Shown here: one piece after another, positions 1-64,000 of the stretch
Layout: each line of letters starts with the position of its first letter
How positions within the stretch are numbered: the first letter of the stretch is position 1
NCBI RefSeq assembly: GCF_002252675.1
Contig: NZ_NQKY01000001.1
Coordinates: 79,315 to 143,314, forward strand
Length of the DNA stretch: 64,000 nt
Source: Synechococcus sp. BO 8801
Lineage (GTDB): Bacteria > Cyanobacteriota > Cyanobacteriia > PCC-6307 > Cyanobiaceae
Reading direction: 5' to 3'
Notes under the pieces: generated by a model
Database searches by the model: none
Seen by the model: only the letters and a program-made list of their open reading frames with translations
Told to the model about the DNA's origin: nothing
Translations under genes and position numbers: made by a program

Positions 1-1425
1 CTGGCCATCGGCGGCGGCACGGCGGTGGCGGTGAACTTCCGCGAGACGGCCCCGGCGGCCGCCTCGGCCACGATGTTCCTTGGCCCCGACGGCCAGGTGG
101 ACCGGTCCCGCGCCACCCGCAGCCTGCTCAGCACCGCCGTGCCCGGCAGCGTCGCCGGCCTGGCCCTGGCCCAGCGCTGCTACGGCCGTCTGCCCCTGGC
201 CCAGGTGATGGCGCCGGCGATCCGGCTGGCGGCCCAGGGCTTCCCGGTGAGCCGTGAGCTGGGCGATTCCCTGGCCGCCGCCGCCCCGCGGCTGCAGGCC
301 GATCCTGTCTCCCGAAGCCTGTTCCTGCCGCCGCCGGTCCCGGGCACCGTGTTGCGCCAGGGCGAGCTGGCGGCCAGCCTGCGGCGCATCGCCGCCGAGG
401 GGGAGCGGGGCTTCTACACAGGGCCGGTGGCCGACGCCCTGGTGGGCGCCATGGAGCGGGGTGGCGGCCTGATCACCCACGGCGATCTGCGCGCCTACCG
501 CGCCCAGCTGGTGCGGCCCCTGCGCCGCGAGTTCCGCGGCCATCCGGTGCTCACCATGCCGCCGCCCGGGGGCGGGCTCACCCTGCTGCAGCTGCTGGGG
601 ATCCTTGAGCCCTTCGACCTGGCCGCCACCGGCCTGAACAGCGCCGCCAGCCTCCACCCCATGGCCGAGGCCATGAACCTGGCCTACCGCGACCGCAACG
701 CCCTGCTCGGCGACCCCGACCAGGTGCCGGTTCCGGTGGAACGGCTGCTGTCGCCGGCCCACCTCGATCGCCTGCGCCGCCGCATCGATCCGCAGCGCCA
801 CACCCCGGCTCCGGCCCTTGAGGCGGCCGCCGCCACAGAAGGCACCAACACCACCCATCTCTCGGTGGCCGACCGGCAGGGCGGCCTGGCGGCCCTCACC
901 ACCACCCTCAACTTCCCCTACGGCAACGGCATCAGCGTGCCGGGGATGGGCTTCCTGCTCAACAACGAGATGGACGACTTCACCGCCCTGCCCGGCAGCG
1001 CCAACGCCTTCGGTCTGCGCCAGGGGACGGCCAACGCCATCGCACCGGGCAAGCGCCCGCTCAGCTCCATGGCCCCCACCCTGGTGTTCCGCCCCGATGG
1101 CCGCCCCTGGCTCGCCACCGGCAGCCCCGGCGGCAGCCGCATCATCACCACCATCCTCCAGGTGCTGCTCAACCGGATGGTGCACGGCCTCAACCTGGCC
1201 GGTGCCGTGGCCGCCCCCCGCATCCACAGCCAGCTCTGGCCCGACCGGATCGATGCGGAGGAAGGTCTCAGCCCCGACAGCCGCCGCCTGCTGGAAGCCA
1301 TGGGCCACGGCGTCCGCCAGGCCCCGGCCATGGGGGCGGCCAACAGCGTCGAGGTGCTGGCGGGGGGCGGCAGCCTTGGGACGGTGGATCCGCGCCGGGC
1401 CGAAGGTCCGGCCGTGGCGGAATGA
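1..1425 (+). CDS. ggt: Gamma-glutamyltransferase, 5'-truncated by the window edge
   Basis: Periplasmic Ntn-hydrolase that cleaves gamma-glutamyl bonds (glutathione) and transfers the glutamyl group. The reading frame is open from base 1, so the true start, signal peptide and part of the large subunit lie upstream. The family motif TTHLSVAD is present; its first Thr, at bases 850-852, is the expected autoprocessing site and new N-terminal nucleophile of the small subunit. Other family signatures visible are NFRETAP near the start, GNGISVPGMGFLLNNEMDDF, and the small-subunit SSMAPTLVF and GSPGGSRI loops. The gene ends 10 bases before a convergent membrane-protein gene. Function is confident; completeness cannot be judged here. 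Confidence 0.93.
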   Translation: MAIGGGTAVAVNFRETAPAAASATMFLGPDGQVDRSRATRSLLSTAVPGSVAGLALAQRCYGRLPLAQVMAPAIRLAAQGFPVSRELGDSLAAAAPRLQADPVSRSLFLPPPVPGTVLRQGELAASLRRIAAEGERGFYTGPVADALVGAMERGGGLITHGDLRAYRAQLVRPLRREFRGHPVLTMPPPGGGLTLLQLLGILEPFDLAATGLNSAASLHPMAEAMNLAYRDRNALLGDPDQVPVPVERLLSPAHLDRLRRRIDPQRHTPAPALEAAAATEGTNTTHLSVADRQGGLAALTTTLNFPYGNGISVPGMGFLLNNEMDDFTALPGSANAFGLRQGTANAIAPGKRPLSSMAPTLVFRPDGRPWLATGSPGGSRIITTILQVLLNRMVHGLNLAGAVAAPRIHSQLWPDRIDAEEGLSPDSRRLLEAMGHGVRQAPAMGAANSVEVLAGGGSLGTVDPRRAEGPAVAE

Positions 1426-1435
1426 GCCCCAGCCC

Positions 1436-1951
1436 TCAGGCCTGGGGAGCCGCGGGGGCGGTGATCAGGTTGAAGGCGGAGAAGGCCAGGCCGAAGCCGA
1501 ACAGGGTGCCGATGGCCCAGAGGCTGTCGGAGGGCCACTCGGCGATCAGCATCCCCCCCAGCACCACCGTGACGATGCCATCCAGCAGCACCAGGCCCCG
1601 GGCCGGCCCGGCGCCGGCGGCGGCGCCCGCCAGCTCCATCACCCCCTCGACGGCCAGCAGCACGCCGATGAACAGGGTGAGGCTCACGGTGCTGGCCACC
1701 GGGAAGGCCACCAGACCGATGCCGCCGACCACGTAGAGCACCCCGGAGATGGCGCGGAACACCTTGCTGCGGGTGTCATCGGCCGAGGTGAGCCGCAGCA
1801 GCTGGGAGACGCCCGCCGCCGCTGCCACCCCGCCCAGGGCGATGGTCAGCAGGGTGGCCGACACGAAGGGAAGCGCCAGGCAGAGGACGGCCGCCACCAG
1901 CAGCAGGCCGGCGGTGACCCAGCGCAGGGTGGGGGAAGCGGGGACGGACAA
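1436..1951 (-). CDS. HdeD/DUF308-family six-helix membrane protein
   Basis: A 171-residue, very hydrophobic protein with about six predicted transmembrane segments in three hairpins, the architecture of the HdeD (DUF308) family. Helices are visible at about residues 11-30, 33-52, 69-88, 92-112, 118-137 and 142-162, separated by short loops. In Enterobacteria HdeD is linked to acid resistance, but in cyanobacteria the role is unknown. It is convergent with ggt and shares no operon partner. The family call rests on topology and overall sequence style, not on a catalytic motif. Confidence 0.75.
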   Translation of the reverse strand: MSVPASPTLRWVTAGLLLVAAVLCLALPFVSATLLTIALGGVAAAAGVSQLLRLTSADDTRSKVFRAISGVLYVVGGIGLVAFPVASTVSLTLFIGVLLAVEGVMELAGAAAGAGPARGLVLLDGIVTVVLGGMLIAEWPSDSLWAIGTLFGFGLAFSAFNLITAPAAPQA

Positions 1952-2007
1952 GGGCTTGGAGAGGCTGGCTGGAGGTTAGGCCGCTTTCCCCGGGCCGACC
2001 GCCGGGC

Positions 2008-2394
2008 TCAGCGGGTGCGGGGCGGGCCGTTGTAGAGGATCGCCACCACCGTGCGACCGTCCGGGGCGATCCTGATCTCCGTTTCCGTGGTGGCCGGCAG
2101 CCCCTTGGCCTCCCAGCCGGGGGGGCCTCCGAGGAAGCGGTAGACGAAACCGTCGGCGTCGTTGCGCACCAGGCAGGGATTGCTGGCCGCCGAGGTGCTG
2201 AACATGCAGTTGGCCGGGGTGTAGACCGTCAGCCCGCCGTTGCTGAGCACGGCCGCGTTGCGGGCCAGGTTGAGGGCCCGGATCTCGTTGAAGGGGATCC
2301 CCTGGGCCAGGACCGGGGCCAGGGGCGCCACCGCCAGCAGGAGCCCGGCGGCGGCGGGCAGCAGGCGGGCGGCGGGCCGGAAACGGAAGGCCAT
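2008..2394 (-). CDS. Small secreted protein of unknown function
   Basis: A 128-residue protein starting at the ATG at 2394. A longer frame reaches 2499, but its extra N-terminus is low-complexity and would precede a good signal peptide. From 2394 the protein opens with basic residues, a hydrophobic core (LLPAAAGLLLAVAPLAP) and an AxA-type cleavage site near VLAQG. The mature part holds two Cys (CMF and CLV) and recurring short polar/hydrophobic strands. No family was recognised. It is divergent from the potassium channel gene to its right. Confidence 0.6.
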   Translation of the reverse strand: MAFRFRPAARLLPAAAGLLLAVAPLAPVLAQGIPFNEIRALNLARNAAVLSNGGLTVYTPANCMFSTSAASNPCLVRNDADGFVYRFLGGPPGWEAKGLPATTETEIRIAPDGRTVVAILYNGPPRTR

Positions 2395-2506
2395 GGGGCT
2401 CCTTGCGGGTGTTTCCAGTATCGATGCGCTGGGCGGATCCGCGCCTCGGGGCCGCTGGCCGCCGCAGACTTCCGACGTACGTTGTCGGTTCCGATCCATC
2501 GCCTCC

Positions 2507-3274
2507 GTGATCCGACCTTCGGCAGCGCCGGCGACGCCGGAGGTTCTGGTGCGCCGGCGGCATCGCTTCTACCGCCGGCTGCTGGTGCTGTGTGTGCTGG
2601 TGATGCTCAGCCTGGCGTTTCCCCAGACGTTGAGCCTGGTCGGATCGGTGAGCTACCTCCTGATCACGGTCCTCACCACCGTGGAACTGAGCGGCTGCCT
2701 GGCCGGCGGGGTCGGGCGTTCCTGGAGCGACCGTCTGTTCCTGGCGCTGGGATGCACCAACCCCTTTCTCCAGCTGTACTGGCTGCTGACCCCCGAGTCC
2801 CGGCGGCTGTCCGGGGTGCCCCTGCTGCTGATCACCACGCTGTTCATCGGCTGGAGCCTGGTGCGGCTGGTGCGGAGCCTGGGCCGGGAGCCCCGGGCCA
2901 CCCGGTCGGTGGTGGTCGGGGCGGTGGCCGGCTATCTCCTGCTCGGCCTCAGTGGTGGCCTGGTGCTGAGCGTGCTGGAGACGATCCAGCCCGGCAGCTT
3001 CCTGGCCAACACCGCCGATGGCCAGGCCGCCATCGTTCGCCCCCAGGCGGGGGGGCGCGCCCACAGCGTCTGGGAGCTGGATTTCGCCCGCATCAATTAC
3101 TTCGCCTTCGTCAGCCTGACCACCACCGGCTACGGCGACATCACTCCGGCCAAGCCGCCGGCCCGCATGGCCAGCGTGGTGCTGGGCATTGCCGGGCCGC
3201 TCTACATCGCCGTGATCCTGGGGGTGCTGATCAACCGGTTCAAGGGGCCGGAAGGGGGCGCCCCCGGCAACTGA
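2507..3274 (+). CDS. Potassium channel of the ion_trans_2 (two-pore-helix) type
   Basis: The selectivity filter TTTGYGD lies in a pore loop near the C-terminus, followed by a final helix (MASVVLGIAGPLYIAVILGV), the signature of K+ channels. Four or five further hydrophobic helices precede it, with no Arg/Lys-periodic S4, so it is probably not voltage-gated. The loop before the pore is unusually long, with a Gly/Arg-rich stretch. The start is uncertain: GTG codons at 2507 and 2549 are in frame, and the frame upstream of 2507 overlaps the divergent neighbour. The 3' end overlaps the convergent NDH-2 gene by 73 bases. Confidence 0.8.
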   Translation: MIRPSAAPATPEVLVRRRHRFYRRLLVLCVLVMLSLAFPQTLSLVGSVSYLLITVLTTVELSGCLAGGVGRSWSDRLFLALGCTNPFLQLYWLLTPESRRLSGVPLLLITTLFIGWSLVRLVRSLGREPRATRSVVVGAVAGYLLLGLSGGLVLSVLETIQPGSFLANTADGQAAIVRPQAGGRAHSVWELDFARINYFAFVSLTTTGYGDITPAKPPARMASVVLGIAGPLYIAVILGVLINRFKGPEGGAPGN

Positions 3275-4683
3275 GAAAGGCCATCGGGCGGCACGGCCCG
3301 CTCCAGCCCCACATCCACACCGAGGTGCTGGTCGGGACGGCCGGTGATCAGCAGGGCCGTGCGCTGGCGGGTGGCGATCTGCCACATCCACTTGCTGAAC
3401 AGGGCGATGCGGTTCTCGGTGTCGGGGATGAAGGCCAGATGGGCCAGGGCCCACAGGATCCAGCCCGCCAGCCCGCTCACGTGCAGCCCGCGCAGATCCG
3501 CGACCGCGTACCAGGGGCCGATCACGGCCATGCTGCCGAGGTCGAACCAGCGGAACGGGGCGCTGCGGCGCCCCTCCAGACCCGCCAGGATGTCGCGCGC
3601 CACCCAGCCGCCCATCTGCACCGCCGGCCCCGCCATGCCCGGCAGCACCCGGCCGTCGCCGGTGTGGGCGTAGTGGCAAAGGTCGCCCACCGCCCGGATC
3701 TCCGGGTGCCCCGGCAGCGAGAAGTCGGCCTCCACCTGCAGCCGTCCGCCCCGGTCGACGGGGGCGCCGGTGCGTTCGGCCAGCAGCCGGCCCAGGCGGG
3801 AGGCGCGCACCCCGGCGGTCCAGCAGATCGTGGCGGCCTCCAGGTCGCCGAGGCCATCGTCGCCGGTGTCCGCCTCGCCGGTGGCATCCGGGGGGCGCCG
3901 CAGGAGCACCCGGCCCGGTTCGATGGCGGCCACCATGGTGTTCAGGCGCAGCTCGACGCCGGCCCGCTCCAGGTAGGCCGCGGCGTCGGCGGAGAGATTG
4001 GCGGCCATCGCCGGCAGCACCCGATCCACCGCATCCAGCAGGATCACCCGGCACTGGGCCCGGTCGAGCTGCTTGAAGTCCCGCTCCACGGCGCGGTGCA
4101 TCAGCTCGATCAGGGAGCCGGCCAGCTCGCAGCCCGCCGGCCCGGCCCCCACCACCACCACCGACTGCAGGAAGCGGCGCCGTTCGGGATCCCTGGTCTG
4201 CTCGGCCTCTTCGAGGGCCATCAGCAGCCGGCGGCGGATCTCATCGGCGTGCTCGAGGATCTTCATCGGCGGCGCCAGGGGCCGCCACTCCTCGTGGCCG
4301 AAGTAGGTGCTGCCGGATCCACTGGCGAGGACCAGGTGGTCGTAGGCGTAGCGGTGGTCGTTGAACACCACCTCCCTGGCCTCGGTGTCGATGTCGATCA
4401 CCTCGCCCAGCAGGATCTGGATGTTGGGGGCCTGGCCCACCATCTGGCGCAGGGGGGACGCCACATCCGCCTCCGACACCAGGCCGGAGGCCACCTGGTA
4501 CAGCAGGGGCTGGAAGAGGTTGAAGTTGCGCTTGTCGATCAGGGTCACGCGCACCGGCTGTCCCGCCAGCACATGACAGGCCTTTAGCCCGGCGAAGCCA
4601 CCGCCCACGATCACCACGTGGGGCCAGTCGGCCATGGCGCCGTGGGGCGGATCCAGCTCGAGGAAGAAGCGTTCCGGGGCCAT
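3202..4683 (-). CDS. ndh: Type II NAD(P)H dehydrogenase (NDH-2)
   Basis: Non-proton-pumping flavoenzyme that passes electrons from NAD(P)H to quinone at the membrane surface. It has two dinucleotide-binding folds: [13 protein letters not shown] near residue 24 (FAD) and VVVVGAGPAGCELAG near residue 176 (NAD(P)H). The C-terminal region with hydrophobic WILWALAHLAFIPD is typical of NDH-2 membrane association. The start at 4683 is favoured by a GGAGG Shine-Dalgarno six bases upstream; an internal ATG at 4635 is the alternative. A 59-codon copy of the beginning of this gene lies at 7717-7893. The 3' end overlaps the convergent K+ channel gene. Confidence 0.9.
   Translation of the reverse strand: MAPERFFLELDPPHGAMADWPHVVIVGGGFAGLKACHVLAGQPVRVTLIDKRNFNLFQPLLYQVASGLVSEADVASPLRQMVGQAPNIQILLGEVIDIDTEAREVVFNDHRYAYDHLVLASGSGSTYFGHEEWRPLAPPMKILEHADEIRRRLLMALEEAEQTRDPERRRFLQSVVVVGAGPAGCELAGSLIELMHRAVERDFKQLDRAQCRVILLDAVDRVLPAMAANLSADAAAYLERAGVELRLNTMVAAIEPGRVLLRRPPDATGEADTGDDGLGDLEAATICWTAGVRASRLGRLLAERTGAPVDRGGRLQVEADFSLPGHPEIRAVGDLCHYAHTGDGRVLPGMAGPAVQMGGWVARDILAGLEGRRSAPFRWFDLGSMAVIGPWYAVADLRGLHVSGLAGWILWALAHLAFIPDTENRIALFSKWMWQIATRQRTALLITGRPDQHLGVDVGLERAVPPDGLSQLPGAPPSGPLNRLISTPRITAM
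4459..4648. repeat. 190-bp duplicated segment, copy 1 (inside ndh 5' end)
   Basis: This segment matches 7717-7906 with about ten mismatches and no gaps (roughly 95% identity by eye), in the same orientation, 3258 bases apart. It covers codons from the start region of ndh to about residue 75 plus a few bases upstream of the internal ATG. The two copies bracket the less GC-rich hydrolase block. Confidence 0.9.
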
Positions 4684-5203
4684 CGCACGCCTCCAGGGTC
4701 TCTCAACGTATCCAGATCACTGGGGTAGGGGTTGTAGTAATGGCAGCGGTTTGACTGGTAAGGGAAGGTGTGGTCTGCAGGAAGTTGCTTCGAATCGTGA
4801 AAAAAATCACGTCCCCTGCCTCGCCATGTCCCTGGTTAACCCGTTCCCATGGGTCCGTGGCTGCGACGCGCTGTTTTTTACTCTGGCCTGGCTACGCCAG
4901 CTGTCTGATGATGCAAGAAAAGTTGTGGGTAGAGTCGTTAATCTTCAGTTGATCTCTCCTGCCAGGTCAGTCCCATTCTGCGGGAATGCAAGGAGTGGAG
5001 TTCATCTCTGGAGGTCATTGGCTCCACGGGGCCTTTGACGTACCTTGAATAGCTACGCACCGACCTTGTCACACCACTCCAATCCAGCCAACACCTGAAC
5101 CGACTTCTCGGCTGGACGTCGCGACGGGCATAGGATGGGACTCGTGTCCTGAATCCGTGCACTTTCGTTGCACAGGCCTGCTGTGGTCGTTGCCCCTCCA
5201 ACG
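4684..5203. other. Intergenic region, about 520 bp, no convincing gene
   Basis: This stretch between the divergent ndh and hydrolase genes is visibly less GC-rich than its surroundings and contains short A and T runs. Only short overlapping reading frames without plausible proteins are seen. It holds a CRP-type inverted repeat (4796-4811) and a short GTGCA/TGCAC hairpin at 5157-5173 just ahead of the hydrolase start. It probably carries the promoters of both genes. Confidence 0.6.
4796..4811. promoter_or_regulatory. CRP-family-type inverted repeat upstream of ndh
   Basis: The sequence is CGTGA, six A residues, TCACG: two perfect 5-base arms with the GTGA-N6-TCAC spacing of CRP/FNR-family operators. 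It sits about 113 bases upstream of the ndh start and about 390 bases upstream of the hydrolase start. Which Crp-family protein would bind it is not known; two such proteins are encoded in this window (32290 and 52005). Confidence 0.4.
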
Positions 5204-7354
5204 ATGGGAAGCTCGGACGAAAGGCAAGATCTTGGCGTGCTGTTCGTTCATGGCATTGGACAGCAGAAACGGGGATCAACACTCGTCAGCTTTGGGGAGC
5301 CACTTTATCGCTGGTTCCAGGAGCGCTTCGATGGAATTGCTCGCAGTTGGTCGTTTACTGGCCTTACCTTTTCCCAGGAGCGTGACTGGCTTGCCCGTAA
5401 GGCGCCGAGTTGGAGCGGACCAGGGAATTCTATTGATACCACCAAACACTTCGAGACCCTGAATTGCCTCATCACTGGCCTGTCGATGGATACGCCACAA
5501 GGTCCGTTGAAACCGTTGGAGGAGGTGGTGAATGATGCCGCCGGTAACTTCGTATGTGCACGTGCCGTCCTGCGTGATGCCCAGGTAACCACCACGTTTA
5601 ATGATGCGCCATCCCATGCCCTTCTTGAGCTCCATGCGTTGGACAGGGAGGGCACTCTGCATGAGTCGCGATGGCTGATGGCCGAGTCGTGGTGGGCTGA
5701 GTCGTTTGCCGCACCTAGGTTTCGTACGCTGGCCACCTGGCTCATCGCCATCGTGCCTTGGACGATGGGGTCGCACTTCGGTGTTCGTGTCAGGCGGTCG
5801 GTCAGGGCTTTCAGAGCTCAATCTGGACTTGCGCGAGTTCCTGCAGTGCTGTCGCTGCTGAAGAACTTTTTGATGCTGTTGTTTTCCTTGCCATTAGCTG
5901 TATTGCTCGAGTTATGCATTGCTGCTGTCGTGATGTTTGGTTTGCTGCCCATTCCTGGTCTGAGCCGAGTGCTGCTCGCGATGGAAGGTCTGCTGGCAAG
6001 TTTTCTCGGTGACAGTCTGGTGTTGGTGGCGAGTCCGATGCAGCAGGCCGCCATGATCGCTCAGGTGCATCGTGATCTGGTTTGGCTTTCGGAGCGATGC
6101 AAGCGTGTGGCCGTGATTGCGCACTCCCAAGGTGGCGCGGTGGCCCACCGAGCGCTGCGCCATGCTCGTCCACCTGAAGTTGCTTTGCTTTTGACGTTCG
6201 GATCGGGATTGCGAAAGCTTGAGGAACTGGAGCAGATGTCCAAGGAGAATGATGGTTTCTTCGGCCGTATCTATCTTACTTTTGCGGCTGTTCTGATGAT
6301 TGGATTCTCGCTGACTGGAGCGAAGATCCTTGGGACGTTTGGAGCCATGGTTGCTGGAATGGCAGGCATCAGCATTTTTGTTTTCTTGGTGTTCATGTAT
6401 CTCTTCGAGTACCCAGCTCACGCGATTAACTGGTACGGGTCTCAATTCAGGGCGCAGGGCCTATGGTGGGTGGATCTCTATGCCACCGACGACCCGGTTT
6501 CCAATGGTTCGTTGATGGATCATGAGTCTGACGTGATTGGGCCAGAGTCAATTGAAATCGTGAATGAACGCTCTCTGGCAAGAGATCACACGACCTATTG
6601 GCGGAATACAGAAGAATTTGTTTCCCTTGTATCTTGGGCTCTTGTGCATGTTATTGGTGAGCCGTGGAAGTCACTGAGTGCTCTGCCTACGGGTTCCTAT
6701 GTTACCGGGAAGGTTCGGCGGAGATGGCGTGTGAGGTCCTTGTCCGCAGCGAACTTGCTTGCGACAGGCTCTGCTCTGGCCGTGGTTTGGTCCCATGCCG
6801 GGGCCTGGAGAGGATTGTGCATGTGGACTTTTGCGCAGATGACCAGCGGAGTCAATGTCCTGTTTCCGGGCGTGATTCGACATACGACCCCAGTGCCGCC
6901 TAGCAGAGAAGTCTGGTTCGCAACCTGCGGTTCCCTTATCACGATCTACGCATCAAGTCGTGTGTTGCGGTGGCTATGGGAGCGGTGGGGTTCTCATGAG
7001 CTGAGTAACTTTTTCGGAGTTCGTCCAGGTGTTGAGTCAGGTGCACCGGTCTCCTCCTGGATTCGGCGTTTCAATCCGACTTCGGCCGACACAAAAACTC
7101 TGAATGACATGTGGTTTTTCTTTGCGATGGCTGTGGCTCCAGTCTTTATCGCCATCTGGTTTGCTCCCGCCCTCGTCGGCGGGCATGTGATCAATGTTGG
7201 CAGCGCCCTGAATTGGATGGTTGCTGTCGGGCTAGTGGCAAGTGTGATCGTTCTTCTTGGTATGGATCTCGCTGGCGCCCGAGCCAGAAAACTTGCGCGT
7301 GAACGAGAGCAGGCTTTGGCCAAAGCGGCATCCAAAGACACCAAAGATGTCTAG
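5204..7354 (+). CDS. Membrane-embedded alpha/beta-hydrolase of unknown substrate
   Basis: A 716-residue protein with an N-terminal FVHGIGQQ oxyanion-type motif and a serine-hydrolase nucleophile elbow, AHSQGG, with Ser at about residue 308. These are interrupted and followed by many hydrophobic helices: a pair around the SLPLAVLLEL/AAVVMFGLL region, a pair after the nucleophile, and four or five more in the last 250 residues. The architecture suggests a hydrolase built into a membrane scaffold. The substrate cannot be inferred. ATG 5204 is preferred over TTG 5168, which lies in a small hairpin. Base composition is clearly less GC-rich than the flanks, and the gene is bracketed by duplicated ndh sequence, which points to acquisition by transfer. 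Confidence 0.7.
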   Translation: MGSSDERQDLGVLFVHGIGQQKRGSTLVSFGEPLYRWFQERFDGIARSWSFTGLTFSQERDWLARKAPSWSGPGNSIDTTKHFETLNCLITGLSMDTPQGPLKPLEEVVNDAAGNFVCARAVLRDAQVTTTFNDAPSHALLELHALDREGTLHESRWLMAESWWAESFAAPRFRTLATWLIAIVPWTMGSHFGVRVRRSVRAFRAQSGLARVPAVLSLLKNFLMLLFSLPLAVLLELCIAAVVMFGLLPIPGLSRVLLAMEGLLASFLGDSLVLVASPMQQAAMIAQVHRDLVWLSERCKRVAVIAHSQGGAVAHRALRHARPPEVALLLTFGSGLRKLEELEQMSKENDGFFGRIYLTFAAVLMIGFSLTGAKILGTFGAMVAGMAGISIFVFLVFMYLFEYPAHAINWYGSQFRAQGLWWVDLYATDDPVSNGSLMDHESDVIGPESIEIVNERSLARDHTTYWRNTEEFVSLVSWALVHVIGEPWKSLSALPTGSYVTGKVRRRWRVRSLSAANLLATGSALAVVWSHAGAWRGLCMWTFAQMTSGVNVLFPGVIRHTTPVPPSREVWFATCGSLITIYASSRVLRWLWERWGSHELSNFFGVRPGVESGAPVSSWIRRFNPTSADTKTLNDMWFFFAMAVAPVFIAIWFAPALVGGHVINVGSALNWMVAVGLVASVIVLLGMDLAGARARKLAREREQALAKAASKDTKDV

Positions 7355-7716
7355 ACCCTCATCTATCCAGGCCCTCTTTACTCCTGTCATCTGGCAACAC
7401 CATCTGGCTTCTCCAGCCATATCAAGAACAGCTCCTTCTTGACTTCCTATCGATGTGATCAACGAGCCTGGGGCTGTGGTTGAGGATGGGTGACCAACAG
7501 CCCGCCAGGTTGCCCCCCAGCGTTCAGGGCTTGCCGATGGCGGTGAAGGGGGCACAGCGACAGGCTTCGATCGGCTGGATGATCTGTCTGAGCTGTTGGC
7601 GGTGCGGGGTTGGCCAGCGAAGATCATCACCCCAGGCGGCCTGGCGTACCAGGGACCCCTTCAGGGATCGGCATCGACCAGTCCATGCTCCACCAGCAGG
7701 GACCCGAGCTGAGAGG
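7355..7716. other. Intergenic remnant region, about 360 bp
   Basis: No intact gene was found between the hydrolase and the ndh fragment. Composition changes from moderate GC to high GC at about 7460-7490. On the minus strand there are short protein-like stretches broken by stops (for example around 7672-7725, reading LGSLLVEHGLVDAD), which may be decayed coding sequence of unknown origin. Confidence 0.4.
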
Positions 7717-7893
7717 CGCCACATCCGCCTCCGACACCAGACCGGAGGCCACCTGGTAGAGCAGGGGCTGGAAGAGGTTGAAGTTGCGCCTGTCGATCAG
7801 GGTCACGCGCACCGGCCGGCCCGCCAGCACATGGCAGGCCTTGAGCCCGGCGAAGCCACCGCCCACGATCACCACGTGGGGCGATTCGGCCAT
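7717..7893 (-). pseudogene. Truncated copy of the NDH-2 5' end
   Basis: From the ATG at 7893 the frame encodes about 59 residues nearly identical to the start of the NDH-2 gene at 3202-4683 (counted from its internal Met), including [13 protein letters not shown] and the LFQPLLYQVASGLVSEADVA region. Homology then stops abruptly at 7717 and the frame runs on into unrelated sequence until a stop at 7627. The rest of NDH-2 is absent, so this is a partial duplication or rearrangement scar. About ten base differences from the intact copy suggest it is not very recent. Confidence 0.88.
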
Positions 7894-7906
7894 GGCGCCC
7901 TGGGGC
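7717..7906. repeat. 190-bp duplicated segment, copy 2
   Basis: Direct repeat of 4459-4648, same orientation, ungapped, about ten mismatches. It ends about 65 bases before the probable Zur box of the zinc operon. Confidence 0.9.
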
Positions 7907-7971
7907 TGAACCTCAGGACGGAGCCGTAGGCAGTCCACCACGGCGGCCAGGAGAGGCCGGGGCTGCTAGGT

Positions 7972-7986
7972 TGAAAATGATTCCCA
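7972..7986. promoter_or_regulatory. Probable Zur box of the zinc operon
   Basis: The 15-base element TGAAAATGATTCCCA agrees at 11 of 14 defined positions with the cyanobacterial Zur consensus TGATAATnATTATCA, centred at 7979. It lies just ahead of a COG0523 GTPase and znuABC genes, where a zinc-responsive repressor site is expected. It overlaps the in-frame TTG 7971 and ATG 7977 codons, which argues for translation starting further downstream. Confidence 0.6.
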
Positions 7987-8012
7987 TGACCGGCCCTTTG
8001 GGTTCTGCTCCG

Positions 8013-8999
8013 ATGCGCTCGGCCCCTTCCACGGCCCCTGATCGGGATCGCCTCCCCGTCACCGTCCTCACCGGCTATCTCGGCTCCGGCAAGACGACCC
8101 TGCTCAACCGCATCCTCACCCACGAGCACGGCCTCAAGGTGGCGGTGATCGTCAATGAATTCGGTGAGGTGGGCATCGACAACCAGCTGGTGATCGATGC
8201 CGATGAGGAGATCTTCGAGATGAACAATGGCTGCATCTGCTGCACCGTTCGCGGCGATCTGATCCGCATCATCGGCAACCTGATGAAGCGCCGCGACCGC
8301 TTCGATCACCTGGTGATCGAGACCACCGGCCTGGCCGATCCGGCCCCCGTGATCCAGACGTTCTTCGTCGATGAGGACCTGCGGGACCAGCTTCGGCTCG
8401 ACGCCGTCGTCACCCTGGTCGATCTCCGGCATGTGGAGCAGCACTGGGAGAGCGAGGAGGTGCAGGAACAGCTGGCCTTCGCCGATGTGCTGCTGCTCAA
8501 CAAGACCGATCTGGTGGAGGCGGAGGCGCTCGAGGCCATTCGCCAGCGCACCCGGGCCATCAATCCCCTGGCCCGGGTGATTGCCACCTGCCGGGCCGAT
8601 GCGGCCATGGACCAGATCCTGGGCGTGGGGGCCTTCGAGCTCGAGCGGGCCCTGGAGATCGATCCGGAGTTCCTTGCCTCCGACCATGACCACGAACATG
8701 ACGATGCCGTGAGCTCGGTGGCCTTCATCGAAGAGCGGCCGATGAGTTACAGGAAGCTGGAACGCTGGATCGATGGGCTGGTGAGCGAGCGGGGTCCCGA
8801 TCTGTTCCGCATGAAGGGCATCCTCCAGATCGATGGCGAGAGCCACCGCTATGTCTTCCAGTCGGTGCACATGCTCATCGACAGCGCCCGGGATCGTCCC
8901 TGGCGGGCGGATGAAACCCCCAGAACCGATTTCGTGATCATCGGCCGCGATCTCGATGAACCCGCCCTGCGGGCCGGTTTTGAGGCCTGTGTCGCCTGA
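8013..8999 (+). CDS. COG0523 (CobW-like) GTPase, probable zinc metallochaperone
   Basis: G3E-family P-loop GTPase thought to deliver metal to client proteins under limitation. With the ATG at 8013 the protein is 328 residues. The Walker [10 protein letters not shown] is at 21-29, the metal-binding CxCC in NNGCICC has Cys 74, 76 and 77, and the guanine-specificity NKTD is at 163-166. A His/Asp cluster (DHDHEHDD, 223-230) precedes the C-terminal CobW_C domain. In-frame starts at 7971, 7977 and 7986 exist but overlap the Zur box. First gene of a zinc operon with WD40 and znuACB, so zinc rather than cobalt is the likely metal. Confidence 0.88.
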
Positions 9000-9006
9000 T
9001 CCGGCC

Positions 9007-10137
9007 ATGGCGCCCCCCCAGGCCCTGGTGCAGGAACGTCTCTGTGGCACCTGCGGCAACGCCATCACCACCCAGGCCTGGTCGGCCGATGGCGAGTTCC
9101 TGGCGATGGCCACCGCCGGCGGGGAGCTGCTGCTGCTCGACTTCCGGGCGGGCTGCGAGGAGCTGCTGCGCGGCGAGCGGGACAGCAGCCTCGATGTGCT
9201 CGGCTTCAGTCCCGACGGCCGTTTTCTGATGGCGGCTGGCCAGAGCGGCGAGTTGCTGCTCTGGGAGATGGGCGGCACGGGGGTGCGGCCGATGGCCTTC
9301 GATCCGGTGCCGCTGCAGGCCGGCTGGCTGGATGCGGCCGCCTGGCGGCCCCACGGCGCCCTGCTGGCGTTGGGGGCCGGCCGGCGGGTGCGGCTCTGGG
9401 ACGGGGAAGCCCGCGCGCTGCGGGAGGAGAGTCAGGAGCTGGAGCGCACGGTGCTGTCGGTGGCCTGGAGCCGCGATGGCCAGCGGCTGGCGGCCGCCTG
9501 CCATGGCGAGGTGCTCCTCTGGCGGCCGGACGATCCCGGGGACCTGCCCCAGCGCTGCGCCACCGGCTCGGCCGGCGTGGCCCTGGGCTGGTCCGACCAG
9601 GGGACCCTGCTGGCCAGTGGCCAGCTCGACGGCTCGCTGATGCTCTGGCCCGACGGCGCCGCCGGCCGCGGCTGGCAGTTCAGCGGCTTCCCCGGCAAGG
9701 TGCGCTCCCTGGCCTGGTGCGATCAGCCGGGGCGCCTGGCCCCCCTGCTGGCCGTGGCCTCCACCGACATCGCCGTGCTCTGGAGCCAGCAGGATCGAGG
9801 CGCCAAGGGCTGGAAGCCGGAGCCCCTGGTGCTGCACGAGGGCCGCGTCAACGCCGTGGCCTTCGCCCCCGGCAGCAGCCTGCTGGCCAGCGCCTCCAGC
9901 GATGGCACCGTGGCGCTCTGGGATGGCCGCGGCCGCCTGCAGCAACTGCTGGAGGGCGACGGCCAGGGGATCACCTGCCTGAGCTGGCGACCCGATGGCC
10001 GCCACCTCGTCGCCGGCGGCGACCAGGGGCAGTGGTGGCTCTGGCCCGTCAGCCTGCCCCCATCCGCCCGTTCTCGCCCCCAGCCTTCCCGCCCCCAGCC
10101 TTCCCGCCCACCCCGTTCCGGAGGTTTCGCCCCATGA
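9007..10137 (+). CDS. WD40-repeat protein of the zinc operon
   Basis: A 376-residue protein consisting almost entirely of WD40 repeats (for example GELLLWEMG, RVRLWDGE, EVLLWRPD, SLMLWPDG, TVALWDGRG, QWWLWPV), about seven or eight blades, enough for one closed propeller. No signal peptide is seen, so it is probably cytoplasmic. It starts 8 bases after the GTPase stop (GTG 8989 is an alternative) and overlaps znuA by 3 bases, so it is translated within the zinc operon. A scaffold or metal-handling role is inferred from context only. The C-terminal tail is Pro/Arg/Ser-rich and created by a 15-bp tandem duplication. Confidence 0.85.
   Translation: MAPPQALVQERLCGTCGNAITTQAWSADGEFLAMATAGGELLLLDFRAGCEELLRGERDSSLDVLGFSPDGRFLMAAGQSGELLLWEMGGTGVRPMAFDPVPLQAGWLDAAAWRPHGALLALGAGRRVRLWDGEARALREESQELERTVLSVAWSRDGQRLAAACHGEVLLWRPDDPGDLPQRCATGSAGVALGWSDQGTLLASGQLDGSLMLWPDGAAGRGWQFSGFPGKVRSLAWCDQPGRLAPLLAVASTDIAVLWSQQDRGAKGWKPEPLVLHEGRVNAVAFAPGSSLLASASSDGTVALWDGRGRLQQLLEGDGQGITCLSWRPDGRHLVAGGDQGQWWLWPVSLPPSARSRPQPSRPQPSRPPRSGGFAP
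10076..10105. repeat. Exact 15-bp tandem duplication at the 3' end of the WD40 gene
   Basis: Two identical adjacent 15-base units (GCCCCCAGCCTTCCC) at 10076-10090 and 10091-10105, with a degenerate third unit following. They encode a repeated RPQPS in the C-terminal tail of the WD40 protein, just before the znuA start. Confidence 0.95.
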
Positions 10138-11129
10138 CCCAGCCCCCCGTCCGTCGTCCCGTCCTGGCCCTGGCCGCGGGGCTGTCCGCCCTGCTGCTGG
10201 GCTGCCGCCCCGCCGTGCAGGCGCCGGAAGCCCAGGCCGGCCGGGCCGATCGCCCCCGGGTGGTGACCACCTTCCTGCCGATCACCCTGTTCACCCGGGC
10301 CGTGGCCGGCGACTGCGCCGAGGTGACCGCCCTGATCCCAGCCGCCAGCGGCCCCCACGATTTCCAGGCCAGGCCTGGGGATGTGGCGGCCCTGAAGAAC
10401 GCCCGGGTGCTGGTCAAGAACGGTCTGGAGATGGAGTCCTTCCTCGACAAGCTGGTCAAGGGGGCCGAGAACCCCGACCTCAAGGTGATCGACTCCAGCC
10501 GCGGCATCGCCACCCTGGAGAACCCGGAGGCGAGCGGTGAGGCCAAGGCCGAGGCCCACGACGACCACGGCCACGACGACCACGGTCACGGCCACGGCCA
10601 TGACCATGGCCCGATCAATCCCCACATCTGGCTCGATCCGGTGCGGGCCGCCCAGCAGGTGGACAACATCCGTGACGGCCTGATCGCCGCCGATCCCGCC
10701 TGCGCCGACGGCTACCGCCGCAACGCCGCCGCCTTCAGCGGCCAGCTGCGCCAGCTCAACACGGAATTCGAGAAGCAGCTGGCGCCGTTCCGGGGCAAGA
10801 CCTTCGTGGTCCTGCACGACTTCGCCCCCTACTTCGCCGACCGCTACGGCCTCAAGGCCGCTTACCTGGTGGATGTGCCGGAGCAGAACCCCTCGCCGGC
10901 GGATCTGGCCCGGGTGGCGGAGACGGTGAAGCGCACCCAGCTGCGGGCCCTGCTCAGTGAACCCCAGGAGGGCAACCGCTCCTTCAACGCCCTGGCCGGG
11001 GATCTGGGGATCCGCATCAGCGTCTTCGATCCGATGGAGACGGGCACCGAGGAGTCCTCCCGCAACCCGGCCACCTACGCCGAAGTGATGCGCCGCAATG
11101 TCACCGACCTGGTGAGCGCCTTCCGCTGA
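10134..11129 (+). CDS. znuA: Zinc ABC transporter substrate-binding lipoprotein
   Basis: Cluster A-I metal-binding protein of the periplasm. The signal peptide ends in a lipobox LLLGC (Cys24), so it is membrane-anchored. Expected Zn ligands are visible: His75 in PHDF, a His in NPHIWLD, and a His in VLHDFAP. Between them lies the His/Asp-rich loop (HDDHGHDDHGHGHGHDHG, about residues 142-159) characteristic of ZnuA and thought to capture Zn. The ATG overlaps the WD40 stop (ATGA) and follows a GGAGG-like site. The stop overlaps znuC by one base. Confidence 0.95.
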   Translation: MTQPPVRRPVLALAAGLSALLLGCRPAVQAPEAQAGRADRPRVVTTFLPITLFTRAVAGDCAEVTALIPAASGPHDFQARPGDVAALKNARVLVKNGLEMESFLDKLVKGAENPDLKVIDSSRGIATLENPEASGEAKAEAHDDHGHDDHGHGHGHDHGPINPHIWLDPVRAAQQVDNIRDGLIAADPACADGYRRNAAAFSGQLRQLNTEFEKQLAPFRGKTFVVLHDFAPYFADRYGLKAAYLVDVPEQNPSPADLARVAETVKRTQLRALLSEPQEGNRSFNALAGDLGIRISVFDPMETGTEESSRNPATYAEVMRRNVTDLVSAFR

Positions 11130-11917
11130 TGGCCGTGCTGGAGGTCGAGGGCCTGCGGGTGGTGCGCGATGGGGTGCTGGCGGTGGACGACGTCAGCTTC
11201 CAGCTCGCGGCCGAGAGCGACACGGCCCTGGTGGGGCCGAACGGGGCCGGCAAGAGTTCCCTGGTGGGGGCGATTCTGGGCCTGATCCCCCGCCAGGCCG
11301 GGGAGGTGCGGATCCTCGGCCACCGGCTGGGCCCCGCCGGCCAGCTGCCGGCCCAGGTCCGCGCCCAGCTGGCCTTCCTGCCCCAGGCCCTGCCGCTTCA
11401 GGGGCGCCTGCCCCTCACCGTGGCCGAGTTCGTCGGCTTCGGCTGGGATCCGCCCGGCCCGCGTCTGCCCTGGAGCGGCGGTGGCGCGCGCCGCTCCGCC
11501 GTGCACTCCGCCCTGGCCAAGACGGGCTGCGGTCCCCTGGCCGAGCGCCTGCTGAGCGAGCTCTCGGGGGGGCAGCTGAAGCGGGTGCTGCTGGCGTTCT
11601 GTGTTGTGCGGCCGCGGCGGCTGCTGGTGCTGGATGAGGCCCAGGCCGGCCTGGACGCCCCCTCCACCGAGCAGTTCCACAGCCTGCTGTTCGACCTGCG
11701 CCGCAGTGAGGGCTGGACCGTCCTGCAGGTCTCCCACGACCTGGACATGGTGCGGCGCAGCTGCGACCAGGTGCTGTGCCTCAACCGCCAGCTGCGCTGC
11801 AGCGGCCATCCCGAACTGGCCCTGTCCCGGGCCCAGCTGGAGCGCCTCTACGACCCGGCCGACCTTCCCAGCCATCCCCGGCGCCAGGCACCCATGGGCC
11901 GTCCCCGGATCGGATGA
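11129..11917 (+). CDS. znuC: Zinc ABC transporter ATP-binding protein
   Basis: A 262-residue cytoplasmic ATPase of the metal-transport ABC family. Walker A GPNGAGKSS, signature LSGGQLKR, Walker B LLVLDEAQ and switch His in SHDLD are all present. It is translationally coupled to znuA (TGATG, 1-base overlap) and to znuB (ATGA, 4-base overlap). The C-terminal 30 residues are Pro/Arg-rich and poorly conserved in appearance. It should drive Zn import through ZnuB. Confidence 0.95.
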   Translation: MAVLEVEGLRVVRDGVLAVDDVSFQLAAESDTALVGPNGAGKSSLVGAILGLIPRQAGEVRILGHRLGPAGQLPAQVRAQLAFLPQALPLQGRLPLTVAEFVGFGWDPPGPRLPWSGGGARRSAVHSALAKTGCGPLAERLLSELSGGQLKRVLLAFCVVRPRRLLVLDEAQAGLDAPSTEQFHSLLFDLRRSEGWTVLQVSHDLDMVRRSCDQVLCLNRQLRCSGHPELALSRAQLERLYDPADLPSHPRRQAPMGRPRIG

Positions 11918-12771
11918 CGGAGTTCTCCCCGTTCAGCGCCGTGATCGGCCAGCCGTTCATGCAGCGGGCCCTGGTCGGCGGGCTGCTCACCGGGGCCCTG
12001 GGCGGCCTGCTGGGCAGCTTCGCGGTGCTGCGCCAGCTGTCCTTCTTCAGCGATGCCCTGGGCCATTCCGCCCTGCTGGGCATCAGCCTGGGCATCCTGC
12101 TGGGGCTCAACCCCACCCTGGTGCTGATCCCGTTCGCGGTGCTGTTCGCCCTGCTGGTGAACCTGCTGGTGCAGCGCAGCCAGCTCCCCACCGATGCCCT
12201 GCTGAACATCGTCTACTCCACCTCCCTGGCCTTCGCCGTGGTGGCCCTCAGCCTGGTGACGACCTACAAGGGCGGCATCCAGCAACTGCTGTTCGGCGAC
12301 ATCCTCGGCATCTCCTGGCTGGACCTTGCCCTGATCGCCGTGCTGCTGATGGCGGCGGTGGCCTACCTGCTGGTGAGCCTGCGGGCCCAGGTGCTGGTCA
12401 CCCTGCATGCCGATCTGGCCGGGGCCTTCGGGGTGGGCAGCCAGTGGCACCGGATCGCCTTCATCCTGCTGCTCGCCGTGGTGGTGGCGGTGTCGATCAA
12501 GGCGGTGGGGGTGCTGCTGATCAGCGCCTTCGTGGTGATCCCCGCCTGTGCCTCCCGGCTGGTGAGCCGCCGCTTCGGCACCTACCTGGTGCTCTCTTCG
12601 GTGATCGGCGGCGGCTGCGCGGTGCTGGGGCTGCTCGGCTCGGGCCTCACCAACCTGCCGTCGGGCCCCTGCGTGGTGATCGTGCAGTTCTTCGGATTCC
12701 TGCTGGCCCTGCTCTGGAGCCTGAGGGGGCGGCCTCAGCGGCTGCGGGCCAAGCCGGCCGTCACCTCCTGA
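11914..12771 (+). CDS. znuB: Zinc ABC transporter permease
   Basis: A 285-residue ABC-3 family permease with about eight transmembrane helices and the conserved GDILGIS region that contacts the ATPase. Start ATG 11914 overlaps the znuC stop; the frame is open further upstream inside znuC but the extra part is not permease-like. It completes the zinc operon. Its 3' end overlaps the convergent exonuclease gene by 37 bases. Confidence 0.94.
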   Translation: MTEFSPFSAVIGQPFMQRALVGGLLTGALGGLLGSFAVLRQLSFFSDALGHSALLGISLGILLGLNPTLVLIPFAVLFALLVNLLVQRSQLPTDALLNIVYSTSLAFAVVALSLVTTYKGGIQQLLFGDILGISWLDLALIAVLLMAAVAYLLVSLRAQVLVTLHADLAGAFGVGSQWHRIAFILLLAVVVAVSIKAVGVLLISAFVVIPACASRLVSRRFGTYLVLSSVIGGGCAVLGLLGSGLTNLPSGPCVVIVQFFGFLLALLWSLRGRPQRLRAKPAVTS

Positions 12772-13502
12772 CCGGCCGCCAGCACGATGCCGGCGCAGGC
12801 CTCGGCATCGGAGAGGGCATCGTGGTGCTGGAGCGGCAGACCCAGATGCCGGCACACATCCGGCAGCCTGGTGGGCCGCAGATTCCAGGCCTGCCGGGCC
12901 ACCTGCACGGTGCAGACGAAGGGCTGGGCCGGGGGGCGCAGGCCGGCCTGCTCGCAGCAGGCCCGCAGCACACCGGCATCGAAGCTGGCGTTGTGGGCGG
13001 CGATGAACTGCGCCCCATCCAGGCAGGCCGCCAGCTGGGGCCAGAGCTCGGCGAAGCTGGGCGCATCGGCCACCTGCGACCAGCTGATCCCGTGGATGGA
13101 CGTGAACAGGAACGTTCGGCGCGGCGGCCGGATCAGGTGGTGCTCGCGGCGCACGATCTGGCGCCCCTCCACCCGCACCAGGGCGATCGAGCAGGCACTG
13201 TCGCGGCCCTGATCAGCCGTCTCGAAATCCAGCGCCACGAAGCAACCCTGGGGACCATCCACCAGGCCAGCGCCGATCGCCGGCGCGGCAGTGGGCCGGT
13301 ATCGGGACAGGGCGGCTTCGGCGCTGCGCAGAAAGCGCCGCTCGTCGCGGTCAAGGTTCGCGGCACCCCAACGGCTGCGGTAGGCCCACAGTCGTTTGTA
13401 GCGACGCACATCCTGCTCGGCCCAGCCCGCCTCTCGGAGTTCTTCGCTGCGGCACGGGTTCTCCATCGGCATGACGGGCGGAGTTCTCCCGATCCTGCTC
13501 AC
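12735..13502 (-). CDS. DnaQ-like 3'-5' exonuclease (DEDDh)
   Basis: Exonuclease III fold related to the DNA polymerase III epsilon subunit. Catalytic DEDDh residues are visible: Asp92 and Glu94 in ALDFETAD, Asp175 in AHNASFDAG, and His227 with Asp232 in HDALSDAEA. An N-terminal 85-residue basic extension precedes the nuclease. The start is uncertain: GTG 13502 overlaps the TGA of the upstream autotransporter gene, and two in-frame ATGs lie 10 and 12 codons downstream. Role (repair, proofreading or RNA trimming) cannot be decided. Confidence 0.85.
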   Translation of the reverse strand: MSRIGRTPPVMPMENPCRSEELREAGWAEQDVRRYKRLWAYRSRWGAANLDRDERRFLRSAEAALSRYRPTAAPAIGAGLVDGPQGCFVALDFETADQGRDSACSIALVRVEGRQIVRREHHLIRPPRRTFLFTSIHGISWSQVADAPSFAELWPQLAACLDGAQFIAAHNASFDAGVLRACCEQAGLRPPAQPFVCTVQVARQAWNLRPTRLPDVCRHLGLPLQHHDALSDAEACAGIVLAAGQEVTAGLARSR

Positions 13503-16500
13503 TGAAGGCCGCGACTGGTCGGAGCGACGGGTTCGGATGGCACAGGTACGGGTGTCTCCAGGGCCGGTGCGGCAACGGTCCCGCCCTTGGCGACGGCCGC
13601 CCGGGGCGGCCCACCGAAGCGCCAGCGCAGTCCGGCGCCGTAGCTGAGTTCATCGACGTTGCTTCGGAAGGAGCCGGCCACCCCGGCGTAGAGGGAGAAC
13701 TGGTCGGAGGTTTCCAGTTCCACGTTCAGACCGACGGTCAGGTCGTCGGCACCGCGGTTCTGGCCCAGCACCTCGATCGCTCCCAGGGCCGGGACCTCCG
13801 CGAAGGAGGCCGTCAGCTGCTGCTCCTGATCGGGATGGGTGCCCCCGTAGGTGTCATACGCGTAGCCCAGCGAGAGCCGTGGGATCAGGCGGGTGCTGCT
13901 GCTCAGCTGCAGCGGGGTTTCCAGGGTGAAGCCGATGCCGAAGACAAGGGAATCGGCGCTGTGACCATCGACGCTCAGATTGAGCGACTGGGCGCCCGAT
14001 TCGGAGAAGCCCCCCTGGTTGTAACGGCTGTAGGCCACCGTGGCGTTAGGCCTGAGCCGGACGGCGTTGCGATCGGCCTTGTCCGCCGAGAGGATCCAGT
14101 CGTATTCGGCCTGCAGGGCCGTGGTGAAGCCCGTACCGCCAAAGCTGGCGGTGGCGATGCGGTCAAGGCTGCCGAAGTTGATGCTGCGGTTGGCGCTGGA
14201 CTGGAAGTTGGTGTAACCGACCATTCCCTTGATCTTCCAGGGTTTGGATGGTCGGTAGAGGCCCCAGAGGCTGCCGCTGTAGGTGTCCGAGCTGATGGAG
14301 GCGTTGGCATACTGAATGTTGTAGAGATTCGCCTGGCCATAGCCGAAGTTGGCTCCCACGCTCCATTGCCTGGAGACGTCGTACTGGAGGCCGTAGCTGC
14401 TCTGGAAGATGTTGTAGTCGAGGGAGGACAGATCGTTGGTGCCGGTCATGCTCGCCTGGGTGTTGGTGGCATCGATCAGCAGCGACCAGCGGCTGGCCTG
14501 GGGGATCTTCAGGGGCTGGCAGTCCAGGGGCCGTGGATCGCGGTCGGCGGGGATCAAGGTGCCGTCCGCGGCCCGGCACACCTCCGCTTCGGTGAACAGC
14601 CGGATGGCCTGGGTGCTGTCGCCCAGGGAGAGGGTCTGGCGGCGAAACTGCTCCAGCGCCGCCAGGGCCACCGTCTGCATCGAGGCATAGGGCTCGGCGG
14701 TGATGGAGTGGAGGGCCTGGTTCAGCTGGGCCCGGTTGGGGAGGCTGTAGAGGGCTCCGTAGACCGCGATGAAATCCGGTGTGACAGCAGCCGCCAGGGC
14801 CTGGTTGCTGCTGTAGCCACTGAAGCCGCCATTGATGGTGGGGATGGCAAAACCACCCCGGAGGCCCTGGCTCGCGGCCGCGTACACCGAAGACATGCCG
14901 GCATCCAGGGCTTTGGCCGTGGGGATGCTGTTGCCATTGGGCCCGTTGGCTCCTGAGGAACCACCCACGGTCAGGTTGTATTGACAGGCAGCGGCATTGC
15001 CGGTGTTCGCCGTGCACTGCTGCAGCAGGGTGGGGATGCTTCCGGTGATGGCCTGGGTCAGGGCGCCACCCGTCGGCTTCACGGCGGCGATCGTGGCGAT
15101 TCCAGGCGGGGTGTTGGTGGGGATCACCGAGCCCGTCGGGCTGAGCTGCAGCCAGCCAAATTGAAGTTTGTCGGGATCGGCGACGGCCGTGCCATTGGCG
15201 AGCAAGGTGAAGGCCGCGTCCTCATCACGCACGAACCGGAAGCCGCTGGTTCCCACCACACCGCCGGTATCGGCAAAAAGGCCCGGGTCCCCGCCGACCG
15301 TGCCAAGTGGAACGGTCACGGCGGTGTAGACCATCCCGGGGGTGATGGGGGCTCCCTGAAAGCTCGTCAGACGCAGGTTTCCCTCCAGAAGCAGAAACTG
15401 CCCGACACCGGAGCCCGTCAGTTGCAGCAGATCGCTCTGGCCGGATCCGGCCACATCGATGGCCAGGGTGGCGGACGTGTCCTGGAGATAGGAGCCTCCG
15501 TTGATGGTCAGGGTGCCGATGCTCTGCTGACCCGGAGACACCGTGCCGAAGTTGAGGACATTGGCGCTGATGACGCCGTTGCCTCCCAGCAGCGCATTGG
15601 GTTGGATCAGCACATCCGAGGTGCTGGTGCCGTTGAGGATCAGGCTTCCGCCATTGATGAGCGTCTGTCCGGTGTGGCCCAAGGCGCCACTGAACACCTG
15701 GGTGTAGCTGCCGTCCTTGATCAGGTTGCCGCTGCCGCTGATGTCCACACTGGAGTTCCGCGTGAACGGGGCATTCAGGTTCAGCGTGAGGTTGCCGGCT
15801 CCCAGTTCGATGGCACCGGCACCACCGAGGGCCTCAATGGTCTGGTTGTTGTCCCTGAGGCGGAGGCGTCCATTGCCAAAGAGGATCAGCTCGGTGCTCG
15901 TGGGCAGGGCATTGGTGATGCCGATGTCCACGGTGGCGTTGTCCCAGATGGACGTGAGGCCCTGATAGGTGCTTTGGCCGCTGAGAAGCACAACAGCTCC
16001 GTTGGCACCCGAGTTTCTGAAGTTGATGCTGCCCTGGAGGCCGGCCTGATCCGCGAACACACCACTGAAGGTGGCGTTGTTGCCAGCGGCATCAATGGCG
16101 TTGGTGCTGGAGTCATCCAGGCTGAAATTGTTGGCCACCGTCGTGCCGGAGGCCGACACCGCCAGGGTGCCGCCCTTGAACTGGGGCAGAAGCCTGCCGG
16201 CGAGCAGGCTGGAGGTGGTGTTGATGCTGGTGCCGTTGTTACCCGGCAGGATGGGACCGGCCAGGGGCCGCGGAGCCACCACTTCCTTGGCCAGCCACGT
16301 GGTGCTGAAGTTGGACGTGCCGGTGAGGCTGTTCCAGCTTCCCCCTCGGGCATAGGACAAGTTCAGGATCGGATCCCACACAAATCCATCAAAAGGAAGC
16401 GCGCTTTCGTTGAACTGGGCAGCACTCCCTGACTGCCAGACAAAATTGGGCCCCAGGCCAGTTCCCAGGGAAGAATTGGGAAGTCCCAGCTGGTCTCCTG

Positions 16501-16882
16501 TGGCTGCCGAAAGACTCTGGGCCAGCTGAGCATTGCCGAACCAGGAACTCTGCCGGAAGTCCGTGGATCCATTGCAGCCGCTCAGGATCGTGCCAGGGGC
16601 GAAACACTGGGAGAGATCGACGGTGTAGATCGTGCCGTTGAACTTCACTTCCAGCGGTGCGGCAGCGGCCGGCTCGACCGGGCTGAGGAACGCCGAAGCC
16701 ACCAGCAGGGCCAGGGCGCCGGGGGCCGTGTCCTTGATCAGCACCTGCCAGCCCCGCCGTCGATCCGGAGCCCTCCGGTTGTCATGACTGGCACCGGGGT
16801 GCTCGATGCGTTGGCCGATGGGCTGACCGAGTTGTTCATCCTGAACGCTGGCCATCTGTCTCTGATTCCCTGCCTTTCTCAT
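13499..16882 (-). CDS. Autotransporter-type outer-membrane protein with beta-helical passenger
   Basis: An 1127-residue protein. A long N-terminal extension precedes a signal-peptide core (APGALALLVASAFLSP) ending near AAAAP at about residue 75. The passenger is Gly/Asn/Thr/Ser-rich with autotransporter-associated strand repeats (GGSLILNGT..., ...LGGNGVISANVLNFGTVSPG). About 280 C-terminal residues have the alternating aromatic pattern of a type Va beta-barrel, ending in YGAGLRWRF. Unusually, a Pro/Ala-rich tail of some 40 residues follows the last strand. Autotransporters are uncommon in cyanobacteria and composition is somewhat less GC-rich than neighbours, so transfer is possible. Function (adhesion, defence or enzyme) is not evident. 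Confidence 0.82.
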   Translation of the reverse strand: MRKAGNQRQMASVQDEQLGQPIGQRIEHPGASHDNRRAPDRRRGWQVLIKDTAPGALALLVASAFLSPVEPAAAAPLEVKFNGTIYTVDLSQCFAPGTILSGCNGSTDFRQSSWFGNAQLAQSLSAATGDQLGLPNSSLGTGLGPNFVWQSGSAAQFNESALPFDGFVWDPILNLSYARGGSWNSLTGTSNFSTTWLAKEVVAPRPLAGPILPGNNGTSINTTSSLLAGRLLPQFKGGTLAVSASGTTVANNFSLDDSSTNAIDAAGNNATFSGVFADQAGLQGSINFRNSGANGAVVLLSGQSTYQGLTSIWDNATVDIGITNALPTSTELILFGNGRLRLRDNNQTIEALGGAGAIELGAGNLTLNLNAPFTRNSSVDISGSGNLIKDGSYTQVFSGALGHTGQTLINGGSLILNGTSTSDVLIQPNALLGGNGVISANVLNFGTVSPGQQSIGTLTINGGSYLQDTSATLAIDVAGSGQSDLLQLTGSGVGQFLLLEGNLRLTSFQGAPITPGMVYTAVTVPLGTVGGDPGLFADTGGVVGTSGFRFVRDEDAAFTLLANGTAVADPDKLQFGWLQLSPTGSVIPTNTPPGIATIAAVKPTGGALTQAITGSIPTLLQQCTANTGNAAACQYNLTVGGSSGANGPNGNSIPTAKALDAGMSSVYAAASQGLRGGFAIPTINGGFSGYSSNQALAAAVTPDFIAVYGALYSLPNRAQLNQALHSITAEPYASMQTVALAALEQFRRQTLSLGDSTQAIRLFTEAEVCRAADGTLIPADRDPRPLDCQPLKIPQASRWSLLIDATNTQASMTGTNDLSSLDYNIFQSSYGLQYDVSRQWSVGANFGYGQANLYNIQYANASISSDTYSGSLWGLYRPSKPWKIKGMVGYTNFQSSANRSINFGSLDRIATASFGGTGFTTALQAEYDWILSADKADRNAVRLRPNATVAYSRYNQGGFSESGAQSLNLSVDGHSADSLVFGIGFTLETPLQLSSSTRLIPRLSLGYAYDTYGGTHPDQEQQLTASFAEVPALGAIEVLGQNRGADDLTVGLNVELETSDQFSLYAGVAGSFRSNVDELSYGAGLRWRFGGPPRAAVAKGGTVAAPALETPVPVPSEPVAPTSRGLQ

Positions 16883-17189
16883 CCGCCGTTGGCCGCTTCC
16901 GGCATCGTATCGGGGTGCGAGTTGTTCACAACTCTCGCCTGTTCGATGTGATCTTTGTTGATCTCTTGCTGCTCAAGATGTAACGAAAACGCAGGTTGTG
17001 GTTGGCTGCCCTCCAGCAGCCGTCGGCGGTGATGGCCGGGCCCGGGGCTCAGGATGCGGCGGTCTCTGGATGGGCTTGCCCCAGGGATGCCCTGCAGTGC
17101 TTTCCGTGGCGGGCGTTGGCCCGGTTGCCGCCCAGCAGCAGCGGCACCAGCAGCCTCTTCAGCCGCTCCAGGAAGCCGATCCGCCCCGC
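16883..17189. other. Intergenic region, about 305 bp
   Basis: No convincing gene. The part next to the autotransporter start (16883-17000) is A/T-richer and probably carries its promoter. The part at 17000-17189 lies downstream of the small membrane protein and contains only short reading frames without start codons or recognisable motifs. Confidence 0.5.
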
Positions 17190-17693
17190 CTACTCGACCT
17201 GCCGGACTTCGATGGTCGCGATCGGCAGGTGGTTGCTGGCTTTGCAGACGGCGGAACCCCTGCCCGTGCCGCCGTCCTTGCTCCGGCTGGTGAACGTCCA
17301 TGCGAAGGTGCGCTGCGCGCCGTCATCGCCGGTTTTCGTAAACGGGCTGGTCAGTTTGTAGCTGGCTGGATGCAGCAGCTTGTTCTTCACCAGTTGCTCG
17401 CAATCCGCCTGTTGCTCCGGCCGCCGGTCCTTCATGGCCAGCTCGGGGGAGGGTTCGTTTGAGAAGGCCAGCTTGCCGAGCAGTCCGATGGTGACGACGA
17501 GGATCAACCCCGAAGCGCCGAGCACGGCCAGGCGCCATCGCGGTGTCCCCTGGCTTCGGGGGCTCCCTTTGCGCGGGCGCCGGGCCTTGCGGTCGTTCCG
17601 GCGCGGTTGAGGCTCAGGGCGCTGGCTTGATCGGCCTTGGCTCCGGGATTGTCCCAGGCGCTTCAGCCACAGGGAGAAAGGATGATCGCTCAC
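17190..17693 (-). CDS. Single-pass membrane protein of unknown function, start codon inside a hairpin
   Basis: A 167-residue protein with a strongly basic, Arg/Ser/Pro-rich N-terminus of about 50 residues, one transmembrane helix (VLGASGLILVVTIGLLGKLAF), and an outer domain with two Cys (DCEQLV and AVCKAS). No family was recognised. It would place the basic tail in the cytoplasm. The GTG start at 17693 and its Shine-Dalgarno GGAAGG lie in the 3' arm and loop of a perfect 12-bp hairpin, suggesting translational control. The upstream gene on the same strand is the Kv-like channel, 124 bases away. Confidence 0.6.
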   Translation of the reverse strand: MSDHPFSLWLKRLGQSRSQGRSSQRPEPQPRRNDRKARRPRKGSPRSQGTPRWRLAVLGASGLILVVTIGLLGKLAFSNEPSPELAMKDRRPEQQADCEQLVKNKLLHPASYKLTSPFTKTGDDGAQRTFAWTFTSRSKDGGTGRGSAVCKASNHLPIATIEVRQVE

Positions 17694-17717
17694 GCCAGCC
17701 CTTCCGCTGGCGTGAGC
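17688..17717 (-). promoter_or_regulatory. Perfect 12-bp hairpin holding SD in the loop and start codon in the stem
   Basis: In the minus-strand RNA, arms GCUCACGCCAGC and GCUGGCGUGAGC pair perfectly around a 6-base loop GGAAGG. The loop is a good Shine-Dalgarno placed 6 bases before the GUG start (17693), and the GUG is in the 3' arm. This could block or tune initiation. It could also act as a terminator for the upstream channel gene, although only a weak pyrimidine tract follows. Confidence 0.6.
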
Positions 17718-17817
17718 TGGGGTGGACGGATGGACGGCAACGGAATGCGGCGTTTACCACGACATCACACCATAACAATGGCCTGGCACCATCACGGCGC
17801 CATCACCACGCCGTCAC

Positions 17818-18714
17818 TCAGAGTTCGGCGCCGCAGAACTTGCAGTGGCGCGCATCCGGGTCATGCCCGCCCTCGAGGCAGGCCCCGCACACCACCGGGC
17901 TGGTCTGGTCCTCCTGCGGCGGCCGCAGCACCGACAGGCCGATCTCGGCGCTGAGGATGCCCGTGGGCACGGCGATGATGCTGTAGCCGATCAGCATCAC
18001 CACCGAGGCCATGAAGCGCCCCAGCGGCGTCACCGGGGCCACGTCGCCGTAGCCCACCGTGGTGATGGTGACGCAGGCCCAGTAGATGGCCACCGGGATG
18101 CTGCGGAAGCCGTCGTTGCCGGCCTCGATCACGTACATGAAGGCGCCGATCAGGATCACCAGCGTCACCATCGCCAGCAGGAACACGGTGATCTTGCGGC
18201 GGGCGGCGATCAGGGCGCTCCAGAGGAGTTCGGCCTCCTGCAGGTAGGCCCCCAGCTTCAGCACCCGGAACACCCGCAGCAGCCGCAGCACCCGCACCAC
18301 CAGGAACAGCTGGCCGCCGCCGATCAGCAGCCCCAGGTAAGTGGGCAGGATCGCCAGCAGGTCCACCAGCCCGAAGAAGCTGGTGGCGTAGCGCCGCGGC
18401 TCGGCCACCAGCAGCAGCCGCAGCAGGTACTCGAGGCTGAACAGCAGGGTGAAGCCCCACTCCAGCCCCAGGAAGGCGGTGGCCCAGCGCTGCCGCAGCA
18501 GCGGATCGCTCTCCAGCACCACCGCCAGCACGCTGAGGGCGATGGCCAGCATCAGCAGGGCGTCGAAGGCCTTGCCGGAGGGGGTGTCCGTCTCGAGGAT
18601 GGTGCGCTCCAGCCAGGGGCGCTCGACCAGCCGCACCAGGGCCAGGGCCACGACGGCCAGGCCGCCCAGCAGGAGCGGCACCAGCAGGGGCTCCAGCAGC
18701 GGCACCTGCAGCAT
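17818..18714 (-). CDS. Voltage-gated-type K+ channel with C-terminal Cys4 zinc-ribbon-like tail
   Basis: A 298-residue six-helix channel. The S4-like helix carries regularly spaced Arg (RVLRLLRVFRVLKL), and the pore has the K+ filter TTVGYGD. After S6 the last 23 residues contain Cys276, Cys279, Cys291 and Cys294 (CGAC...CKFCG), a compact zinc-ribbon pattern in the cytoplasm. The start is two bases after the livF stop, so it may be cotranscribed with the amino acid transporter. Metal or redox sensing by the tail is inference. Confidence 0.9.
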   Translation of the reverse strand: MLQVPLLEPLLVPLLLGGLAVVALALVRLVERPWLERTILETDTPSGKAFDALLMLAIALSVLAVVLESDPLLRQRWATAFLGLEWGFTLLFSLEYLLRLLLVAEPRRYATSFFGLVDLLAILPTYLGLLIGGGQLFLVVRVLRLLRVFRVLKLGAYLQEAELLWSALIAARRKITVFLLAMVTLVILIGAFMYVIEAGNDGFRSIPVAIYWACVTITTVGYGDVAPVTPLGRFMASVVMLIGYSIIAVPTGILSAEIGLSVLRPPQEDQTSPVVCGACLEGGHDPDARHCKFCGAEL

Positions 18715-18716
18715 TG

Positions 18717-19432
<716 letters not shown>

Positions 19433-19436
<4 letters not shown>

Positions 19437-20272
19437 CGGCCGTCTCCGCCGGCACCGCCCGAACTGCCACCCGAACTGCCGCCCGAACTGCCCAGATAGG
19501 CCTCGATCACCCGTGGATCGGTGCGCACCGCGGCGGGGCTGCCCAGGGCGATGCGCCTTCCGAAGTTGAGCACCGCCAGCCGGTCGCAGAGCTGCATCAT
19601 CAGCGGCACGTGGTGCTCGATGATCAGCACCGTCAGGGTGAAGTGTTGGCGGATCGTGCCGATCAGCCGCCGCAGGTCGTCCTTTTCGGCCGGGTTCATG
19701 CCGGCGGCGGGTTCATCCAGCAGCAGCAGTCGCGGCGCCGTCGCCAGGGCCCGGGCGATCTCCAGCCGGCGGCGGTCGCCGTAGGGCAGGTCCCCGGCCC
19801 GCTGCTCCGCCAGGGCCTCCAGCTCCAGCAGGGTCAGCAGCTCCATCGCCCGCTCCTGCAGCTGCCCCTGCTGCCGGCGGAAGGCGCCGCTGCCGAGCAG
19901 GGACCCCAGCAGGGGGGCACGGGCGGCGTGGTGCAGGCCCACCAGCACGTTCTCCCGCACCGAGAGACTCTCGAACAGGCGCAGGTTCTGGAAGGTGCGG
20001 GCGATGCCGAGGCGGTTGAGGCCGCTGGCCCCCAGGCCCGCGGTGGGCGCGCCCCGCCACAGGCAGCGGCCGCCGCTGGGGGGGGTGAGGCCGGAGATCA
20101 CGTTGAACAGGGTGGTCTTGCCGGCGCCGTTGGGGCCGATCAGGCCGAAGATCTCCCCCTCCTCCAGCTCCAGGCTCACCTGATCGAGGGCCAGCAGGCC
20201 ACCGAAGCGGCAGCTGACCGCCTCCACCTGCAGCAGGGGAACGGGGCCGGTGCTGTCTGGGGTCTGGTTCAT
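19433..20272 (-). CDS. livG: Branched-chain/neutral amino acid ABC transporter ATPase, LivG type
   Basis: A 279-residue ATPase starting at ATG 20272 (the frame remains open upstream inside livM). Walker A GPNGAGKTT, Walker B LLLLDEPAAGMNP and EHHVPLMMQLCDR are typical of LivG. The signature region reads LPYGDRRRLEIARAL, the normal LivG variant of LSGGQ. The C-terminus ends in a repeated GSSG/GSSG tail produced by a 12-bp tandem repeat. Overlaps with livM (ATGA) and livF indicate translational coupling. Confidence 0.9.
19458..19493. repeat. 12-bp x3 tandem repeat at the 3' end of livG
   Basis: Three adjacent 12-base units CCCGAACTGCCN at 19458-19469, 19470-19481 and 19482-19493, differing only in the last base. 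On the minus strand they encode the SSGG repeats at the LivG C-terminus. Confidence 0.9.
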
Positions 20273-21189
20273 GGAGCCTGGGGAGCCTGACGGCCCCGGT
20301 GGCGCCCTCGTCCCAGCCGGGCGGCCAGCCAGTGCAGCCGCTCCGCCGTGACGAGCCCCTGGGGGAAGAACAGCGGACCCAGCAGGATCACCGCGCCGAA
20401 CAGGATCAGGCGCAGGTCCCCCACCGGCCGCAGCAACTCCGGCAGGGCGGTGAGCACCAGCCCCCCCAGCACTGGCCCCGGCCACAGGCGGGAACCGCCG
20501 AAGACCACGAAGGCCAGGGTGGTGATGCTGGCGTCGAAGCTGCCGGCCCGGGCGTTCCAGGAGTTGAAGAAATGGGCCGCCAGGGCGCCGGTGACGCCGG
20601 CGAGCACGGCGCTGGCCACGAAGGCGATCAGCTTGGTGCGGGGGGTGTCGATGCCGACGCAGGCGGCCGCCAGTTCGTCGTCGCGGATGGCGGCCATCGC
20701 CCGCCCCAGCCGCAGGGCCTCCAGCCGCTGACACAGCCAGCAGGCCAGGGCCAGCAGCGCCAGGGTGAACAGCACGTAGCCCTCGGCATGGGCGAAGGGC
20801 TGGGGGATGCCGAAGATCCCCATGGCTCCACCGGTGAAGGGCAGGTTGAGGTTGAGCACCCGCAGGATCTCCACCAGGGCGATGGTGGCGATGGCCAGGT
20901 AGATCCCCCGCAAGCGCAGCACCGGCCCGCCGATCGCCAGGGCGATCAGCCCCGCCAGGGCCCCGCCCAGCACCATCTCCGCCAGCAGGGCCGGCAACGG
21001 TGAGGTGGCGCCGCTGCCGGCGAAGGCGGGGACGCCGGTGGAGAGCAGGGCGGCCACGTAGCCCCCCACCGCATAGAAGCCCGGGGTGGCCAGCGACAGC
21101 TGTCCGCAGCGCAGCGGCAGATACACCGAGAGCGCCAGCAGGGCGCCGAGGAGCATCTGTTCGAGCAGGGCGGCGTCCATGGCCCTCAC
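20269..21189 (-). CDS. livM: Branched-chain/neutral amino acid ABC transporter permease, LivM type
   Basis: A 306-residue permease with about ten hydrophobic segments. Family features are the GFYAVGGYVAALL region and the ATPase-contact loop LGRAMAAIRDDELAAACVGID. Overlaps livH (4 bases) and livG (4 bases), so it is part of one translational unit. The basic C-terminus (RLGRGRHRGRQAPQAP) is cytoplasmic. Confidence 0.9.
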   Translation of the reverse strand: MRAMDAALLEQMLLGALLALSVYLPLRCGQLSLATPGFYAVGGYVAALLSTGVPAFAGSGATSPLPALLAEMVLGGALAGLIALAIGGPVLRLRGIYLAIATIALVEILRVLNLNLPFTGGAMGIFGIPQPFAHAEGYVLFTLALLALACWLCQRLEALRLGRAMAAIRDDELAAACVGIDTPRTKLIAFVASAVLAGVTGALAAHFFNSWNARAGSFDASITTLAFVVFGGSRLWPGPVLGGLVLTALPELLRPVGDLRLILFGAVILLGPLFFPQGLVTAERLHWLAARLGRGRHRGRQAPQAP

Positions 21190-22115
21190 ACCTTGGTGGG
21201 CAGCGGCCGGCCCAGCAGCCCCCGGGGCCGCAGCAGCAGCACCAGGAACAGGAAGCCGTAGCTGACCGCATCCTTGTAGCCCGACCAGTCAGCCGGGACG
21301 AACGCCTCCGCCAGCCCGACGATCAGGCCGCCCAGCACCGCCCCCGGCACGCTGCCCAGCCCGCCCAGCACCAGCACCGCCAGCCCCTTGAGGCCGTAGC
21401 CGATGCCGAAGTAGGGCCCGGCGATGCTGACGCTCAGCCCCACCAGGCCGCCGGCCACCCCGGCCAGGAAGCCGCTGAGTCCGAAGGCCAGGCGCACCAT
21501 GGCTGTGCTGTCGATGCCGAGGAGCTGGGCGGTTTCGGCGTCCTCCGCCACCGCCTGCAGCCCCTTGCCGTTGCGGCTGCCCTCCAGCCACAGGGTGAGC
21601 AGGGCCAGCAGCAGCACCGCGATCCCCAGCAGCAGGGCCTGGACCGTGCGCACCCGGGCGCCCAGCAGGGGGAAGGAGGCCGGCAGGCCGCCGAGGGCGC
21701 CGGTGGGGATGGCGTAGCTCTCCGCCCCCACCAGCAGCTGGATCAGGTTCACCAGGATCACCCCGGCCCCCAGGCTGGTGATCAGGGCCAGCAGCGGATC
21801 GGCCCGGCGGCGGCGCAGGGGGCGGAAGGCCACCCGCTCCACCAGCAGGGCCACCAGGGCCGCCCCCAGCCCCGCCAGGGGCAGGGCGCCCCAGAAGGGC
21901 AGGGCGAAGGGCAGCTGGAAGCCGGCCAACAGACCGTTGGCCCCCACCGCGCCGCCGATCAGCAGGTAGGTGAAGTAGGCCCCCAGGGTGAACACCGCCC
22001 CATGGGCGAAGTTGATCACCCCCAGGACCGAGAACACCAGGGTGTAGCCGAGGGCGAACAGCCCGTAGACCGCCCCCACCGACAGACCGTTGACCAGGAT
22101 CTGGAGCAGGTCCAC
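21186..22115 (-). CDS. livH: Branched-chain/neutral amino acid ABC transporter permease, LivH type
   Basis: A 309-residue inner-membrane permease. LivH hallmarks are the N-terminal LVNGLSVGAVYGLFALGYTLV, VINFAHGAVFTLGAY, and the coupling loop GLQAVAEDAETAQLLGID. It begins 7 bases after the livK stop and overlaps livM. Partner of LivM in the transmembrane channel. Confidence 0.92.
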   Translation of the reverse strand: MDLLQILVNGLSVGAVYGLFALGYTLVFSVLGVINFAHGAVFTLGAYFTYLLIGGAVGANGLLAGFQLPFALPFWGALPLAGLGAALVALLVERVAFRPLRRRRADPLLALITSLGAGVILVNLIQLLVGAESYAIPTGALGGLPASFPLLGARVRTVQALLLGIAVLLLALLTLWLEGSRNGKGLQAVAEDAETAQLLGIDSTAMVRLAFGLSGFLAGVAGGLVGLSVSIAGPYFGIGYGLKGLAVLVLGGLGSVPGAVLGGLIVGLAEAFVPADWSGYKDAVSYGFLFLVLLLRPRGLLGRPLPTKV

Positions 22116-22122
22116 CCGGCGA

Positions 22123-23319
22123 TCACTTCAGCAGGGCGAAGCGACCGCTGCGCCCGCCCGGATCCATGCGCACCTGGGCCACGAAGAACTGGCTCTGGAT
22201 CACCTCACCCTCCGGGGTGAAGCGGATCTCCCCGAGGGGGGTGGCGTAGGTGCCGGCCAGGATCTCCTCCATCAGGGCCTTGCGCGCCGCCGTCAGGGTG
22301 GCGCCTTTCAGGGGCTGGCGTTTGTCCAGCCGCACCAGGGCGTCGCCGATCACCTGCAGGGCCGTGTAGGCCTGGGCCGTGAGCTGGGGCGGGATGGCGC
22401 CGCCCTTAGCCGCCTGGAAGGCCTTGAGGAAGGCCGTGTTGGCGGGGGTGTCGAGTTCGGGGCTGTAGGCCTGGGCGATCAGCAGACCGTCGCAGTACTT
22501 CTGGCAGATCGGATAGATGTTGGGGGTGTTCATGCCGTTGCCGGCCACGATCAGGCCCTTGTAACCCAGCTCCCGCAGCTGGCGGATCAGGTTGCCGCCG
22601 TCCACCGCCTGGAGCGACAGCACGATCAGGTCGGGCTTCTCCCGCAGGGCGGCGCTGATCTGGTTCTGGAAGTCCTGGTCGTTGAGCTGGGTGCGCTGCA
22701 CCGTCACCGGATCGAGGCCCTTCTCCTTGAGGGCCTTCTGGAAGATGGTGGTCTCGGCGGTGCTGTAGGCGTCGTCCTGGGCGTAGAACACCGCCGCCCG
22801 CTTCAGGCCCGGCTGGATCTTCAGGGCCCGCTCGATGGCCAGGGGTGCGATCACCGAGCTCTGGGCCGAGACCCGGCTGATGAAGAAACCGATCTCCGGG
22901 ATGCCGGTGGCGGTGTTGGAGGGGGCCACCACCGGCACGCCGCGACGCTGGGCGATCGGATCGGCGGAGAAGGCCTGCTGGGAGAGGGTGGGGCCGATCA
23001 GGGCCAGCACGCCCCGGTTGATCTGCAGGGTGAAGGCCGCGTTGGCCCCCGGTTCGTCGCTGCCGCTGTCCTCCAGGGCCAGCTTCAGGGGGTTGCCGTT
23101 GATGCCACCGGCGCCGTTGCGGTGCTGGAGCGCCAGCTCGAGGCCGATCTTCTGGTCCTGGCCGTAGACGTTGGCGTTGCCCGTCAGGGCCAGCACCGCC
23201 CCCACCGGCACGCCGCCGGCCACGTCGACGGGCTTGCTGCCGGGGTCAGCGGCGCAGCCCGCCAGCAGGGTCAGGGTCAGCAGCCCGGTGCCGACCCCCA
23301 GGAGACGACCGACGCTCAC
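22123..23319 (-). CDS. livK: Amino acid ABC transporter substrate-binding lipoprotein, LivK type
   Basis: A 398-residue periplasmic binding protein of the peripla_BP_6 family. The signal peptide ends in lipobox LLAGC (Cys at about residue 22). Typical motifs are [16 protein letters not shown] near the mature N-terminus and [15 protein letters not shown]. The GTG start overlaps the hemL stop codon (GTGA), coupling amino acid uptake to a heme/chlorophyll precursor gene. Ligand identity cannot be read from sequence; the urea-specific UrtA subfamily seems unlikely because no urease-linked genes are present. Confidence 0.88.
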
Positions 23320-24671
23320 GCCAGCGACAGGAAGACGTCGCGGAAGGCGTCGATGGTGGCGTCGATGTCGGCGTCGCTGTGGGCCAGGGAGGTGAAGCCG
23401 GCCTCGAAGGCGCTCGGTGCCAGGTAGACGCCGCGCTCAAGCATGCCGCGGTGCAGGCGGCCGAAGCGGACCGTGTCGGCGGCCTTGGCCTGCTCGAAGT
23501 TGTGCACCGGCCCCTCGCAGAGGAAGAAGCCGAACATGGCGCTGATGCTGCCGCCGCAGAAGGGGATGCCCGCCTCGGCGGCGGCGGCGCGGATGCCGTT
23601 GATGAGCCGTTTGGTGATCGTCTCCAGCCGCTCGTAGGTGCCGGGCTGGCTGAGCAGCTGCAGGGTCTTGATGCCGGCGGTCATGGCCAGGGGATTGCCG
23701 CTCAGGGTGCCCGCCTGGTACATGGGGCCGGCGGGGGCCACCATCGCCATGATGTCGGCCCGGCCGCCGTAGGCCCCCACCGGCAGGCCGCCGCCGATCA
23801 CCTTGCCCATGGTGGTGAGGTCCGGGGTGACGCCGAAGCGGGCCTGGGCACCGCCGTAGCTGATGCGGAAGCCGGTCATGACTTCGTCGAACACCAGCAG
23901 GGCGCCGTTCTCCTTGGTCAGTTCGCGCAGGCCTTCGAGGAAGCCGGGCTCGGGGGTGATGAAGCCCGCATTGCCCACCACCGGCTCCAGGATCACCCCG
24001 GCGATCTCACCGGGGTTGTTGGCGAACAGCTGCTTGACCGACTCCAGGCAGTTGTAGGGGGCGGTGAGGGTGCCGGCGGTGACGGCGCGGGGCACACCGG
24101 GGGAGTCGGGCAGGCCGAGGGTGGCCACCCCGGAGCCCGCCTTGACCAGGAACATGTCGGCGTGGCCGTGGTAGCAGCCCTCGAACTTGATCACCTTCTC
24201 CCGGCCGGTGAAGGCGCGCATCAGCCGCAGCACCGCCATGCAGGCCTCGGTGCCGGAGTTCACGAAGCGCACCATCTCCACCGACGGCACGGCGGCGATG
24301 ACCAGCTCGGCCAGCTCGTTCTCGAGCACGCAGGGGGCGCCGAAGCTGGTGCCCTTCTCCAGGGCCTGGTGGAGGGCGGCGATCACCTCCGGGTGGCTGT
24401 GGCCGCAGATGGCGGGCCCCCAGCTGCCGACGTAGTCGATGTAGCGGTTGCCGTCGACGTCCCAGGCGTAGGCCCCCTTGACGCGGTCGAAGACGATCGG
24501 CTGGCCGCCCACCGACTTGAAGGCCCGCACGGGGGAACTGACGCCCCCGGGCATGAGTGTCTGGGCGGCGGCGAAGATCTCCTCGGATCGGGTGGTGAGG
24601 AGGGAAGGGGCCGAGGCGGGCGCTGAAGGGGTGGCCGAACTCAAGGCGGGATCCGCGGAAGGTGGACGCAT
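23316..24671 (-). CDS. hemL: Glutamate-1-semialdehyde 2,1-aminomutase
   Basis: PLP enzyme of the C5 pathway that isomerises glutamate-1-semialdehyde to 5-aminolevulinate, the precursor of heme, chlorophyll and bilins. A 451-residue protein; the PLP lysine is Lys290 in [14 protein letters not shown], and FDEVMTGFR supplies the Asp that contacts the pyridine ring. [14 protein letters not shown] and FVNSGTEA are family signatures. An Ala/Ser/Pro-rich 25-residue N-terminal extension is present. The stop overlaps livK; divergent from glcD. Confidence 0.96.
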
Positions 24672-24732
24672 TCGTTTCCCATCCTGACCCAGAAGGGTGC
24701 CGGGGTGCCGGGCGTCGGTAAGTTCGGAAGCA

Positions 24733-26271
24733 ATGGCACCCCCTTCACCGGCCCGCCGGACCCCTTCCGTGACGATCGACTGGGCCGCGATGGAGCGTGA
24801 CTGCCGCGCCCTGCTGCCGGCGCGGGCCGTGGTGGCGGCGCCCCAGGAGCTGCTGGCCTACGACTGCGACGGCCTCACCCTGCACCGGGCCCAGCCCCCC
24901 CTGGTGGTGCTGCCGGAAACCACCGAGCAGGTGGCCGCCATCCTGCGGCTCTGCCACCGCCGCGGCGTGCCCTTCCTGGCCCGCGGCAGCGGCACCGGCC
25001 TTTCGGGCGGCGCCCTGGCGGAGAACGGAGCGCTGGTGATCGCCACCAGCCGGATGCGCTCGATCCTCGATGTCGATCTGGCCAACCGCCGCATCACCGT
25101 CCAGCCGGGGGTGATCAACGGCTGGGTCACCCGGGCGGTGGCCGGCGACGGTTTCTATTACGCCCCGGATCCCTCCAGCCAGGTGGTCTGCTCGATCGGC
25201 GGCAACGTGGCCGAGAACTCCGGCGGCGTGCACTGCCTCAAGTACGGCGTCACCAGCAACCACGTGCTCGAGATGGAGGTGGTGCTTCCCGATGGCACGG
25301 TCACCACCCTGGGCAGCGGCCTGGCCGAGACCCCCGAGCTGGACCTGCGCGGGGTGTTCATCGGCAGCGAGGGCACCCTCGGCATCGCCACCGCCATCAC
25401 CCTGCGGCTGCTGCGGGCGCCCCAGAGCGTGGCGGTGCTGCTGGCCGATTTCACCGCCATGGAGGCCGCCGGTGAGGCGGTGCGCCTGGTGACGGCGGCC
25501 GGGGTGCTGCCCGCGGGGATGGAGATCATGGACAACTTCACGATCAACGCCGTCGACGATCTCTTCGGCCGCGATGAGTACCCTCGCGATGCGGCCGCCG
25601 TGCTGCTGATCGAACTGGACGGCCAGGAGCGGGAGGTGACGGCGGCTGTGGAGATCGCCGGTGAGCTCTGCCGCCAGGCCGGGGCCCGCACGATCCGGCG
25701 CGCCTCCAGCGAGGCCGACCGCGCCCTGCTGTGGAAGGGGCGCAAGTCCGCCTTCGCCGCCGTCGGCCGCATCACCCCCACCTATTACGTGCAGGACGGC
25801 GTGGTGCCCCGCAGCGCCCTGCCTTCGGTGCTGGCGGCGATCGAGGAGCTCAGCCGCCGCTATGAGCTGCCGGTGGCCAACGTCTTCCATGCCGGCGACG
25901 GCAATCTCCACCCCCTGATCCTGTACCGGGCCGATGAGCCCGGCGTGACCGACCGGGTGCAGGCGCTGGGGGCCGACATCCTGCGCCTCTGCATCGACGC
26001 GGGCGGCAGCATCACCGGCGAGCACGGGGTGGGCAGCGACAAGCGCTGTTACCTCGACTGGATGTTCGCCCCCGACGACCTGGCCACCATGCGCCTGGTG
26101 CGTGAGGCCTTCGACCCGGCAGGCCTGGCCAACCCCGGCAAGATCTTCCCCACCCCGCGCAGCTGCGGCGAATCGGCCCGGCGCCAGGCGTCGTCCCTCA
26201 CCGTGCATCTCGATGCCCTCCCCGCCGGTGGCGTGGAGTCGCCGAGCCTGGAGCCCCTCGACGTCTTCTGA
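24733..26271 (+). CDS. glcD: Glycolate dehydrogenase FAD-binding subunit
   Basis: FAD-linked oxidase (VAO fold) that oxidises photorespiratory glycolate to glyoxylate. 512 residues from ATG 24733; upstream GTG-type starts in the frame add residues not expected in the family. The PCMH FAD-binding signature is clear ([11 protein letters not shown], then [20 protein letters not shown]), and the C-terminal FAD-oxidase domain contains [12 protein letters not shown] and GEHGVGSDK. The Fe-S partner GlcE/GlcF is not next to it, as is common in cyanobacteria. Divergent from hemL. Confidence 0.93.
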
Positions 26272-26318
26272 GCGGGGCGGCGGACCTACGTTGCAGGGCA
26301 CTCCACCTCCCCCAATCC

Positions 26319-26606
26319 ATGAAGATCCGTCGGATAGCCAGCCTGGGTGTGGCGGCCGTGCTGGCTGCTGCCACCCCCGCCCAGGCCCAGTCCCCGGTCG
26401 TCAACCTGGTGGCCAAGAAGGTGATCGAGCGCTACCAGAAATCCAGCTGCGAGCAGCTCTGGGCCGCCCGCAGCGAGCGGCGTGGGTCCCAGGAGCAGCG
26501 CGTGCTCGACATGCTCAACGACGATCCCCAGCTGCGTCAGGGCTTCATCGACCAGGTCGCCGGCCCGGTGGTGAACAAGCTGTTCGTCTGCGGGATGATC
26601 CCCTGA
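26319..26606 (+). CDS. Small secreted conserved-looking protein
   Basis: A 95-residue protein with a clear signal peptide (KIRRIASLGVAAVLAAATPAQAQS, cleavage after AQA). The mature 70 residues contain SSCEQLWAARSER and end in LFVCGMIP, giving two Cys that could form a disulfide. Periplasmic or extracellular location is likely. No function is recognised. It starts 47 bases after glcD and could be cotranscribed; convergent with chrA. Confidence 0.7.
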   Translation: MKIRRIASLGVAAVLAAATPAQAQSPVVNLVAKKVIERYQKSSCEQLWAARSERRGSQEQRVLDMLNDDPQLRQGFIDQVAGPVVNKLFVCGMIP

Positions 26607-26615
26607 TCGCCGGCT

Positions 26616-27932
<1,317 letters not shown>

Positions 27933-28054
27933 CGATCGGCACCGCGAAGGCTCACAACGTAGTCAGCGGGATATCCCCGGCGTCACTGAGCGGATGTGTT
28001 TCCACTTACATCCCGCCCATCGATGGGCAGCAGGATGGACGGAAAGGTTTGGCG

Positions 28055-28306
28055 ATGGCAGGGAGCGATGGTCCCAGCGAGAGGGCTGACGCAAGGGCTG
28101 GCGAAGCGACTGGCGGAAGGAAGCCGCAGAAGCCGCCGGCCGAGCCAGTCCGTGGGGGCTCCTTTTTCAGTCCGTGGACGAACTGGCGGGCCTGGATGGT
28201 GATGCTGGCGGGTGTTCTCCTCGGCCAGGTGATCGGCTTTTCCCCCCAGTTGTTCGTTCTCATCGCGGCGTTCTGTCTGCTTTGTGGCTGGCTGTTCGAT
28301 CGCTGA
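28055..28306 (+). CDS. Small membrane protein of unknown function
   Basis: An 83-residue protein with a hydrophilic N-terminal half and a hydrophobic C-terminal half forming two helices (WMVMLAGVLLGQVIGF and QLFVLIAAFCLLCGWLF). ATG 28055 is preceded by GGAAAGG about 9 bases upstream; a TTG at 28049 is an alternative. No family recognised. It is isolated between chrA (divergent) and the amidotransferase (convergent). Confidence 0.55.
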   Translation: MAGSDGPSERADARAGEATGGRKPQKPPAEPVRGGSFFSPWTNWRAWMVMLAGVLLGQVIGFSPQLFVLIAAFCLLCGWLFDR

Positions 28307-28380
28307 TCCAGGCCCACATCCTGCCGGGGTGCGAGTGACGTTCCGCTCGATGATTGCAGGGTCCGAGGATGTTGCCTGGC

Positions 28381-29184
28381 TTAGGGGATGGGGGCGACAG
28401 GCGCTCCAGGGGGCTGGTGCCGCACCACTTCGCCCCCCACCAGCAGGACGGCTTCGCCGGCCTGAAGCGCCAGCCATTCCTCATCCCTGGTCAGCGGTTC
28501 GGTGCTGACGATCGTCACGACGTCGTCGACGCCGGCCAGCTCGGAAAAGTCCACGCTCAGGTCGTCATCGGCCAGGGTGGCCCGGCCGAACGGGGCCCGG
28601 CGGGTGATGCGGTGCAGTCGGCTGCTGGCGTGGGCGAACAGCCAGCTGCCGTTGCTGATCAGGCAGTTGAAGGTGCCCTGCTGCTCCAGCTGCCGGGCGC
28701 ACGACACCAGCGTGCCGAAGATGGCGTCCAGGTCCGCCGGATCGGCACCGGCGGCGTTCAGTTGCTCCAGGATCCAGCAGAAGGCCACTTCGCTGTCGGT
28801 GGATCCCTCCGGAACGAACAGCTGCGTCCGCGGCAGAGGCCCCAGCAGGTTGCCGTTGTGGGCGAACACCCATTCCCGCCCTTGCCAGCGCCGGTGGAAG
28901 GGGTGGCAGTTCTCCAGGGCCACCACCCCCTGGGTCGCCTTGCGGATGTGGGCGATCGAGCAGTGGGAGCGCAGATCCAGGCTGGCCACCTGGGCGGCGA
29001 TCGGCGAGAAGGCGGCCGGGGCGTCCTCCCGGTACAGATGCACCCCGCGGCCATCGGGGTCGAAGCTGGCCACCCCCCAGCCATCCCCGTGGCAGCCGGT
29101 GGCGCCCCCCCGGCAGGTGAGGCCATGGAAGGAGAAGCGCATGTCGGTGGGGGTGTTGGCGCTGAGGGCCAGCAGTTCACACAT
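28381..29184 (-). CDS. Class II glutamine amidotransferase domain protein (YafJ type)
   Basis: A 267-residue stand-alone GATase type 2. The catalytic nucleophile is the Cys directly after the initiator Met (MCELLALSANTP), which fixes the start at ATG 29184 rather than the adjacent ATG at 29187. Further glutaminase motifs are GDGWGVASFD, the conserved Arg of AHIRKAT, and FAHNGNLLG. No synthase domain is attached, so the acceptor reaction is unknown; related proteins are annotated as predicted glutamine amidotransferases. It ends 75 bases from the small convergent membrane protein gene. Confidence 0.88.
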   Translation of the reverse strand: MCELLALSANTPTDMRFSFHGLTCRGGATGCHGDGWGVASFDPDGRGVHLYREDAPAAFSPIAAQVASLDLRSHCSIAHIRKATQGVVALENCHPFHRRWQGREWVFAHNGNLLGPLPRTQLFVPEGSTDSEVAFCWILEQLNAAGADPADLDAIFGTLVSCARQLEQQGTFNCLISNGSWLFAHASSRLHRITRRAPFGRATLADDDLSVDFSELAGVDDVVTIVSTEPLTRDEEWLALQAGEAVLLVGGEVVRHQPPGAPVAPIP

Positions 29185-29234
29185 CACCCGAGGTCCACCG
29201 AGGCCCCCATTGTCCCCGTCCTGGCGACTGTGGA

Positions 29235-30302
29235 TCAGCGGGAGCTGCTGAACAGCTGGTCCCAGACCCCGTTCTTGCCGAAGAAGGTGGCGTTGATCTG
29301 CTTCCAGCCGCCGAAGTCGCCGGCCGAGAACAGCTGCTTCACCGGTGCGAAGTGGCCCTGCACCCGGCTCCAGACCCCCGGGCTGGCCGGACGGAAGCCC
29401 TCCTCGGCAAAGATCTCCTGGGCTGGCTCACTCTGCAGGTAGGCGGCCAGGGCCTCGGCGGCCTTGCGGGTGCCCTTGCGATCCACGTTGCGGTCCACGA
29501 CGGTCACGGGGCCCTCGATGCGGATGTTGACCTCGGGCACGATGAAGGGGGTCTTGAGGTCGCCGCTGCGCTTGGCCAGGATCGCCTCGTTCTCGTAGTT
29601 GAGCAGCACGTCGCCCTGGCCGCGCTTGAGGAACGCGTCACTGGCCTCGCGGGCGTCCCTTGGCAGGTTCTCCACGTTGCGGTAGACCGAACTGACGTAG
29701 GCCTTGGCCTGGGCCTCGCTGCCGCCGGTCTGGCTGATCGAGCCCCACAGCCCCAGGAAGTTCCATCGGGCGCCGCCGGAGGTCTTGGGATTGGCCGTCA
29801 GAACGGTGACGCCCGGCTTGGCCAGGTCGGCCCAGGTCCGGACCCCTTTGGGGTTGCCGTCACGGGTGATGAAGGCCACCACCGAATGGGTGATGATCGC
29901 GCCGCCGGGCAGGTCCTTTTCCCACCCCGGCTGCACCAGGCCCGCTTCCTGGAGCTTGAGCACGTCACCGGCCAGGGCGAGGGTGGCCACGTCGGCATCG
30001 AGCCCGTCGATGATCGCCCGGGTCTGGGAGCCGGAGCCGCCGTAGCTGGTCTTGACGTTGATGGCCTGGCCGGTTCTGGCCTTCCAGTCGGCTTCGAACT
30101 TGGGCAGGATCCGGTCGTAGGCCCCCTTGGTCACGGCGTAGCTCACCAGCAGCAGCTCCTGGGGAGCGCCGCCGGCATCAGCATCGGCACCGGCACCGCC
30201 GCCACCCTCGGGCTGGGCGCCGCAGCCGGTCAGGGTCAGGCCCCCCAGCAGGAGGCCGGTGATGGCGAGGGGGGCGGCGGAGCGGGCGAAAGGGAAAACC
30301 AC
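29235..30302 (-). CDS. sbpA: Sulfate-binding lipoprotein of the sulfate ABC transporter
   Basis: A 355-residue periplasmic sulfate/thiosulfate-binding protein. The signal peptide ends in lipobox LTGCG, so it is membrane-anchored, followed by a Gly/Ala/Asp-rich linker. SBP family motifs are LLLVSYAVTKGAYD, SYGGSGSQTRAI, LTANPKTSGGARWNFLG and QGDVLLNYENEA. It is about 60% similar by eye to the next gene, a second sulfate-binding protein without a lipobox. A TACCGGT motif abuts a TATGCT -10 at 30328-30341, shared with cysA. Confidence 0.92.
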   Translation of the reverse strand: MVFPFARSAAPLAITGLLLGGLTLTGCGAQPEGGGGAGADADAGGAPQELLLVSYAVTKGAYDRILPKFEADWKARTGQAINVKTSYGGSGSQTRAIIDGLDADVATLALAGDVLKLQEAGLVQPGWEKDLPGGAIITHSVVAFITRDGNPKGVRTWADLAKPGVTVLTANPKTSGGARWNFLGLWGSISQTGGSEAQAKAYVSSVYRNVENLPRDAREASDAFLKRGQGDVLLNYENEAILAKRSGDLKTPFIVPEVNIRIEGPVTVVDRNVDRKGTRKAAEALAAYLQSEPAQEIFAEEGFRPASPGVWSRVQGHFAPVKQLFSAGDFGGWKQINATFFGKNGVWDQLFSSSR

Positions 30303-30327
30303 GGTTCACTGATCGACAATCCGGCAG

Positions 30328-30341
30328 AGCATACACCGGTA
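30328..30341 (-). promoter_or_regulatory. Candidate sbpA promoter: TACCGGT next to a -10 element
   Basis: On the minus strand the sequence reads TACCGGTGTATGCT: the 7-base motif lies one base upstream of a -10-like TATGCT, about 25 bases ahead of sbpA. The cysA promoter region has the same motif in the same position (TACCGGTATAGT). Confidence 0.4.
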
Positions 30342-30436
30342 TCCCGATCGGCTATCCAGTCCCCCTTTGCCCCTGGCCTGCCCCCTCCCCCTCTCTCTGG
30401 TCTGCGGCTCCCCCGCTCAGGGGGCCGGCTGCTGGC

Positions 30437-31516
30437 TCAGCGGGACTTCGAGAAGATCGAATCCCAGAGCCCTCCCTTGCCGAAGAACCGCTTGTTGATG
30501 GTGTCCCAGCCGCCGAAGTCCCGGGCGGTGAACAGCTTCGAGACCGGAGCGAATCGGGATCTCGTCTCGGCCTTCACCTTGGCGTTGACGGGTCGGAATC
30601 CCTCCTCGGCAAAGGCCCGCTGGGCCGGTTCGCTGTACAGGTACCTGGCGAAAGCCTCGGCCACCCGGCGTGTTCCCTTGCGGTCCACGTTCCTGTCGAC
30701 CACGGCGATCGGCCCCTCGATCAGGATGTTGGTGGTGGGCACGATGTAGGGGGTTTTCCAGGTGCCGCTCTTCCTGGCCAGGATCGCCTCGTTCTCATAG
30801 TTCAGCAGCACATCACCCTGGTTGCGTTTGACGAACACGTCGGTCGCCTCGCGGGCATCCTTGGGCAGGGTGTCCACGTTGCGGTACACGTTGGTCACGA
30901 AGGCGCGGGCCTTGGCCTCATTGCCGCCGGTCTCCGTCACCGAACCCCACAGGCCCAGGAAGTTCCAGCGGGCGCCGCCGGAGGTCTTGGGATTGGCGGT
31001 GATCACCTCCACGTTCTTGTTGTCGAGATCGTTCCAGGTGCGGATCTTCTTCGGGTTGCCGGGACGCACGAAGAAGGCGACCACCGAGTTGGTGATGATG
31101 CTGTTGTTGGGGTTCTCCTTCTCCCAGCCGGGACGGATCAGGCCGGCCTCCTCGAGCTTCAGGGTGTCGGCCGCCAGGGCCAGGCCCACCACATCCGCCG
31201 CAAGGCCGTCGATCACCGCCCGGGTCTGGGAGCCGGAACCGCCGTAGCTGGTGCGGACGACGACGGTCTGGCCGGTCCGCTTCTTCCAGTCGGCCGTGAA
31301 CCGGGGAATGATCTTGTCGTAGGCCGCCTTGGTGACGGCATAGGACACGAGCAGCAGTTCCTGCCGTGGCGCCGGTTGCTGGGCCTGGGCGTTCAGGGGC
31401 AGCAGGGTGCCGGAACCCCCCAGGGCGACGGCGACGGCCAGGGGGGCGGCCACCAGGCCGGGATGCCAGGGGCGGCGAGCGGCTGGCGGGACCGGCGAGG
31501 AGAAGGAATGAAGCAC
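30437..31516 (-). CDS. sbpA: Second sulfate-binding protein, freely periplasmic form
   Basis: A 359-residue paralogue of the preceding protein with the same SBP motifs (LLLVSYAVTKAAYD, SYGGSGSQTRAV, NPKTSGGARWNFLG, QGDVLLNYENEA). It has a normal signal peptide ending near NAQAQQ and no lipobox Cys. It ends in a similar FFGKGGLWDSIFSKSR tail. Divergent from the Rrf2 gene; about 140 bases separate them. Paralogues with different anchoring may differ in affinity or in sulfate versus thiosulfate preference, which cannot be decided here. Confidence 0.92.
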   Translation of the reverse strand: MLHSFSSPVPPAARRPWHPGLVAAPLAVAVALGGSGTLLPLNAQAQQPAPRQELLLVSYAVTKAAYDKIIPRFTADWKKRTGQTVVVRTSYGGSGSQTRAVIDGLAADVVGLALAADTLKLEEAGLIRPGWEKENPNNSIITNSVVAFFVRPGNPKKIRTWNDLDNKNVEVITANPKTSGGARWNFLGLWGSVTETGGNEAKARAFVTNVYRNVDTLPKDAREATDVFVKRNQGDVLLNYENEAILARKSGTWKTPYIVPTTNILIEGPIAVVDRNVDRKGTRRVAEAFARYLYSEPAQRAFAEEGFRPVNAKVKAETRSRFAPVSKLFTARDFGGWDTINKRFFGKGGLWDSIFSKSR

Positions 31517-31660
31517 GGTTGTCCGATGGGTGAACTGGTGAAACCTATCCGTCGCGCCGCCGCGGCGATGTAGGGCGGATCACATCCCCCCGGTGCCTGG
31601 CCGTTGGCTGGTCCGGGGGTGGTGGCTGCCACAATCCTCGTAAGACAACCGTGGATTCCC

Positions 31661-32092
31661 TTGGCCTTCAGCGCGAAAACCGGATACGGCCTCGTCTCGC
31701 TCATCGAGCTGGCCGCCATCCATTCCCGCGGCGGCGTGCTGCAGGTGGCGGAGATCGCCCAGCGCCAGGGCATCCCTGACCGCTACCTGGAGCAGATGCT
31801 CGCCAGCCTGCGCCGGGGTCAGATCCTGCGCAGCATCCGCGGGCCGAAGGGGGGCTACCAGCTGGCCCGGCCGCCGGCCGAGATCCGGGTCGATGACGTG
31901 GTGAGCTGTCTGGAGGGGGACGTCACGCCGCGGGGCGGCGGCGAGAGCGCCACCCCTGAATTCGAGGTGCTGGGCCGGCTGGAGGAACGGCTCGAAGAGG
32001 CGCGTCGCGCCATCCTCTCGGGCACCACCCTGCAGGACCTGCTGGACCAGCGGGATCACCTGGCCCAGGCCCAGGCGATGTACTTCATCTGA
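31661..32092 (+). CDS. Rrf2-family transcriptional regulator
   Basis: A 143-residue winged-helix regulator. The frame has no ATG near the expected N-terminus. TTG 31661 gives LAFSAKTGYGLVSLIELA, which matches the usual Rrf2 beginning, so it is chosen. The helix-turn-helix includes VAEIAQRQGIPDRYLEQMLASLRRG and the wing SIRGPKGGYQLARPP. The three-Cys Fe-S ligand set of IscR/NsrR is absent; only one Cys (VVSCLEG) is seen. This resembles CymR-type Rrf2 proteins that control sulfur genes, which fits its position divergent from a sulfate-binding protein gene. Confidence 0.82.
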   Translation: MAFSAKTGYGLVSLIELAAIHSRGGVLQVAEIAQRQGIPDRYLEQMLASLRRGQILRSIRGPKGGYQLARPPAEIRVDDVVSCLEGDVTPRGGGESATPEFEVLGRLEERLEEARRAILSGTTLQDLLDQRDHLAQAQAMYFI

Positions 32093-32141
32093 GCGGACCG
32101 GCCCTGAATCCGGCCGGACCGCGCTGGATCGTTAAATAGAC

Positions 32142-32163
32142 CACATTGCCGATGGGGAATGTG
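32142..32163. promoter_or_regulatory. Inverted repeat CACATT-N10-AATGTG upstream of the cysR-like gene
   Basis: Perfect 6-base arms at 32142-32147 and 32158-32163 separated by 10 bases, followed by a -10-like TATGGT at 32167-32172. The position across the -35/-10 region suggests an operator controlling the downstream Crp-family gene. The 10-base spacer is not the usual CRP geometry, so the binding protein is unknown. Confidence 0.4.
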
Positions 32164-32289
32164 AGGTATGGTTCTGGGGTCCCCGCAGGCTCCCCATGTG
32201 CTGTTGTCGGCGAATGCCTGTCGCCAGCCGAAGGCTGGCCGTCCGCTCTGCCCTGAACCCCCCCACCCCATCGCTGTCCGCCTGCGGCC

Positions 32290-32841
32290 ATGACCACCTC
32301 ACGTACGCCCCAGACCCTCCGCCTCACGCTCCTGCCCCATGACGTCCTGCCCGACGGACTTCATTGGAAGATCCAGGACGGCTACATCCGCACCGCCTCC
32401 CACGACGAGGAGGGCGAATCCTTCGCCCTCGGCCTCTGGGGCCCGGGTGACTGGGTGACCAACGCCTATTCCACCCTGCGTCCGGTGGAGATCCAGTGCC
32501 TGTCCACGGTGGTGGTGGAGCAGGGCCATCCCAGCGAGGCCGAGATCCTGGCCTTCCTGCATCACCAGATCCGCAACACCGAAGAGCTGTTCGAGATCAA
32601 CCGGGTCCGCGGCGCCGACTCACGGCTGCTGCGGCTGCTGCGCTGGATCGGCCTCCGCTTCGGGCAGGTGAGCAGCCGCGGCTACCGCCTCTCCCTGCGG
32701 GACATGAACCTCACCCATCAGGCCCTGGCGGAGATCTGCGGCCTCACCCGGGTGACGGTCACCAAGACCCTCAACCATTTCAAGCGCCTCGGTCTGCTGC
32801 ATCAGGTGAGCGACACCGACCTGATGGTCAGCATCCCCTGA
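32290..32841 (+). CDS. cysR: Crp/Fnr-family regulator, CysR-like
   Basis: A 183-residue protein with a short cupin-like sensor domain (SFALGLWGPGDWV) and a C-terminal winged helix (LTHQALAEICGLTRVTVTKTLNHFKRLGLL). It is shorter than CRP and lacks the Arg/Ser cAMP pocket. In Synechococcus PCC 7942 the sulfur-responsive CysR is a Crp-family member encoded among cysA, cysT, cysW and sbpA; gene content here is the same, so CysR is the likely identity. Confidence in the family is high and in the exact orthologue moderate. Confidence 0.78.
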   Translation: MTTSRTPQTLRLTLLPHDVLPDGLHWKIQDGYIRTASHDEEGESFALGLWGPGDWVTNAYSTLRPVEIQCLSTVVVEQGHPSEAEILAFLHHQIRNTEELFEINRVRGADSRLLRLLRWIGLRFGQVSSRGYRLSLRDMNLTHQALAEICGLTRVTVTKTLNHFKRLGLLHQVSDTDLMVSIP

Positions 32842-32918
32842 GTGCGCCGACGCGTTTCAGCGCCCCATTTTCAGCGTCCTTTCTGTTCATCAACACCCAC
32901 ACATCAACATCCACCGTC

Positions 32919-33110
32919 ATGGCCGCCCAGTACTTCCGCTCCAGGCTCAATGAGCCCCAACCCCAGCGCTTCACCCTCGTCTTCCGCAACGGTGAGCTGC
33001 TGCGCCACCAGGATCCCCTGGCCGTCGCCCAGTACCTCGCCGATGCCCGCCTGGCGGAGGTTCATTCCGAACCTCCACGGCGCCGTGCCGCCACTGCGGT
33101 AAGCGACTGA
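32919..33110 (+). CDS. Small protein of unknown function in the sulfate cluster
   Basis: A 63-residue frame starting at ATG 32919 with an amphipathic, coding-like composition (FTLVFRNGELLRHQDPLAVAQYLADARLAEV) ending in a basic tail. It sits between the cysR-like gene (77 bases upstream) and convergent cysA, with stop codons back to back. No motif recognised. Supported only by position, start and protein-like sequence. Confidence 0.45.
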   Translation: MAAQYFRSRLNEPQPQRFTLVFRNGELLRHQDPLAVAQYLADARLAEVHSEPPRRRAATAVSD

Positions 33111-34133
33111 TCAGATCGAAAAATCCGGTTGAAAAGCGTGGGCCTGGCGGCTGATCACATGCAGTCGGTCGCCGGGCTTGAGGTTGGCGTAGTCCACCTC
33201 TTCCCGGGGGAACTGGGCCACCACCACTTCTTCTGAGTCGAGCACCAGTTCCGCCTGCAGGTCGCGGCCCATGTGGGTGAGGCGCCGCAGGCGGGCCGGC
33301 ACGGTGCCCGGCTGGGGGGTGGCATGCACCTGCACATGGTGGGGGCGCACGAAGATCCGGCCCTCCGTCGGCAGCGGCGGGACCGCATCGCGCCGCACGG
33401 GCAGGGAGCCGCTGGGCAGCTCGTTGACCGCGCCCACGAAGCTCATCACGAACGGGGAGGCGGGATGGTCGTAGATCTCCGCCGGGGAACCGATCTGCTC
33501 CACCCGGCCTTCGTTCATGACCACGATCCGATCGGCCACCTCCATGGCCTCCTCCTGGTCGTGGGTGACGATCACGGTGGTGACGTGCATCTCGTCGTGG
33601 AGATTGCGCAGCCAGGCCCGCAGTTCCTTGCGCACCTTGGCATCGAGGGCGCTGAAGGGTTCATCCAGCAGCAGCACCCGGGGCTGCACCGCCAGGGCGC
33701 GGGCCAGGGCCACCCGCTGGCGCTGTCCGCCGGACAGCTGGGAGGGGTAGCGGTTGCCGTAGCCCCGCAGGTGCACGAGGTCGAGCAGCTCGTCGACCCG
33801 CCGGCGGATCGCCTCAGGCTTCCAGCGGCGCAGTTCGAGGCCGAAGGCCACGTTGCGGCGCACGTTGCGGTGCTTGAACAGGGCGAAATGCTGGAAGACG
33901 AAGCCCACCTGGCGCTCCTGCACCGACCGCTCGGTCGCCTCCTCGCCGGTGATCCAGATGCGGCCGGCATCGGCCTCCTCCAGCCCGGCGATCAGTCGCA
34001 GCAGGGTGCTCTTGCCCGACCCGGAGGGTCCGAGCAGGGCCACCAGGGAGCCGCTGTCCACGTCGACGCTGACGTCGTCGACGGCGCGGAAATCGCCGAA
34101 GTTCTTGCTGACGTTGGCGACGCGGATGCCCAT
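33111..34133 (-). CDS. cysA: Sulfate/thiosulfate ABC transporter ATP-binding protein
   Basis: A 340-residue CUT1-like ATPase. Walker [10 protein letters not shown], signature LSGGQRQR, Walker [21 protein letters not shown] and switch His in THDQEEAME are all present. A C-terminal TOBE-like regulatory domain ([12 protein letters not shown] onward) follows. It is transcribed divergently from cysT/cysW, with a 103-base shared control region, and partners SbpA on the outside. Confidence 0.95.
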
Positions 34134-34163
34134 CGAAACGGTCTGGGTGGCTGGGAGGATCCG

Positions 34164-34175
34164 ACTATACCGGTA
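34164..34175 (-). promoter_or_regulatory. Candidate cysA promoter with the shared TACCGGT motif
   Basis: On the minus strand the sequence reads TACCGGTATAGT: the motif overlaps by one base a good -10 (TATAGT), about 30 bases ahead of cysA. The same motif-to-(-10) arrangement precedes sbpA. Adjacent is a near-inverted repeat GGTAAGCG-cac-CGCTAAACC in the cysA-cysT gap. Confidence 0.4.
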
Positions 34176-34236
34176 AGCGCACCGCTAAACCGTCCTTTAG
34201 CCTGACGCCGTTGAAGCGCGCCATCCCCCTGCCCCG

Positions 34237-35088
34237 ATGACCCCCGCCCTCCTGCGTCGCTGGCGCCCGCCGGCCCTGGCGCTGCCCAGCTGGCCTTGGC
34301 GCATCACCTGGACCTACCTGGGCCTGATCCTGTTCCTGCCCCTGGGGGCCATGCTGCTCAGGGCCGCCGAAGTGGGACCCGCCGGTTTCTGGGAGATGGC
34401 CACCACGCCGGAGGCCATCGCCACCTACAAGGTCAGCTTCGGTCTGGCCCTGGTGGCCAGCGTGATCAACGGCGTCTTCGGGCTGGTGGTGGCCTGGGCG
34501 CTGGTGCGCTGCCGCTTTCCGGGCCAGCGCCTGCTTGATGCCCTGATCGATCTGCCCTTCGCCCTTCCCACCGCCGTCGCCGGTCTTGCCCTCACGGCCG
34601 TGTACAGCACCAACGGCTGGCTGGGCCAGCCGCTCCATGAGGCCTTCGGCATCAAGGTGGCCTTCGCCGCCCCGGGGGTGACCGTGGCGATGGTGTTCAT
34701 CTCCCTGCCCTTCGTGGTGCGCACCGTGGAGCCCGTGCTGCGTTCCCTCGAGAAGGAGCAGGAGGAGGCCTCCTGGTGCCTGGGGGCCACACCGCTCCAG
34801 ACCACCCTGCGGGTGGTGCTGCCCCAGCTCCTGCCGGCGATCCTCGGCGGCGTGGCCCAGGGCTACAGCCGGGCCGTGGGGGAGTACGGCTCGGTGGTGA
34901 TGATCTCCAGCAACGTGCCCTTCCGGGACCTGATCACCCCCACGTTGATCATCCAGAAGCTGGAGGAATACGACTTCGATGCCGCCACCGTGATCGGCGC
35001 GGTGATGCTGATCTTCTCCCTGTTGAGCCTGCTGGTGATCAACCTGCTGCAGGTGTGGGGCCAGCGCTACCAGGGCGATGCGGCCTGA
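34237..35088 (+). CDS. cysT: Sulfate ABC transporter permease CysT (CysU)
   Basis: A 283-residue inner-membrane permease with six helices and the EAA-type ATPase-contact loop (EASWCLGATPLQTTLRVVLP). DLPFALPTAVAGLALTAVYS and YSRAVGEYGSVVMISSN are sulfate-permease signatures. First gene of a plus-strand pair with cysW, divergent from cysA. Confidence 0.94.
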   Translation: MTPALLRRWRPPALALPSWPWRITWTYLGLILFLPLGAMLLRAAEVGPAGFWEMATTPEAIATYKVSFGLALVASVINGVFGLVVAWALVRCRFPGQRLLDALIDLPFALPTAVAGLALTAVYSTNGWLGQPLHEAFGIKVAFAAPGVTVAMVFISLPFVVRTVEPVLRSLEKEQEEASWCLGATPLQTTLRVVLPQLLPAILGGVAQGYSRAVGEYGSVVMISSNVPFRDLITPTLIIQKLEEYDFDAATVIGAVMLIFSLLSLLVINLLQVWGQRYQGDAA

Positions 35089-35157
35089 TCCTGCCGCCTG
35101 CCCCAGCCTTCACCCCCTGTCCTGTCCGCCTTCCGTTCCCGCCACCGGCTTTCCGCC

Positions 35158-36057
35158 ATGACCATCGTTGTTCCCACCCTGGAGAGCCCCAGGCCCACGC
35201 CCGCTCCAGGCAAGCGATCCCGCCGCCAGGGCCTGGATCTGCCGGCGATCCTGATTCCCCTGGTCGCCTGCGTCTACGTGGGGGTGGTGATCCTGCTGCC
35301 AGCCCTGAGCGTGGTGGCCTCCGCCTTTGCCAAGGGGCTGGGCCCCTTCCTGGAGAACTTCCAGTCCCACGAACTGATCTCGGCCCTGCGCCTCACCCTG
35401 TTCGCCACCGCCGTGGCGGTGCCCTGCAACGTCATCTTCGGCCTGGCCGCGGCCACCGCCATCGCCCGCCGCCAGTTCCGGGGCAAGGCCCTGCTGCTGA
35501 GCGTCATCGATCTGCCCTTCTCGATCTCACCGGTGGTGGTGGGCCTGATGCTGGTGCTGCTCTACAGCCCCACCCATGGCCTGCTGGGGGGTGTCATCGA
35601 GAGCCTGGGCTGGAAGATCATCTTCTCCTGGCCCGGAATCGTGCTGGCCACGATCATCGTCACCTTCCCTTTCATGGCCCGGGAGGTGATCCCCCTGCTG
35701 GAGGAGGAGGGCTGGGAGCAGGAGGAGGCCGCCCGCACCCTGGGGGCCACCAACTGGCAGGTGTTCTGGAAGGTGACGCTCCCCTCGGTGCGCTGGGCCG
35801 CCCTCTACGGCCTGATCCTCACCACGGCCCGGGCCCTGGGGGAATTCGGAGCCGTCGCGGTGGTCAGCGGCAACATCGAGGGCCTCACCCAGACCCTGCC
35901 CCTGTTCGTGGAGGACGCCTACAAGAACTACCAGACCGAGCTGGCCTTCGGGGCGGCGATGGTGCTGGGGGGCGTGGCGATCGTGTCGCTGCTGCTCAAG
36001 CTCCTGGTGGAGCAGCTTCTGGAGCAGGACAAGAAGGCGGCCAGGACCGAGCCGTGA
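35158..36057 (+). CDS. cysW: Sulfate ABC transporter permease CysW
   Basis: A 299-residue permease, partner of CysT. Family motifs are DLPFSISPVVVGLMLVLLYS, the EAA loop EEAARTLGATNWQVFWKVTLP and TTARALGEFGAVAVVSGN. About 30 hydrophilic residues precede the first helix. It follows cysT by 69 bases and ends in a strong hairpin that probably terminates the transcript. Confidence 0.94.
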   Translation: MTIVVPTLESPRPTPAPGKRSRRQGLDLPAILIPLVACVYVGVVILLPALSVVASAFAKGLGPFLENFQSHELISALRLTLFATAVAVPCNVIFGLAAATAIARRQFRGKALLLSVIDLPFSISPVVVGLMLVLLYSPTHGLLGGVIESLGWKIIFSWPGIVLATIIVTFPFMAREVIPLLEEEGWEQEEAARTLGATNWQVFWKVTLPSVRWAALYGLILTTARALGEFGAVAVVSGNIEGLTQTLPLFVEDAYKNYQTELAFGAAMVLGGVAIVSLLLKLLVEQLLEQDKKAARTEP

Positions 36058-36094
36058 CCGGCAACGGCCCGCTTCGGGTCGGGCCCGAGCCGGT
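36057..36094 (+). terminator. Nested perfect hairpin after cysW, probable terminator
   Basis: Outer arms ACCGGC (36057-36062) and GCCGGT (36089-36094) enclose inner arms GGCCCG (36066-36071) and CGGGCC (36080-36085). It begins at the last base of the cysW stop. No strong T run follows, so intrinsic termination is likely but not certain. Confidence 0.5.
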
Positions 36095-36128
36095 TCCCTA
36101 ACGTTCGCGTCGGCACGACGGGACAGCC

Positions 36129-36947
36129 ATGGGGCATTGGCAGGCGTTACTGGAGGCCCCAGCCTTCTGCATCAATCTGGAGCGTCGTCCCGATCGGCGC
36201 GATGGGCTGCTCGAGCGCCTGGGGGAAGCCGGCTTCACCCGGGTCTCGATCTGGCCCGCCGTGGATGCCCGATCGGAGAATCTCGAGGCGCTGTTCGAGC
36301 GCCACGGCCTGGGCAGGCCAATGGATGTCGATCGCTTCCCGGCCCGTCGCGGCTCCCAGGGGTCCCTGCTCTCCCACCTGGGCCTGCTGGCCCATGCCAT
36401 CGAGCGGGACCTGCCCTTGCTGCACATCTTCGAAGACGACGTCTTTTTCCCGCCCATCTGGGCGACCCATGCCAGGGCCTTCCATGACGCCACCCCTGCG
36501 GATTGGGACCTGCTGTTTCTCGGTTCCCAGATCCTCTACGAGGAACTCCCCTGGCCCAGTCCCTTCCGCTTCATCGATCGCCATCCCCGCCTGAGGTCGG
36601 TCTCCCGCCGCCTGGTCCCAAGGCCGACGCCGATCCTGCAGGACATCGTGACCTGCCCGCTCTTCTGCACCCACGCCTATACCCTCACCCTGGCCGGATG
36701 CCGTCAGCTGTACGCCTGGCTCACCGGTCAGCCGGTGGTCTACGGGTATGACTTCATGATCTGTGACGGCATGCGGAACTCCCCGCGCGTCAGCTCCTTC
36801 CCGCTGAAGTGGTACGCCTGGAACAGCCTGCGGTTGTGTCCCGACCCGGCCTGCCGCGGCACCGATCCCGCCATCACCCGACGCAATCGGGGGCTGGTGT
36901 TCCAGTTGGAGGAGGAAGGCCCGGGGGTGGTGGGAGACAAGCTATGA
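36129..36947 (+). CDS. Glycosyltransferase family 25 (LPS-type) protein
   Basis: A 272-residue GT25-like enzyme. N-terminal FCINLERRPDRRDGLLERL is the family's nucleotide-sugar site signature, and FEDDVFF provides the DxD-like metal motif, here EDD. GSQGSLLSHLGLL also matches the family. It probably adds a hexose (often galactose) to lipopolysaccharide or another surface glycan. It overlaps by 6 bases the convergent UDP-galactopyranose mutase gene, supporting a shared glycan role. Confidence 0.85.
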   Translation: MGHWQALLEAPAFCINLERRPDRRDGLLERLGEAGFTRVSIWPAVDARSENLEALFERHGLGRPMDVDRFPARRGSQGSLLSHLGLLAHAIERDLPLLHIFEDDVFFPPIWATHARAFHDATPADWDLLFLGSQILYEELPWPSPFRFIDRHPRLRSVSRRLVPRPTPILQDIVTCPLFCTHAYTLTLAGCRQLYAWLTGQPVVYGYDFMICDGMRNSPRVSSFPLKWYAWNSLRLCPDPACRGTDPAITRRNRGLVFQLEEEGPGVVGDKL

Positions 36948-38102
36948 GAGGCTGAGGCGAAAGGCCTCGGGGAAGATGGGCCTGGGCTGCCCTGAAGTGA
37001 TCGATGCGATGAACTCCCTTGCCAGGGAAAGGGACTCGGCGATCACCTGGTGCATGTCCATGTATTTGTACAGCCCCAGTCGGCCCATGAAGCTGGTCTT
37101 GTCCGTCTGTAGGCAATCGCCCAGGTAACCGTGCATCAGGGCCTTGTCGGCCGCTAGGCGCTTGGGGTAGTAGGGCTCATCCTCGAGGCCCGTTTCTTTG
37201 CTGTATTCCGTGAACACGATTGTTTTGTCGTGCTGTTTCCAGTATTCGTAATGCTTGTGCTCCCTGCGGCGGGTGAAGCCCACATCCAGCGAGGGATAGT
37301 TGATCCCGGGATGGCCCAGGGTATCCCCTTTTTCGATCTGCCGCTCCCAGAAGACTGTGCGATAGCCGAGCCGGCCCCGCCGGTGGCCGAAGAAGCCATC
37401 GAGGGGGCCTGAGTAGAACACATGGTCATAGGGCTGGCCATCGGAGGGTTGCCAGCGGTGGTTGAGGCTTAGGGAGATGCGGGGATGGTCGATGAGCCGC
37501 TCGAAGACGGCGGTGTATCCATCTCTGGGAATGCCCTGGTAAATCGAGGAGTAGTAGTTGTCGTTGTAGTTGAAACGCAACGGCAACCGCTTCAGCACGG
37601 AGGCCGGGATCTGCTGCGGCTCGCAGCCCCAGTGTTTCTTCGTGTAGCCATGGAAGAACGCATGGTAGAGCTCATCGCCCATGAAGTGCAGGGCCTGCTC
37701 TTCGAAGTTCCGGGGCTGTTCGATGTCGTGGCGTCGGATGGAGTCGACGAACTGCCGGGCTTCCGATGGTGAGAACTTCTTGCCGAAAAACTGGTTGATG
37801 GTATGAAGATTGACGGGCAGACTGAAGATTCCCTTGTCGATGCTGGCCTTGGGGCGGTTGATGAACGGCATCATCTCCGTGAAGCGCTGCACGTAGTTCC
37901 AGACGCCAAGATCGCTGGTGTGAAAGATATGGGCACCGTAGGTATGCACGGTGATGCCTGTTTCCTGTTCCTTGTGGGTGTGGCAGTTGCCGCCGATGTG
38001 ATCCCTGGCTTCGACAATATCGATGTGGTGGTCGGTGTGATCGGCAAGTTCCCTGGCCAGAACGGCGCCGGCGAAGCCGGATCCAACCACAAGAAAACGC
38101 AT
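36942..38102 (-). CDS. glf: UDP-galactopyranose mutase
   Basis: Flavoenzyme converting UDP-galactopyranose to UDP-galactofuranose for cell-surface polymers. 386 residues. FAD-binding FLVVGSGFAGAVLARELA opens the protein; IVEARDHIGGNCHTH, YGAHIFHT and the mutase motifs FFHGYTKKHWG and YYPKR are clear. The GC content is lower than in the surrounding genes. It lies directly downstream, on the same strand, of the MIOX-like gene with a 21-base gap, so the two may be cotranscribed. Confidence 0.95.
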   Translation of the reverse strand: MRFLVVGSGFAGAVLARELADHTDHHIDIVEARDHIGGNCHTHKEQETGITVHTYGAHIFHTSDLGVWNYVQRFTEMMPFINRPKASIDKGIFSLPVNLHTINQFFGKKFSPSEARQFVDSIRRHDIEQPRNFEEQALHFMGDELYHAFFHGYTKKHWGCEPQQIPASVLKRLPLRFNYNDNYYSSIYQGIPRDGYTAVFERLIDHPRISLSLNHRWQPSDGQPYDHVFYSGPLDGFFGHRRGRLGYRTVFWERQIEKGDTLGHPGINYPSLDVGFTRRREHKHYEYWKQHDKTIVFTEYSKETGLEDEPYYPKRLAADKALMHGYLGDCLQTDKTSFMGRLGLYKYMDMHQVIAESLSLAREFIASITSGQPRPIFPEAFRLSLS

Positions 38103-38123
38103 GATGAAAAGCCTGCGGACGGA

Positions 38124-38915
38124 TCAGAAAACTATGCGATCGGGAAGTCTCGATTCGATGAAATCTCGGTAGTCGTCCAGGCGGGTTTCGGGTCGGATGT
38201 CGATGGATTTGGAGGCCGTGTCGTAGTGGCGGAAGCGCTTCATGATGCCGTTGAAGTGCTGTTCATCGCTGGCATCCATGTAGTCGATGGGGTTGGCGTT
38301 CTTGAGGCCGTGGTAGCGGATCGTCCAGCTGAGATGGGGCGGCAGAAAGGAGCGGAACCGCAGGTAGCCGAATTCACAGTGGTTCCACTGGCAGATGTGC
38401 TGGTCGAGGCCGGTTCTGGCCTTGGGCGTGAGGATGGAATTGGTGCCCACCACGTTGGCCGGGTCCTCACCGGCGAGCAGCAGCAGCTTGCCGAGGTCAT
38501 GGAGGAGGGCCAGCAGCAGCAGATCGTCGTCGTGGACGCCATCGCTGACCATCGCCTCGATCATCTGCAGGCTGTGGGTCAGCTGGCTGGCGCAGCCCAG
38601 CAGATTGTCGGTCGGATCCAGGCACTCCCCCAGCATCCGGAACAGATCCATCGGGCGGAGGCTGCCGAAGACCGGCGTCCGATACCGGTCGTTGAGGGCC
38701 CCCACATCGGCGATCGACTGCTGGTCATGGCGATCCAGGATCTGCCGTTGCAGGGTCCGCTGGCGCTCGGCGGCCCGGTGGGCGGCGGAGTCTGGGGGAT
38801 CGAGCTTGACCAGGCCGAGGCCGGCAGCGGCCAGCCCCCGCTCCAGCCCCCGTCGGGCCCGTCCTTTCAGCCGGGGCACCAGGTGGCTCGGCAGCAGCGA
38901 AGGCGAGATCAGCAA
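38124..38915 (-). CDS. MIOX-family HD-domain diiron oxygenase, substrate unknown
   Basis: A 263-residue protein related to myo-inositol oxygenase. All six diiron ligands of the MIOX pattern appear in order: His114 (LTHSLQ), His139-Asp140 (LLHDLGK), His179 (WNHCEFG), His202 (IRYHGL) and Asp232 (FRHYDTASK). Lys143 corresponds to a substrate-contacting Lys of MIOX. An N-terminal 80-residue basic region is not part of MIOX. The family includes inositol oxygenase and related mixed-valence diiron oxygenases such as PhnZ. Context with glf suggests a polyol or sugar-related substrate, but that is inference. Confidence 0.75.
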   Translation of the reverse strand: MLISPSLLPSHLVPRLKGRARRGLERGLAAAGLGLVKLDPPDSAAHRAAERQRTLQRQILDRHDQQSIADVGALNDRYRTPVFGSLRPMDLFRMLGECLDPTDNLLGCASQLTHSLQMIEAMVSDGVHDDDLLLLALLHDLGKLLLLAGEDPANVVGTNSILTPKARTGLDQHICQWNHCEFGYLRFRSFLPPHLSWTIRYHGLKNANPIDYMDASDEQHFNGIMKRFRHYDTASKSIDIRPETRLDDYRDFIESRLPDRIVF

Positions 38916-38944
38916 GGCGGCCGCTGCAGCGGATCTGCAGCAGC

Positions 38945-39871
38945 CTATCGAGGCTTGTGGGCCCCGTCCTCCACACAGCTCCCCGGCGCCTCGATCTGGA
39001 GCGTGCTGTGGGTGATGCCCAGCTGGGCGAGCCGCTGCTGGGCGAGCGACAGCAGCTCTCCATCCAGCGGGCCATCGCCGCGGCCGACGAGATGGGCCGT
39101 GAGGGCGGTGCGGGAGGTGCTCATGCCCCAGACGTGCAGATGGTGGACGTTCTCCACGCCGGGAAGGGCTCGCAGGGCTGCCTCCACCGCGGCCAGGTCG
39201 ATGCCCCGCGGCACGGCGTCGAGGCTGGCGCTGAGGGCTTCCCCCAGCAGTTCCCAGCCGCTCCAGGCCACCGCCAGCCCCACGCCGATGGCGGTGGCCG
39301 CATCCAGCCAGTTCCAGCCCACCAGCCCCACCAGCACGGCGCTGACCAGCACCGCGGCCGAGACGGCGGCATCGGTGAGCAGGTGCACCACCGCCGCCCG
39401 CCGGTTCAGATCGTGGTGGTGGCCGGTGCCGAACAGCCGGGCCGAGACCAGGTTGACCACGATGCCGGCCGCCGCCGCCCAGGCCACCGGGCCGCTCACC
39501 ACCGGCACCGGATCCAGCAGCCGCTGCACCCCTTCGACGATCACCACCCCGGCCGCCATCAGGATCAGGGCCGCGTTCATCAGCGAGGCCAGCTGGGTGC
39601 TGCGGCCGAAGCCGTAGGTGAAACGGGCCGTGGCCGGCCGGGCGCTGAGCCGTTCGGCCCCCCAGCCGAACAGCAGGCCCGCCACGTCACCGAGGTTGTG
39701 GATGGCATCGCCGATCAGGGCCAGGGACCCGAAGCCGATGCCGATCGCCAGCTGCAGCCCCGAGAGGGCGCTGTTCAGCAGCACACCCCAGAAGAAGGCC
39801 CGGGGTGAACCCTGCCGGTGCGGATGCCCGTGCGGGTGCCCGTGTTCGTGCTGGTGGGAATGGGACGCCAT
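38945..39871 (-). CDS. Cation diffusion facilitator (Zn/Cd-type efflux)
   Basis: A 308-residue CDF protein with six helices. The His-rich N-terminus (HSHQHEHGHPHGHPH) and the tetrahedral site motifs HNLGD in helix II and HLLTD in helix V (HxxxD in both) indicate a Zn2+/Cd2+/Co2+ exporter. A His-rich loop (GTGHHHDLN) lies between helices IV and V. A C-terminal CDF regulatory domain (VENVHHLHVWGMS) is present. Not linked to the zinc-uptake operon. It starts 35 bases after the stop of the small upstream gene at 39907. Confidence 0.92.
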   Translation of the reverse strand: MASHSHQHEHGHPHGHPHRQGSPRAFFWGVLLNSALSGLQLAIGIGFGSLALIGDAIHNLGDVAGLLFGWGAERLSARPATARFTYGFGRSTQLASLMNAALILMAAGVVIVEGVQRLLDPVPVVSGPVAWAAAAGIVVNLVSARLFGTGHHHDLNRRAAVVHLLTDAAVSAAVLVSAVLVGLVGWNWLDAATAIGVGLAVAWSGWELLGEALSASLDAVPRGIDLAAVEAALRALPGVENVHHLHVWGMSTSRTALTAHLVGRGDGPLDGELLSLAQQRLAQLGITHSTLQIEAPGSCVEDGAHKPR

Positions 39872-39906
39872 GGAGGCGTCTTAGCAGCGCTGGCCTCGGC
39901 TGGCCT

Positions 39907-40119
39907 TCAGCTCTGGTAATGGGAATCGAGCCAGCAGCGGGGCAGGGCCTCCCCGGAGGGAAAGAACAGGTCGGCCTTGGCGTACTCCTGGGGATCCTGC
40001 ATCTCCTCGCCGCCGTGGAGACGGGCCTCGACCAGGGTGTCGAAGGGGTTGAACAACTGCTTGACGTTCATCACCTCCACAAGGCTGGCGTCATCGTTGT
40101 GGCGTACTTTCAAGAACAT
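39907..40119 (-). CDS. Small conserved-looking cyanobacterial protein, function unknown
   Basis: A 70-residue protein starting at ATG 40119, a small part of a much longer antisense frame that otherwise lies opposite the SQR gene. The sequence is protein-like throughout (MFLKVRHNDDASLVEVMNV..., ...PSGEALPRCWLDSHYQS). Similar short acidic proteins occur in picocyanobacteria, but no function is known to me. Divergent from sqr and upstream of the CDF gene on the same strand. Confidence 0.65.
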   Translation of the reverse strand: MFLKVRHNDDASLVEVMNVKQLFNPFDTLVEARLHGGEEMQDPQEYAKADLFFPSGEALPRCWLDSHYQS

Positions 40120-40233
40120 CGCCCTGCTCCGGATCTCGATACCTTCAGTCTGGTGCCACGGTGCCGGCGAAGGTAGCGAGCGTGACATTTCTCCCTCGCC
40201 GCTGCCGGGCCCTCCGCGTCTGATCTCCGTTCC

Positions 40234-41466
40234 ATGGCCCATCACCAGATCCTGATCGTCGGCGGGGGGGCTGCGGGCCTCACCGTGGCCAGCCAGCTCA
40301 AGCGGGCCCGGCCCGGTCTGGAGATCGCCATCCTGGAGCCCTCCCCCGACCACTACTACCAACCCGGCTGGACCCTGGTGGGCGCCGGCGTCTTCACCCT
40401 CGAGCAGACGCGCCGCGCCGAGGCCGATCTGATCCCCGAGGGGGTGCGCTGGATCCGCGCCGCCGCCGCCGGCTTCGACCCGGTGGCCGGCACCGTCACC
40501 AGCAGCGACGGCGAAACGCTCCATTACGACGCGCTGGTGGTGGCCACCGGCATCAAGCTCTGCTGGGATCGGATCAAGGGTCTGCCGGAGGCCCTCGGCA
40601 CGGGCGGCGTCACCAGCAACTATTCCAAGGATCTGGTCGATTACACCTGGCAGACGATCCAGGCCTTCCGCGGCGGCAACGCGATCTTCACCTTCCCCGA
40701 CACGCCGATCAAGTGCGCCGGGGCGCCCCAGAAGATCATGTATCTGGCCGACGACGTCTTCAAGCGCTCGCCAGAGGTCGCGGCGGCCACCCGGGTGATC
40801 TACGCCACCGCCACACCGGGAATCTTCGCCATCCCCACCTTCGCCGAACCCCTGCGCCAGGTGGTGGCCCGCCGCGGCATCGAGCCCCACTATCAGCACA
40901 CCCTCAAGGAGGTGCGTGCCGCCAGCAAGGAGGCGGTCTTCGCCGTCAAGGACGGGGACACGGTGCGCGAAGAGGTGCTTCCCTTCGGGATGCTGCACGT
41001 CACCCCGCCGATGGCGGCCCCCGATGTGGTGGCCACCAGCCCCCTGGCGGTGGCGGGTCCGGGCGGCTGGGTGGATGTGGACAAGTTCACCACCCAGCAC
41101 GTGCGCCATCCCAACGTCTTCTCCCTCGGCGACGTCTCCTCGCTGCCCAACTCCAAGACCGCCGCGGCGGTGCGGGGCCAGGCGCCGGTGCTGGTGGCCA
41201 ACCTGCTGGCCCACCTTGATGGCCAGCCCCTGGCGGCCCGCTACGACGGCTACGCCTGCTGCCCGCTGATCACCGGCTACGGGCGCGTGATCATGGCCGA
41301 GTTCAACTACGACGCCCAGCCCGTTCCCTCCTTCCCCCTCGATCCCACCCAGGAGCGCTGGAGCATGTGGGTGGTCAAGAAGGACGTGCTGCCCTGGATC
41401 TACTGGAACCGCATGCTCAAGGGAGCCCCCCACGAGCGGCGCTTCATGCCGGGGGCGGCGGGCTGA
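40234..41466 (+). CDS. sqr: Sulfide:quinone oxidoreductase, type II-like
   Basis: Membrane-associated flavoprotein that oxidises sulfide (producing polysulfide or sulfane sulfur) and reduces quinone. 410 residues. FAD-binding ILIVGGGAAGLTVASQL is at the start. The redox Cys161 sits in IKCAGAPQKIMYL, the sequence form found in type II SQRs including mitochondrial SQOR, and Cys342/Cys343 in YACCPLITGYG supply the partner Cys. The gene may detoxify sulfide or feed sulfur metabolism. It overlaps the convergent cNMP-binding gene by 23 bases. Confidence 0.9.
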   Translation: MAHHQILIVGGGAAGLTVASQLKRARPGLEIAILEPSPDHYYQPGWTLVGAGVFTLEQTRRAEADLIPEGVRWIRAAAAGFDPVAGTVTSSDGETLHYDALVVATGIKLCWDRIKGLPEALGTGGVTSNYSKDLVDYTWQTIQAFRGGNAIFTFPDTPIKCAGAPQKIMYLADDVFKRSPEVAAATRVIYATATPGIFAIPTFAEPLRQVVARRGIEPHYQHTLKEVRAASKEAVFAVKDGDTVREEVLPFGMLHVTPPMAAPDVVATSPLAVAGPGGWVDVDKFTTQHVRHPNVFSLGDVSSLPNSKTAAAVRGQAPVLVANLLAHLDGQPLAARYDGYACCPLITGYGRVIMAEFNYDAQPVPSFPLDPTQERWSMWVVKKDVLPWIYWNRMLKGAPHERRFMPGAAG

Positions 41467-41857
41467 GGGGGCTGCCGGAAGGCTTCAGGTGACCCAGCCG
41501 TTCCTCCAGGCCGTGGAGCATCTCCAGGGCGAACATCGGCAGCTCCTGGAGCGCGAACAGGAATTCCTCCCGGTTCATCTCCAGCAGTTGCGTGTCCTGC
41601 ATGGCGGTGGCTGTGCCGAAGCGCTGATGCTCGGTGCCCACCAGCGCCCCCACCCCGAAGCTGCTGCCGGGCCCCAGGATTTCACTGTCCCTGCCACCGG
41701 CCCAGTCGATCCGTACCGCGCCATCGACGATGCCGAAAACGGAGTCGCCCGCCTCACCGGCCCGGAAGATCACCTCCCCGGCGGCGATGGTCCTCAGCTC
41801 CCTGTCCTGGGCCAGGAGCCGCATGGTGGTGAGGGCGCCTGAGGAGGGGGAGGTCAT
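41444..41857 (-). CDS. Stand-alone cyclic-nucleotide-binding-domain protein
   Basis: A 137-residue protein consisting of one cNMP-binding (cupin) fold: IAAGEVIFRAGEAGDSVFGIVDGAVRI, then FGVGALVG and a C-terminal helix. No helix-turn-helix follows, so it is not a Crp-type repressor by itself. It lacks a clear FGE...R/T...RAA phosphate-binding cassette, so cyclic nucleotide binding is uncertain. Convergent overlap with sqr; glgP lies upstream on the same strand. Confidence 0.8.
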   Translation of the reverse strand: MTSPSSGALTTMRLLAQDRELRTIAAGEVIFRAGEAGDSVFGIVDGAVRIDWAGGRDSEILGPGSSFGVGALVGTEHQRFGTATAMQDTQLLEMNREEFLFALQELPMFALEMLHGLEERLGHLKPSGSPLSPPPPA

Positions 41858-41872
41858 GGGGGACTCCGGGAG

Positions 41873-44428
41873 TCATCCACCATGCTGACGGACGGTTAAG
41901 GATCCGTTGGCATGGGCGCTGCCCGCCATGGCCACCGGGGAGGGCGTCACGTCCCAGATTCTGCGGGCGTACTCACCGATGGCCCGATCGGAGGAGAAGA
42001 AGCCGCTGCGGGCGGTGTTCAGCAGGGCCATCTGATTCCAGCGGCTGCGGTCCGCCCAGGTGGCGCTGACGCTGGCCTGGGCCTGCAGGTAGGAGGCGAA
42101 GTCGGCCAGCACGAAGAACGGGTCGCTCCCCTGCAGCTGGTCCGTCAGGGGCCGGAAGCGGTCCGTGTCCCCCTGGCTGAAGTGCCCCCGGCCGATCAGG
42201 TCGAACACCTCCGCCAGCAGGGGATCGGCCGCGATCCATTCCCAGGGCCTGTAGTGGCCGTGCAGCTGGGCGATCCCTTCGGTGGTGCGCCCGAAGAGGA
42301 AGAAGTTGTCGTCGCCGACCTGCTCGCGGATCTCGACGTTGGCGCCATCGAGGGTGCCGATGGTGAGGGCGCCGTTCATCATGAATTTCATGTTGCCGGT
42401 GCCGGAGGCCTCGAGGCCGGCGGTGGAGATCTGCTCGGAGAGGTCGGCGGCGGGGTAGACGCGCTCCCCGAGCTTGACGTTGTAGTCGGCGAGGAAGATG
42501 ACCCGCAGGCGGCCGTCCATGTCGGGATCGGCGTTGACGACGTCGGCGATGCCGTTGATGAAGCGGATGATCAGCTTGGCCATGGCATAGCCGGGGGCCG
42601 CCTTGCCGCCGAAGATCACGGTGCGGGGGGCCATGCCGCCCGCGAGGCCGTTCTTGATGCGCAGGTACTGGGCGATCACCTGGAGGGCATTGAGGTGCTG
42701 GCGCTTGTACTCGTGGATGCGCTTCACCTGCACGTCGAAGAGGCTGTCCGGGTCGACGGCCAGCTCCAGCTCCCGCTGGATGTAGCCGGCCAGGCGTTGC
42801 TTGGCGGTCCGCTTGCACTGGCCCCAGCGTTCCAGGAAGGCCCCGTCGTGCTGCAGCTCCTCCAGGCGACGGAGCGACTGGGGCCAGGCGGGCCAGTCGG
42901 GGCCGATGGCCTCGCAGAGCAGGGCGTGCAGGGAGGGATGGGCCAGGGCGACCCAGCGCCTGGGGGTGACGCCGTTGGTGACGTTGGTGAACTTCTCGGG
43001 CCAGAGGGCGGCGAATTCGGGGAAGAGGTCCTGCTTGACCAGGGCGCTGTGGAGGGCGGCGACGCCGTTGACTTGGTGGGAGCCGACGGTGGCGAGGTGG
43101 GCCATGCGGACGGCCCGCTCGCCCGATTCATCGATGATCGAGAGGCGGCGCAGCACGGCGTCGTTGCCGGGGTACTTGAGGCGCACCTGCTGGAGGAAGC
43201 GGCGGTTGATCTCGAAGATCAGCTCGAGGTGGCGGGGCAGCAGGGACCCGAAGAGATCGAGGCCCCACTTTTCGAGGGCCTCGGGCAGGAGGGTGTGGTT
43301 GGTGTAGGAGAGGCAGGCGGTGGTGATGGCCCAGGCGGTGTCCCACTCCAGGTGCTTGTCGTCGAGGAGCAGCCGCATCAGCTCGGCGACGGCGATCGAG
43401 GGGTGGGTGTCGTTGAGCTGGATGGCCCAGTGCTCGGGGAACTCCTGGACGGGAATGCCACGGGCCTCGAGGCTGCGGATCATGTCCTGCAGCGAGCAGC
43501 TGACGAAGAAGTGCTGCTGCATCAGCCGCAGGCGCCGCCCAGCATCGGTGCCGTCGTTGGGATAGAGCACTTTCGAGAGGGTCTCCGAGCCCACCTTCTG
43601 TTCCACGGCGCCGTAGAAATCGCCGCTGTTGAAGGTCTGGAAGTCGAAGGATTCGGTGGCATCGGCGCGCCAGAGGCGCAGCCGGTTGCAGGTGTTGACC
43701 CGGTAGCCCAGCACCGGCACGTCGTGGGGGACGCCGATGGCGAGCTCGGCGGGGATCCAGCGCACCCGGTAGGCGCCGTTTTCGTCACGTTGGCTCTCGG
43801 TGCGGCCACCGAAGCCCACCACACAGGATTTCCCGGGCTGGACGATTTCCCAGGGCCAGCCCCCCTTGAGCCACTTGTCGGTGATCTCCACCTGGCGGCC
43901 GTCGCGGATGATCTGGTCGAAGATGCCGAACTCGTAGCGGATGCCGTAACCGGTGGCGGGGACCTCGAGGGTGGCGAGGGATTCGAGGAAGCAGGCGGCC
44001 AGACGGCCGAGGCCGCCATTGCCCAGGCCGGGTTCTTCTTCCACATCGAGGATCGCTTCGATGTCGTCGATGCCGAACTGGCGCAGGGCCTCGGCGGCCT
44101 CCTGCTGGATGCCGAGCATCAGCAGGTTGTTGCCGAGCTGGGGGCCGATCAGGAACTCGGCCGAGAGGTAGGCGACGATCCGCCTGGGGTGGGCGTCGAT
44201 GGCCTCGGTACCGGCCAGGTAGCGGGTCATCAGCCGGTCCCGCACGGCGTAGCTGAGCGCCATGTAGAGGTCGTGGCGGTCGGCTTTCTGCACCCGCCGG
44301 CCGAGGGAATAGAGCAGGTGCTCGATCAGGCCGTCGAGCAGATCCTGCGCCGTCAGGCCGTTGCGCTGGGGATCGGTGTAGGCGCCAGCTTCGGGGAGAC
44401 CCATCACGTTGGCCAGGGTGCTTGTCAT
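41873..44428 (-). CDS. glgP: Glycogen phosphorylase
   Basis: An 851-residue GT35 enzyme that phosphorolyses glycogen to glucose-1-phosphate, with PLP as cofactor. The PLP site segment EASGTGNMKFMMNGALTIGT contains the Schiff-base Lys. GNGGLGRLAACFLES and HPSIAVAELMRLLLDD are strong family signatures. Length is normal for bacterial GlgP. Divergent from the RCK protein gene, with a 132-base gap. Mobilises the dark carbon reserve. Confidence 0.96.
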   Translation of the reverse strand: MTSTLANVMGLPEAGAYTDPQRNGLTAQDLLDGLIEHLLYSLGRRVQKADRHDLYMALSYAVRDRLMTRYLAGTEAIDAHPRRIVAYLSAEFLIGPQLGNNLLMLGIQQEAAEALRQFGIDDIEAILDVEEEPGLGNGGLGRLAACFLESLATLEVPATGYGIRYEFGIFDQIIRDGRQVEITDKWLKGGWPWEIVQPGKSCVVGFGGRTESQRDENGAYRVRWIPAELAIGVPHDVPVLGYRVNTCNRLRLWRADATESFDFQTFNSGDFYGAVEQKVGSETLSKVLYPNDGTDAGRRLRLMQQHFFVSCSLQDMIRSLEARGIPVQEFPEHWAIQLNDTHPSIAVAELMRLLLDDKHLEWDTAWAITTACLSYTNHTLLPEALEKWGLDLFGSLLPRHLELIFEINRRFLQQVRLKYPGNDAVLRRLSIIDESGERAVRMAHLATVGSHQVNGVAALHSALVKQDLFPEFAALWPEKFTNVTNGVTPRRWVALAHPSLHALLCEAIGPDWPAWPQSLRRLEELQHDGAFLERWGQCKRTAKQRLAGYIQRELELAVDPDSLFDVQVKRIHEYKRQHLNALQVIAQYLRIKNGLAGGMAPRTVIFGGKAAPGYAMAKLIIRFINGIADVVNADPDMDGRLRVIFLADYNVKLGERVYPAADLSEQISTAGLEASGTGNMKFMMNGALTIGTLDGANVEIREQVGDDNFFLFGRTTEGIAQLHGHYRPWEWIAADPLLAEVFDLIGRGHFSQGDTDRFRPLTDQLQGSDPFFVLADFASYLQAQASVSATWADRSRWNQMALLNTARSGFFSSDRAIGEYARRIWDVTPSPVAMAGSAHANGSLTVRQHGG

Positions 44429-44560
44429 GCTGGATGGTCACGGCACCCCTCGACCATCACCAGGGAGGGTTAAGACCCGGGGAACGCAGGAATCCCCTCA
44501 CCTTGGGAAGATGGGGGGGCCTGCCCAGCTCCCATTTCCGACCCTGCAGCCCAGTCCGGG

Positions 44561-46501
44561 GTGGCCCCCGCGCCGCTGTCCGCTCCCGGGGCGTCCAGCC
44601 AGCGGGAGGGGTCGGTGCTGATCTGTGGCCTCGGATCCCTGGGCCAGGCCTGCCTGCTGCGCCTGCTGCCCTTCGATGTGCCGTTGCGGTGTCTGGATCG
44701 TGAGCGACCGGACTGGCGCGATCCGCGCCTGGAGGAACGCTTCGGCTCCACCCTGGTGCTGGGTGACATGCGCCTGCCCCACGTGCTCGCGCAGGCCGGG
44801 GTCGCGTCGGCCCGCGCCGTGCTGCTGCTGAGCACCGAGAGCACGGTGAACGTGGAGGCGGCCCTGCAGGTGAGGCTGCTGAATCCCACGGCGGACCTGG
44901 TGGTGCGCTCCTCCGGCCAGCTGGCCAGCCTCGGGGCCCTGCTTGAGGAGCGCCTGCCGGGGGTGGCCGTGGTCGATCCCCTGCTGCTCACGGCCGGGGC
45001 CATCACCGAGGCCCTCCGGCCCGGCGACCAGGAGGCCTGCTTCCGGGTGGATGGTGAGTCCTATCTGGTGGTGGAGGGAAACGACCCGGCCCGCCGGCAG
45101 CGGCGCAGCCTGCGCCAGGACGGCGCGGATCCGGTCCGGCCCCTGCAGGTGGTGCCGATGGCCTCGCACCACCACCGTGCCGCCGAGGCCGTTCCCGCCG
45201 CCCGGGTCCAGGGCCGCTGGCTGGCCCTGGGGCGCAGCCTGGGGGCCCCGCTGCGGCGGTGGCGGCAGTGCAGCCCGCTCCAGCAGGCGGGGCTGCTGGT
45301 GATCCTGGCCCTGATGGCCCTGGGGCTGGCCCTGTTCTCTGCTGGTGGCGGCTGGAGGCAGGGGGTGTTTGTCACCCTGGCGCTGTTGCTGGGGGAGTTC
45401 GTCGATCCGGTCAACGTGATGCTGCCCCCGGGGGACGGCATCGCCGCAGCGGCCCCCTGGCTGATCGGCGTCACCCTGCTGTATTCCCTGATCGGGACGC
45501 TGCTCACCTCCGCCCTGGTGGCCGTGATCCTGGAACGGCTGCTGCGGGAGCGCTTCGGCCTGGGCCGTCCCGGACGCTTCCGGCGGGGCAGCCGCTGGAT
45601 CCTGCTGGCGGAGGGGGAGGAACTTGCCGCGCGGGTGGCCGACAACCTGGTCAGGGATGGCCTGCAGGTGCTGCGGATCGATCCGCGACCCGGGCCGGCG
45701 CTGCAGCGGCCGGGCCTGGTGATCGTCCAGCGCTGGGAGGCGGCCCTCGCCGCGCTGCAGCACTGCCGGCTGGAGGGGATCGGCCTGCTCTCCGTCGATC
45801 TGCTGGCCAACCTGCAGGAGACCTTCCAGCTGCAGAAGTCCTGGCCCGACGCCCGTTACGCGATCCTCTCCCATGCGGTCGAGGCGGCCGAGCGTCTCGG
45901 GGACCTGCTGGGCGGCGTGGCGGTGATCTCCAGCATGGACCTGGTGGCCGATGCGGTCGTGGCCACGGCGTTCGGCGAACGGGTGGAGGAGATCTGCCGG
46001 ATTGATGGGGCCAACCATCTGCTGGTGCGGTACCGGATCCGCCAGGGCGATGGCCTGCTGGGGCTGAACCTCAGCCGGGTCGAGCAGGGCTACGGCGTCA
46101 CCACCATCCACCTGCTGCGTCGCGGCCGCCGATCCCCCCTGGTGCTGCCGTCCCTCGATCTGGTCCTGGCGGCGGGGGATGAACTGGTGGTGCTGGCCAC
46201 CCTGCGCCAGCTGCGGCGGATCGAGCTGGGCTGCCCGGATCCGCCCCGATGGCGCCTGCGCCTCCAGGGCTCCCCCCGGCCGGAGGGCCATTTCACCGCG
46301 CTCCAGTCCCTGGCCCGGCACCTGGGGGGCGCCCCCGGGGCGATGGCCCCGCTGCTGGACGGTGGGGAGCACCTCACCCCGGCCCTCGACAGGGAGCTGG
46401 CCGAACAGCTGGCGGAGGACCTGCGCCGCCAGGGCCTGCACTGCGCTGTGGAAGCGGTTGCCGTGGGTGACGCTGTGGCCAGCGAGGGCCTGCGGCCGTG
46501 A
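44561..46501 (+). CDS. Membrane protein with two RCK/TrkA-N-like domains and a pore without a K+ filter
   Basis: A 646-residue protein starting at GTG. The N-terminal Rossmann domain has the GxGxxG nucleotide motif (CGLGSLG). Two or three hydrophobic helices follow at about residues 245-325, with a loop resembling a pore (VFVTLALLLGEFVDP...) but no TxGYGD. After that comes a second Rossmann-like domain (ILLAEGEELAARVADNLV), then RCK_C-type regions with ERVEEICRI and GDELVVLATLRQL. The layout recalls CASTOR/POLLUX-like channels with RCK domains. It overlaps by 4 bases the pyruvate-kinase-like gene. Confidence 0.75.
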   Translation: MAPAPLSAPGASSQREGSVLICGLGSLGQACLLRLLPFDVPLRCLDRERPDWRDPRLEERFGSTLVLGDMRLPHVLAQAGVASARAVLLLSTESTVNVEAALQVRLLNPTADLVVRSSGQLASLGALLEERLPGVAVVDPLLLTAGAITEALRPGDQEACFRVDGESYLVVEGNDPARRQRRSLRQDGADPVRPLQVVPMASHHHRAAEAVPAARVQGRWLALGRSLGAPLRRWRQCSPLQQAGLLVILALMALGLALFSAGGGWRQGVFVTLALLLGEFVDPVNVMLPPGDGIAAAAPWLIGVTLLYSLIGTLLTSALVAVILERLLRERFGLGRPGRFRRGSRWILLAEGEELAARVADNLVRDGLQVLRIDPRPGPALQRPGLVIVQRWEAALAALQHCRLEGIGLLSVDLLANLQETFQLQKSWPDARYAILSHAVEAAERLGDLLGGVAVISSMDLVADAVVATAFGERVEEICRIDGANHLLVRYRIRQGDGLLGLNLSRVEQGYGVTTIHLLRRGRRSPLVLPSLDLVLAAGDELVVLATLRQLRRIELGCPDPPRWRLRLQGSPRPEGHFTALQSLARHLGGAPGAMAPLLDGGEHLTPALDRELAEQLAEDLRRQGLHCAVEAVAVGDAVASEGLRP

Positions 46502-48210
46502 AGGACCCCACGGCTGCCCCGGCCCCCTGGCTGCTTGAGACGTTGCGGGACCTCAGGGCCACCCTTGAGCGCATCGAAGTGGAGGAGGCCGCCTGCCTGG
46601 AGGCCATTCACCCCGACCACCGGGCCAGTGCCCGCAACCTGCTGCACGCCATGGCCTTCCATCGCCATGCCCATCCGGGCCTGCCGAAGGCGCTGCGGCA
46701 CAGGGGCCTGTCTCCCCTCACCGATGGCGATGCCCCCCTGCTGGCCAGCCTGGAGGCGGTGATCACCGCCCTCGAAGCGCTCGAAGGTCTGGGCCCCTCG
46801 GCGGCGGCGGCGCAGGACCAGCCGGGCGGCCCCCCTGGCCTGGGCGGTCCCGATCTGCTGGGGCGGCGCTGCGACCGGTTGTTCGGAGCCCTGGCCGCGG
46901 CGGGCGGCGCTGGAACCATGGTCACCCTGCCGGCGGAGGCGGCCAAGCGCCCTGCCCTGGTCGCCGATCTGCTGGCGGCGGGGATGACCATCGCCCGCAT
47001 CGATTGCGCCCATGACGACCCCGTGGTCTGGGGCCGGATGGTGGACGCGCTCAGAGCGGCCCGGGCGGCCAGCGGCCGCCCCTGTGCGATCGCCATGGAT
47101 CTGGCGGGCCCGAAGCTGCGCACCGGCCAGCTGGCCCTCCAGCCCGCGGTGATCCGCGCCCGTCCCCCCCGCGACCGGATGGGGCGCCCCACCCAACCGG
47201 TGCGGATCCTGGCGGTGTCGCCGGGAGCCTTGCCCCGGCTGCAGGACACGGACGCCGTGCTGCTGCCGGCGCGACTGTCGAAGGCGAAGCGGCTGAAGCA
47301 GGGGAATCGCCTGCAGGGGCGGGATGCCTCCGGCCGCCGCCGCACCCTCCAGGTGGTTCGACGTGGCCCCGATGGGGTTCTGCTGCTGCAGGCCGACAAG
47401 ACCTGCCACTTCACCTCCGGCCTGGTGTTCCGCCAGCGGCATGGCAAAGCCCGGCTGCGGGTCGGTCCGCTGGCGCCGGTGAGCGGCGAACGGCTGCTGC
47501 GCCCGGGCGATGCCATCCGTCTGACGCCTGAGCCGGACCAGGGCGCCGGCACGCTCCCCTGCACCCTGCCGGAGGTGTTCGTCGATCTGCGCCGCGGTGA
47601 GCGGGTGCTCTTCGACGATGGCCGCATCGGCGCCGTGGTCCGGAGGGTGTCAGCCCGGGAGGTGCGGCTCAAGGTCACCACGGCCCGGGCCAGGGGCAGC
47701 CGGCTCCGTTCCGACAACAGGATCCATTTCCCCGACAGTGACCTGCGCACGCCGGCCCTCACCGCCAAGGACATCGAGGATCTGGCGTTCGTGACACGGC
47801 ACGCCGACATGGTCAACTCGTCCTTCGTGCACCGGGAGTCCGACATCCAGACCCTGCGCCAGTGCCTGGAGGACCGTGGCCGGGGTGATCTGGCGGTGAT
47901 GCTCAGGATCGAAACCCGCCAGGCCTTTCTCAACTTGCCCGGTCTGCTGCTGGCGGCCATGGCCCACGGCGCCCCGGTGGCCGTGATGATCGCCCGGAGC
48001 GATCTGGCGATCGAGTGCGGCTGGGAGTCCCTGGCTCCGATTCAGGAGGAGATCCTGCGGATCTGCGGCGCGGCGCACGTGCCCTGCCTCTGGACCACCC
48101 TGACGGTGCTGGAGGGGATCGGGGCCCGCACAACCGGCGACCCCAGCCAGCCCCTGCTCACCTGCCTGGCGTTCCGGAGCAACTGTGAAGGGGGCAACCC
48201 GCTGCCGTGA
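46498..48210 (+). CDS. Degenerate pyruvate kinase homologue
   Basis: A 570-residue protein with about 140 residues of unknown N-terminal helical sequence before a PK-like barrel. Recognisable PK segments: ARIDCAH (167-172, for R-x-N-x-S-H), MDLAGPKLRTG (200-210), ALTAKDIEDLAF, and IARSDLAIE (for VARGDLGVE). Changes at key sites: Asn to Asp, Ser to Ala and Thr to Leu at the K+ ligands, and the catalytic Lys of KIEN to Arg470 in LRIET. The C-terminal PK domain is missing. Classical pyruvate kinase activity is doubtful. Its GTG start overlaps the RCK gene stop, indicating tight coupling. Confidence 0.7.
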   Translation: MKDPTAAPAPWLLETLRDLRATLERIEVEEAACLEAIHPDHRASARNLLHAMAFHRHAHPGLPKALRHRGLSPLTDGDAPLLASLEAVITALEALEGLGPSAAAAQDQPGGPPGLGGPDLLGRRCDRLFGALAAAGGAGTMVTLPAEAAKRPALVADLLAAGMTIARIDCAHDDPVVWGRMVDALRAARAASGRPCAIAMDLAGPKLRTGQLALQPAVIRARPPRDRMGRPTQPVRILAVSPGALPRLQDTDAVLLPARLSKAKRLKQGNRLQGRDASGRRRTLQVVRRGPDGVLLLQADKTCHFTSGLVFRQRHGKARLRVGPLAPVSGERLLRPGDAIRLTPEPDQGAGTLPCTLPEVFVDLRRGERVLFDDGRIGAVVRRVSAREVRLKVTTARARGSRLRSDNRIHFPDSDLRTPALTAKDIEDLAFVTRHADMVNSSFVHRESDIQTLRQCLEDRGRGDLAVMLRIETRQAFLNLPGLLLAAMAHGAPVAVMIARSDLAIECGWESLAPIQEEILRICGAAHVPCLWTTLTVLEGIGARTTGDPSQPLLTCLAFRSNCEGGNPLP

Positions 48211-48240
48211 GCCTGCCCCTGGGAAGCCTGCCCCTGGGAA
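48211..48240. repeat. Exact 15-bp tandem duplication after the pyruvate-kinase-like gene
   Basis: Two identical 15-base units GCCTGCCCCTGGGAA at 48211-48225 and 48226-48240, directly following the stop codon. Same period as the duplications at 10076 and 54466. Confidence 0.95.
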
Positions 48241-48254
48241 TCAGCGGAAAGGAT

Positions 48255-48542
48255 TCAGTCCGTGGATTCGTCGAAGAGGGAACTGCGGGTGAATTTGAGG
48301 CCTTTCCAGATCTTCTTGATTTTCGCGTAGGCCTCGTCCTGGCTCATCTTGCCGTTGGCCTGCAGGCCGACGATCAACCCCACCTGGTCGGCGAAGGACT
48401 CCAGATTCTGATGAAACATCAGCCGCTCCGGGCTCCAGTCGCTGCCGCGGTAGCTGCCATGGGCTTCCATGGGCGACTGGACATCCCGTTCCTGCCGGCC
48501 GAGTTCGGGGTTGGATGATCCCGTGGAGGGCTGGTTGGTCAA
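48255..48542 (-). CDS. Small conserved-looking cyanobacterial protein
   Basis: A 95-residue soluble protein. After a polar 35-residue N-terminus it has a helical core (SPERLMFHQNLESFADQVGLIVGLQANGKMSQDEAYAKIKKIWKGLK). Such short helical proteins (DUF7219-like, tentatively) recur in cyanobacteria without an assigned function. Divergent from corA; its start region faces a 124-base gap containing two CTTAA elements. Confidence 0.6.
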   Translation of the reverse strand: MTNQPSTGSSNPELGRQERDVQSPMEAHGSYRGSDWSPERLMFHQNLESFADQVGLIVGLQANGKMSQDEAYAKIKKIWKGLKFTRSSLFDESTD

Positions 48543-48666
48543 CGAATCGTCAAGAGCAATGGCTTAACCTAGCCAGCCAGCCTTAAGACTCCGTAAAGGC
48601 CAGGGGCCAGCCCCAAAACCCCAGCCACGCCTGCCATACCCACCATCGGGCCGTTGCGGTTGAATC

Positions 48667-49788
48667 GTGGCAACAACCGGAAGTCCCGTGGTGCGACTCA
48701 CCCCAGGGGCGCTGAATTCCCAGCGCCTGGAGCAGCGTCCGGCCGGTCTGCCCACCCATCTCTATGTCCATGGCGGGCTCGGGCCCACCCGGGCCGATGC
48801 GGTGCTGTTCCTGGATTCCGGGCCGGTGCGCACCCCCTCCCCCGCCATCGAGCGGCTGGCCAGCCTGCGCCAGGCCGGCACCCCCCTGTGGCTGCGCCTG
48901 CAGGGGCTTGGTGATCGCCGTTACATCCAGCAGCTGCTCGATCGCCTCGAGGTGCCGGCGGTCTTGCTGGCCCCCCTGCTGGAGGTGCCCCAGCGCCCCC
49001 AGGTGAACGGACTGGAGGATGTGCTGCTGGTGGTGCTGCACCGGCTCAGCTTCGCCAAGGACCCGGCCCATCTGGTCAGTGAGCAGGTGGGTCTGGTGCT
49101 GCTGCCCGGCCTGCTGATCACCCTGGAGGAGGGCTGCGGCGGGGATCCCTTCCCGGATCTCACCGAATGGCTGTTGTCCAAGTCGGGGTCCCTGGCCGAC
49201 CGGGACCTGGACGACATCCTGCACTTCGTCATCGATGACCTGCTCGATGATCTGTTCCCGATGCTGGAGGCGATGTCCCAGCGGCTGGATGCGCTGGAGG
49301 AATCCTCCCTGCGCAATCCCCGCCCCCTGATCCTGCGCCGTTCCTACGAATTCAGGAGCAATCTGCGCATCATCCGCACCTTGATCTGGCCGTTGCGCCA
49401 TCAGATCAGGCTGCTGCTCCGCCAGCGCCAGCGGCTGCTGGGCACCGAGGCCCTGGAGGGCTTCCGGGATATGGCCGAACTGGTGGATCAGCTGTTCGAG
49501 GCCTGCGGGTCGCTGCGGGGTCAGTGCGATGCCATCACCCAGTCCTATGCGGCCAGTGTGGGCAACAGGATGAACCAGGTGATGAAGACCCTCACCATCC
49601 TCACCAGCATCTTCGCGCCGCTCACGTTCATCGTTGGCGTCTACGGCATGAACTTCGAGTTCATGCCCGAGCTGAAATGGCGCCATGGTTACGCGTTTGT
49701 CATGTTGCTGATGCTCCTGATCGCCACGGTGCAGGCCTGGTGGTTGTGGCGGCGGGGCTGGTTCCAGGACTGGACGGGCCAGGGCTGA
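48667..49788 (+). CDS. corA: CorA-family divalent cation (Mg2+/Co2+) transporter
   Basis: A 373-residue protein starting at GTG. The cytoplasmic alpha/beta N-domain and long helical region are followed by two C-terminal transmembrane helices, with the family filter YGMN followed by FEFMPE between them. The long stalk helix (residues about 180-290, Leu/Glu/Arg-rich) is typical of the pentameric channel. It probably imports Mg2+. Its stop lies only 10 bases before the pstS Pho box. Confidence 0.92.
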   Translation: MATTGSPVVRLTPGALNSQRLEQRPAGLPTHLYVHGGLGPTRADAVLFLDSGPVRTPSPAIERLASLRQAGTPLWLRLQGLGDRRYIQQLLDRLEVPAVLLAPLLEVPQRPQVNGLEDVLLVVLHRLSFAKDPAHLVSEQVGLVLLPGLLITLEEGCGGDPFPDLTEWLLSKSGSLADRDLDDILHFVIDDLLDDLFPMLEAMSQRLDALEESSLRNPRPLILRRSYEFRSNLRIIRTLIWPLRHQIRLLLRQRQRLLGTEALEGFRDMAELVDQLFEACGSLRGQCDAITQSYAASVGNRMNQVMKTLTILTSIFAPLTFIVGVYGMNFEFMPELKWRHGYAFVMLLMLLIATVQAWWLWRRGWFQDWTGQG

Positions 49789-49797
49789 GCTGGCGCC

Positions 49798-49816
49798 CAC
49801 AATCTGTCCTTAACCC
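49798..49816 (+). promoter_or_regulatory. Candidate Pho box of pstS
   Basis: Two 8-base repeats 11 bases apart: CACAATCT (49798) and CTTAACCC (49809), matching the cyanobacterial Pho-box unit PyTTAAPyPy(T/A) at 5 and 7 positions. Located about 60-80 bases before the PstS start. Confidence 0.5.
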
Positions 49817-49876
49817 AACCCCTCGGCTTGCTGGTGCAGGATCGGCGCAGCGTCCTTTCTTCGCTGGTCTCGAACC

Positions 49877-50950
49877 ATGGTCCTGAAGCTTCCTGCGACA
49901 GTCCGGTCGAGGGGCGTGATGGCTTTCAGTGGACTGGGTGCCCTCCTCGGCGTCGGGCTGACGCCATGGCTGGCCCTGGTGCCCGCCGAGGCCCAGACGG
50001 GGACGGCTCCGGTGGTGCGCATCGAGGGCTCCAGCACGGTGTTCCCCATCCTGGAGGAGGCCGCCAAGGCCTTCCAGAAACGCCAGGGTTCGCCGGTGTC
50101 CATCGCCCTGAAGGAGACGGGCAGCTCGGCTGGCATGCGCAGGTTCTGCCGCGGCGAGATTCCGATCAGCAACTCCTCCCGTCCGATCAGCTCCAGGGAG
50201 CTGAAGGCCTGTGCCGCCAAGGGGGTCACCTTCATTGAACTGCCGCTGGCCTTCGATGCCATTTCGGTGGTGGTCCATCCCAGCAACAGCTGGGCCAGCC
50301 GCATCAGCACGGCCGAGCTCTCCACCCTGTGGAACCGCAAGGCCCAGGGACGCATCAAGCGGTGGAAGCAGGTGAACGCCTCCTGGCCGGATCGGCCGAT
50401 CAATCTGTGTGGCCCGGGGGCTGACTCAGGAACGTTTGATTACTTCAACAAGGCCATCAATGGGGATTCTCGCAATTCCCGCACCGATTACACCGCCAGT
50501 GAAGATGATAACGTTCTGGTAAGTTGTGTTGAGAAGAATCCTCTGGCGCTGGGCTATTTCGGCTTTTCCTATTATCGTGCTCAGGCTGCCAGGTTGAAGG
50601 CGCTCGCTATCACGGGTCCCAAGGGAACCTGGCCGCCGACCGTCGACAACGTGCAGCAGGAGCGCTACGTGCCTCTCTCGCGACCCTTGTTCGTCTACAT
50701 CAACGACAAGGATCTGAGGGATCGGCCCGAGGTGCGTCGCTTCATCACCTTCACGGTCCAGGGTGGGTTGCGTTTCAGCGAGCGGGCCGGTGTGATCCCC
50801 CTGCCTCCGGACACCTATCGTGTTGTTGAATCCAAGCTTTATCGCCACTTGATCGGCACCTCCTTCGGGGGCGATCTGCCCGTCGGGCTCTCGATCAACG
50901 AAGCGATCCGGCGCAGCTTCCAGCAGATCCGTTCGAAAACACCCCGCTGA
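49877..50950 (+). CDS. pstS: Phosphate-binding protein, PstS/SphX type
   Basis: A 357-residue periplasmic phosphate-binding protein. Signal peptide with VPAEAQT cleavage region. Phosphate-contacting motifs are IEGSSTVFPI, KETGSSAGM and GPGADSGTFDYF. The divergent C-terminus and lack of a lipobox resemble SphX/PstS of Synechococcus. The gene begins a phosphate-response cluster with a CHAD protein, Crp-type PtrA-like regulator, PhoB and PhoR. No pstC/A/B genes are present here, so the permease is encoded elsewhere. SphX is an equally good name. Confidence 0.88.
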   Translation: MVLKLPATVRSRGVMAFSGLGALLGVGLTPWLALVPAEAQTGTAPVVRIEGSSTVFPILEEAAKAFQKRQGSPVSIALKETGSSAGMRRFCRGEIPISNSSRPISSRELKACAAKGVTFIELPLAFDAISVVVHPSNSWASRISTAELSTLWNRKAQGRIKRWKQVNASWPDRPINLCGPGADSGTFDYFNKAINGDSRNSRTDYTASEDDNVLVSCVEKNPLALGYFGFSYYRAQAARLKALAITGPKGTWPPTVDNVQQERYVPLSRPLFVYINDKDLRDRPEVRRFITFTVQGGLRFSERAGVIPLPPDTYRVVESKLYRHLIGTSFGGDLPVGLSINEAIRRSFQQIRSKTPR

Positions 50951-50967
50951 GGCCTCCGGCCCCTCCC

Positions 50968-51927
50968 ATGGCCAGCCCGCACGATGATCACCCGTTCAGC
51001 AATGGAGCGTTTGCCGTCGATCTGATCGGGCGCTTCACCCACAAGCTCGCGTCGCTGCAGGGGCCCGTGCTCGCCGACAACGATCCCGAACCCCTGCATC
51101 AGATGCGGGTGGCGCTGCGGCGGCTGCGCACCTGCCTGCACCAGTTCGGCCCCGCCCTGCAGCTGCCCAAGGCCGTCGCTGACCCCCGCCTGGCCAAGAC
51201 CGTGCGCCGGCTCGGCATGGCGCGGGACCTGGATGTGCTCAGGGATCGGCTGGAGAAGGATCTGATGCCCGAGCTTCCCGAGACGGAACAACGGGCTCTC
51301 AAGCCCGTGTTGAAGCAACTCCGGCGTGAACGGGCCCTGGCCTATGAGCAGGTGGTCACCACCCTCCAGAGCAGCGGCTACCTGAAGCTGCTGTCCCAGC
51401 TGCAGGGTTGGCTGCGCCATCCCGAGTTCACGCGGCTGGGGGAGCTGCCGCTGCTGGCCTGGACCCTGGAGTGGCAGGCCCCGATGATCGCCGGGCTGTT
51501 CCAGCATCCGGGTTGGTTCATCCTCAAACAGGAGGGGGACATGGAGCGGGTCCACGACCTGCGCAAACGACTCAAGACCGCCCGTTACGGACTCGAGAAT
51601 CTCGGGGCCGTCACCGGCTCACGCTGCCGGCAGTGGGTGGCTGAACTGAGGGAGCTGCAGGAACTGCTCGGAGAACTCAACGATCTCCATGTCCTGGAGA
51701 GGGCGATCGATGATCAGTTGCCGGCCGGACTGGCCAGGAGCCTGCCGGATCTGGAGGCCCTGTTGCGCCGGAGGGCCCAGGTCTGCTGGGACCAGTGGCG
51801 GCAGCGAGCCGATGGGTTGATCCTCCCCGAACGCCGGCGCAGCCTCTCGATGGCGCTCTGGCTCGAACGTCGTTCCGACAGCCACCCGGAAGCGCCCCCG
51901 CTGGCCCTCGCCTTACCGAGCTCTTAA
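50968..51927 (+). CDS. CHAD-domain protein, probable polyphosphate binder
   Basis: A 319-residue helical protein. CHAD hallmarks are the conserved His and basic residues in LHQMRVALRRLRTCLHQF near residue 45, RDLDVLRDRL, and VHDLRKRLKTARYGLE and LQELLGELNDLHVL in the second half. CHAD domains bind inorganic polyphosphate through this basic surface. It starts 17 bases after pstS and the Pho box of the next gene begins inside its 3' end, so it belongs to the phosphate cluster. A role linking polyphosphate to phosphate signalling is inferred. Confidence 0.88.
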   Translation: MASPHDDHPFSNGAFAVDLIGRFTHKLASLQGPVLADNDPEPLHQMRVALRRLRTCLHQFGPALQLPKAVADPRLAKTVRRLGMARDLDVLRDRLEKDLMPELPETEQRALKPVLKQLRRERALAYEQVVTTLQSSGYLKLLSQLQGWLRHPEFTRLGELPLLAWTLEWQAPMIAGLFQHPGWFILKQEGDMERVHDLRKRLKTARYGLENLGAVTGSRCRQWVAELRELQELLGELNDLHVLERAIDDQLPAGLARSLPDLEALLRRRAQVCWDQWRQRADGLILPERRRSLSMALWLERRSDSHPEAPPLALALPSS

Positions 51928-51952
51928 CCAAAGCACTACCAGCCCTTTGCCC
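51912..51952 (+). promoter_or_regulatory. Four-unit Pho box upstream of the Crp-type regulator
   Basis: Four 8-base direct repeats with exact 11-base spacing: CTTACCGA (51912), CTTAACCA (51923), CACTACCA (51934), CTTTGCCC (51945). They agree with the tandem PyTTAAPyPy pattern of cyanobacterial PhoB/SphR boxes. A -10-like TACAGT follows at 51973-51978, 27 bases before the ATG. It overlaps the last codons of the CHAD gene. Confidence 0.7.
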
Positions 51953-52004
51953 GTCCGGCGGGTGTCGCTGCATACAGTTCGCTGCATCCGATGCGCTTTC
52001 CCCG

Positions 52005-52637
52005 ATGGTATTCACGCCCTCCCGTGAATCCGGCAGCAAGGATGGATTCCGAGAACTTCTTGAAGCGAACTACCAGAAACGCAGTCTGGTTCATGTCAGC
52101 GCCGGGAGCCATGTACCGCTGCTGAAGAACAACGTCTGGCTCGTCGTTCGCGGCATGGTGAAGCTCAGCGCCATCACCATTCACGGCGACGACATGCTGC
52201 TCGGTCTGGCCGGCCCCAACGAGCCGTTCGGCGATCCCCTCAATGGCGTCGAGGCCTACGCCGCCACCACCCTGGCCGACACCGACCTGCTCTGCCTCAG
52301 CTGCAGCGAGATCCGCCAGGACGGCACCCTGGCCGTGGCCATGCTGGAGGCCCTCGGCCAGCGCATCCAGCAGAGCCAGGCCCTGCTCGCCCTGATGGGT
52401 CTCAAACGCGTCGATGAACGGGTGCGTGGCTTCCTCGAACTGCTGGCCAGCGAGTACGGCCAGCCCTGCGAATCGGGCCTGCGCCTCAACCTGCGCCTCA
52501 CCCACCAGGAGGTGGCCAGCGCCCTGGCGACCACACGGGTCACCGTCACGCGCGTGATCGGCACCCTGCGCGACGAGGGCTGGTTGCAGCTCGACAGCCA
52601 GCGGCGTCTGGTGGTCAGCTATCTGCCACGGCGTTGA
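52005..52637 (+). CDS. ptrA: Crp/Fnr-family regulator of the phosphate cluster, PtrA-like
   Basis: A 210-residue Crp-type regulator. ATG 52005 follows the Pho box and a -10 element; the frame extends upstream inside the CHAD gene but only because of high GC. Sensor cupin (LLGLAGPNEPFGDPLNG), dimer helix and winged helix (LTHQEVASALATTRVTVTRVIGTLRDEGWL). In marine Synechococcus, PtrA is a Crp-family activator of phosphate-starvation genes, itself PhoB-controlled and encoded beside phoBR. Position and the Pho box fit that well. The DNA-binding helix is close to that of the CysR-like protein at 32290. Confidence 0.8.
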   Translation: MVFTPSRESGSKDGFRELLEANYQKRSLVHVSAGSHVPLLKNNVWLVVRGMVKLSAITIHGDDMLLGLAGPNEPFGDPLNGVEAYAATTLADTDLLCLSCSEIRQDGTLAVAMLEALGQRIQQSQALLALMGLKRVDERVRGFLELLASEYGQPCESGLRLNLRLTHQEVASALATTRVTVTRVIGTLRDEGWLQLDSQRRLVVSYLPRR

Positions 52638-52681
52638 GACAGTTCTGGGGTCTGCCCGCTGCGGACGCCGATAATGCCGTC

Positions 52682-53374
52682 ATGCACCCCCCTCTCCTGG
52701 TCGTCGAGGACGACGACACGATCCGCGAGACCATTCGCGACGTCCTCGTTCTGGAGGGGTTTTCGGTCACGGCCTGCGGAAACGGCCGGGAGGCCCTGCG
52801 CACCCTCCAGGAATGCCCTCCGGGGGAGGAATTCTCCCTGGTGGTGCTTGATCTGATGCTGCCCGGGCTGGGGGGCCTGGATCTCTGCCGCCAGCTGCGC
52901 TCCGCCGGCAACCAGACCCCCATTCTGGTGGTCAGCGCCCGCGACAGCGAGACCGACCGGGTGCTGGGGCTGGAGGTGGGGGCCGACGACTACCTCATCA
53001 AGCCCTTCGGCCTGCGGGAGCTGGTGGCCCGCTGCCGCGCCCTGATGCGCCGCAGCCGTTCGGTGGAGGTGGCCGCCAAGGTGCTCCAGCACGCCAACCT
53101 CAGCCTGTACCCCGAGGAATGCCGCGTCACCCGCGACGGCCTCGAGGTCAACCTCTCGCCCAAGGAATACCGGCTCCTGGAGCTGTTCATGCAGCACCCC
53201 CGCCGCGTCTGGAGCCGCGACAAGCTGCTGGAGCGGGTCTGGGGCTACGACTATTTCGGCGACAGCAAGACCGTCGACGTCCACATCCGCTGGCTGCGGG
53301 AGAAGCTGGAGGCCAACCCTTCGGCGCCCGAGCACCTGATCACCGTCCGGGGCTTCGGCTACCGCTTCGGCTGA
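52682..53374 (+). CDS. phoB: Response regulator PhoB (OmpR family)
   Basis: A 230-residue regulator starting at ATG 52682. The receiver domain has acidic pocket EDDD (9-12), phospho-acceptor Asp57 in LDLML and Lys107 in IKPFG. The C-terminal winged-helix domain ends in VDVHIRWLREKL...ITVRGFGYRFG. It activates phosphate-starvation genes by binding Pho boxes. A GATAAT element ends only 6 bases upstream of the ATG, so a leaderless transcript from an internal promoter is possible. phoR follows directly. Confidence 0.94.
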   Translation: MHPPLLVVEDDDTIRETIRDVLVLEGFSVTACGNGREALRTLQECPPGEEFSLVVLDLMLPGLGGLDLCRQLRSAGNQTPILVVSARDSETDRVLGLEVGADDYLIKPFGLRELVARCRALMRRSRSVEVAAKVLQHANLSLYPEECRVTRDGLEVNLSPKEYRLLELFMQHPRRVWSRDKLLERVWGYDYFGDSKTVDVHIRWLREKLEANPSAPEHLITVRGFGYRFG

Positions 53375-54475
53375 ATGGGGGTTCTGCTGGCGGGGCTGCT
53401 GGGGCTGGCCCTGGGTTGGCTGCTGGCGCGCCGCACCAGCCGGCCCGGCCGGGCCCGTTCCGGCCTGTGGCACCGCCAGCTGCTGCGCTGGATCGGGGAG
53501 GCCCCCGATGGCTGGCTGATCCTCGACAGCGGCGACCGCATCCAGCTCATCAACCAGCGGGCCGAACGGCTGCTGGAGGCCCCCGGAGCGGGACTGCGGC
53601 GCCAGGAACCCCTCGATCGGGTCTGCAGCTCGCCCGAGCTGCTGGAGGTGGTCCGCAACGCCCGCCGGCGGGAGCGTCCCCAGCGCCTCGACTGGGAGCT
53701 TGGCGAGCAGCAGCTGGCCGTGTTCGTCCTGCCCGGGGACGATGGCTGGGTGGCGCTGCTGCTCCAGAGTCGTCGTTCCCTCGAAGCCCAGCTGGAGCAG
53801 CAGGAGCGCTGGGTGAGCGATGTGGCCCACGAGCTCAAGACGCCCCTGACGGCCCTGCTGCTGGTGGGTGACAGCCTGGCCGCCCACGTCAACGACGCCA
53901 ATGTGGTGCTGGTGGAACGGCTGCAGCGGGAGCTGCTGCGGCTGCAGCGGCTCGTGGGCGACCTGATGGAGCTCTCCCGGCTGGAGAACACCCTGCCCGA
54001 GGGGGTGCGCCTGCGCAGCCGTGTCGATCTGCCCCAGCTGGTGCAGCAGGTCTGGCTCGGTCTGCGGCCCCTGGCCGAGCGGCGTTCCATCCGCCTGGAG
54101 CTCATTGCCGAGGGCGAACTGGCGGTGCTGGGGGATGGCTCCCGGCTGCACCGGGCCGTCCTCAACCTGCTGGACAATGCCCTGCGCTACAGCCCGGAGG
54201 AGGGCACCGTGTGGGTGGAGATCGAAGCGACGGCGGGCTGGTGCCTGCTGTCGGTGCGCGACGAAGGCCCCGGGCTCAGTGAGGACGACCTCGAGCACAT
54301 GTTCGAGCGCTTCTACCGCGGTGATCCGTCCCGGGTGCGCAGCGACCGGGGCGGCAGCGGGCTGGGTCTGGCGATCGTCCAGCAGATCGCCGTCACCCAT
54401 GGCGGCCGCATCCAGGCGTCCAACCATCCCGGGGGCGGGGCGTTGATGGAACTGCTGCTCCCTGCGGTGGCCTGA
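53375..54475 (+). CDS. phoR: Phosphate-sensing histidine kinase PhoR
   Basis: A 366-residue kinase. One N-terminal membrane helix (LLAGLLGLALGWLLA), a PAS-like domain (WLILDSGDRIQLINQRAERLLEA), the H-box with phospho-acceptor His152 in SDVAHELKTPLTAL, and ATP-binding N, F and G boxes (LLDNALRY, FERFYRGD, GSGLGLAIVQQI). The lack of a periplasmic sensor loop is normal for PhoR, which senses via the Pst system. The start immediately follows the phoB stop. Confidence 0.94.
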   Translation: MGVLLAGLLGLALGWLLARRTSRPGRARSGLWHRQLLRWIGEAPDGWLILDSGDRIQLINQRAERLLEAPGAGLRRQEPLDRVCSSPELLEVVRNARRRERPQRLDWELGEQQLAVFVLPGDDGWVALLLQSRRSLEAQLEQQERWVSDVAHELKTPLTALLLVGDSLAAHVNDANVVLVERLQRELLRLQRLVGDLMELSRLENTLPEGVRLRSRVDLPQLVQQVWLGLRPLAERRSIRLELIAEGELAVLGDGSRLHRAVLNLLDNALRYSPEEGTVWVEIEATAGWCLLSVRDEGPGLSEDDLEHMFERFYRGDPSRVRSDRGGSGLGLAIVQQIAVTHGGRIQASNHPGGGALMELLLPAVA

Positions 54476-54495
54476 GATGGGGTGGCCTGAGATGG
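54466..54495. repeat. Exact 15-bp tandem duplication at the phoR stop / aminotransferase start
   Basis: Two identical units GGTGGCCTGAGATGG at 54466-54480 and 54481-54495. The first contains the phoR stop and the first aminotransferase ATG (54477); the second creates a second in-frame ATG (54492). Same 15-bp period as the repeats at 10076 and 48211. Confidence 0.95.
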
Positions 54496-55697
54496 GAAGG
54501 ACAGCTCCCGGAGCCGCGGGCCGGATGGCGGCGGTGGCCGACCCGGTGATCGCCCAGGTGGGGGCCCTGATGCGCCAGCGCCCGGACGCCCTCTCCCTGG
54601 CGCAGGGCATGGTCAGCTGGGGGCCACCGGAGGCGGTGCGCCAGGCCGTCGGCCGGTCGCTGCTGGAGGCCGACCGGCGGCTCGACCGCTACGGGCCGGT
54701 GCAGGGCGAGGAGGCCCTGCTGGAGGCGGTCCGGCGGGAGCTCACCGAGGTGCGGGGGCTGGATCTGGAGGGCAGCGACCTGCTGGTGACCGCCGGCAGC
54801 AACATGGCCTTCCACGCCATCGCCCAGGTGCTCTGCGACCCGGGCGACGAGGTGCTGCTGCCGCTGCCCTTCTATTTCAACCACGCCATGGCGATCCGCC
54901 TGGCCGGTGGCGTGCCCGTGCCGGTGGCGGCGGGGCTGGTGCCCGACCCCGAGCGGCTGGCGGCGGCGATCACCCCCCGCACCCGCGCCATCGTGACGAT
55001 CTCCCCCAGCAATCCCAGCGGCCTGGTGGCGCCGCCGGAGGTGCTGGCGGCCATCAACACCCTGTGCCACCGCCACGGGCTGGTGCACGTGAGCGACGAG
55101 GCCTATGCCGATTTCATCCATGGGACGGTGCCCCACGGAAGCCCCGGTCGGCTGCCAGGCAGCGGCGGGCACACGGTGTCCCTGTTCTCCCTCTCAAAGG
55201 CCTACGGCATGGCCGGCTGGCGGGTGGGCTACGCGGCGGTTCCCCGCCAGCTGATGGGGGCCCTGGCCAAGGTGCAGGACACGGTGCTGATCTGTCCGCC
55301 CCAGGTGAGCCAGCAGGCGGCTCTGGCGGCCCTGGAGGCCGGTCCGGCCTGGTGCCGGCCCCACATCGCTGCCCTGGGCGAGCGGCGCCGGCAGCTGTTC
55401 GAGGCGGTGGCGGCGGCCCGTGCCGGCGGCCAGGCGCTGGAGCTGCTGGGCCCCCCCGACGGCGCCTTCTATGGCCTGCTGCGGTTCCCCTGCGCTCTGG
55501 GGGGTGAGCCGCTGATGCGCCATCTGGTGCTGGGGCACGGGGTGGCCGCCCTGCCGGGTGACAGCTTCGGCCTGCCGCCGGCCGGCGGCCAGGCCCTGCT
55601 GCGGCTCAGCTACGGCATGCTCGACGCCACCGCCCTGGCGGAGGCCCTGGGGCGCCTGTTCGAGGCGCTGGCGGTGCTGCAGGCCAGCGGCGACTGA
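54477..55697 (+). CDS. Class I/II PLP-dependent aminotransferase
   Basis: A 406-residue fold-type I aminotransferase. Visible: PLP phosphate-binding region TAGSNMAFHA, Asn179 in SPSNPSG, Asp207 in SDEAY, Schiff-base Lys241 in SLSKAYGMAGWRVGY and the carboxylate-binding Arg of LLRLSYG. It is closest in style to aspartate/aromatic or kynurenine-type aminotransferases; substrate unclear. ATG 54477 is one base after the phoR stop; ATG 54492 is possible owing to the tandem repeat. Confidence 0.88.
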   Translation: MGWPEMGRTAPGAAGRMAAVADPVIAQVGALMRQRPDALSLAQGMVSWGPPEAVRQAVGRSLLEADRRLDRYGPVQGEEALLEAVRRELTEVRGLDLEGSDLLVTAGSNMAFHAIAQVLCDPGDEVLLPLPFYFNHAMAIRLAGGVPVPVAAGLVPDPERLAAAITPRTRAIVTISPSNPSGLVAPPEVLAAINTLCHRHGLVHVSDEAYADFIHGTVPHGSPGRLPGSGGHTVSLFSLSKAYGMAGWRVGYAAVPRQLMGALAKVQDTVLICPPQVSQQAALAALEAGPAWCRPHIAALGERRRQLFEAVAAARAGGQALELLGPPDGAFYGLLRFPCALGGEPLMRHLVLGHGVAALPGDSFGLPPAGGQALLRLSYGMLDATALAEALGRLFEALAVLQASGD

Positions 55698-55710
55698 GCC
55701 CTGCCCCCGC

Positions 55711-56466
55711 TCAGGGCCTGGCGCTGGAGGTACGGCTGTCGCTGGCGGCACGGCTGTCCCCGGCGGCCGCCAGCATCCAGAGCGTGCTCCCGTCGGGCCA
55801 CAGCAGCAGCATCTTGCCGCCCGCCAGCACGGCGAGGGGATCGCTGAACGGCAGGCCGGCGCTGCGGACCCTGGCCAGCGGCAACCGCCGCAGTTCCATC
55901 CCGTCCGGAGCGGGGACCATCCCGGAGGGGACCTCGCGGGTGGGCGTCGCCTGCTCCCAGAGGGCCGCAACGGCAGTGGCCTCGGCCGCCTCGAGCGGCC
56001 GGGCCTGCAGGGCCAGGGCGAGCATCCGGGTTGCCAGCTCCGCGCCCGGCCCGGAGCCGGCGCGCTCCTGGGGGGCTCCCGGTGGCGCCGGGGTGGCCGC
56101 CGCCGCCCGCTCCCGGTTCCCTGCCGTGCCGCCATCGCCGCGCCGGGGGCCGGCGACCCCGCGGCGTGGTTGCGCCGGCAGATCCATCGGCGGAGGCGGC
56201 GGCAGGGCGCTCAGCGGCGGCAGGGGCAGGGCCGTCAGGGAAGGCTCGCGTGCCTGCTGGCGGCTGAACCGCAGCAGTTCGGGGGTGTCATCCGGCGGCG
56301 TGGCGGCCACGGCGGGGGCTGTCCTGGCGGGCGGACGCAGGGCCGCCACAACAAGAAGCCCGTTCAGGGCCAGAGCCCCGAGCAGGGGCAGCCGCAGATG
56401 GCGCCAGCGGGGGAGGGGGAGGGTCTGCAGGCGGAAGACCCACGGACGGGGGAGGCTGGCTTTCAT
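55711..56466 (-). CDS. TonB-like Pro-rich membrane protein
   Basis: A 251-residue protein starting at ATG 56466. Cytoplasmic N-terminus, one membrane helix (LPLLGALALNGLLVVAAL), then a Pro/Ala/Arg-rich periplasmic stretch (residues about 50-140). The C-terminal domain does not show the YP motif of TonB but ends in a compact segment with GGKMLLLWPDGSTLWML. Being the last gene of an ExbB-ExbD-ExbD operon, it is the natural candidate for the energy-transducing TonB/TolA-like partner. This is inferred from topology and context. Confidence 0.55.
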   Translation of the reverse strand: MKASLPRPWVFRLQTLPLPRWRHLRLPLLGALALNGLLVVAALRPPARTAPAVAATPPDDTPELLRFSRQQAREPSLTALPLPPLSALPPPPPMDLPAQPRRGVAGPRRGDGGTAGNRERAAAATPAPPGAPQERAGSGPGAELATRMLALALQARPLEAAEATAVAALWEQATPTREVPSGMVPAPDGMELRRLPLARVRSAGLPFSDPLAVLAGGKMLLLWPDGSTLWMLAAAGDSRAASDSRTSSARP

Positions 56467-56828
56467 GGCAGCTGGAGCTCCAGGGGCAGGTCGGTGCGGC
56501 CCAGGCGCTCCATCAGCTGCTGCACCGCTCCCCAGGGCACATCCGGATCGGGGATCAGACGCAGGGTCGGCTGGCCAGGGCCGTCCTTGAGACCCTTCAG
56601 CACCGCGGCCAGCTGAGCGGACGGGACCGACTGGTTCCAGAGCCGCAGCCGGCCGTCGGCGCCCAGGTGCAGGCTGACGATCCCCTGGCTCGCCGGACGC
56701 TGGGCCAGCCGCTGGGGAACCAGGATCAGGGCCAGGGTCAGCAGCGCCAGTGCGGTGGCCATCGCCCCGAGCGCCGCAGCGTCCAGGGCGGCCCCCCAGG
56801 CAGGTGTCTGGCCGGTGTCGGCGTTCAT
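56463..56828 (-). CDS. exbD: ExbD/TolR-like protein (second of two)
   Basis: A 121-residue protein: short cytoplasmic N-terminus, one helix (ALGAMATALALLTLALILVP) and a small periplasmic domain, the ExbD/TolR layout. The critical membrane Asp near the helix start may be represented by Asp16 (LDAAALGA). It overlaps both neighbours by 4 bases, so the operon is translationally coupled. The sequence is divergent from textbook ExbD; the call relies on size, topology and partners. Confidence 0.6.
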   Translation of the reverse strand: MNADTGQTPAWGAALDAAALGAMATALALLTLALILVPQRLAQRPASQGIVSLHLGADGRLRLWNQSVPSAQLAAVLKGLKDGPGQPTLRLIPDPDVPWGAVQQLMERLGRTDLPLELQLP

Positions 56829-57178
56829 GGCCCCGCCTCCGGCAGGGCCAGCCCCACCGGCTGGGGGCTGATCGAACGCAGGTGGGCCAGGGAGCGGGCC
56901 ACCTCGCCCAGGGGCAGGCGGGCCGCCGGCAGGAAGTGGATCTCGCTGCCGGCCGGCTGGGAGGCCAGCAGGCCCGGCAGTCGGCCGTGGGAGACGGGTT
57001 CACCGTTCACGAACCAGCGATCGCCGGGCGCCCGCACGATCCAGAGGGCCCCCGTTAGGGAGTCGCCCCCCGGGGGCCGCAGCCGCGGCTGTCGCTGCCG
57101 GGCCAGGTCGGCCAGCGCCGCCACCGACCCGCACAGCAGCAGGGTCAACCCCACCAGGGCGGCAAGGGCGTGGTTCAT
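56825..57178 (-). CDS. exbD: ExbD/TolR-like protein (first of two)
   Basis: A 117-residue protein starting at ATG 57178, which overlaps the ExbB stop. One N-terminal helix (ALAALVGLTLLLCGSVAALA) followed by a periplasmic domain with RAPGDRWFVNGEPVSHGRLPGLL, consistent with the ExbD fold (WxVNG... strand). The conserved membrane Asp is not obvious in the helix; Asp at residue 24 lies just after it. A longer frame to 57241 is open but lies in exbB. Confidence 0.6.
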   Translation of the reverse strand: MNHALAALVGLTLLLCGSVAALADLARQRQPRLRPPGGDSLTGALWIVRAPGDRWFVNGEPVSHGRLPGLLASQPAGSEIHFLPAARLPLGEVARSLAHLRSISPQPVGLALPEAGP

Positions 57179-57672
57179 GCCAGCGGTGCCCAGGGACGGC
57201 CGAGGCGCTGCAGTCGCAGGCACTGGCTGCGGCGCAGCCACTGGTTGGCGAACAGGCCGGTGCTGGCGATCAGGCTCAGGATCAGGCCCAGGGCCGTGCT
57301 GAGCAGCACCCGGCCGAAGCCAGCCAGGTTGGCCCCTGCCGGCAGCAGCAGCTGGGGGCCGAGGCTGGCGAGCACCTGCATCAGTCCGAGCACGGTGCCC
57401 ACCAGCCCCAGCAGCGGCGCCAGCACGACGGCCGCCTGCAGCAGCGGTTCGCCGAAACGCATCTCCAGCTCCCAGTCCTCCAGCAGGCGCCCGGCGGCCG
57501 GTCCGCCCTGGTCAGCGAGCACCCGTTCCCACTGCTGGCGCCTCGAGGAGCGGCTGCGCCACCAGTTCCACCAGTAGCGGCCCCGGTCGATCACCACGGT
57601 CACCACGGCGATGGAGAGCAGCAGCAGCAACAGGGCGATGGGTCCATGGATCCCGGGGACCGGTGTCTTCAC
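57175..57672 (-). CDS. exbB: ExbB/TolQ/MotA-family proton channel protein
   Basis: A 165-residue protein starting at GTG 57672. It has an N-terminal helix (IALLLLLLSIAVVTVVID), a cytoplasmic loop, then two helices with the family motif APLLGLVGTVLGLMQ and the second helix FGRVLLSTALGLILSLIAS. These helices form the proton path that drives ExbD and a TonB-like protein. First gene of a four-gene minus-strand operon; divergent from cysK. Confidence 0.88.
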   Translation of the reverse strand: MKTPVPGIHGPIALLLLLLSIAVVTVVIDRGRYWWNWWRSRSSRRQQWERVLADQGGPAAGRLLEDWELEMRFGEPLLQAAVVLAPLLGLVGTVLGLMQVLASLGPQLLLPAGANLAGFGRVLLSTALGLILSLIASTGLFANQWLRRSQCLRLQRLGRPWAPLA

Positions 57673-57743
57673 CCCTGGCGACGCTGCGTCCGACGGGGGC
57701 GATCGTATGGGCCGACGTCGCCCGGACGACGTGCCCCAGCTGC

Positions 57744-57774
57744 TTGACAGTCCCCTGGGATCGCGCGCTGACTA
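57744..57774 (+). promoter_or_regulatory. Possible cysK promoter
   Basis: A consensus TTGACA (57744-57749) is followed 19 bases later by a weak -10 (TGACTA, 57769-57774), about 35 bases before the cysK ATG. The -35 is good and the -10 poor, so this is tentative. Confidence 0.35.
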
Positions 57775-57807
57775 AGGTGCCCATGGACCGGATCCAGAGG
57801 GAGCACC

Positions 57808-58788
57808 ATGAGCCCCATCCATGCCGATAACAGCCTCAGCATCGGGCAGACCCCGCTGGTGGAGCTGCATCGCGTCACGGAGGGATGCGGCGCCCGGGTG
57901 CTCGCCAAGATCGAGGGCCGCAATCCGGCCTATTCGGTGAAGTGCCGCATCGGCGCGGCAATGATCTGGCAGGCCGAGAAGGATGGACTGCTGGGGCCCG
58001 GCAAGGAACTGATCGAGCCCACAAGCGGCAACACCGGCATCGCCCTGGCGTTCGTGGCCGCCTCCCGGGGCATCCCCCTCACCCTCACCATGCCGGAGAC
58101 GATGAGCCTGGAGCGGCGCAAGCTGCTCACGGCCTACGGCGCCCACCTGCTGCTCACCGAGGGGAGGCTGGGCATGGGGGGTGCCATCGCGGCCGCCCGG
58201 GAGCTGGCGGAGTCCGAACCGGACCGCTGGGTGATGCTGCAGCAGTTCGTGAACCCGGCCAACCCCCGCATCCACCACGACACCACCGGCCCCGAGATCT
58301 GGACCGACACCGGCGGGGTGGTTGATGCCCTGGTCTGCGGCGTCGGCACCGGCGGCACCATCACCGGCGTCAGCCGCTACATCAAGACCACCCTCGGCAA
58401 GCCGCTGGTGTCGGTGGCGGTGGAGCCGTTCAACAGCCCCGTCATCCGCCAGACCATCGCCGGCGAGGATCTCCGGCCCGGTCCCCACAAGATCCAGGGC
58501 ATCGGCGCCGGGTTCGTCCCCGCCAACCTCGACCTCAGCCTGGTCGACCGGGTCGAGGCCGTCAGCGACGAGGAGGCGGTGAACATGGCCCGGCGCCTGA
58601 TGAAGGAGGAAGGGATCCTGGCCGGCATCTCCTGCGGCGCCGCCACGGTGGCCGCCCTGCGGCTCGCCAGGGAGAAGGCCTTTGAGGGCCGCACGATCGT
58701 GGTGGTGCTGCCCGACTCCGGCGAGCGTTACCTCAGTTCGGTGCTGTTCGAAGGCGTGTTCAACGAACGGGGTCTGGCGGCCGTCTGA
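57808..58788 (+). CDS. cysK: Cysteine synthase (O-acetylserine sulfhydrylase)
   Basis: PLP enzyme that makes cysteine from O-acetylserine and sulfide, the last step of sulfate assimilation. 326 residues. PLP Lys45 lies in [11 protein letters not shown], the substrate loop in PTSGNTG, and the phosphate-binding GTGGTITG is clear. The GISCGA segment near the end is usual for CysK. Fits the sulfate uptake genes at 29-36 kb, although 22 kb away. Divergent from the exbB operon. Confidence 0.95.
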
Positions 58789-58825
58789 CCCCACCGACCG
58801 CACGAGCGCCGCGAGGCCACCGCCG

Positions 58826-59260
58826 ATGAGTTACCTGCGTCAGATCATGCAGCGGCTCCATGACCGCTCCACCGCTCCGGCTCCGGTTGACCGCTCCGGC
58901 GATCCTGCCGTGCTGGAGGAGCATCTGACGCTGTATGCCGCCCGGCTCCAGGGCTGCAGCGACGCCATGCTCCACTACGAGGCCGCCTGGCTGGAGCAGC
59001 ACATCGACACCCTCGAACTCTGCGCCCGGCAACCGACGATGCTCGCCAGCGCCGGGGGGCCGGAGCGGGTCGAGCGGCTGCTGCAGGAGAGCCTGCGGTT
59101 CCGCCAGCTGCTGGAGAGCGCCCGGGCGGCCAGGGGGCTGACGGGGGAAGGGGTGCGGGCCGCCGTGGTGGCCAGCGAACATGCCTGGGAGCTGTCCGAC
59201 CCGGGACTCCGCCGGGCCTGGGGGTTCCCCGCCGACCTTCAGGGCGGCGCCGGGTCCTGA
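58826..59260 (+). CDS. Helical protein of unknown function
   Basis: A 144-residue protein starting at ATG 58826, 37 bases after cysK. It is predicted to be almost entirely helical, rich in Leu, Arg and Glu (LQGCSDAMLHYEAAWLEQHIDTLEL; VERLLQESLRFRQLLESARAARGL). No family or motif recognised. It may be cotranscribed with cysK and followed by ferredoxin. Confidence 0.55.
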   Translation: MSYLRQIMQRLHDRSTAPAPVDRSGDPAVLEEHLTLYAARLQGCSDAMLHYEAAWLEQHIDTLELCARQPTMLASAGGPERVERLLQESLRFRQLLESARAARGLTGEGVRAAVVASEHAWELSDPGLRRAWGFPADLQGGAGS

Positions 59261-59355
59261 AGGCCCCGTGTGCCCGCCCGCGCACGCTGTTCGCTGCGAT
59301 ACACACTGCCGGGGCAGGTTCCCCAAGGATTTGCTGATCGTCCTCCTGCGTCACC

Positions 59356-59637
59356 ATGGCGAGCTTCACGATCAGCCTGGAAGGAGGCAAGTCCTTCAGC
59401 TGTCCCGACGACACCTACATCCTCGACGCGGCCGAGGAGCAGGGCATTGATCTGCCCTATTCCTGCCGCGCCGGAGCCTGCAGCACCTGCGCCGGCAAGA
59501 TCCTCTCCGGCAGTGTCGACCAGTCCGACCAGAGCTTCCTCGACGATGACCAGATCGGCGAAGGCTTCGCCCTGCTCTGCGTCAGCTACCCCCTCTCCGA
59601 CTGCACCATCAAGCCGGGCGTCGAAGACGATCTCTGA
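59356..59637 (+). CDS. petF: Plant-type [2Fe-2S] ferredoxin
   Basis: A 93-residue soluble electron carrier. The cluster ligands Cys37, Cys42, Cys45 and Cys75 follow the C-x4-C-x2-C-x29-C pattern of photosynthetic ferredoxins. The length, the acidic surface ([11 protein letters not shown]) and [26 protein letters not shown] are typical of PetF. Several ferredoxin paralogues are normal in cyanobacteria, so it need not be the main photosynthetic one. Convergent with gor. Confidence 0.93.
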
Positions 59638-59652
59638 TCCGCGTGTGTTCGA

Positions 59653-61011
59653 TCAGCCGGGCATGGTGACGAACTCCTCGGCCACCGAGGGGTGCAGGGC
59701 CATGGTGCGGTCGAAGTCGGCCTTGGTGGCCCCCATGCCGATGGCGATCGCCGCCATCTGAATGATCTCGGCGCTGTGCTCGCCCACCATGTGGCAGCCC
59801 ACCACCTTGTTGGTGGCCGCCTCCAGGATCAGCTTGAGCAGCACCCGGGGGCCCCGGGCCGGCAGGGCCTGGGCCATGGGCCGGAAGCGGGCCCGGTGCA
59901 CCCGGATGCCTTCGCTGCCGAAGCGTTCGATCGCCGCCTCCTCGCTCAGCCCCACCCCGGCCAGTTCCGGCTGGCTGAACACGGCACTGGCCACCAGGTC
60001 GTGATTCACCTGGCGGGGCTTGTTGCCGTAGACGGTGTCGGCAAAGGCCCGGCCTTCGTCCACCGCCACCGGGGTGAGGTTGATGCGGTCGGTCACGTCG
60101 CCCACCGCATGGATGTGGGGCACGTTGGTGGTCTGGTCGGCATCCACCGGGATGCGGTGGCCTTCCACCGCCACCCCGGCGCACTCCAGCTGCAGCCCCT
60201 CGAGGAAGGGCCTCCGGCCCGTGGCCAGCAGCACGCCGCCGCAGGGCAGCACCTCACCGCTCTGGGTGACCAGCTCCAGGGCCCCGGGCACGCCGGTGAT
60301 GGCGGCGGGGCTGTGGGCGAAGCGGATCTCGATGCCTTCAGCCTCCATGGCCTCCTGCACCGCATGGGAGGCCTCCCGGTCGAAGCCCCGCAGCAGGTGG
60401 TCGCCCCGCACCAGCAGGGTCACCGCCACACCCAGGCCATGGAGGATGCAGGCGAATTCGCAGGCGATGAAGCCCGCCCCCACCACCACCACCCGGTCCG
60501 GGAAGCGCTCCTGCAGGAACATGTCGTCGCTCACCCAGCCCAGTTCGGCCCCGGGGAAGCTGGGACGGTGCGGCCGGCCACCGGCGGCGATCAGGATCCG
60601 TTCCCCCTTGAGCCGACGGGTGGTCTCGGCGCCCTGGACCACGTCGATGTGGTGGGGATCGGCGAAGCGGCCCCAGCCCCGCACCAGCTCGACGCCCGCC
60701 TTCTCCAGCAGGGTGATGTGCAGCTGGTTGAGCCGGTCCACCTCGCGGCGCACATTGGCGAGCAGCACGGAGGCGTCGGGCCGGAAGCCATCCAGCTGCC
60801 AGCCGTAGCTGCTCGCATCGGCCAGCAGGTGGCGGTAGGCCGAGCCGTAGACCAGCAGTTTCTTGGGCACGCAGCCGCGGATCACGCAGGTGCCCCCCAC
60901 CCGATCGCCCTCCACGATCGCCACCGAGGCCCCGTAGGAGGCCGCCCGTTTGGCGGCCGCCAGGCCACCTGAGCCCGCCCCGAGGACGATCAGATCGAAG
61001 CAGTCGGTCAT
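59653..61011 (-). CDS. gor: Glutathione reductase
   Basis: A 452-residue FAD-disulfide reductase that regenerates glutathione with NAD(P)H. FAD site VLGAGSGGLAAAKRAA near residue 10; the redox-active pair Cys42/Cys47 in GGTCVIRGCVPKK; NADP-binding VVVGAGFIACEFA; and the C-terminal MALHPSVAEEF containing the catalytic His-Glu pair. The VIRGCVPKK form is typical of glutathione reductase as opposed to lipoamide dehydrogenase. The 5' end overlaps the pentapeptide gene by 4 bases. Confidence 0.93.
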   Translation of the reverse strand: MTDCFDLIVLGAGSGGLAAAKRAASYGASVAIVEGDRVGGTCVIRGCVPKKLLVYGSAYRHLLADASSYGWQLDGFRPDASVLLANVRREVDRLNQLHITLLEKAGVELVRGWGRFADPHHIDVVQGAETTRRLKGERILIAAGGRPHRPSFPGAELGWVSDDMFLQERFPDRVVVVGAGFIACEFACILHGLGVAVTLLVRGDHLLRGFDREASHAVQEAMEAEGIEIRFAHSPAAITGVPGALELVTQSGEVLPCGGVLLATGRRPFLEGLQLECAGVAVEGHRIPVDADQTTNVPHIHAVGDVTDRINLTPVAVDEGRAFADTVYGNKPRQVNHDLVASAVFSQPELAGVGLSEEAAIERFGSEGIRVHRARFRPMAQALPARGPRVLLKLILEAATNKVVGCHMVGEHSAEIIQMAAIAIGMGATKADFDRTMALHPSVAEEFVTMPG

Positions 61012-61688
61012 GGCAGCAGGGCGTCGTGGAGCACGGTGCCTTCCAGCATGGCGTCCCGGAGATCGGTGTCCCGCAGGTCGCAGCCGCTCAGATCGGCATC
61101 ACGCAGGTCGGCGCCTCCCATGTTGGTGCCGTAGAGGCAGGCACCGCGCAGATCACTCCCCTGCAGCTGGGCACCCTGCATCTGGGCGAAGCTGAGGTCG
61201 GCCCCCTGGAAATCGGCCCCGCCCAGGTCGGTGGGCTGGTCGAGCCCGCCGCGGAAGTCGGCCTCCACCAGCCGGGTGGACCGCCAGCGGCTGTGGGCCC
61301 CGAGCACCCCCCGCAGACAGCAGCGGTGCATCAGGGCGCCGCCGAAATCGGCCCCCTGCAGCCGGGCCGCCGACAGGTCGGCGTCGTGCCAGAAGGAGCC
61401 GCTGGCCTTGAGACCGGAGAGGTCGGCCCCCCAGAGCAGGGCCTGCTGGAAGCAGGCGGCCTCCACGTTCGCTCCCGCCAGCCGGGCATGGCCGAACCGA
61501 CCTTCCTTGAAGCAGCCGCCGTGCAGGTCGCAGTCGCCCAGATCCAGGGCCACGCCATCGAGATCCCCCAGCCGCAGACCGGCGAAGTGGCGGCGGCCTG
61601 CGGCCAGGGCGTCTTTGAGGGCCTCCAGGTCGGCGGGGAGGTCGCCCGGAAGATCGGCGGGACGGTCAGAGGATGGCCGCAAGGGCAT
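61008..61688 (-). CDS. Pentapeptide-repeat protein
   Basis: A 226-residue protein made mostly of A(D/N)LxX pentapeptides, which form a right-handed quadrilateral helix. Clear runs are GADFQGADLSFAQMQGAQLQGSDLRGACLYG and GGADLRDADLSGCDLRDTDLRDAMLEG. No signal peptide or membrane helix. Function is unknown; some family members mimic DNA. It starts inside the 3' end of the ArsR gene (23-base overlap) and overlaps gor, so the three may form an operon. Confidence 0.88.
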   Translation of the reverse strand: MPLRPSSDRPADLPGDLPADLEALKDALAAGRRHFAGLRLGDLDGVALDLGDCDLHGGCFKEGRFGHARLAGANVEAACFQQALLWGADLSGLKASGSFWHDADLSAARLQGADFGGALMHRCCLRGVLGAHSRWRSTRLVEADFRGGLDQPTDLGGADFQGADLSFAQMQGAQLQGSDLRGACLYGTNMGGADLRDADLSGCDLRDTDLRDAMLEGTVLHDALLP

Positions 61689-61971
61689 CGAGTTGCTGGC
61701 GGCGGGAAGCGAGCATCAGCTTCCGGGCCTGGGCCAGGAGCTGGAAGACGCCCTTGTCGATCACTTCATAGAACACCAGGCTGCCTTCGGGACGGCGACG
61801 CACCACCCCGGCGATCGTCAGCAGCTTGAGATGCTTGGACACGAGGGCCTGGCTGAGGCCGGTCTTCTCGACGACGGCCGTGACGTTCAGGGGGCCCGGC
61901 CGCAGGGTCTCAAGCACGGTGAGCCGGTTGGGCTCGGAGAACACCTTGAAGTAGTCGGCCAGAGATTCCAT
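61666..61971 (-). CDS. ArsR-family repressor without Cys
   Basis: A 101-residue winged-helix regulator starting at ATG 61971. MESLADYFKVFSEPNRLTVLETL and VTAVVEKTGLSQALVSKHLKLL are characteristic of ArsR. There is no Cys at all, so the thiol metal or persulfide sites of ArsR, SmtB or SqrR are absent and the signal is unknown. Divergent from the AcsF paralogue, whose 146-base control region contains repeated GTGA/TCAC elements; it probably regulates that gene pair. Confidence 0.88.
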   Translation of the reverse strand: MESLADYFKVFSEPNRLTVLETLRPGPLNVTAVVEKTGLSQALVSKHLKLLTIAGVVRRRPEGSLVFYEVIDKGVFQLLAQARKLMLASRRQQLDALAAIL

Positions 61972-62037
61972 CGACCGCAGCGAAGCCCGGGATGGTGGCG
62001 AGGCTACCACGCTTGCGTCTCAGACTGTTGATACAGA

Positions 62038-62085
62038 ATCGTGAAACCACAGGTCTGCTTCACCTGGATCACGTAGTATCACGAT
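62038..62085. promoter_or_regulatory. Repeated GTGA/TCAC elements in the arsR-acsF gap
   Basis: Contains ATCGTGA (62038-62044) and its perfect inverse TCACGAT (62079-62085), plus internal TTCAC and GATCAC copies. GTGAA-N13-TTCAC at 62041-62063 is another inverted repeat. Multiple overlapping arms between the divergent arsR and acsF genes suggest an operator for the ArsR protein. Confidence 0.45.
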
Positions 62086-62117
62086 GTCGTTATGACGCGA
62101 GCCAGCGTCGCCCCCTG

Positions 62118-63146
62118 ATGACCGCCACCCTCTCCACCCCTGCTGCGGCGCCCCACCTGCGGGAAGACCTGCTGACCCCGCGCTTCTACACGACCCAGAT
62201 CGCCAAGGCGGCCCGCACGGATCTGGAGCCGCAGCGGCCGGCCTTCGACGCGATGCTCGCCGAGATGGAGGCGGACTACAACCGCGACCACTTCGATCGC
62301 AAGGCACCGCTGGACCGGCTCCGGGACCTGAGTCCTGAGGAGAAGGAGGCGTATGAGAGCTACCTGGTGCGCTCCTGCGTGTCGGAGTTCTCCGGTTTCC
62401 TGCTGTTCAAGGAGCTTTCCCGGCGGCTCCTCCAGGCGCAGCGTCCCGAGATGGGGCGGCTGTTCCAGCTGATGGCCCGCGATGAGGCCCGCCATGCCGG
62501 TTTCCTCAACCGGGCCCTGGTGGCCGAGGGCATCGAGATCGACCTGCCCAGCCTCAGCACCAAGCGGCCGATCACCTGGTTTCCCCTGAGCTGGGTGCTT
62601 TACAGCGTCTTCCTGTCGGAGAAGATCGGCTACTGGCGGTACATCCTCATCGACCGCCATCTCAAGGCCCACCCCGACAGCAACTTCGCGCCGCTGTTCG
62701 ATTTCTTCGAGCCCTGGTGCCAGGACGAGAATCGCCATGGCGACATCTTCAACATGCTGATCCGCTGCTGGCCGGCCCTGCGCCAGGGGCTGCGCGGCAA
62801 GTTGCTGAGTCGCTTCTTCCTGTGGTCGGTGTTTCTCACCCACAGCCTCACGGTCTGTGAGCGCGGCGAGTTCTACGGGATCCTGGGGATGGACCCGGAG
62901 GCCTTCGACGCCGAGGTGATGCGTCAGACCAACCGCACGGCCCGCCGGGCCTTCCCCTGGGTGTTCGATCTGGAATCCGGCGGCTTCATCGCCCTGCGGG
63001 ATCGCCTTGTCGCCTGCTTCCAGGAGATGGGCGCCGCCCGCCGCCAGGGGGCCGGCCCCTGGCGCCAGATCGGCCTGAGGCTGCGCTTCGGCGGGCTGCT
63101 GTGGCGGCAGTTCTGGCAGCCGATGGTGCGGGCGGAGGCGGGCTGA
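62118..63146 (+). CDS. acsF: AcsF-family Mg-protoporphyrin IX monomethyl ester cyclase homologue
   Basis: A 342-residue diiron protein starting at ATG 62118. AcsF/ChlE motifs: LTPRFYTT, RSCVSEFSGFLLFKELSRRL with Glu90, LMARDEARHAGFLN with Glu123 and His126, SEKIGYWRYI, and WCQDENRHGD with Glu204 and His207. It catalyses, or once catalysed, formation of the fifth (isocyclic) ring of chlorophyll. The linkage to an ArsR repressor and an ADO-like gene, and a divergent C-terminus (RRAFPWVFDLESGGF...), suggest a specialised or condition-specific paralogue, though it could be the only copy. Confidence 0.85.
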   Translation: MTATLSTPAAAPHLREDLLTPRFYTTQIAKAARTDLEPQRPAFDAMLAEMEADYNRDHFDRKAPLDRLRDLSPEEKEAYESYLVRSCVSEFSGFLLFKELSRRLLQAQRPEMGRLFQLMARDEARHAGFLNRALVAEGIEIDLPSLSTKRPITWFPLSWVLYSVFLSEKIGYWRYILIDRHLKAHPDSNFAPLFDFFEPWCQDENRHGDIFNMLIRCWPALRQGLRGKLLSRFFLWSVFLTHSLTVCERGEFYGILGMDPEAFDAEVMRQTNRTARRAFPWVFDLESGGFIALRDRLVACFQEMGAARRQGAGPWRQIGLRLRFGGLLWRQFWQPMVRAEAG

Positions 63147-63222
63147 GCCCGGGCTGCCCGCGGCTTTCCCTGCGGCCTCCACCAGCGGATCGTTCAGCTC
63201 CTGTTCCCTTGCTTCCTCTCCC

Positions 63223-63912
63223 ATGCCCCAGCCCCATCTGAGCGCCGCCTACTGCGACGCCTACAGCCGCATCAACGCCCTGGTGATCGTGGGTGAGGGC
63301 CTGGCGGACAGCCACTTCCGCCTGCTGGCCGGCCTCCTTCCGGAGGACCGGGACGACCTGCTGCGGCTCGCCGCCATGGAGGGGCACCATGCCCGCGACT
63401 TCTCCGGCTGCGGCAGGCAGCTGGGGATCCGCCCGGATCTGCCGCTGGCGCGCCGGCTGTTTTCGCCGCTGCATCGCCTGTTCCGTGAGGCTGTGAGCAG
63501 CGGCGACCGCGTCAGCGCCCTGGTGATCCAGTGCCTGATCGTGGAAAGCTTCGCCGTGGCCGCCTACCGCTGCTACCAGCCGGTGGCCGACCCCTTCGCC
63601 GCGCCGATCATCGAGTCGGTGCTCACCGATGAGGCCGAACACCTCGAGTACGGCGGACGCTGGCTGGCGGCCTGGTTCCCGGAGGTGGCCGCACCGATCG
63701 CGGCCTGCTGCGAGCGCGCCCTGCCGATCGTGCTGGCCATGCTCCAGAGCGTCCGCGACGACCTGACCGCCATCGGCATCAATCCCACCGACCTGGTGGG
63801 CGAATTCGTGGGCTGCTTCCAGGCGGCGATTGAGATGGTGGGCTTCCCCCCGTCCCAGGCCCGCGCTCTGGTGGCGCGACTGGCTGGCCGGGCGGTGGAG
63901 GTGGCGGCCTAG
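63223..63912 (+). CDS. Divergent aldehyde-deformylating-oxygenase-like diiron protein
   Basis: A 229-residue ferritin-like protein. All six diiron ligands of cyanobacterial ADO are conserved in position: Glu25, Glu53, His56, Glu108, Glu137 and His140. DAYSRINA at residues 12-19 and VADPF are strong ADO signatures. Elsewhere it differs: EGHHARDF for the usual EQRHMKGF and a Gly at GG after LEY. ADO turns fatty aldehydes into alkanes and normally sits beside acyl-ACP reductase, which is not present here. It is coupled by position (76-base gap) to the AcsF paralogue. Alkane production is therefore not assured. Confidence 0.75.
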   Translation: MPQPHLSAAYCDAYSRINALVIVGEGLADSHFRLLAGLLPEDRDDLLRLAAMEGHHARDFSGCGRQLGIRPDLPLARRLFSPLHRLFREAVSSGDRVSALVIQCLIVESFAVAAYRCYQPVADPFAAPIIESVLTDEAEHLEYGGRWLAAWFPEVAAPIAACCERALPIVLAMLQSVRDDLTAIGINPTDLVGEFVGCFQAAIEMVGFPPSQARALVARLAGRAVEVAA

Positions 63913-63913
63913 G

Positions 63914-64000
63914 TCAGAACCCCGCCTCATCGAGCATGCCGCGCAGCACCTCGGCGCTGTGGCGCAGCTGCCCCATCTCCTTCTCGGTCAGGGCCATCTG
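63914..64000 (-). CDS. 3' end of a minus-strand gene, possibly malate/lactate dehydrogenase
   Basis: Only the last 28 codons are inside the window, ending in a TGA at 63914-63916. The C-terminal residues (LTEKEMGQLRHSAEVLRGMLDEAG) are helical and resemble the end of lactate/malate dehydrogenases, but this is too short for a secure identification. Confidence 0.35.
   Translation of the reverse strand, partial: QMALTEKEMGQLRHSAEVLRGMLDEAGF

Follow-up and report, generated by a model that had tools for sequence, protein, structure and literature searches.

In the initiation hairpin of the MS2 coat gene studied by de Smit and van Duin, the free energy of the hairpin sets the protein yield (PMC9894550). 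In the cyanobacterial hsp17 thermometer, the Shine-Dalgarno (SD) sequence is buried in an imperfect stem, interrupted by an internal bulge, whose apparent Tm is 46 °C (PMC4477652), and the rpsO leader is a case of an initiation region unfolded by S1 and the 30S subunit (PMC3858243). Hairpin control of this kind is already known, and the locus described here, which lies in the window (the whole stretch of 64,000 nucleotides of Synechococcus sp. BO 8801 DNA that was analyzed), is a putative new example of it.

The present locus and the MS2 case (PMC9894550) are alike in that a local hairpin holds the start codon together with a partial SD motif, both within the dominant fold, and in that the AUG falls in the loop region in four relatives of the source species; they differ in that the present gene is chromosomal, its SD-like motif is weak and the start of the source species lies in a very stable stem (-26 kcal/mol). 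The locus resembles the hsp17 thermometer (PMC4477652) in that one small hairpin, formed where a cyanobacterial gene begins, contains the start codon in its stem, but in the present case the loop carries the SD-like motif, the perfect stem remains stable above 80 °C, and the gene is not a heat-shock gene. The likeness to the rpsO leader (PMC3858243) would be that of a structured initiation region in need of S1-aided unfolding, the leader being pyrimidine-rich in the present case, whereas there is no known protein ligand and no pseudoknot shown here.

The start-site hairpin and its gene

The minus strand from 17717 to 17688 reads GCTCACGCCAGC-GGAAGG-GCTGGCGTGAGC. The 5' arm (17706-17717, mRNA GCUCACGCCAGC) and the 3' arm (17688-17699, mRNA GCUGGCGUGAGC) are complementary at 12 of 12 positions and enclose a 6-base apical loop, GGAAGG (17700-17705). 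Both the minimum free energy (MFE) and the centroid structures of the surrounding RNA consist of this hairpin, which is the dominant local fold, and the computed pairing probabilities leave the loop unpaired (p ~1). The perfect 12-bp stem and the loop described in the first-pass annotation were thus confirmed, as was the location of the GUG start in the 3' arm, since the GTG at 17693-17691 opens an ORF of 167 amino acids (17190-17693 including the stop, minus strand). This GTG is the sole ATG, GTG or TTG in frame after the preceding stop, and the protein similarity among orthologues starts at its position. A search of Rfam returned chance-level matches only, none of them covering the hairpin and none above the gathering score.

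The gene encodes a lineage-restricted membrane protein of a freshwater picocyanobacterium (Cyanobium). In the structure model, a basic N terminus and one predicted transmembrane helix are accompanied by a well-modelled, folded alpha/beta domain at the C terminus, and two cysteines are invariant across the family. Comparison with Pfam and NCBIfam gave weak matches only and no family, and no convincing match was found in the PDB by sequence or by fold. Orthologues are present in 9 of the 42 genomes of the genus, the source genome included; scans of the family and the order added two distant matches only, and no homologues were found in viral contigs. An antisense ORF (17097-17462, plus strand) lies inside the small gene and was ranked above it by a codon-usage predictor, which suggests that codon usage in the small gene may be unusual.

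Upstream and in the same direction lies a K+ channel gene (17818-18714, minus strand; Ion_trans/Ion_trans_2), with a zinc-ribbon-like CxxC...CxxC motif, CGACLEGGHDPDARHCKFCGAEL, as the tail of its product; the matched frame of the channel extends 60-84 nt further in some congeners. Downstream, at 13499-16882 (minus strand), this picocyanobacterium encodes an autotransporter-like protein of 1127 amino acids with a PF03797 beta-domain and a weak PATR repeat. A tentative -10 element, TATGGT (17769-17774, minus strand), was noted from its by-eye similarity in relatives, and it was not called in a sigma-70 scan; it would give the small gene a leader of its own of roughly 70 nt.

The loop had been taken for an ideal SD sequence, which was an overstatement. 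The 16S gene of the source genome ends GGATCACCTCCTAACAGG, and GGAAGG pairs weakly with this tail (CACCUCCUAA), at -6.2 kcal/mol, compared with -10.0 for the GGAGG of the orthologue in G015 and -14.0 for a full SD. The source genome makes weak use of SD motifs: SD-like motifs precede 26% of the predicted starts versus 15% of control positions, a difference that overstates the true enrichment because starts with an SD motif were favored by the predictor, and AAGG was not enriched before predicted starts of the same genome. SD use in cyanobacteria is reportedly reduced or debated, and SD-independent starts are reported to be less structured (PMC6847405; PMC3121790), so that a start combining strong structure with a weak SD is all the more conspicuous. 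Ahead of the stem, the leader is rich in pyrimidines (74% versus a mean of 53%, within the upper 7%), and given this composition S1-aided unfolding of the hairpin is possible.

To place the hairpin in its genomic background, 863 kb of the same genome were used, with 699 starts predicted by a simple codon-usage script; because this script missed the small gene itself, for which the antisense ORF scored better, the background is approximate. A first-order Markov model predicts about 0.1 perfect hairpins of at least 12 bp (loop 3-10) in 64 kb, and seven were observed in the 863 kb, so that such a hairpin is uncommon without being unique. Placed over a start codon, on the other hand, so perfect a stem is extreme within the sampled genome: none of the 699 predicted starts is spanned by more than 7 perfect pairs, and only 7 have an equal or lower local MFE. 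Opening the 30S footprint costs 30.3 kcal/mol at this start versus a genome mean of 17.0, a cost equaled or exceeded at 8 of the 699 starts.

The two arms occur together only at this site, which is therefore single copy in the genome. A covariance model built from the six stems described below gave strong matches only at those six starts among 42 congeners, and those of the weaker matches that were inspected fell within what appears to be coding sequence or at the ends of unrelated genes. A repeat or mobile palindrome was ruled out on these grounds. Elsewhere in the genome, a perfect 17-bp hairpin with a loop of 7 and no U-tract lies between two convergent predicted stops (contig C18, 82308-82348, within L074).

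Start sites and core stem in the orthologues

The start region could be aligned in seven genomes, namely the source genome (G000) and G009, G004, G011, G012, G019 and G015; the match in G010 begins only at residue 33, and for that reason this genome says nothing for or against the stem. In G004, G011, G012 and G019 the gene starts with an ATG three codons (9 nt) upstream, in the loop region, at a position that reads AGG in the source genome, G009 and G015. In G015 the ATG coincides with the GTG of the source genome. All of these genomes except G015 have in common, at identical register, a stem of 7 bp that closes a 10-nt loop; in the source genome its 5' side (17708-17714) pairs with 17691-17697. 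The core stem is CACGCCA/TGGCGTG in the source genome and CAGGCCA/TGGCCTG in G004, and the 5' side reads CAGGCCA or CAGACCA in the relatives.

The outer pairs of the 12-bp stem are present in the source species only. Both stem substitutions of the sister genome G009 break pairs, leaving nine, and single pairs are broken in G011, G012 and G019. The stem is absent from G015, which folds differently, and from G016, which has low structure. Start-opening costs of the orthologues, 16-24 kcal/mol, are ordinary for the distribution in this GC-rich genome. The strong lock is thus a trait of the source species, and what the relatives have in common with it is no more than a modest stem.

Over six orthologues, the core stem was the best of 1919 possible 7-bp stems, with 39 of 42 cells paired, and without the source genome and its sister G009 the core pairs were kept in 25 of the 28 cells of the four remaining genomes, tied for first. 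Pairing of 25/28 at the fixed site was reached in 0 of 3000 column shuffles; an equally good stem anywhere in the region was obtained in 933 of 3000. The core pairing was lost when the partner was shifted by 1-3 columns. Two core pairs changed on both sides (C-G/G-C and G-C/A-U), and one further pair becomes G-U. The C-G/G-C pair contains the CTG-GTG substitution (in either direction) that marks the new start, and the change is compensated in the non-coding arm. Under a null keeping the taxon pattern of each column, the joint probability of the pairing and the double changes was P ~0.034, and the shuffle control gave 14-17 of 500; the covariation draws on six to seven informative, related sequences and about two events. 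The covariation in the core stem is suggestive, not strong. The search for conservation and covariation that the first-pass annotation had proposed therefore gave a divided answer, with a core stem in six orthologues and two compensated pairs (p ~0.03) on the one side and the stemless G015 and G016 on the other.

Proposed role of the hairpin and rival explanations

Taken in outline, the RNA-level control first suggested for this locus is supported by the stem on the start codon in six orthologues, by some covariation and by an opening cost of ~30 versus 17 kcal/mol, but its specific forms, a thermometer, a terminator and coupling to the upstream channel, were not supported. With regard to temperature, the computed MFE of the hairpin, -25.9 kcal/mol at 37 °C, weakens to -20.8 at 50 °C but is still -9.1 at 80 °C, so that temperature control by this perfect stem is implausible; neither an SD in a marginal, imperfect stem nor melting at physiological temperature was found, and an RNA thermometer of the hsp17, ROSE or fourU type was ruled out by the stability. 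The 124-nt gap between the channel and the small gene holds no conserved coupling feature; one orthologue has a far longer gap, and in another the two genes are apart, so that coupling to the channel mRNA found no support in the form proposed.

It is highly improbable that the hairpin serves as a terminator or 3'-end stabilizer of the channel mRNA. It is stable and GC-rich, it stands 100 nt past the channel stop, and U-less hairpins are known at other gene ends in the genus, but the U-tract that should directly follow the GC-rich stem of an intrinsic terminator is lacking on both strands (minus tail GAUCAUCCUUUC, plus tail UGGGGUGG), and a terminator scan found none here. Moreover, in the ten genomes that have the channel and not the small gene (G001, G002, G003, G005, G013, G014, G025, G031, G032 and G040), the longest perfect stem that follows the first stop within 300 nt has 5-7 bp and bears no relation to this hairpin, and in G004, G011 and G016 it is another stem, near the channel stop, that ranks as the strongest downstream of the channel. 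The hairpin tracks the small gene, not the K+ channel, and the conserved stem holds its register with the start codon. As a separate observation, a hairpin without a U-tract, CCTCAGRCCA...TGGCCTGAGG, is conserved in G011, G004 and G015 (L103, 1001-1031; L104 and L105, reverse complement, about 1001-1031) where two convergent genes meet, at the stop codon, which suggests that U-less hairpins occur at gene ends in this genus.

The main rival is that an ancestral short stem was passed on by sequence conservation, its 3' arm being coding, and that the extra pairs arose by drift and have no regulatory role, an explanation that we consider possible but doubtful. It would agree with the occurrence of 12-bp stems by chance at the frequencies given above, with the breaking of pairs by both stem changes in G009, with covariation at only p ~0.03 and with orthologue start regions that are no more structured than average genes. 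Nevertheless, it does not readily account for pairing that keeps its register, at a site fixed beforehand, in four diverged orthologues and that no shuffle reached, for compensated pairs of which one lies at the substitution creating the GUG, or for the fact that no other of the 699 starts has a perfect stem of more than 7 bp. Compensatory changes would also be expected if the element were a DNA palindrome that lies past the promoter and is bound by a dimeric transcription factor, and a perfect 12-6-12 inverted repeat does lie between the putative promoter and the gene; this explanation appears the least probable of all, given a single copy in the genome, no common sequence motif beyond the short core, one pair retained only as G-U, which is an RNA pair, and poorly palindromic relatives.

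A possible leader ORF (17690-17740, minus strand, tentative) starts with TTG, has 16 codons and ends in a stop that overlaps the GUG as GUGA. Ribosomes translating it from 17740 might melt the hairpin and pass to the GUG, so that the main gene would depend on the leader. In agreement with such coupling, 7/7 alignable genomes have an out-of-frame leader ORF, initiated with TTG or ATG, that reaches the start and stops there or just beyond it, with the stop/start overlap GUGA in the source genome and G009 and AUGA in G015. However, such ORFs precede 17% of comparable genes by chance, TTG starts are rare (27 of 699 predicted starts), the leader ORF has no SD and the leader frames differ among the orthologues, and we regard the coupling as unlikely. 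The substitutions in the leader ORF are mostly non-synonymous and give no sign of protein-level constraint, and a leader peptide under selection at the protein level was ruled out by them. Very improbable, too, is the fuller scheme of a leader-coupled, hairpin-locked switch in Cyanobium, in which the initiation codon would have moved 9 nt from an AUG in the loop to a GUG in the stem with compensatory pairing, and leader ribosomes would open the stem.

The explanation that we prefer, with a probability of about 0.5, is that of a cis-acting mRNA hairpin over the start of the small lineage-restricted membrane protein, which would limit initiation by burying the start region. The best reading of the aligned sequences is that the core start-site hairpin has been modestly conserved in the relatives and strengthened in the source species. 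In the relatives, a 7-bp stem carries the AUG in a loop of roughly 10 nt; in the source species, the start would have shifted 9 nt downstream to the GUG, now within the 3' arm, the former AUG would have become AGG inside the weak SD-like loop, and the stem would have been lengthened to 12 perfect pairs. Given 12 perfect pairs and a GUG within the 3' arm, the start is expected to be hardly accessible if neither 30S/S1 nor a ribosome reading the leader opens it. As relatives retain it in weaker form, the hairpin most likely limits the amount of protein, and we infer both lowered translation and selective maintenance of the stem. Alternatively, so stable a hairpin may simply make a poorly expressed gene.

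The hairpin leaves the picture of bacterial translational control unchanged. If the explanation that we prefer is real, these orthologous starts would form a small natural series in which the start codon shifts within one retained hairpin, in bacteria that use SD sequences little, and such a series would allow a direct test of the trade-off between stem stability and start position.

Follow-up and report, generated by a model that had tools for sequence, protein, structure and literature searches.

Low-oxygen (microoxic) gene clusters of cyanobacteria have been described as chlAII-ho2-hemN in Synechocystis 6803 and as acsFII-ho2-hemN-desF in Synechococcus 7002, each of which groups an AcsF paralogue with a second heme oxygenase and HemN while the canonical copies lie elsewhere in the genome (PMC4500134, in the sections available to us). 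According to those sections, the four Synechococcus 7002 genes are induced at low oxygen and are reported targets of ChlR, whose gene is divergent from acsFII; DesF is regarded as the low-oxygen isoform of an oxygen-using desaturase; and some published microoxic clusters are also without chlR (PMC4500134). For aldehyde deformylating oxygenase (ADO), the available text of one source calls the biological role of cyanobacterial alkanes poorly understood (PMC8661006), and another, as excerpted, reported in 2014 two ADO homologues in each of Cyanobium gracile PCC 6307, Synechococcus CB0101 and RS9917, Cyanothece PCC 7425 and Leptolyngbya PCC 7375 (PMC3903477).

Evaluating a 64,000-nucleotide stretch of contig C1 (hereafter the window) from the 3.27 Mb draft genome of Synechococcus sp. 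BO 8801, we found open reading frames for an ArsR-family regulator, an AcsF-type protein and an ADO-like protein. The initial annotation had described an ArsR gene running divergently to adjacent AcsF-paralogue and ADO-like genes, and this arrangement is present, with frames at 61666-62010 (-), up to 63146 (+) and at 63223-63912 (+), among the following features:

61008..61688, minus strand: pentapeptide-repeat protein (PPR), 226 aa; Pfam Pentapeptide at 108.9 bits
61666..61971, minus strand: ArsR-family regulator, 101 aa from ATG 61971; Pfam HTH_5 and NCBIfam HTH_metalloreg
62077..62094, no strand: operator-like inverted repeat TATCACGATGTCGTTATG between arsR and acsF2, 23 bp before the acsF2 ATG
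62118..63146, plus strand: acsF2 (chlAII-type), paralogue of the oxygen-dependent Mg-protoporphyrin IX monomethyl ester cyclase, 342 aa; NCBIfam AcsF and PRK13654 over cut-off
63223..63912, plus strand: ADO2, a diverged paralogue of aldehyde deformylating oxygenase, 229 aa, separated from acsF2 by 76 bp
63914..64000, minus strand: lactate/malate dehydrogenase-like gene, 3' end only, continuing beyond the window (L004:5229-6269)

The ArsR frame opens at GTG 62010, and because the inner methionine is the start in most orthologues, translation probably begins at ATG 61971; the likely start of AcsF2 is ATG 62118. A scan of 61900-63300 for consensus promoters and terminators returned no match. Beyond the window the contig continues through the dehydrogenase-like gene and a small gene to a heme oxygenase (ho2, C1:145132) and HemN (C1:145835), some 2-4 kb past ADO2. 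The dehydrogenase-like gene occurs in close relatives only and is therefore probably an insertion in this genus rather than part of the cluster core. Opposite ho2 (L004:6450-7016, minus strand) lies the gene for a small conserved protein with the motif LxAPxGQLSxDGQLRELIxERR ... WLQLRFGG, of which there are 36 intact sequences in all; this small gene before ho2 has no Pfam match, and a second operator-like site sits by its start.

With ho2 and hemN so close beyond the window, the locus has the gene content of the described microoxic chlAII-ho2-hemN cluster, of which it is the picocyanobacterial version. An AcsF paralogue keeps company with a second heme oxygenase and HemN, aerobic-type acsF1 (C18) and the higher-scoring heme oxygenase HO1 (C11) lie elsewhere in the same genome, and, as in Synechococcus 7002, a regulator gene is divergent from the AcsF paralogue. 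Unlike the Synechocystis 6803 and Synechococcus 7002 clusters, as far as the available sections describe them, the locus carries an ArsR gene with its own conserved operator-like site in place of a MarR-type ChlR, an added ADO paralogue and a PPR gene coupled to arsR, with hemerythrin-like (HHE) and GT8 genes joining in other genera (PMC4500134). A search of 14 ADO2 genomes for relatives of ChlR, which is an activator elsewhere, using as query the L236 protein picked by position and a CX4CP motif, gave no match in 6 and distant matches (<=49%) in 8, with the nearest in the present genome about 18 kb away; since some published members are likewise without chlR, according to the available part of PMC4500134, this lowers the case for a ChlR-type cluster and not that for a microoxic one. 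The parts that are new relative to the known cluster are ADO2 and ArsR with its site. In the open-access literature we found no ADO paralogue or ArsR tied to a low-oxygen cluster, although low-oxygen Prochlorococcus work and the original Synechococcus 7002 ChlR work fall outside that scope and may hold an earlier mention.

AcsF2 scores 351.9 bits against the NCBIfam AcsF model (TIGR02029, cut-off 192.5) and also exceeds the PRK13654 cut-off. The initial annotation took the unit to be specialised rather than housekeeping chlorophyll synthesis and suggested looking for a second, canonical acsF and ADO. Both were found, acsF on C18 (492.9 bits) and ADO on C30 (393.9 bits) adjoining the genome's single AAR, which excludes acsF2 as the sole acsF and the ADO-like gene as the sole ADO and is in keeping with a specialised unit. 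The counter-case named in that annotation, a sole acsF expressed constitutively, thereby loses its first half.

We interpret the locus as the left part of a low-oxygen isozyme cluster of picocyanobacteria under ArsR repression that would be released as oxygen falls, a reading to which we assign a probability of about 0.6. The cluster itself is real and conserved, and it is probably co-regulated. Under the low-oxygen reading, ArsR bound to the candidate site at 62077-62094 would shut off acsF2-ADO2 in air, ho2-hemN would come under the same control through the related site upstream of ho2, and falling oxygen would, by analogy, release ArsR; second versions of oxygen-using enzymes, working with less oxygen, would then be made, AcsF2 serving chlorophyll, HO2 bilins and ADO2 alkanes, together with the oxygen-independent HemN, and ADO2 would draw on the single AAR. 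Repression by ArsR, its release under low oxygen and the direction of control are suggested by analogy with the low-oxygen gene set. Oxygen is the best of the signals proposed in the initial annotation (oxygen, redox, porphyrin status), because ho2 and hemN lie just past the window's end. In favour we count the second copies standing together with the first copies (AcsF, ADO, HO) elsewhere and HemN alongside, the conserved order, the ADO2-acsF2 linkage, the site distribution, the HHE ligands and psbA genes in or near the loci, as well as, by analogy, the low-oxygen induction of the Synechococcus 7002 homologue given in the available part of PMC4500134. Against it, ho2 and hemN of this genome are cut off from ADO2 by the reverse-strand dehydrogenase and the small gene, and the site before ho2 is weak here (17.1 bits).

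To assess the regulatory element, we evaluated the gap between arsR and acsF2, in which several inverted arms had been noted and the region 62030-62090 proposed for a DNA-binding assay. The arms are real, with one pair recovered by an inverted-repeat search (62038-62050 / 62073-62085), but the conserved operator-like repeat at 62077-62094 sits further right and partly outside the proposed region. An EM motif search, with the palindrome imposed in the model, revealed a TATCACGATGTCGTTATG-like repeat of >=15 bits in 47 of 66 non-redundant regions upstream of ArsR genes, at a log-likelihood of 401 vs 28 for shuffled sequences that kept single-base content only. Unconstrained k-mer counts gave the same motif, with CATAACGAC in 23 of 81 upstream regions vs 5 for the commonest shuffled 9-mer. 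A search of the whole genome (3.27 Mb) allowing <=3 mismatches recovers no TATCACGATGTCGTTATG beyond the window's copy, and from this and the EM contrast we conclude that the repeat is more than chance.

Sites of >=16 bits stand upstream of HHE (26/26), acsF2 (21/51) and ho2 (25/43, these regions lying outside the motif training and the count omitting 2 of 45 frames >300 aa), and upstream of none of the ADO2 (0/54), HemN (0/45), desaturase (0/14) or GT (0/20) genes. Of 900 windows drawn at random from these loci, 27 reach the same score, which counts against the low-oxygen reading; 0 of 900 shuffles do. Seeing related sites before ho2 and never before ADO2, we consider it most likely that ADO2 is expressed on the acsF2 transcript; the pattern as a whole would fit two operons, one running from acsF2 to ADO2 and preceded by the first site, the other comprising ho2-hemN and preceded by the second, with no site before ADO2, HemN, the desaturase or the GT gene. 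Among ArsR loci that have no acsF2, the best site within 300 bp reaches just 4.6-12.6 bits in L145, L148, L151, L184, L188, L194, L198 and L199 (L195 was left out) and 16.4 bits in L187 (Synechococcus SynAce01), where the ArsR orthologue stands beside a type III polyketide synthase-like gene with no acsF2 nearby. In L137 (reverse complement), psbA lies directly opposite ArsR, with a 22.6-bit site.

The regulator belongs by sequence to the winged-helix ArsR/SmtB family (Pfam HTH_5 32.6 bits vs a cut-off of 22; NCBIfam HTH_metalloreg 73.1 vs 55) and shares with it a short inverted-repeat site at a divergent promoter region, yet it differs in having neither Cys nor a recognisable metal site. That it is Cys-free, as first described, holds for the window protein and for the 101-residue core of 46 orthologues except for one residue in L085, and the HTH is near-identical among these 46. 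Metal- or thiol-sensing residues are not found in all ArsR/SmtB members, and none is recognisable in the Cys-free core here. Lacking metal and thiol ligands, ArsR shows no sign of sensing oxygen directly, which weighs against the low-oxygen reading. The N/S rate ratio of the gene is 0-0.16 vs five relatives, and the named strains nearest by ArsR belong to Cyanobium, Aphanothece, Synechococcus and the like.

The PPR gene and the end of arsR share 23 bases; the two genes adjoin in most fetched loci and are likely co-transcribed. In this genus the last 4 bases of the PPR gene also belong to a glutathione reductase gene (window 59653-61011, minus strand), and on account of this overlap arsR, PPR and gor may form one transcript. 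C53, C124, C203 and H121 of PPR are kept in 44/44 orthologues and C184 in 43/44; its best natural PDB match is 3du1 (All3740) and its best named NCBIfam match is HetL, under the cut-off. HetL acts on the regulator HetR. Given these matches and the gene overlap, a switch of ArsR by PPR as protein partner is thinkable, and it is possible that a partner such as PPR lies behind sensing by the Cys-free ArsR. The absence of any known sensor residue in ArsR, the retained Cys/His residues of PPR and the abutting glutathione reductase gene would also suit a unit switched through ArsR, perhaps with PPR, by sulfide, light, iron, or tetrapyrrole or glutathione redox state, with low oxygen merely correlated. 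We hold this to be unlikely, as the neighbouring genes are the published low-oxygen set (PMC4500134, available sections) and hemerythrin-like and psbA genes join the cluster in other genera.

Turning to the ADO-like protein, ADO2 scores 202 bits against Pfam Ald_deCOase (cut-off 28) and falls below the cut-off of the NCBIfam equivalog TIGR04059 (205.5 vs 222.65), as do the ADO2s of L041 and L049. The ADO2 of L049 matches PDB entry 5ux2, deposited as 'Aldehyde decarbonylase', without a difference across 226 residues, so that the clade has a member with a solved structure; we take the source organism of 5ux2 to be Synechococcus RS9917. Phylogeny, as suggested initially, placed ADO2 in its own clade, split from ADO1 at 100/100 and separated from all ADO1 by a long branch (47 ADO2, together with 16 ADO1 taken from this and other families; midpoint root, leaving out ADO2 <215 aa or with stops). 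The family's own ADO1s are grouped at 100/100 and stand apart from ADO2, which rules out ADO2 as a recent copy of them. Like the described ADO of the ADO-AAR pair, ADO2 has the diiron ligands, all six being identical in 47/47 aligned sequences; unlike it, ADO2 has no AAR neighbour, lies in a separate clade and scores below the curated cut-off.

ADO2 might have left alkane synthesis, acting on another aldehyde, in aldehyde detoxification or in oxygen consumption, while the rest of the cluster remains a low-oxygen tetrapyrrole set. The sub-threshold TIGR04059 scores, the long branch, the lack of a second AAR in this genome and the fixed or frequent changes near the active site in the ADO2 clade (e.g., E46V, N54H, Y55F, Y161 to A/G/S, in the numbering of the genome's own ADO1) would favour this. 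It is set against the intact diiron ligands and the retention of Q126, Y138 and D159, which correspond by numbering shift to Gln110, Tyr122 and Asp143 discussed in the available part of PMC5356278. The wider ADO alignment of that source, as available, already holds Phe at Tyr39 in 8 sequences and Ser/Ala at Tyr145 in several (PMC5356278), and we regard the loss of alkane synthesis as doubtful.

One difficulty for the preferred low-oxygen reading is that ADO2 is presumably an oxygen consumer too, an odd choice when oxygen is scarce unless it binds oxygen with higher affinity. In a bolder version, which we think rather unlikely, ADO2 would be a low-oxygen ADO with higher oxygen affinity that defends alkane synthesis as oxygen runs out, and the sensorless ArsR, switched by the co-transcribed Cys-bearing PPR, would be a new oxygen/redox switch that replaced ChlR in the family. 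A hypoxic isozyme operon is a possible reason for the retention of two alkane-making enzymes in some cyanobacteria, and an ADO version tied to low oxygen, if true, would tell when alkanes are needed. With a reason for the second picocyanobacterial ADO, a so far unexplained list of genes would become a testable question (ADO1 vs ADO2 oxygen affinity), and ArsR with its site is a candidate oxygen-response regulator for a family without a close ChlR relative (14 genomes).

To evaluate distribution, we searched 399 genomes of the order, which are related, so that the counts are not independent events. A second ADO >200 bits was present in 54 (ordinary ADOs scoring ~184 bits or less), a 55th genome (G310) holding a fragment only, and 74 genomes carried an AcsF2 above 500 bits. 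The AcsF2 type occurs in all 54 ADO2 genomes, full-length in 51 and, at the same locus, split, degraded or at a contig end in G208, G353 and G382. Conversely, 23 of the 74 genomes with full AcsF2 have no intact ADO2 (G040 and G010 hold remnants only), so ADO2 is dispensable, which counts against the low-oxygen reading. Among 386 genomes sampled across the phylum, the ADO2 query found none outside its own family at 180 bits. The present genome resembles the five strains reported in 2014 in having two ADO genes (PMC3903477, as excerpted). In G550 and G633, genomes of other families, the second ADO resembles ADO1 more closely and lies away from acsFII, which rules these out as the same thing as ADO2. 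Three of the five strains with two ADOs are picocyanobacteria.

Surveying the flanks of all 54 ADO2 genomes (53 relatives' loci and our own), we found ADO2 and AcsF2 in one locus in 51, with no AcsF2 within the stretch examined in L054, L082 and L086. In 49 of the 51 both genes share a strand, with ADO2 downstream of acsF2, and the two rearranged loci (L043, L047) still have them adjacent, convergent and 18-19 bp apart. They are direct neighbours in 22 loci, 8 with a 4-bp overlap, and elsewhere are separated by a desaturase, a GT8-like gene or both, such that the order PPR-ArsR | (HHE)-acsF2-(desaturase)-(GT8)-ADO2 ... ho2-hemN recurs across genera. The desaturase gene is present in 14 of 54 fetched loci. 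The HHE gene precedes acsF2 in 26 and keeps all seven hemerythrin ligand positions, assigned on an assumed spacing, in 25-26/26, the single HHE scanned falling under the Pfam cut-off. Loss or decay of ADO2 in some relatives would also suit ordinary redundancy, with ADO2 a hitchhiking old duplicate of no special role or regulation; this we consider very unlikely, as linkage is kept across genera and rearrangements and ADO2 is under purifying selection (N/S rate ratio 0.25-0.30 vs five relatives).

An ArsR profile, from whose 86 relatives 80 were retained, added named loci in which this arrangement recurs; among them are clusters without ADO2 and ArsR genes that stand alone. Several loci have psbA in or beside them (e.g., L041:12802-13920, and after hemN in L041, L042 and L045), and a protein with sigma-54-interaction AAA and 4Fe-4S domains is encoded near the cluster at L049:12402-14549 and also, e.g., in L043, L058, L176 and L185. 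In L183 and L185, MAGs labelled Prochlorococcus or uncultured cyanobacterium, ADO2-GT8 is convergent to acsF2, and L183 has two AcsF-type genes within the cluster; L178, titled as a Bifidobacterium breve MAG and likely mislabelled, carries the cyanobacterial cluster.
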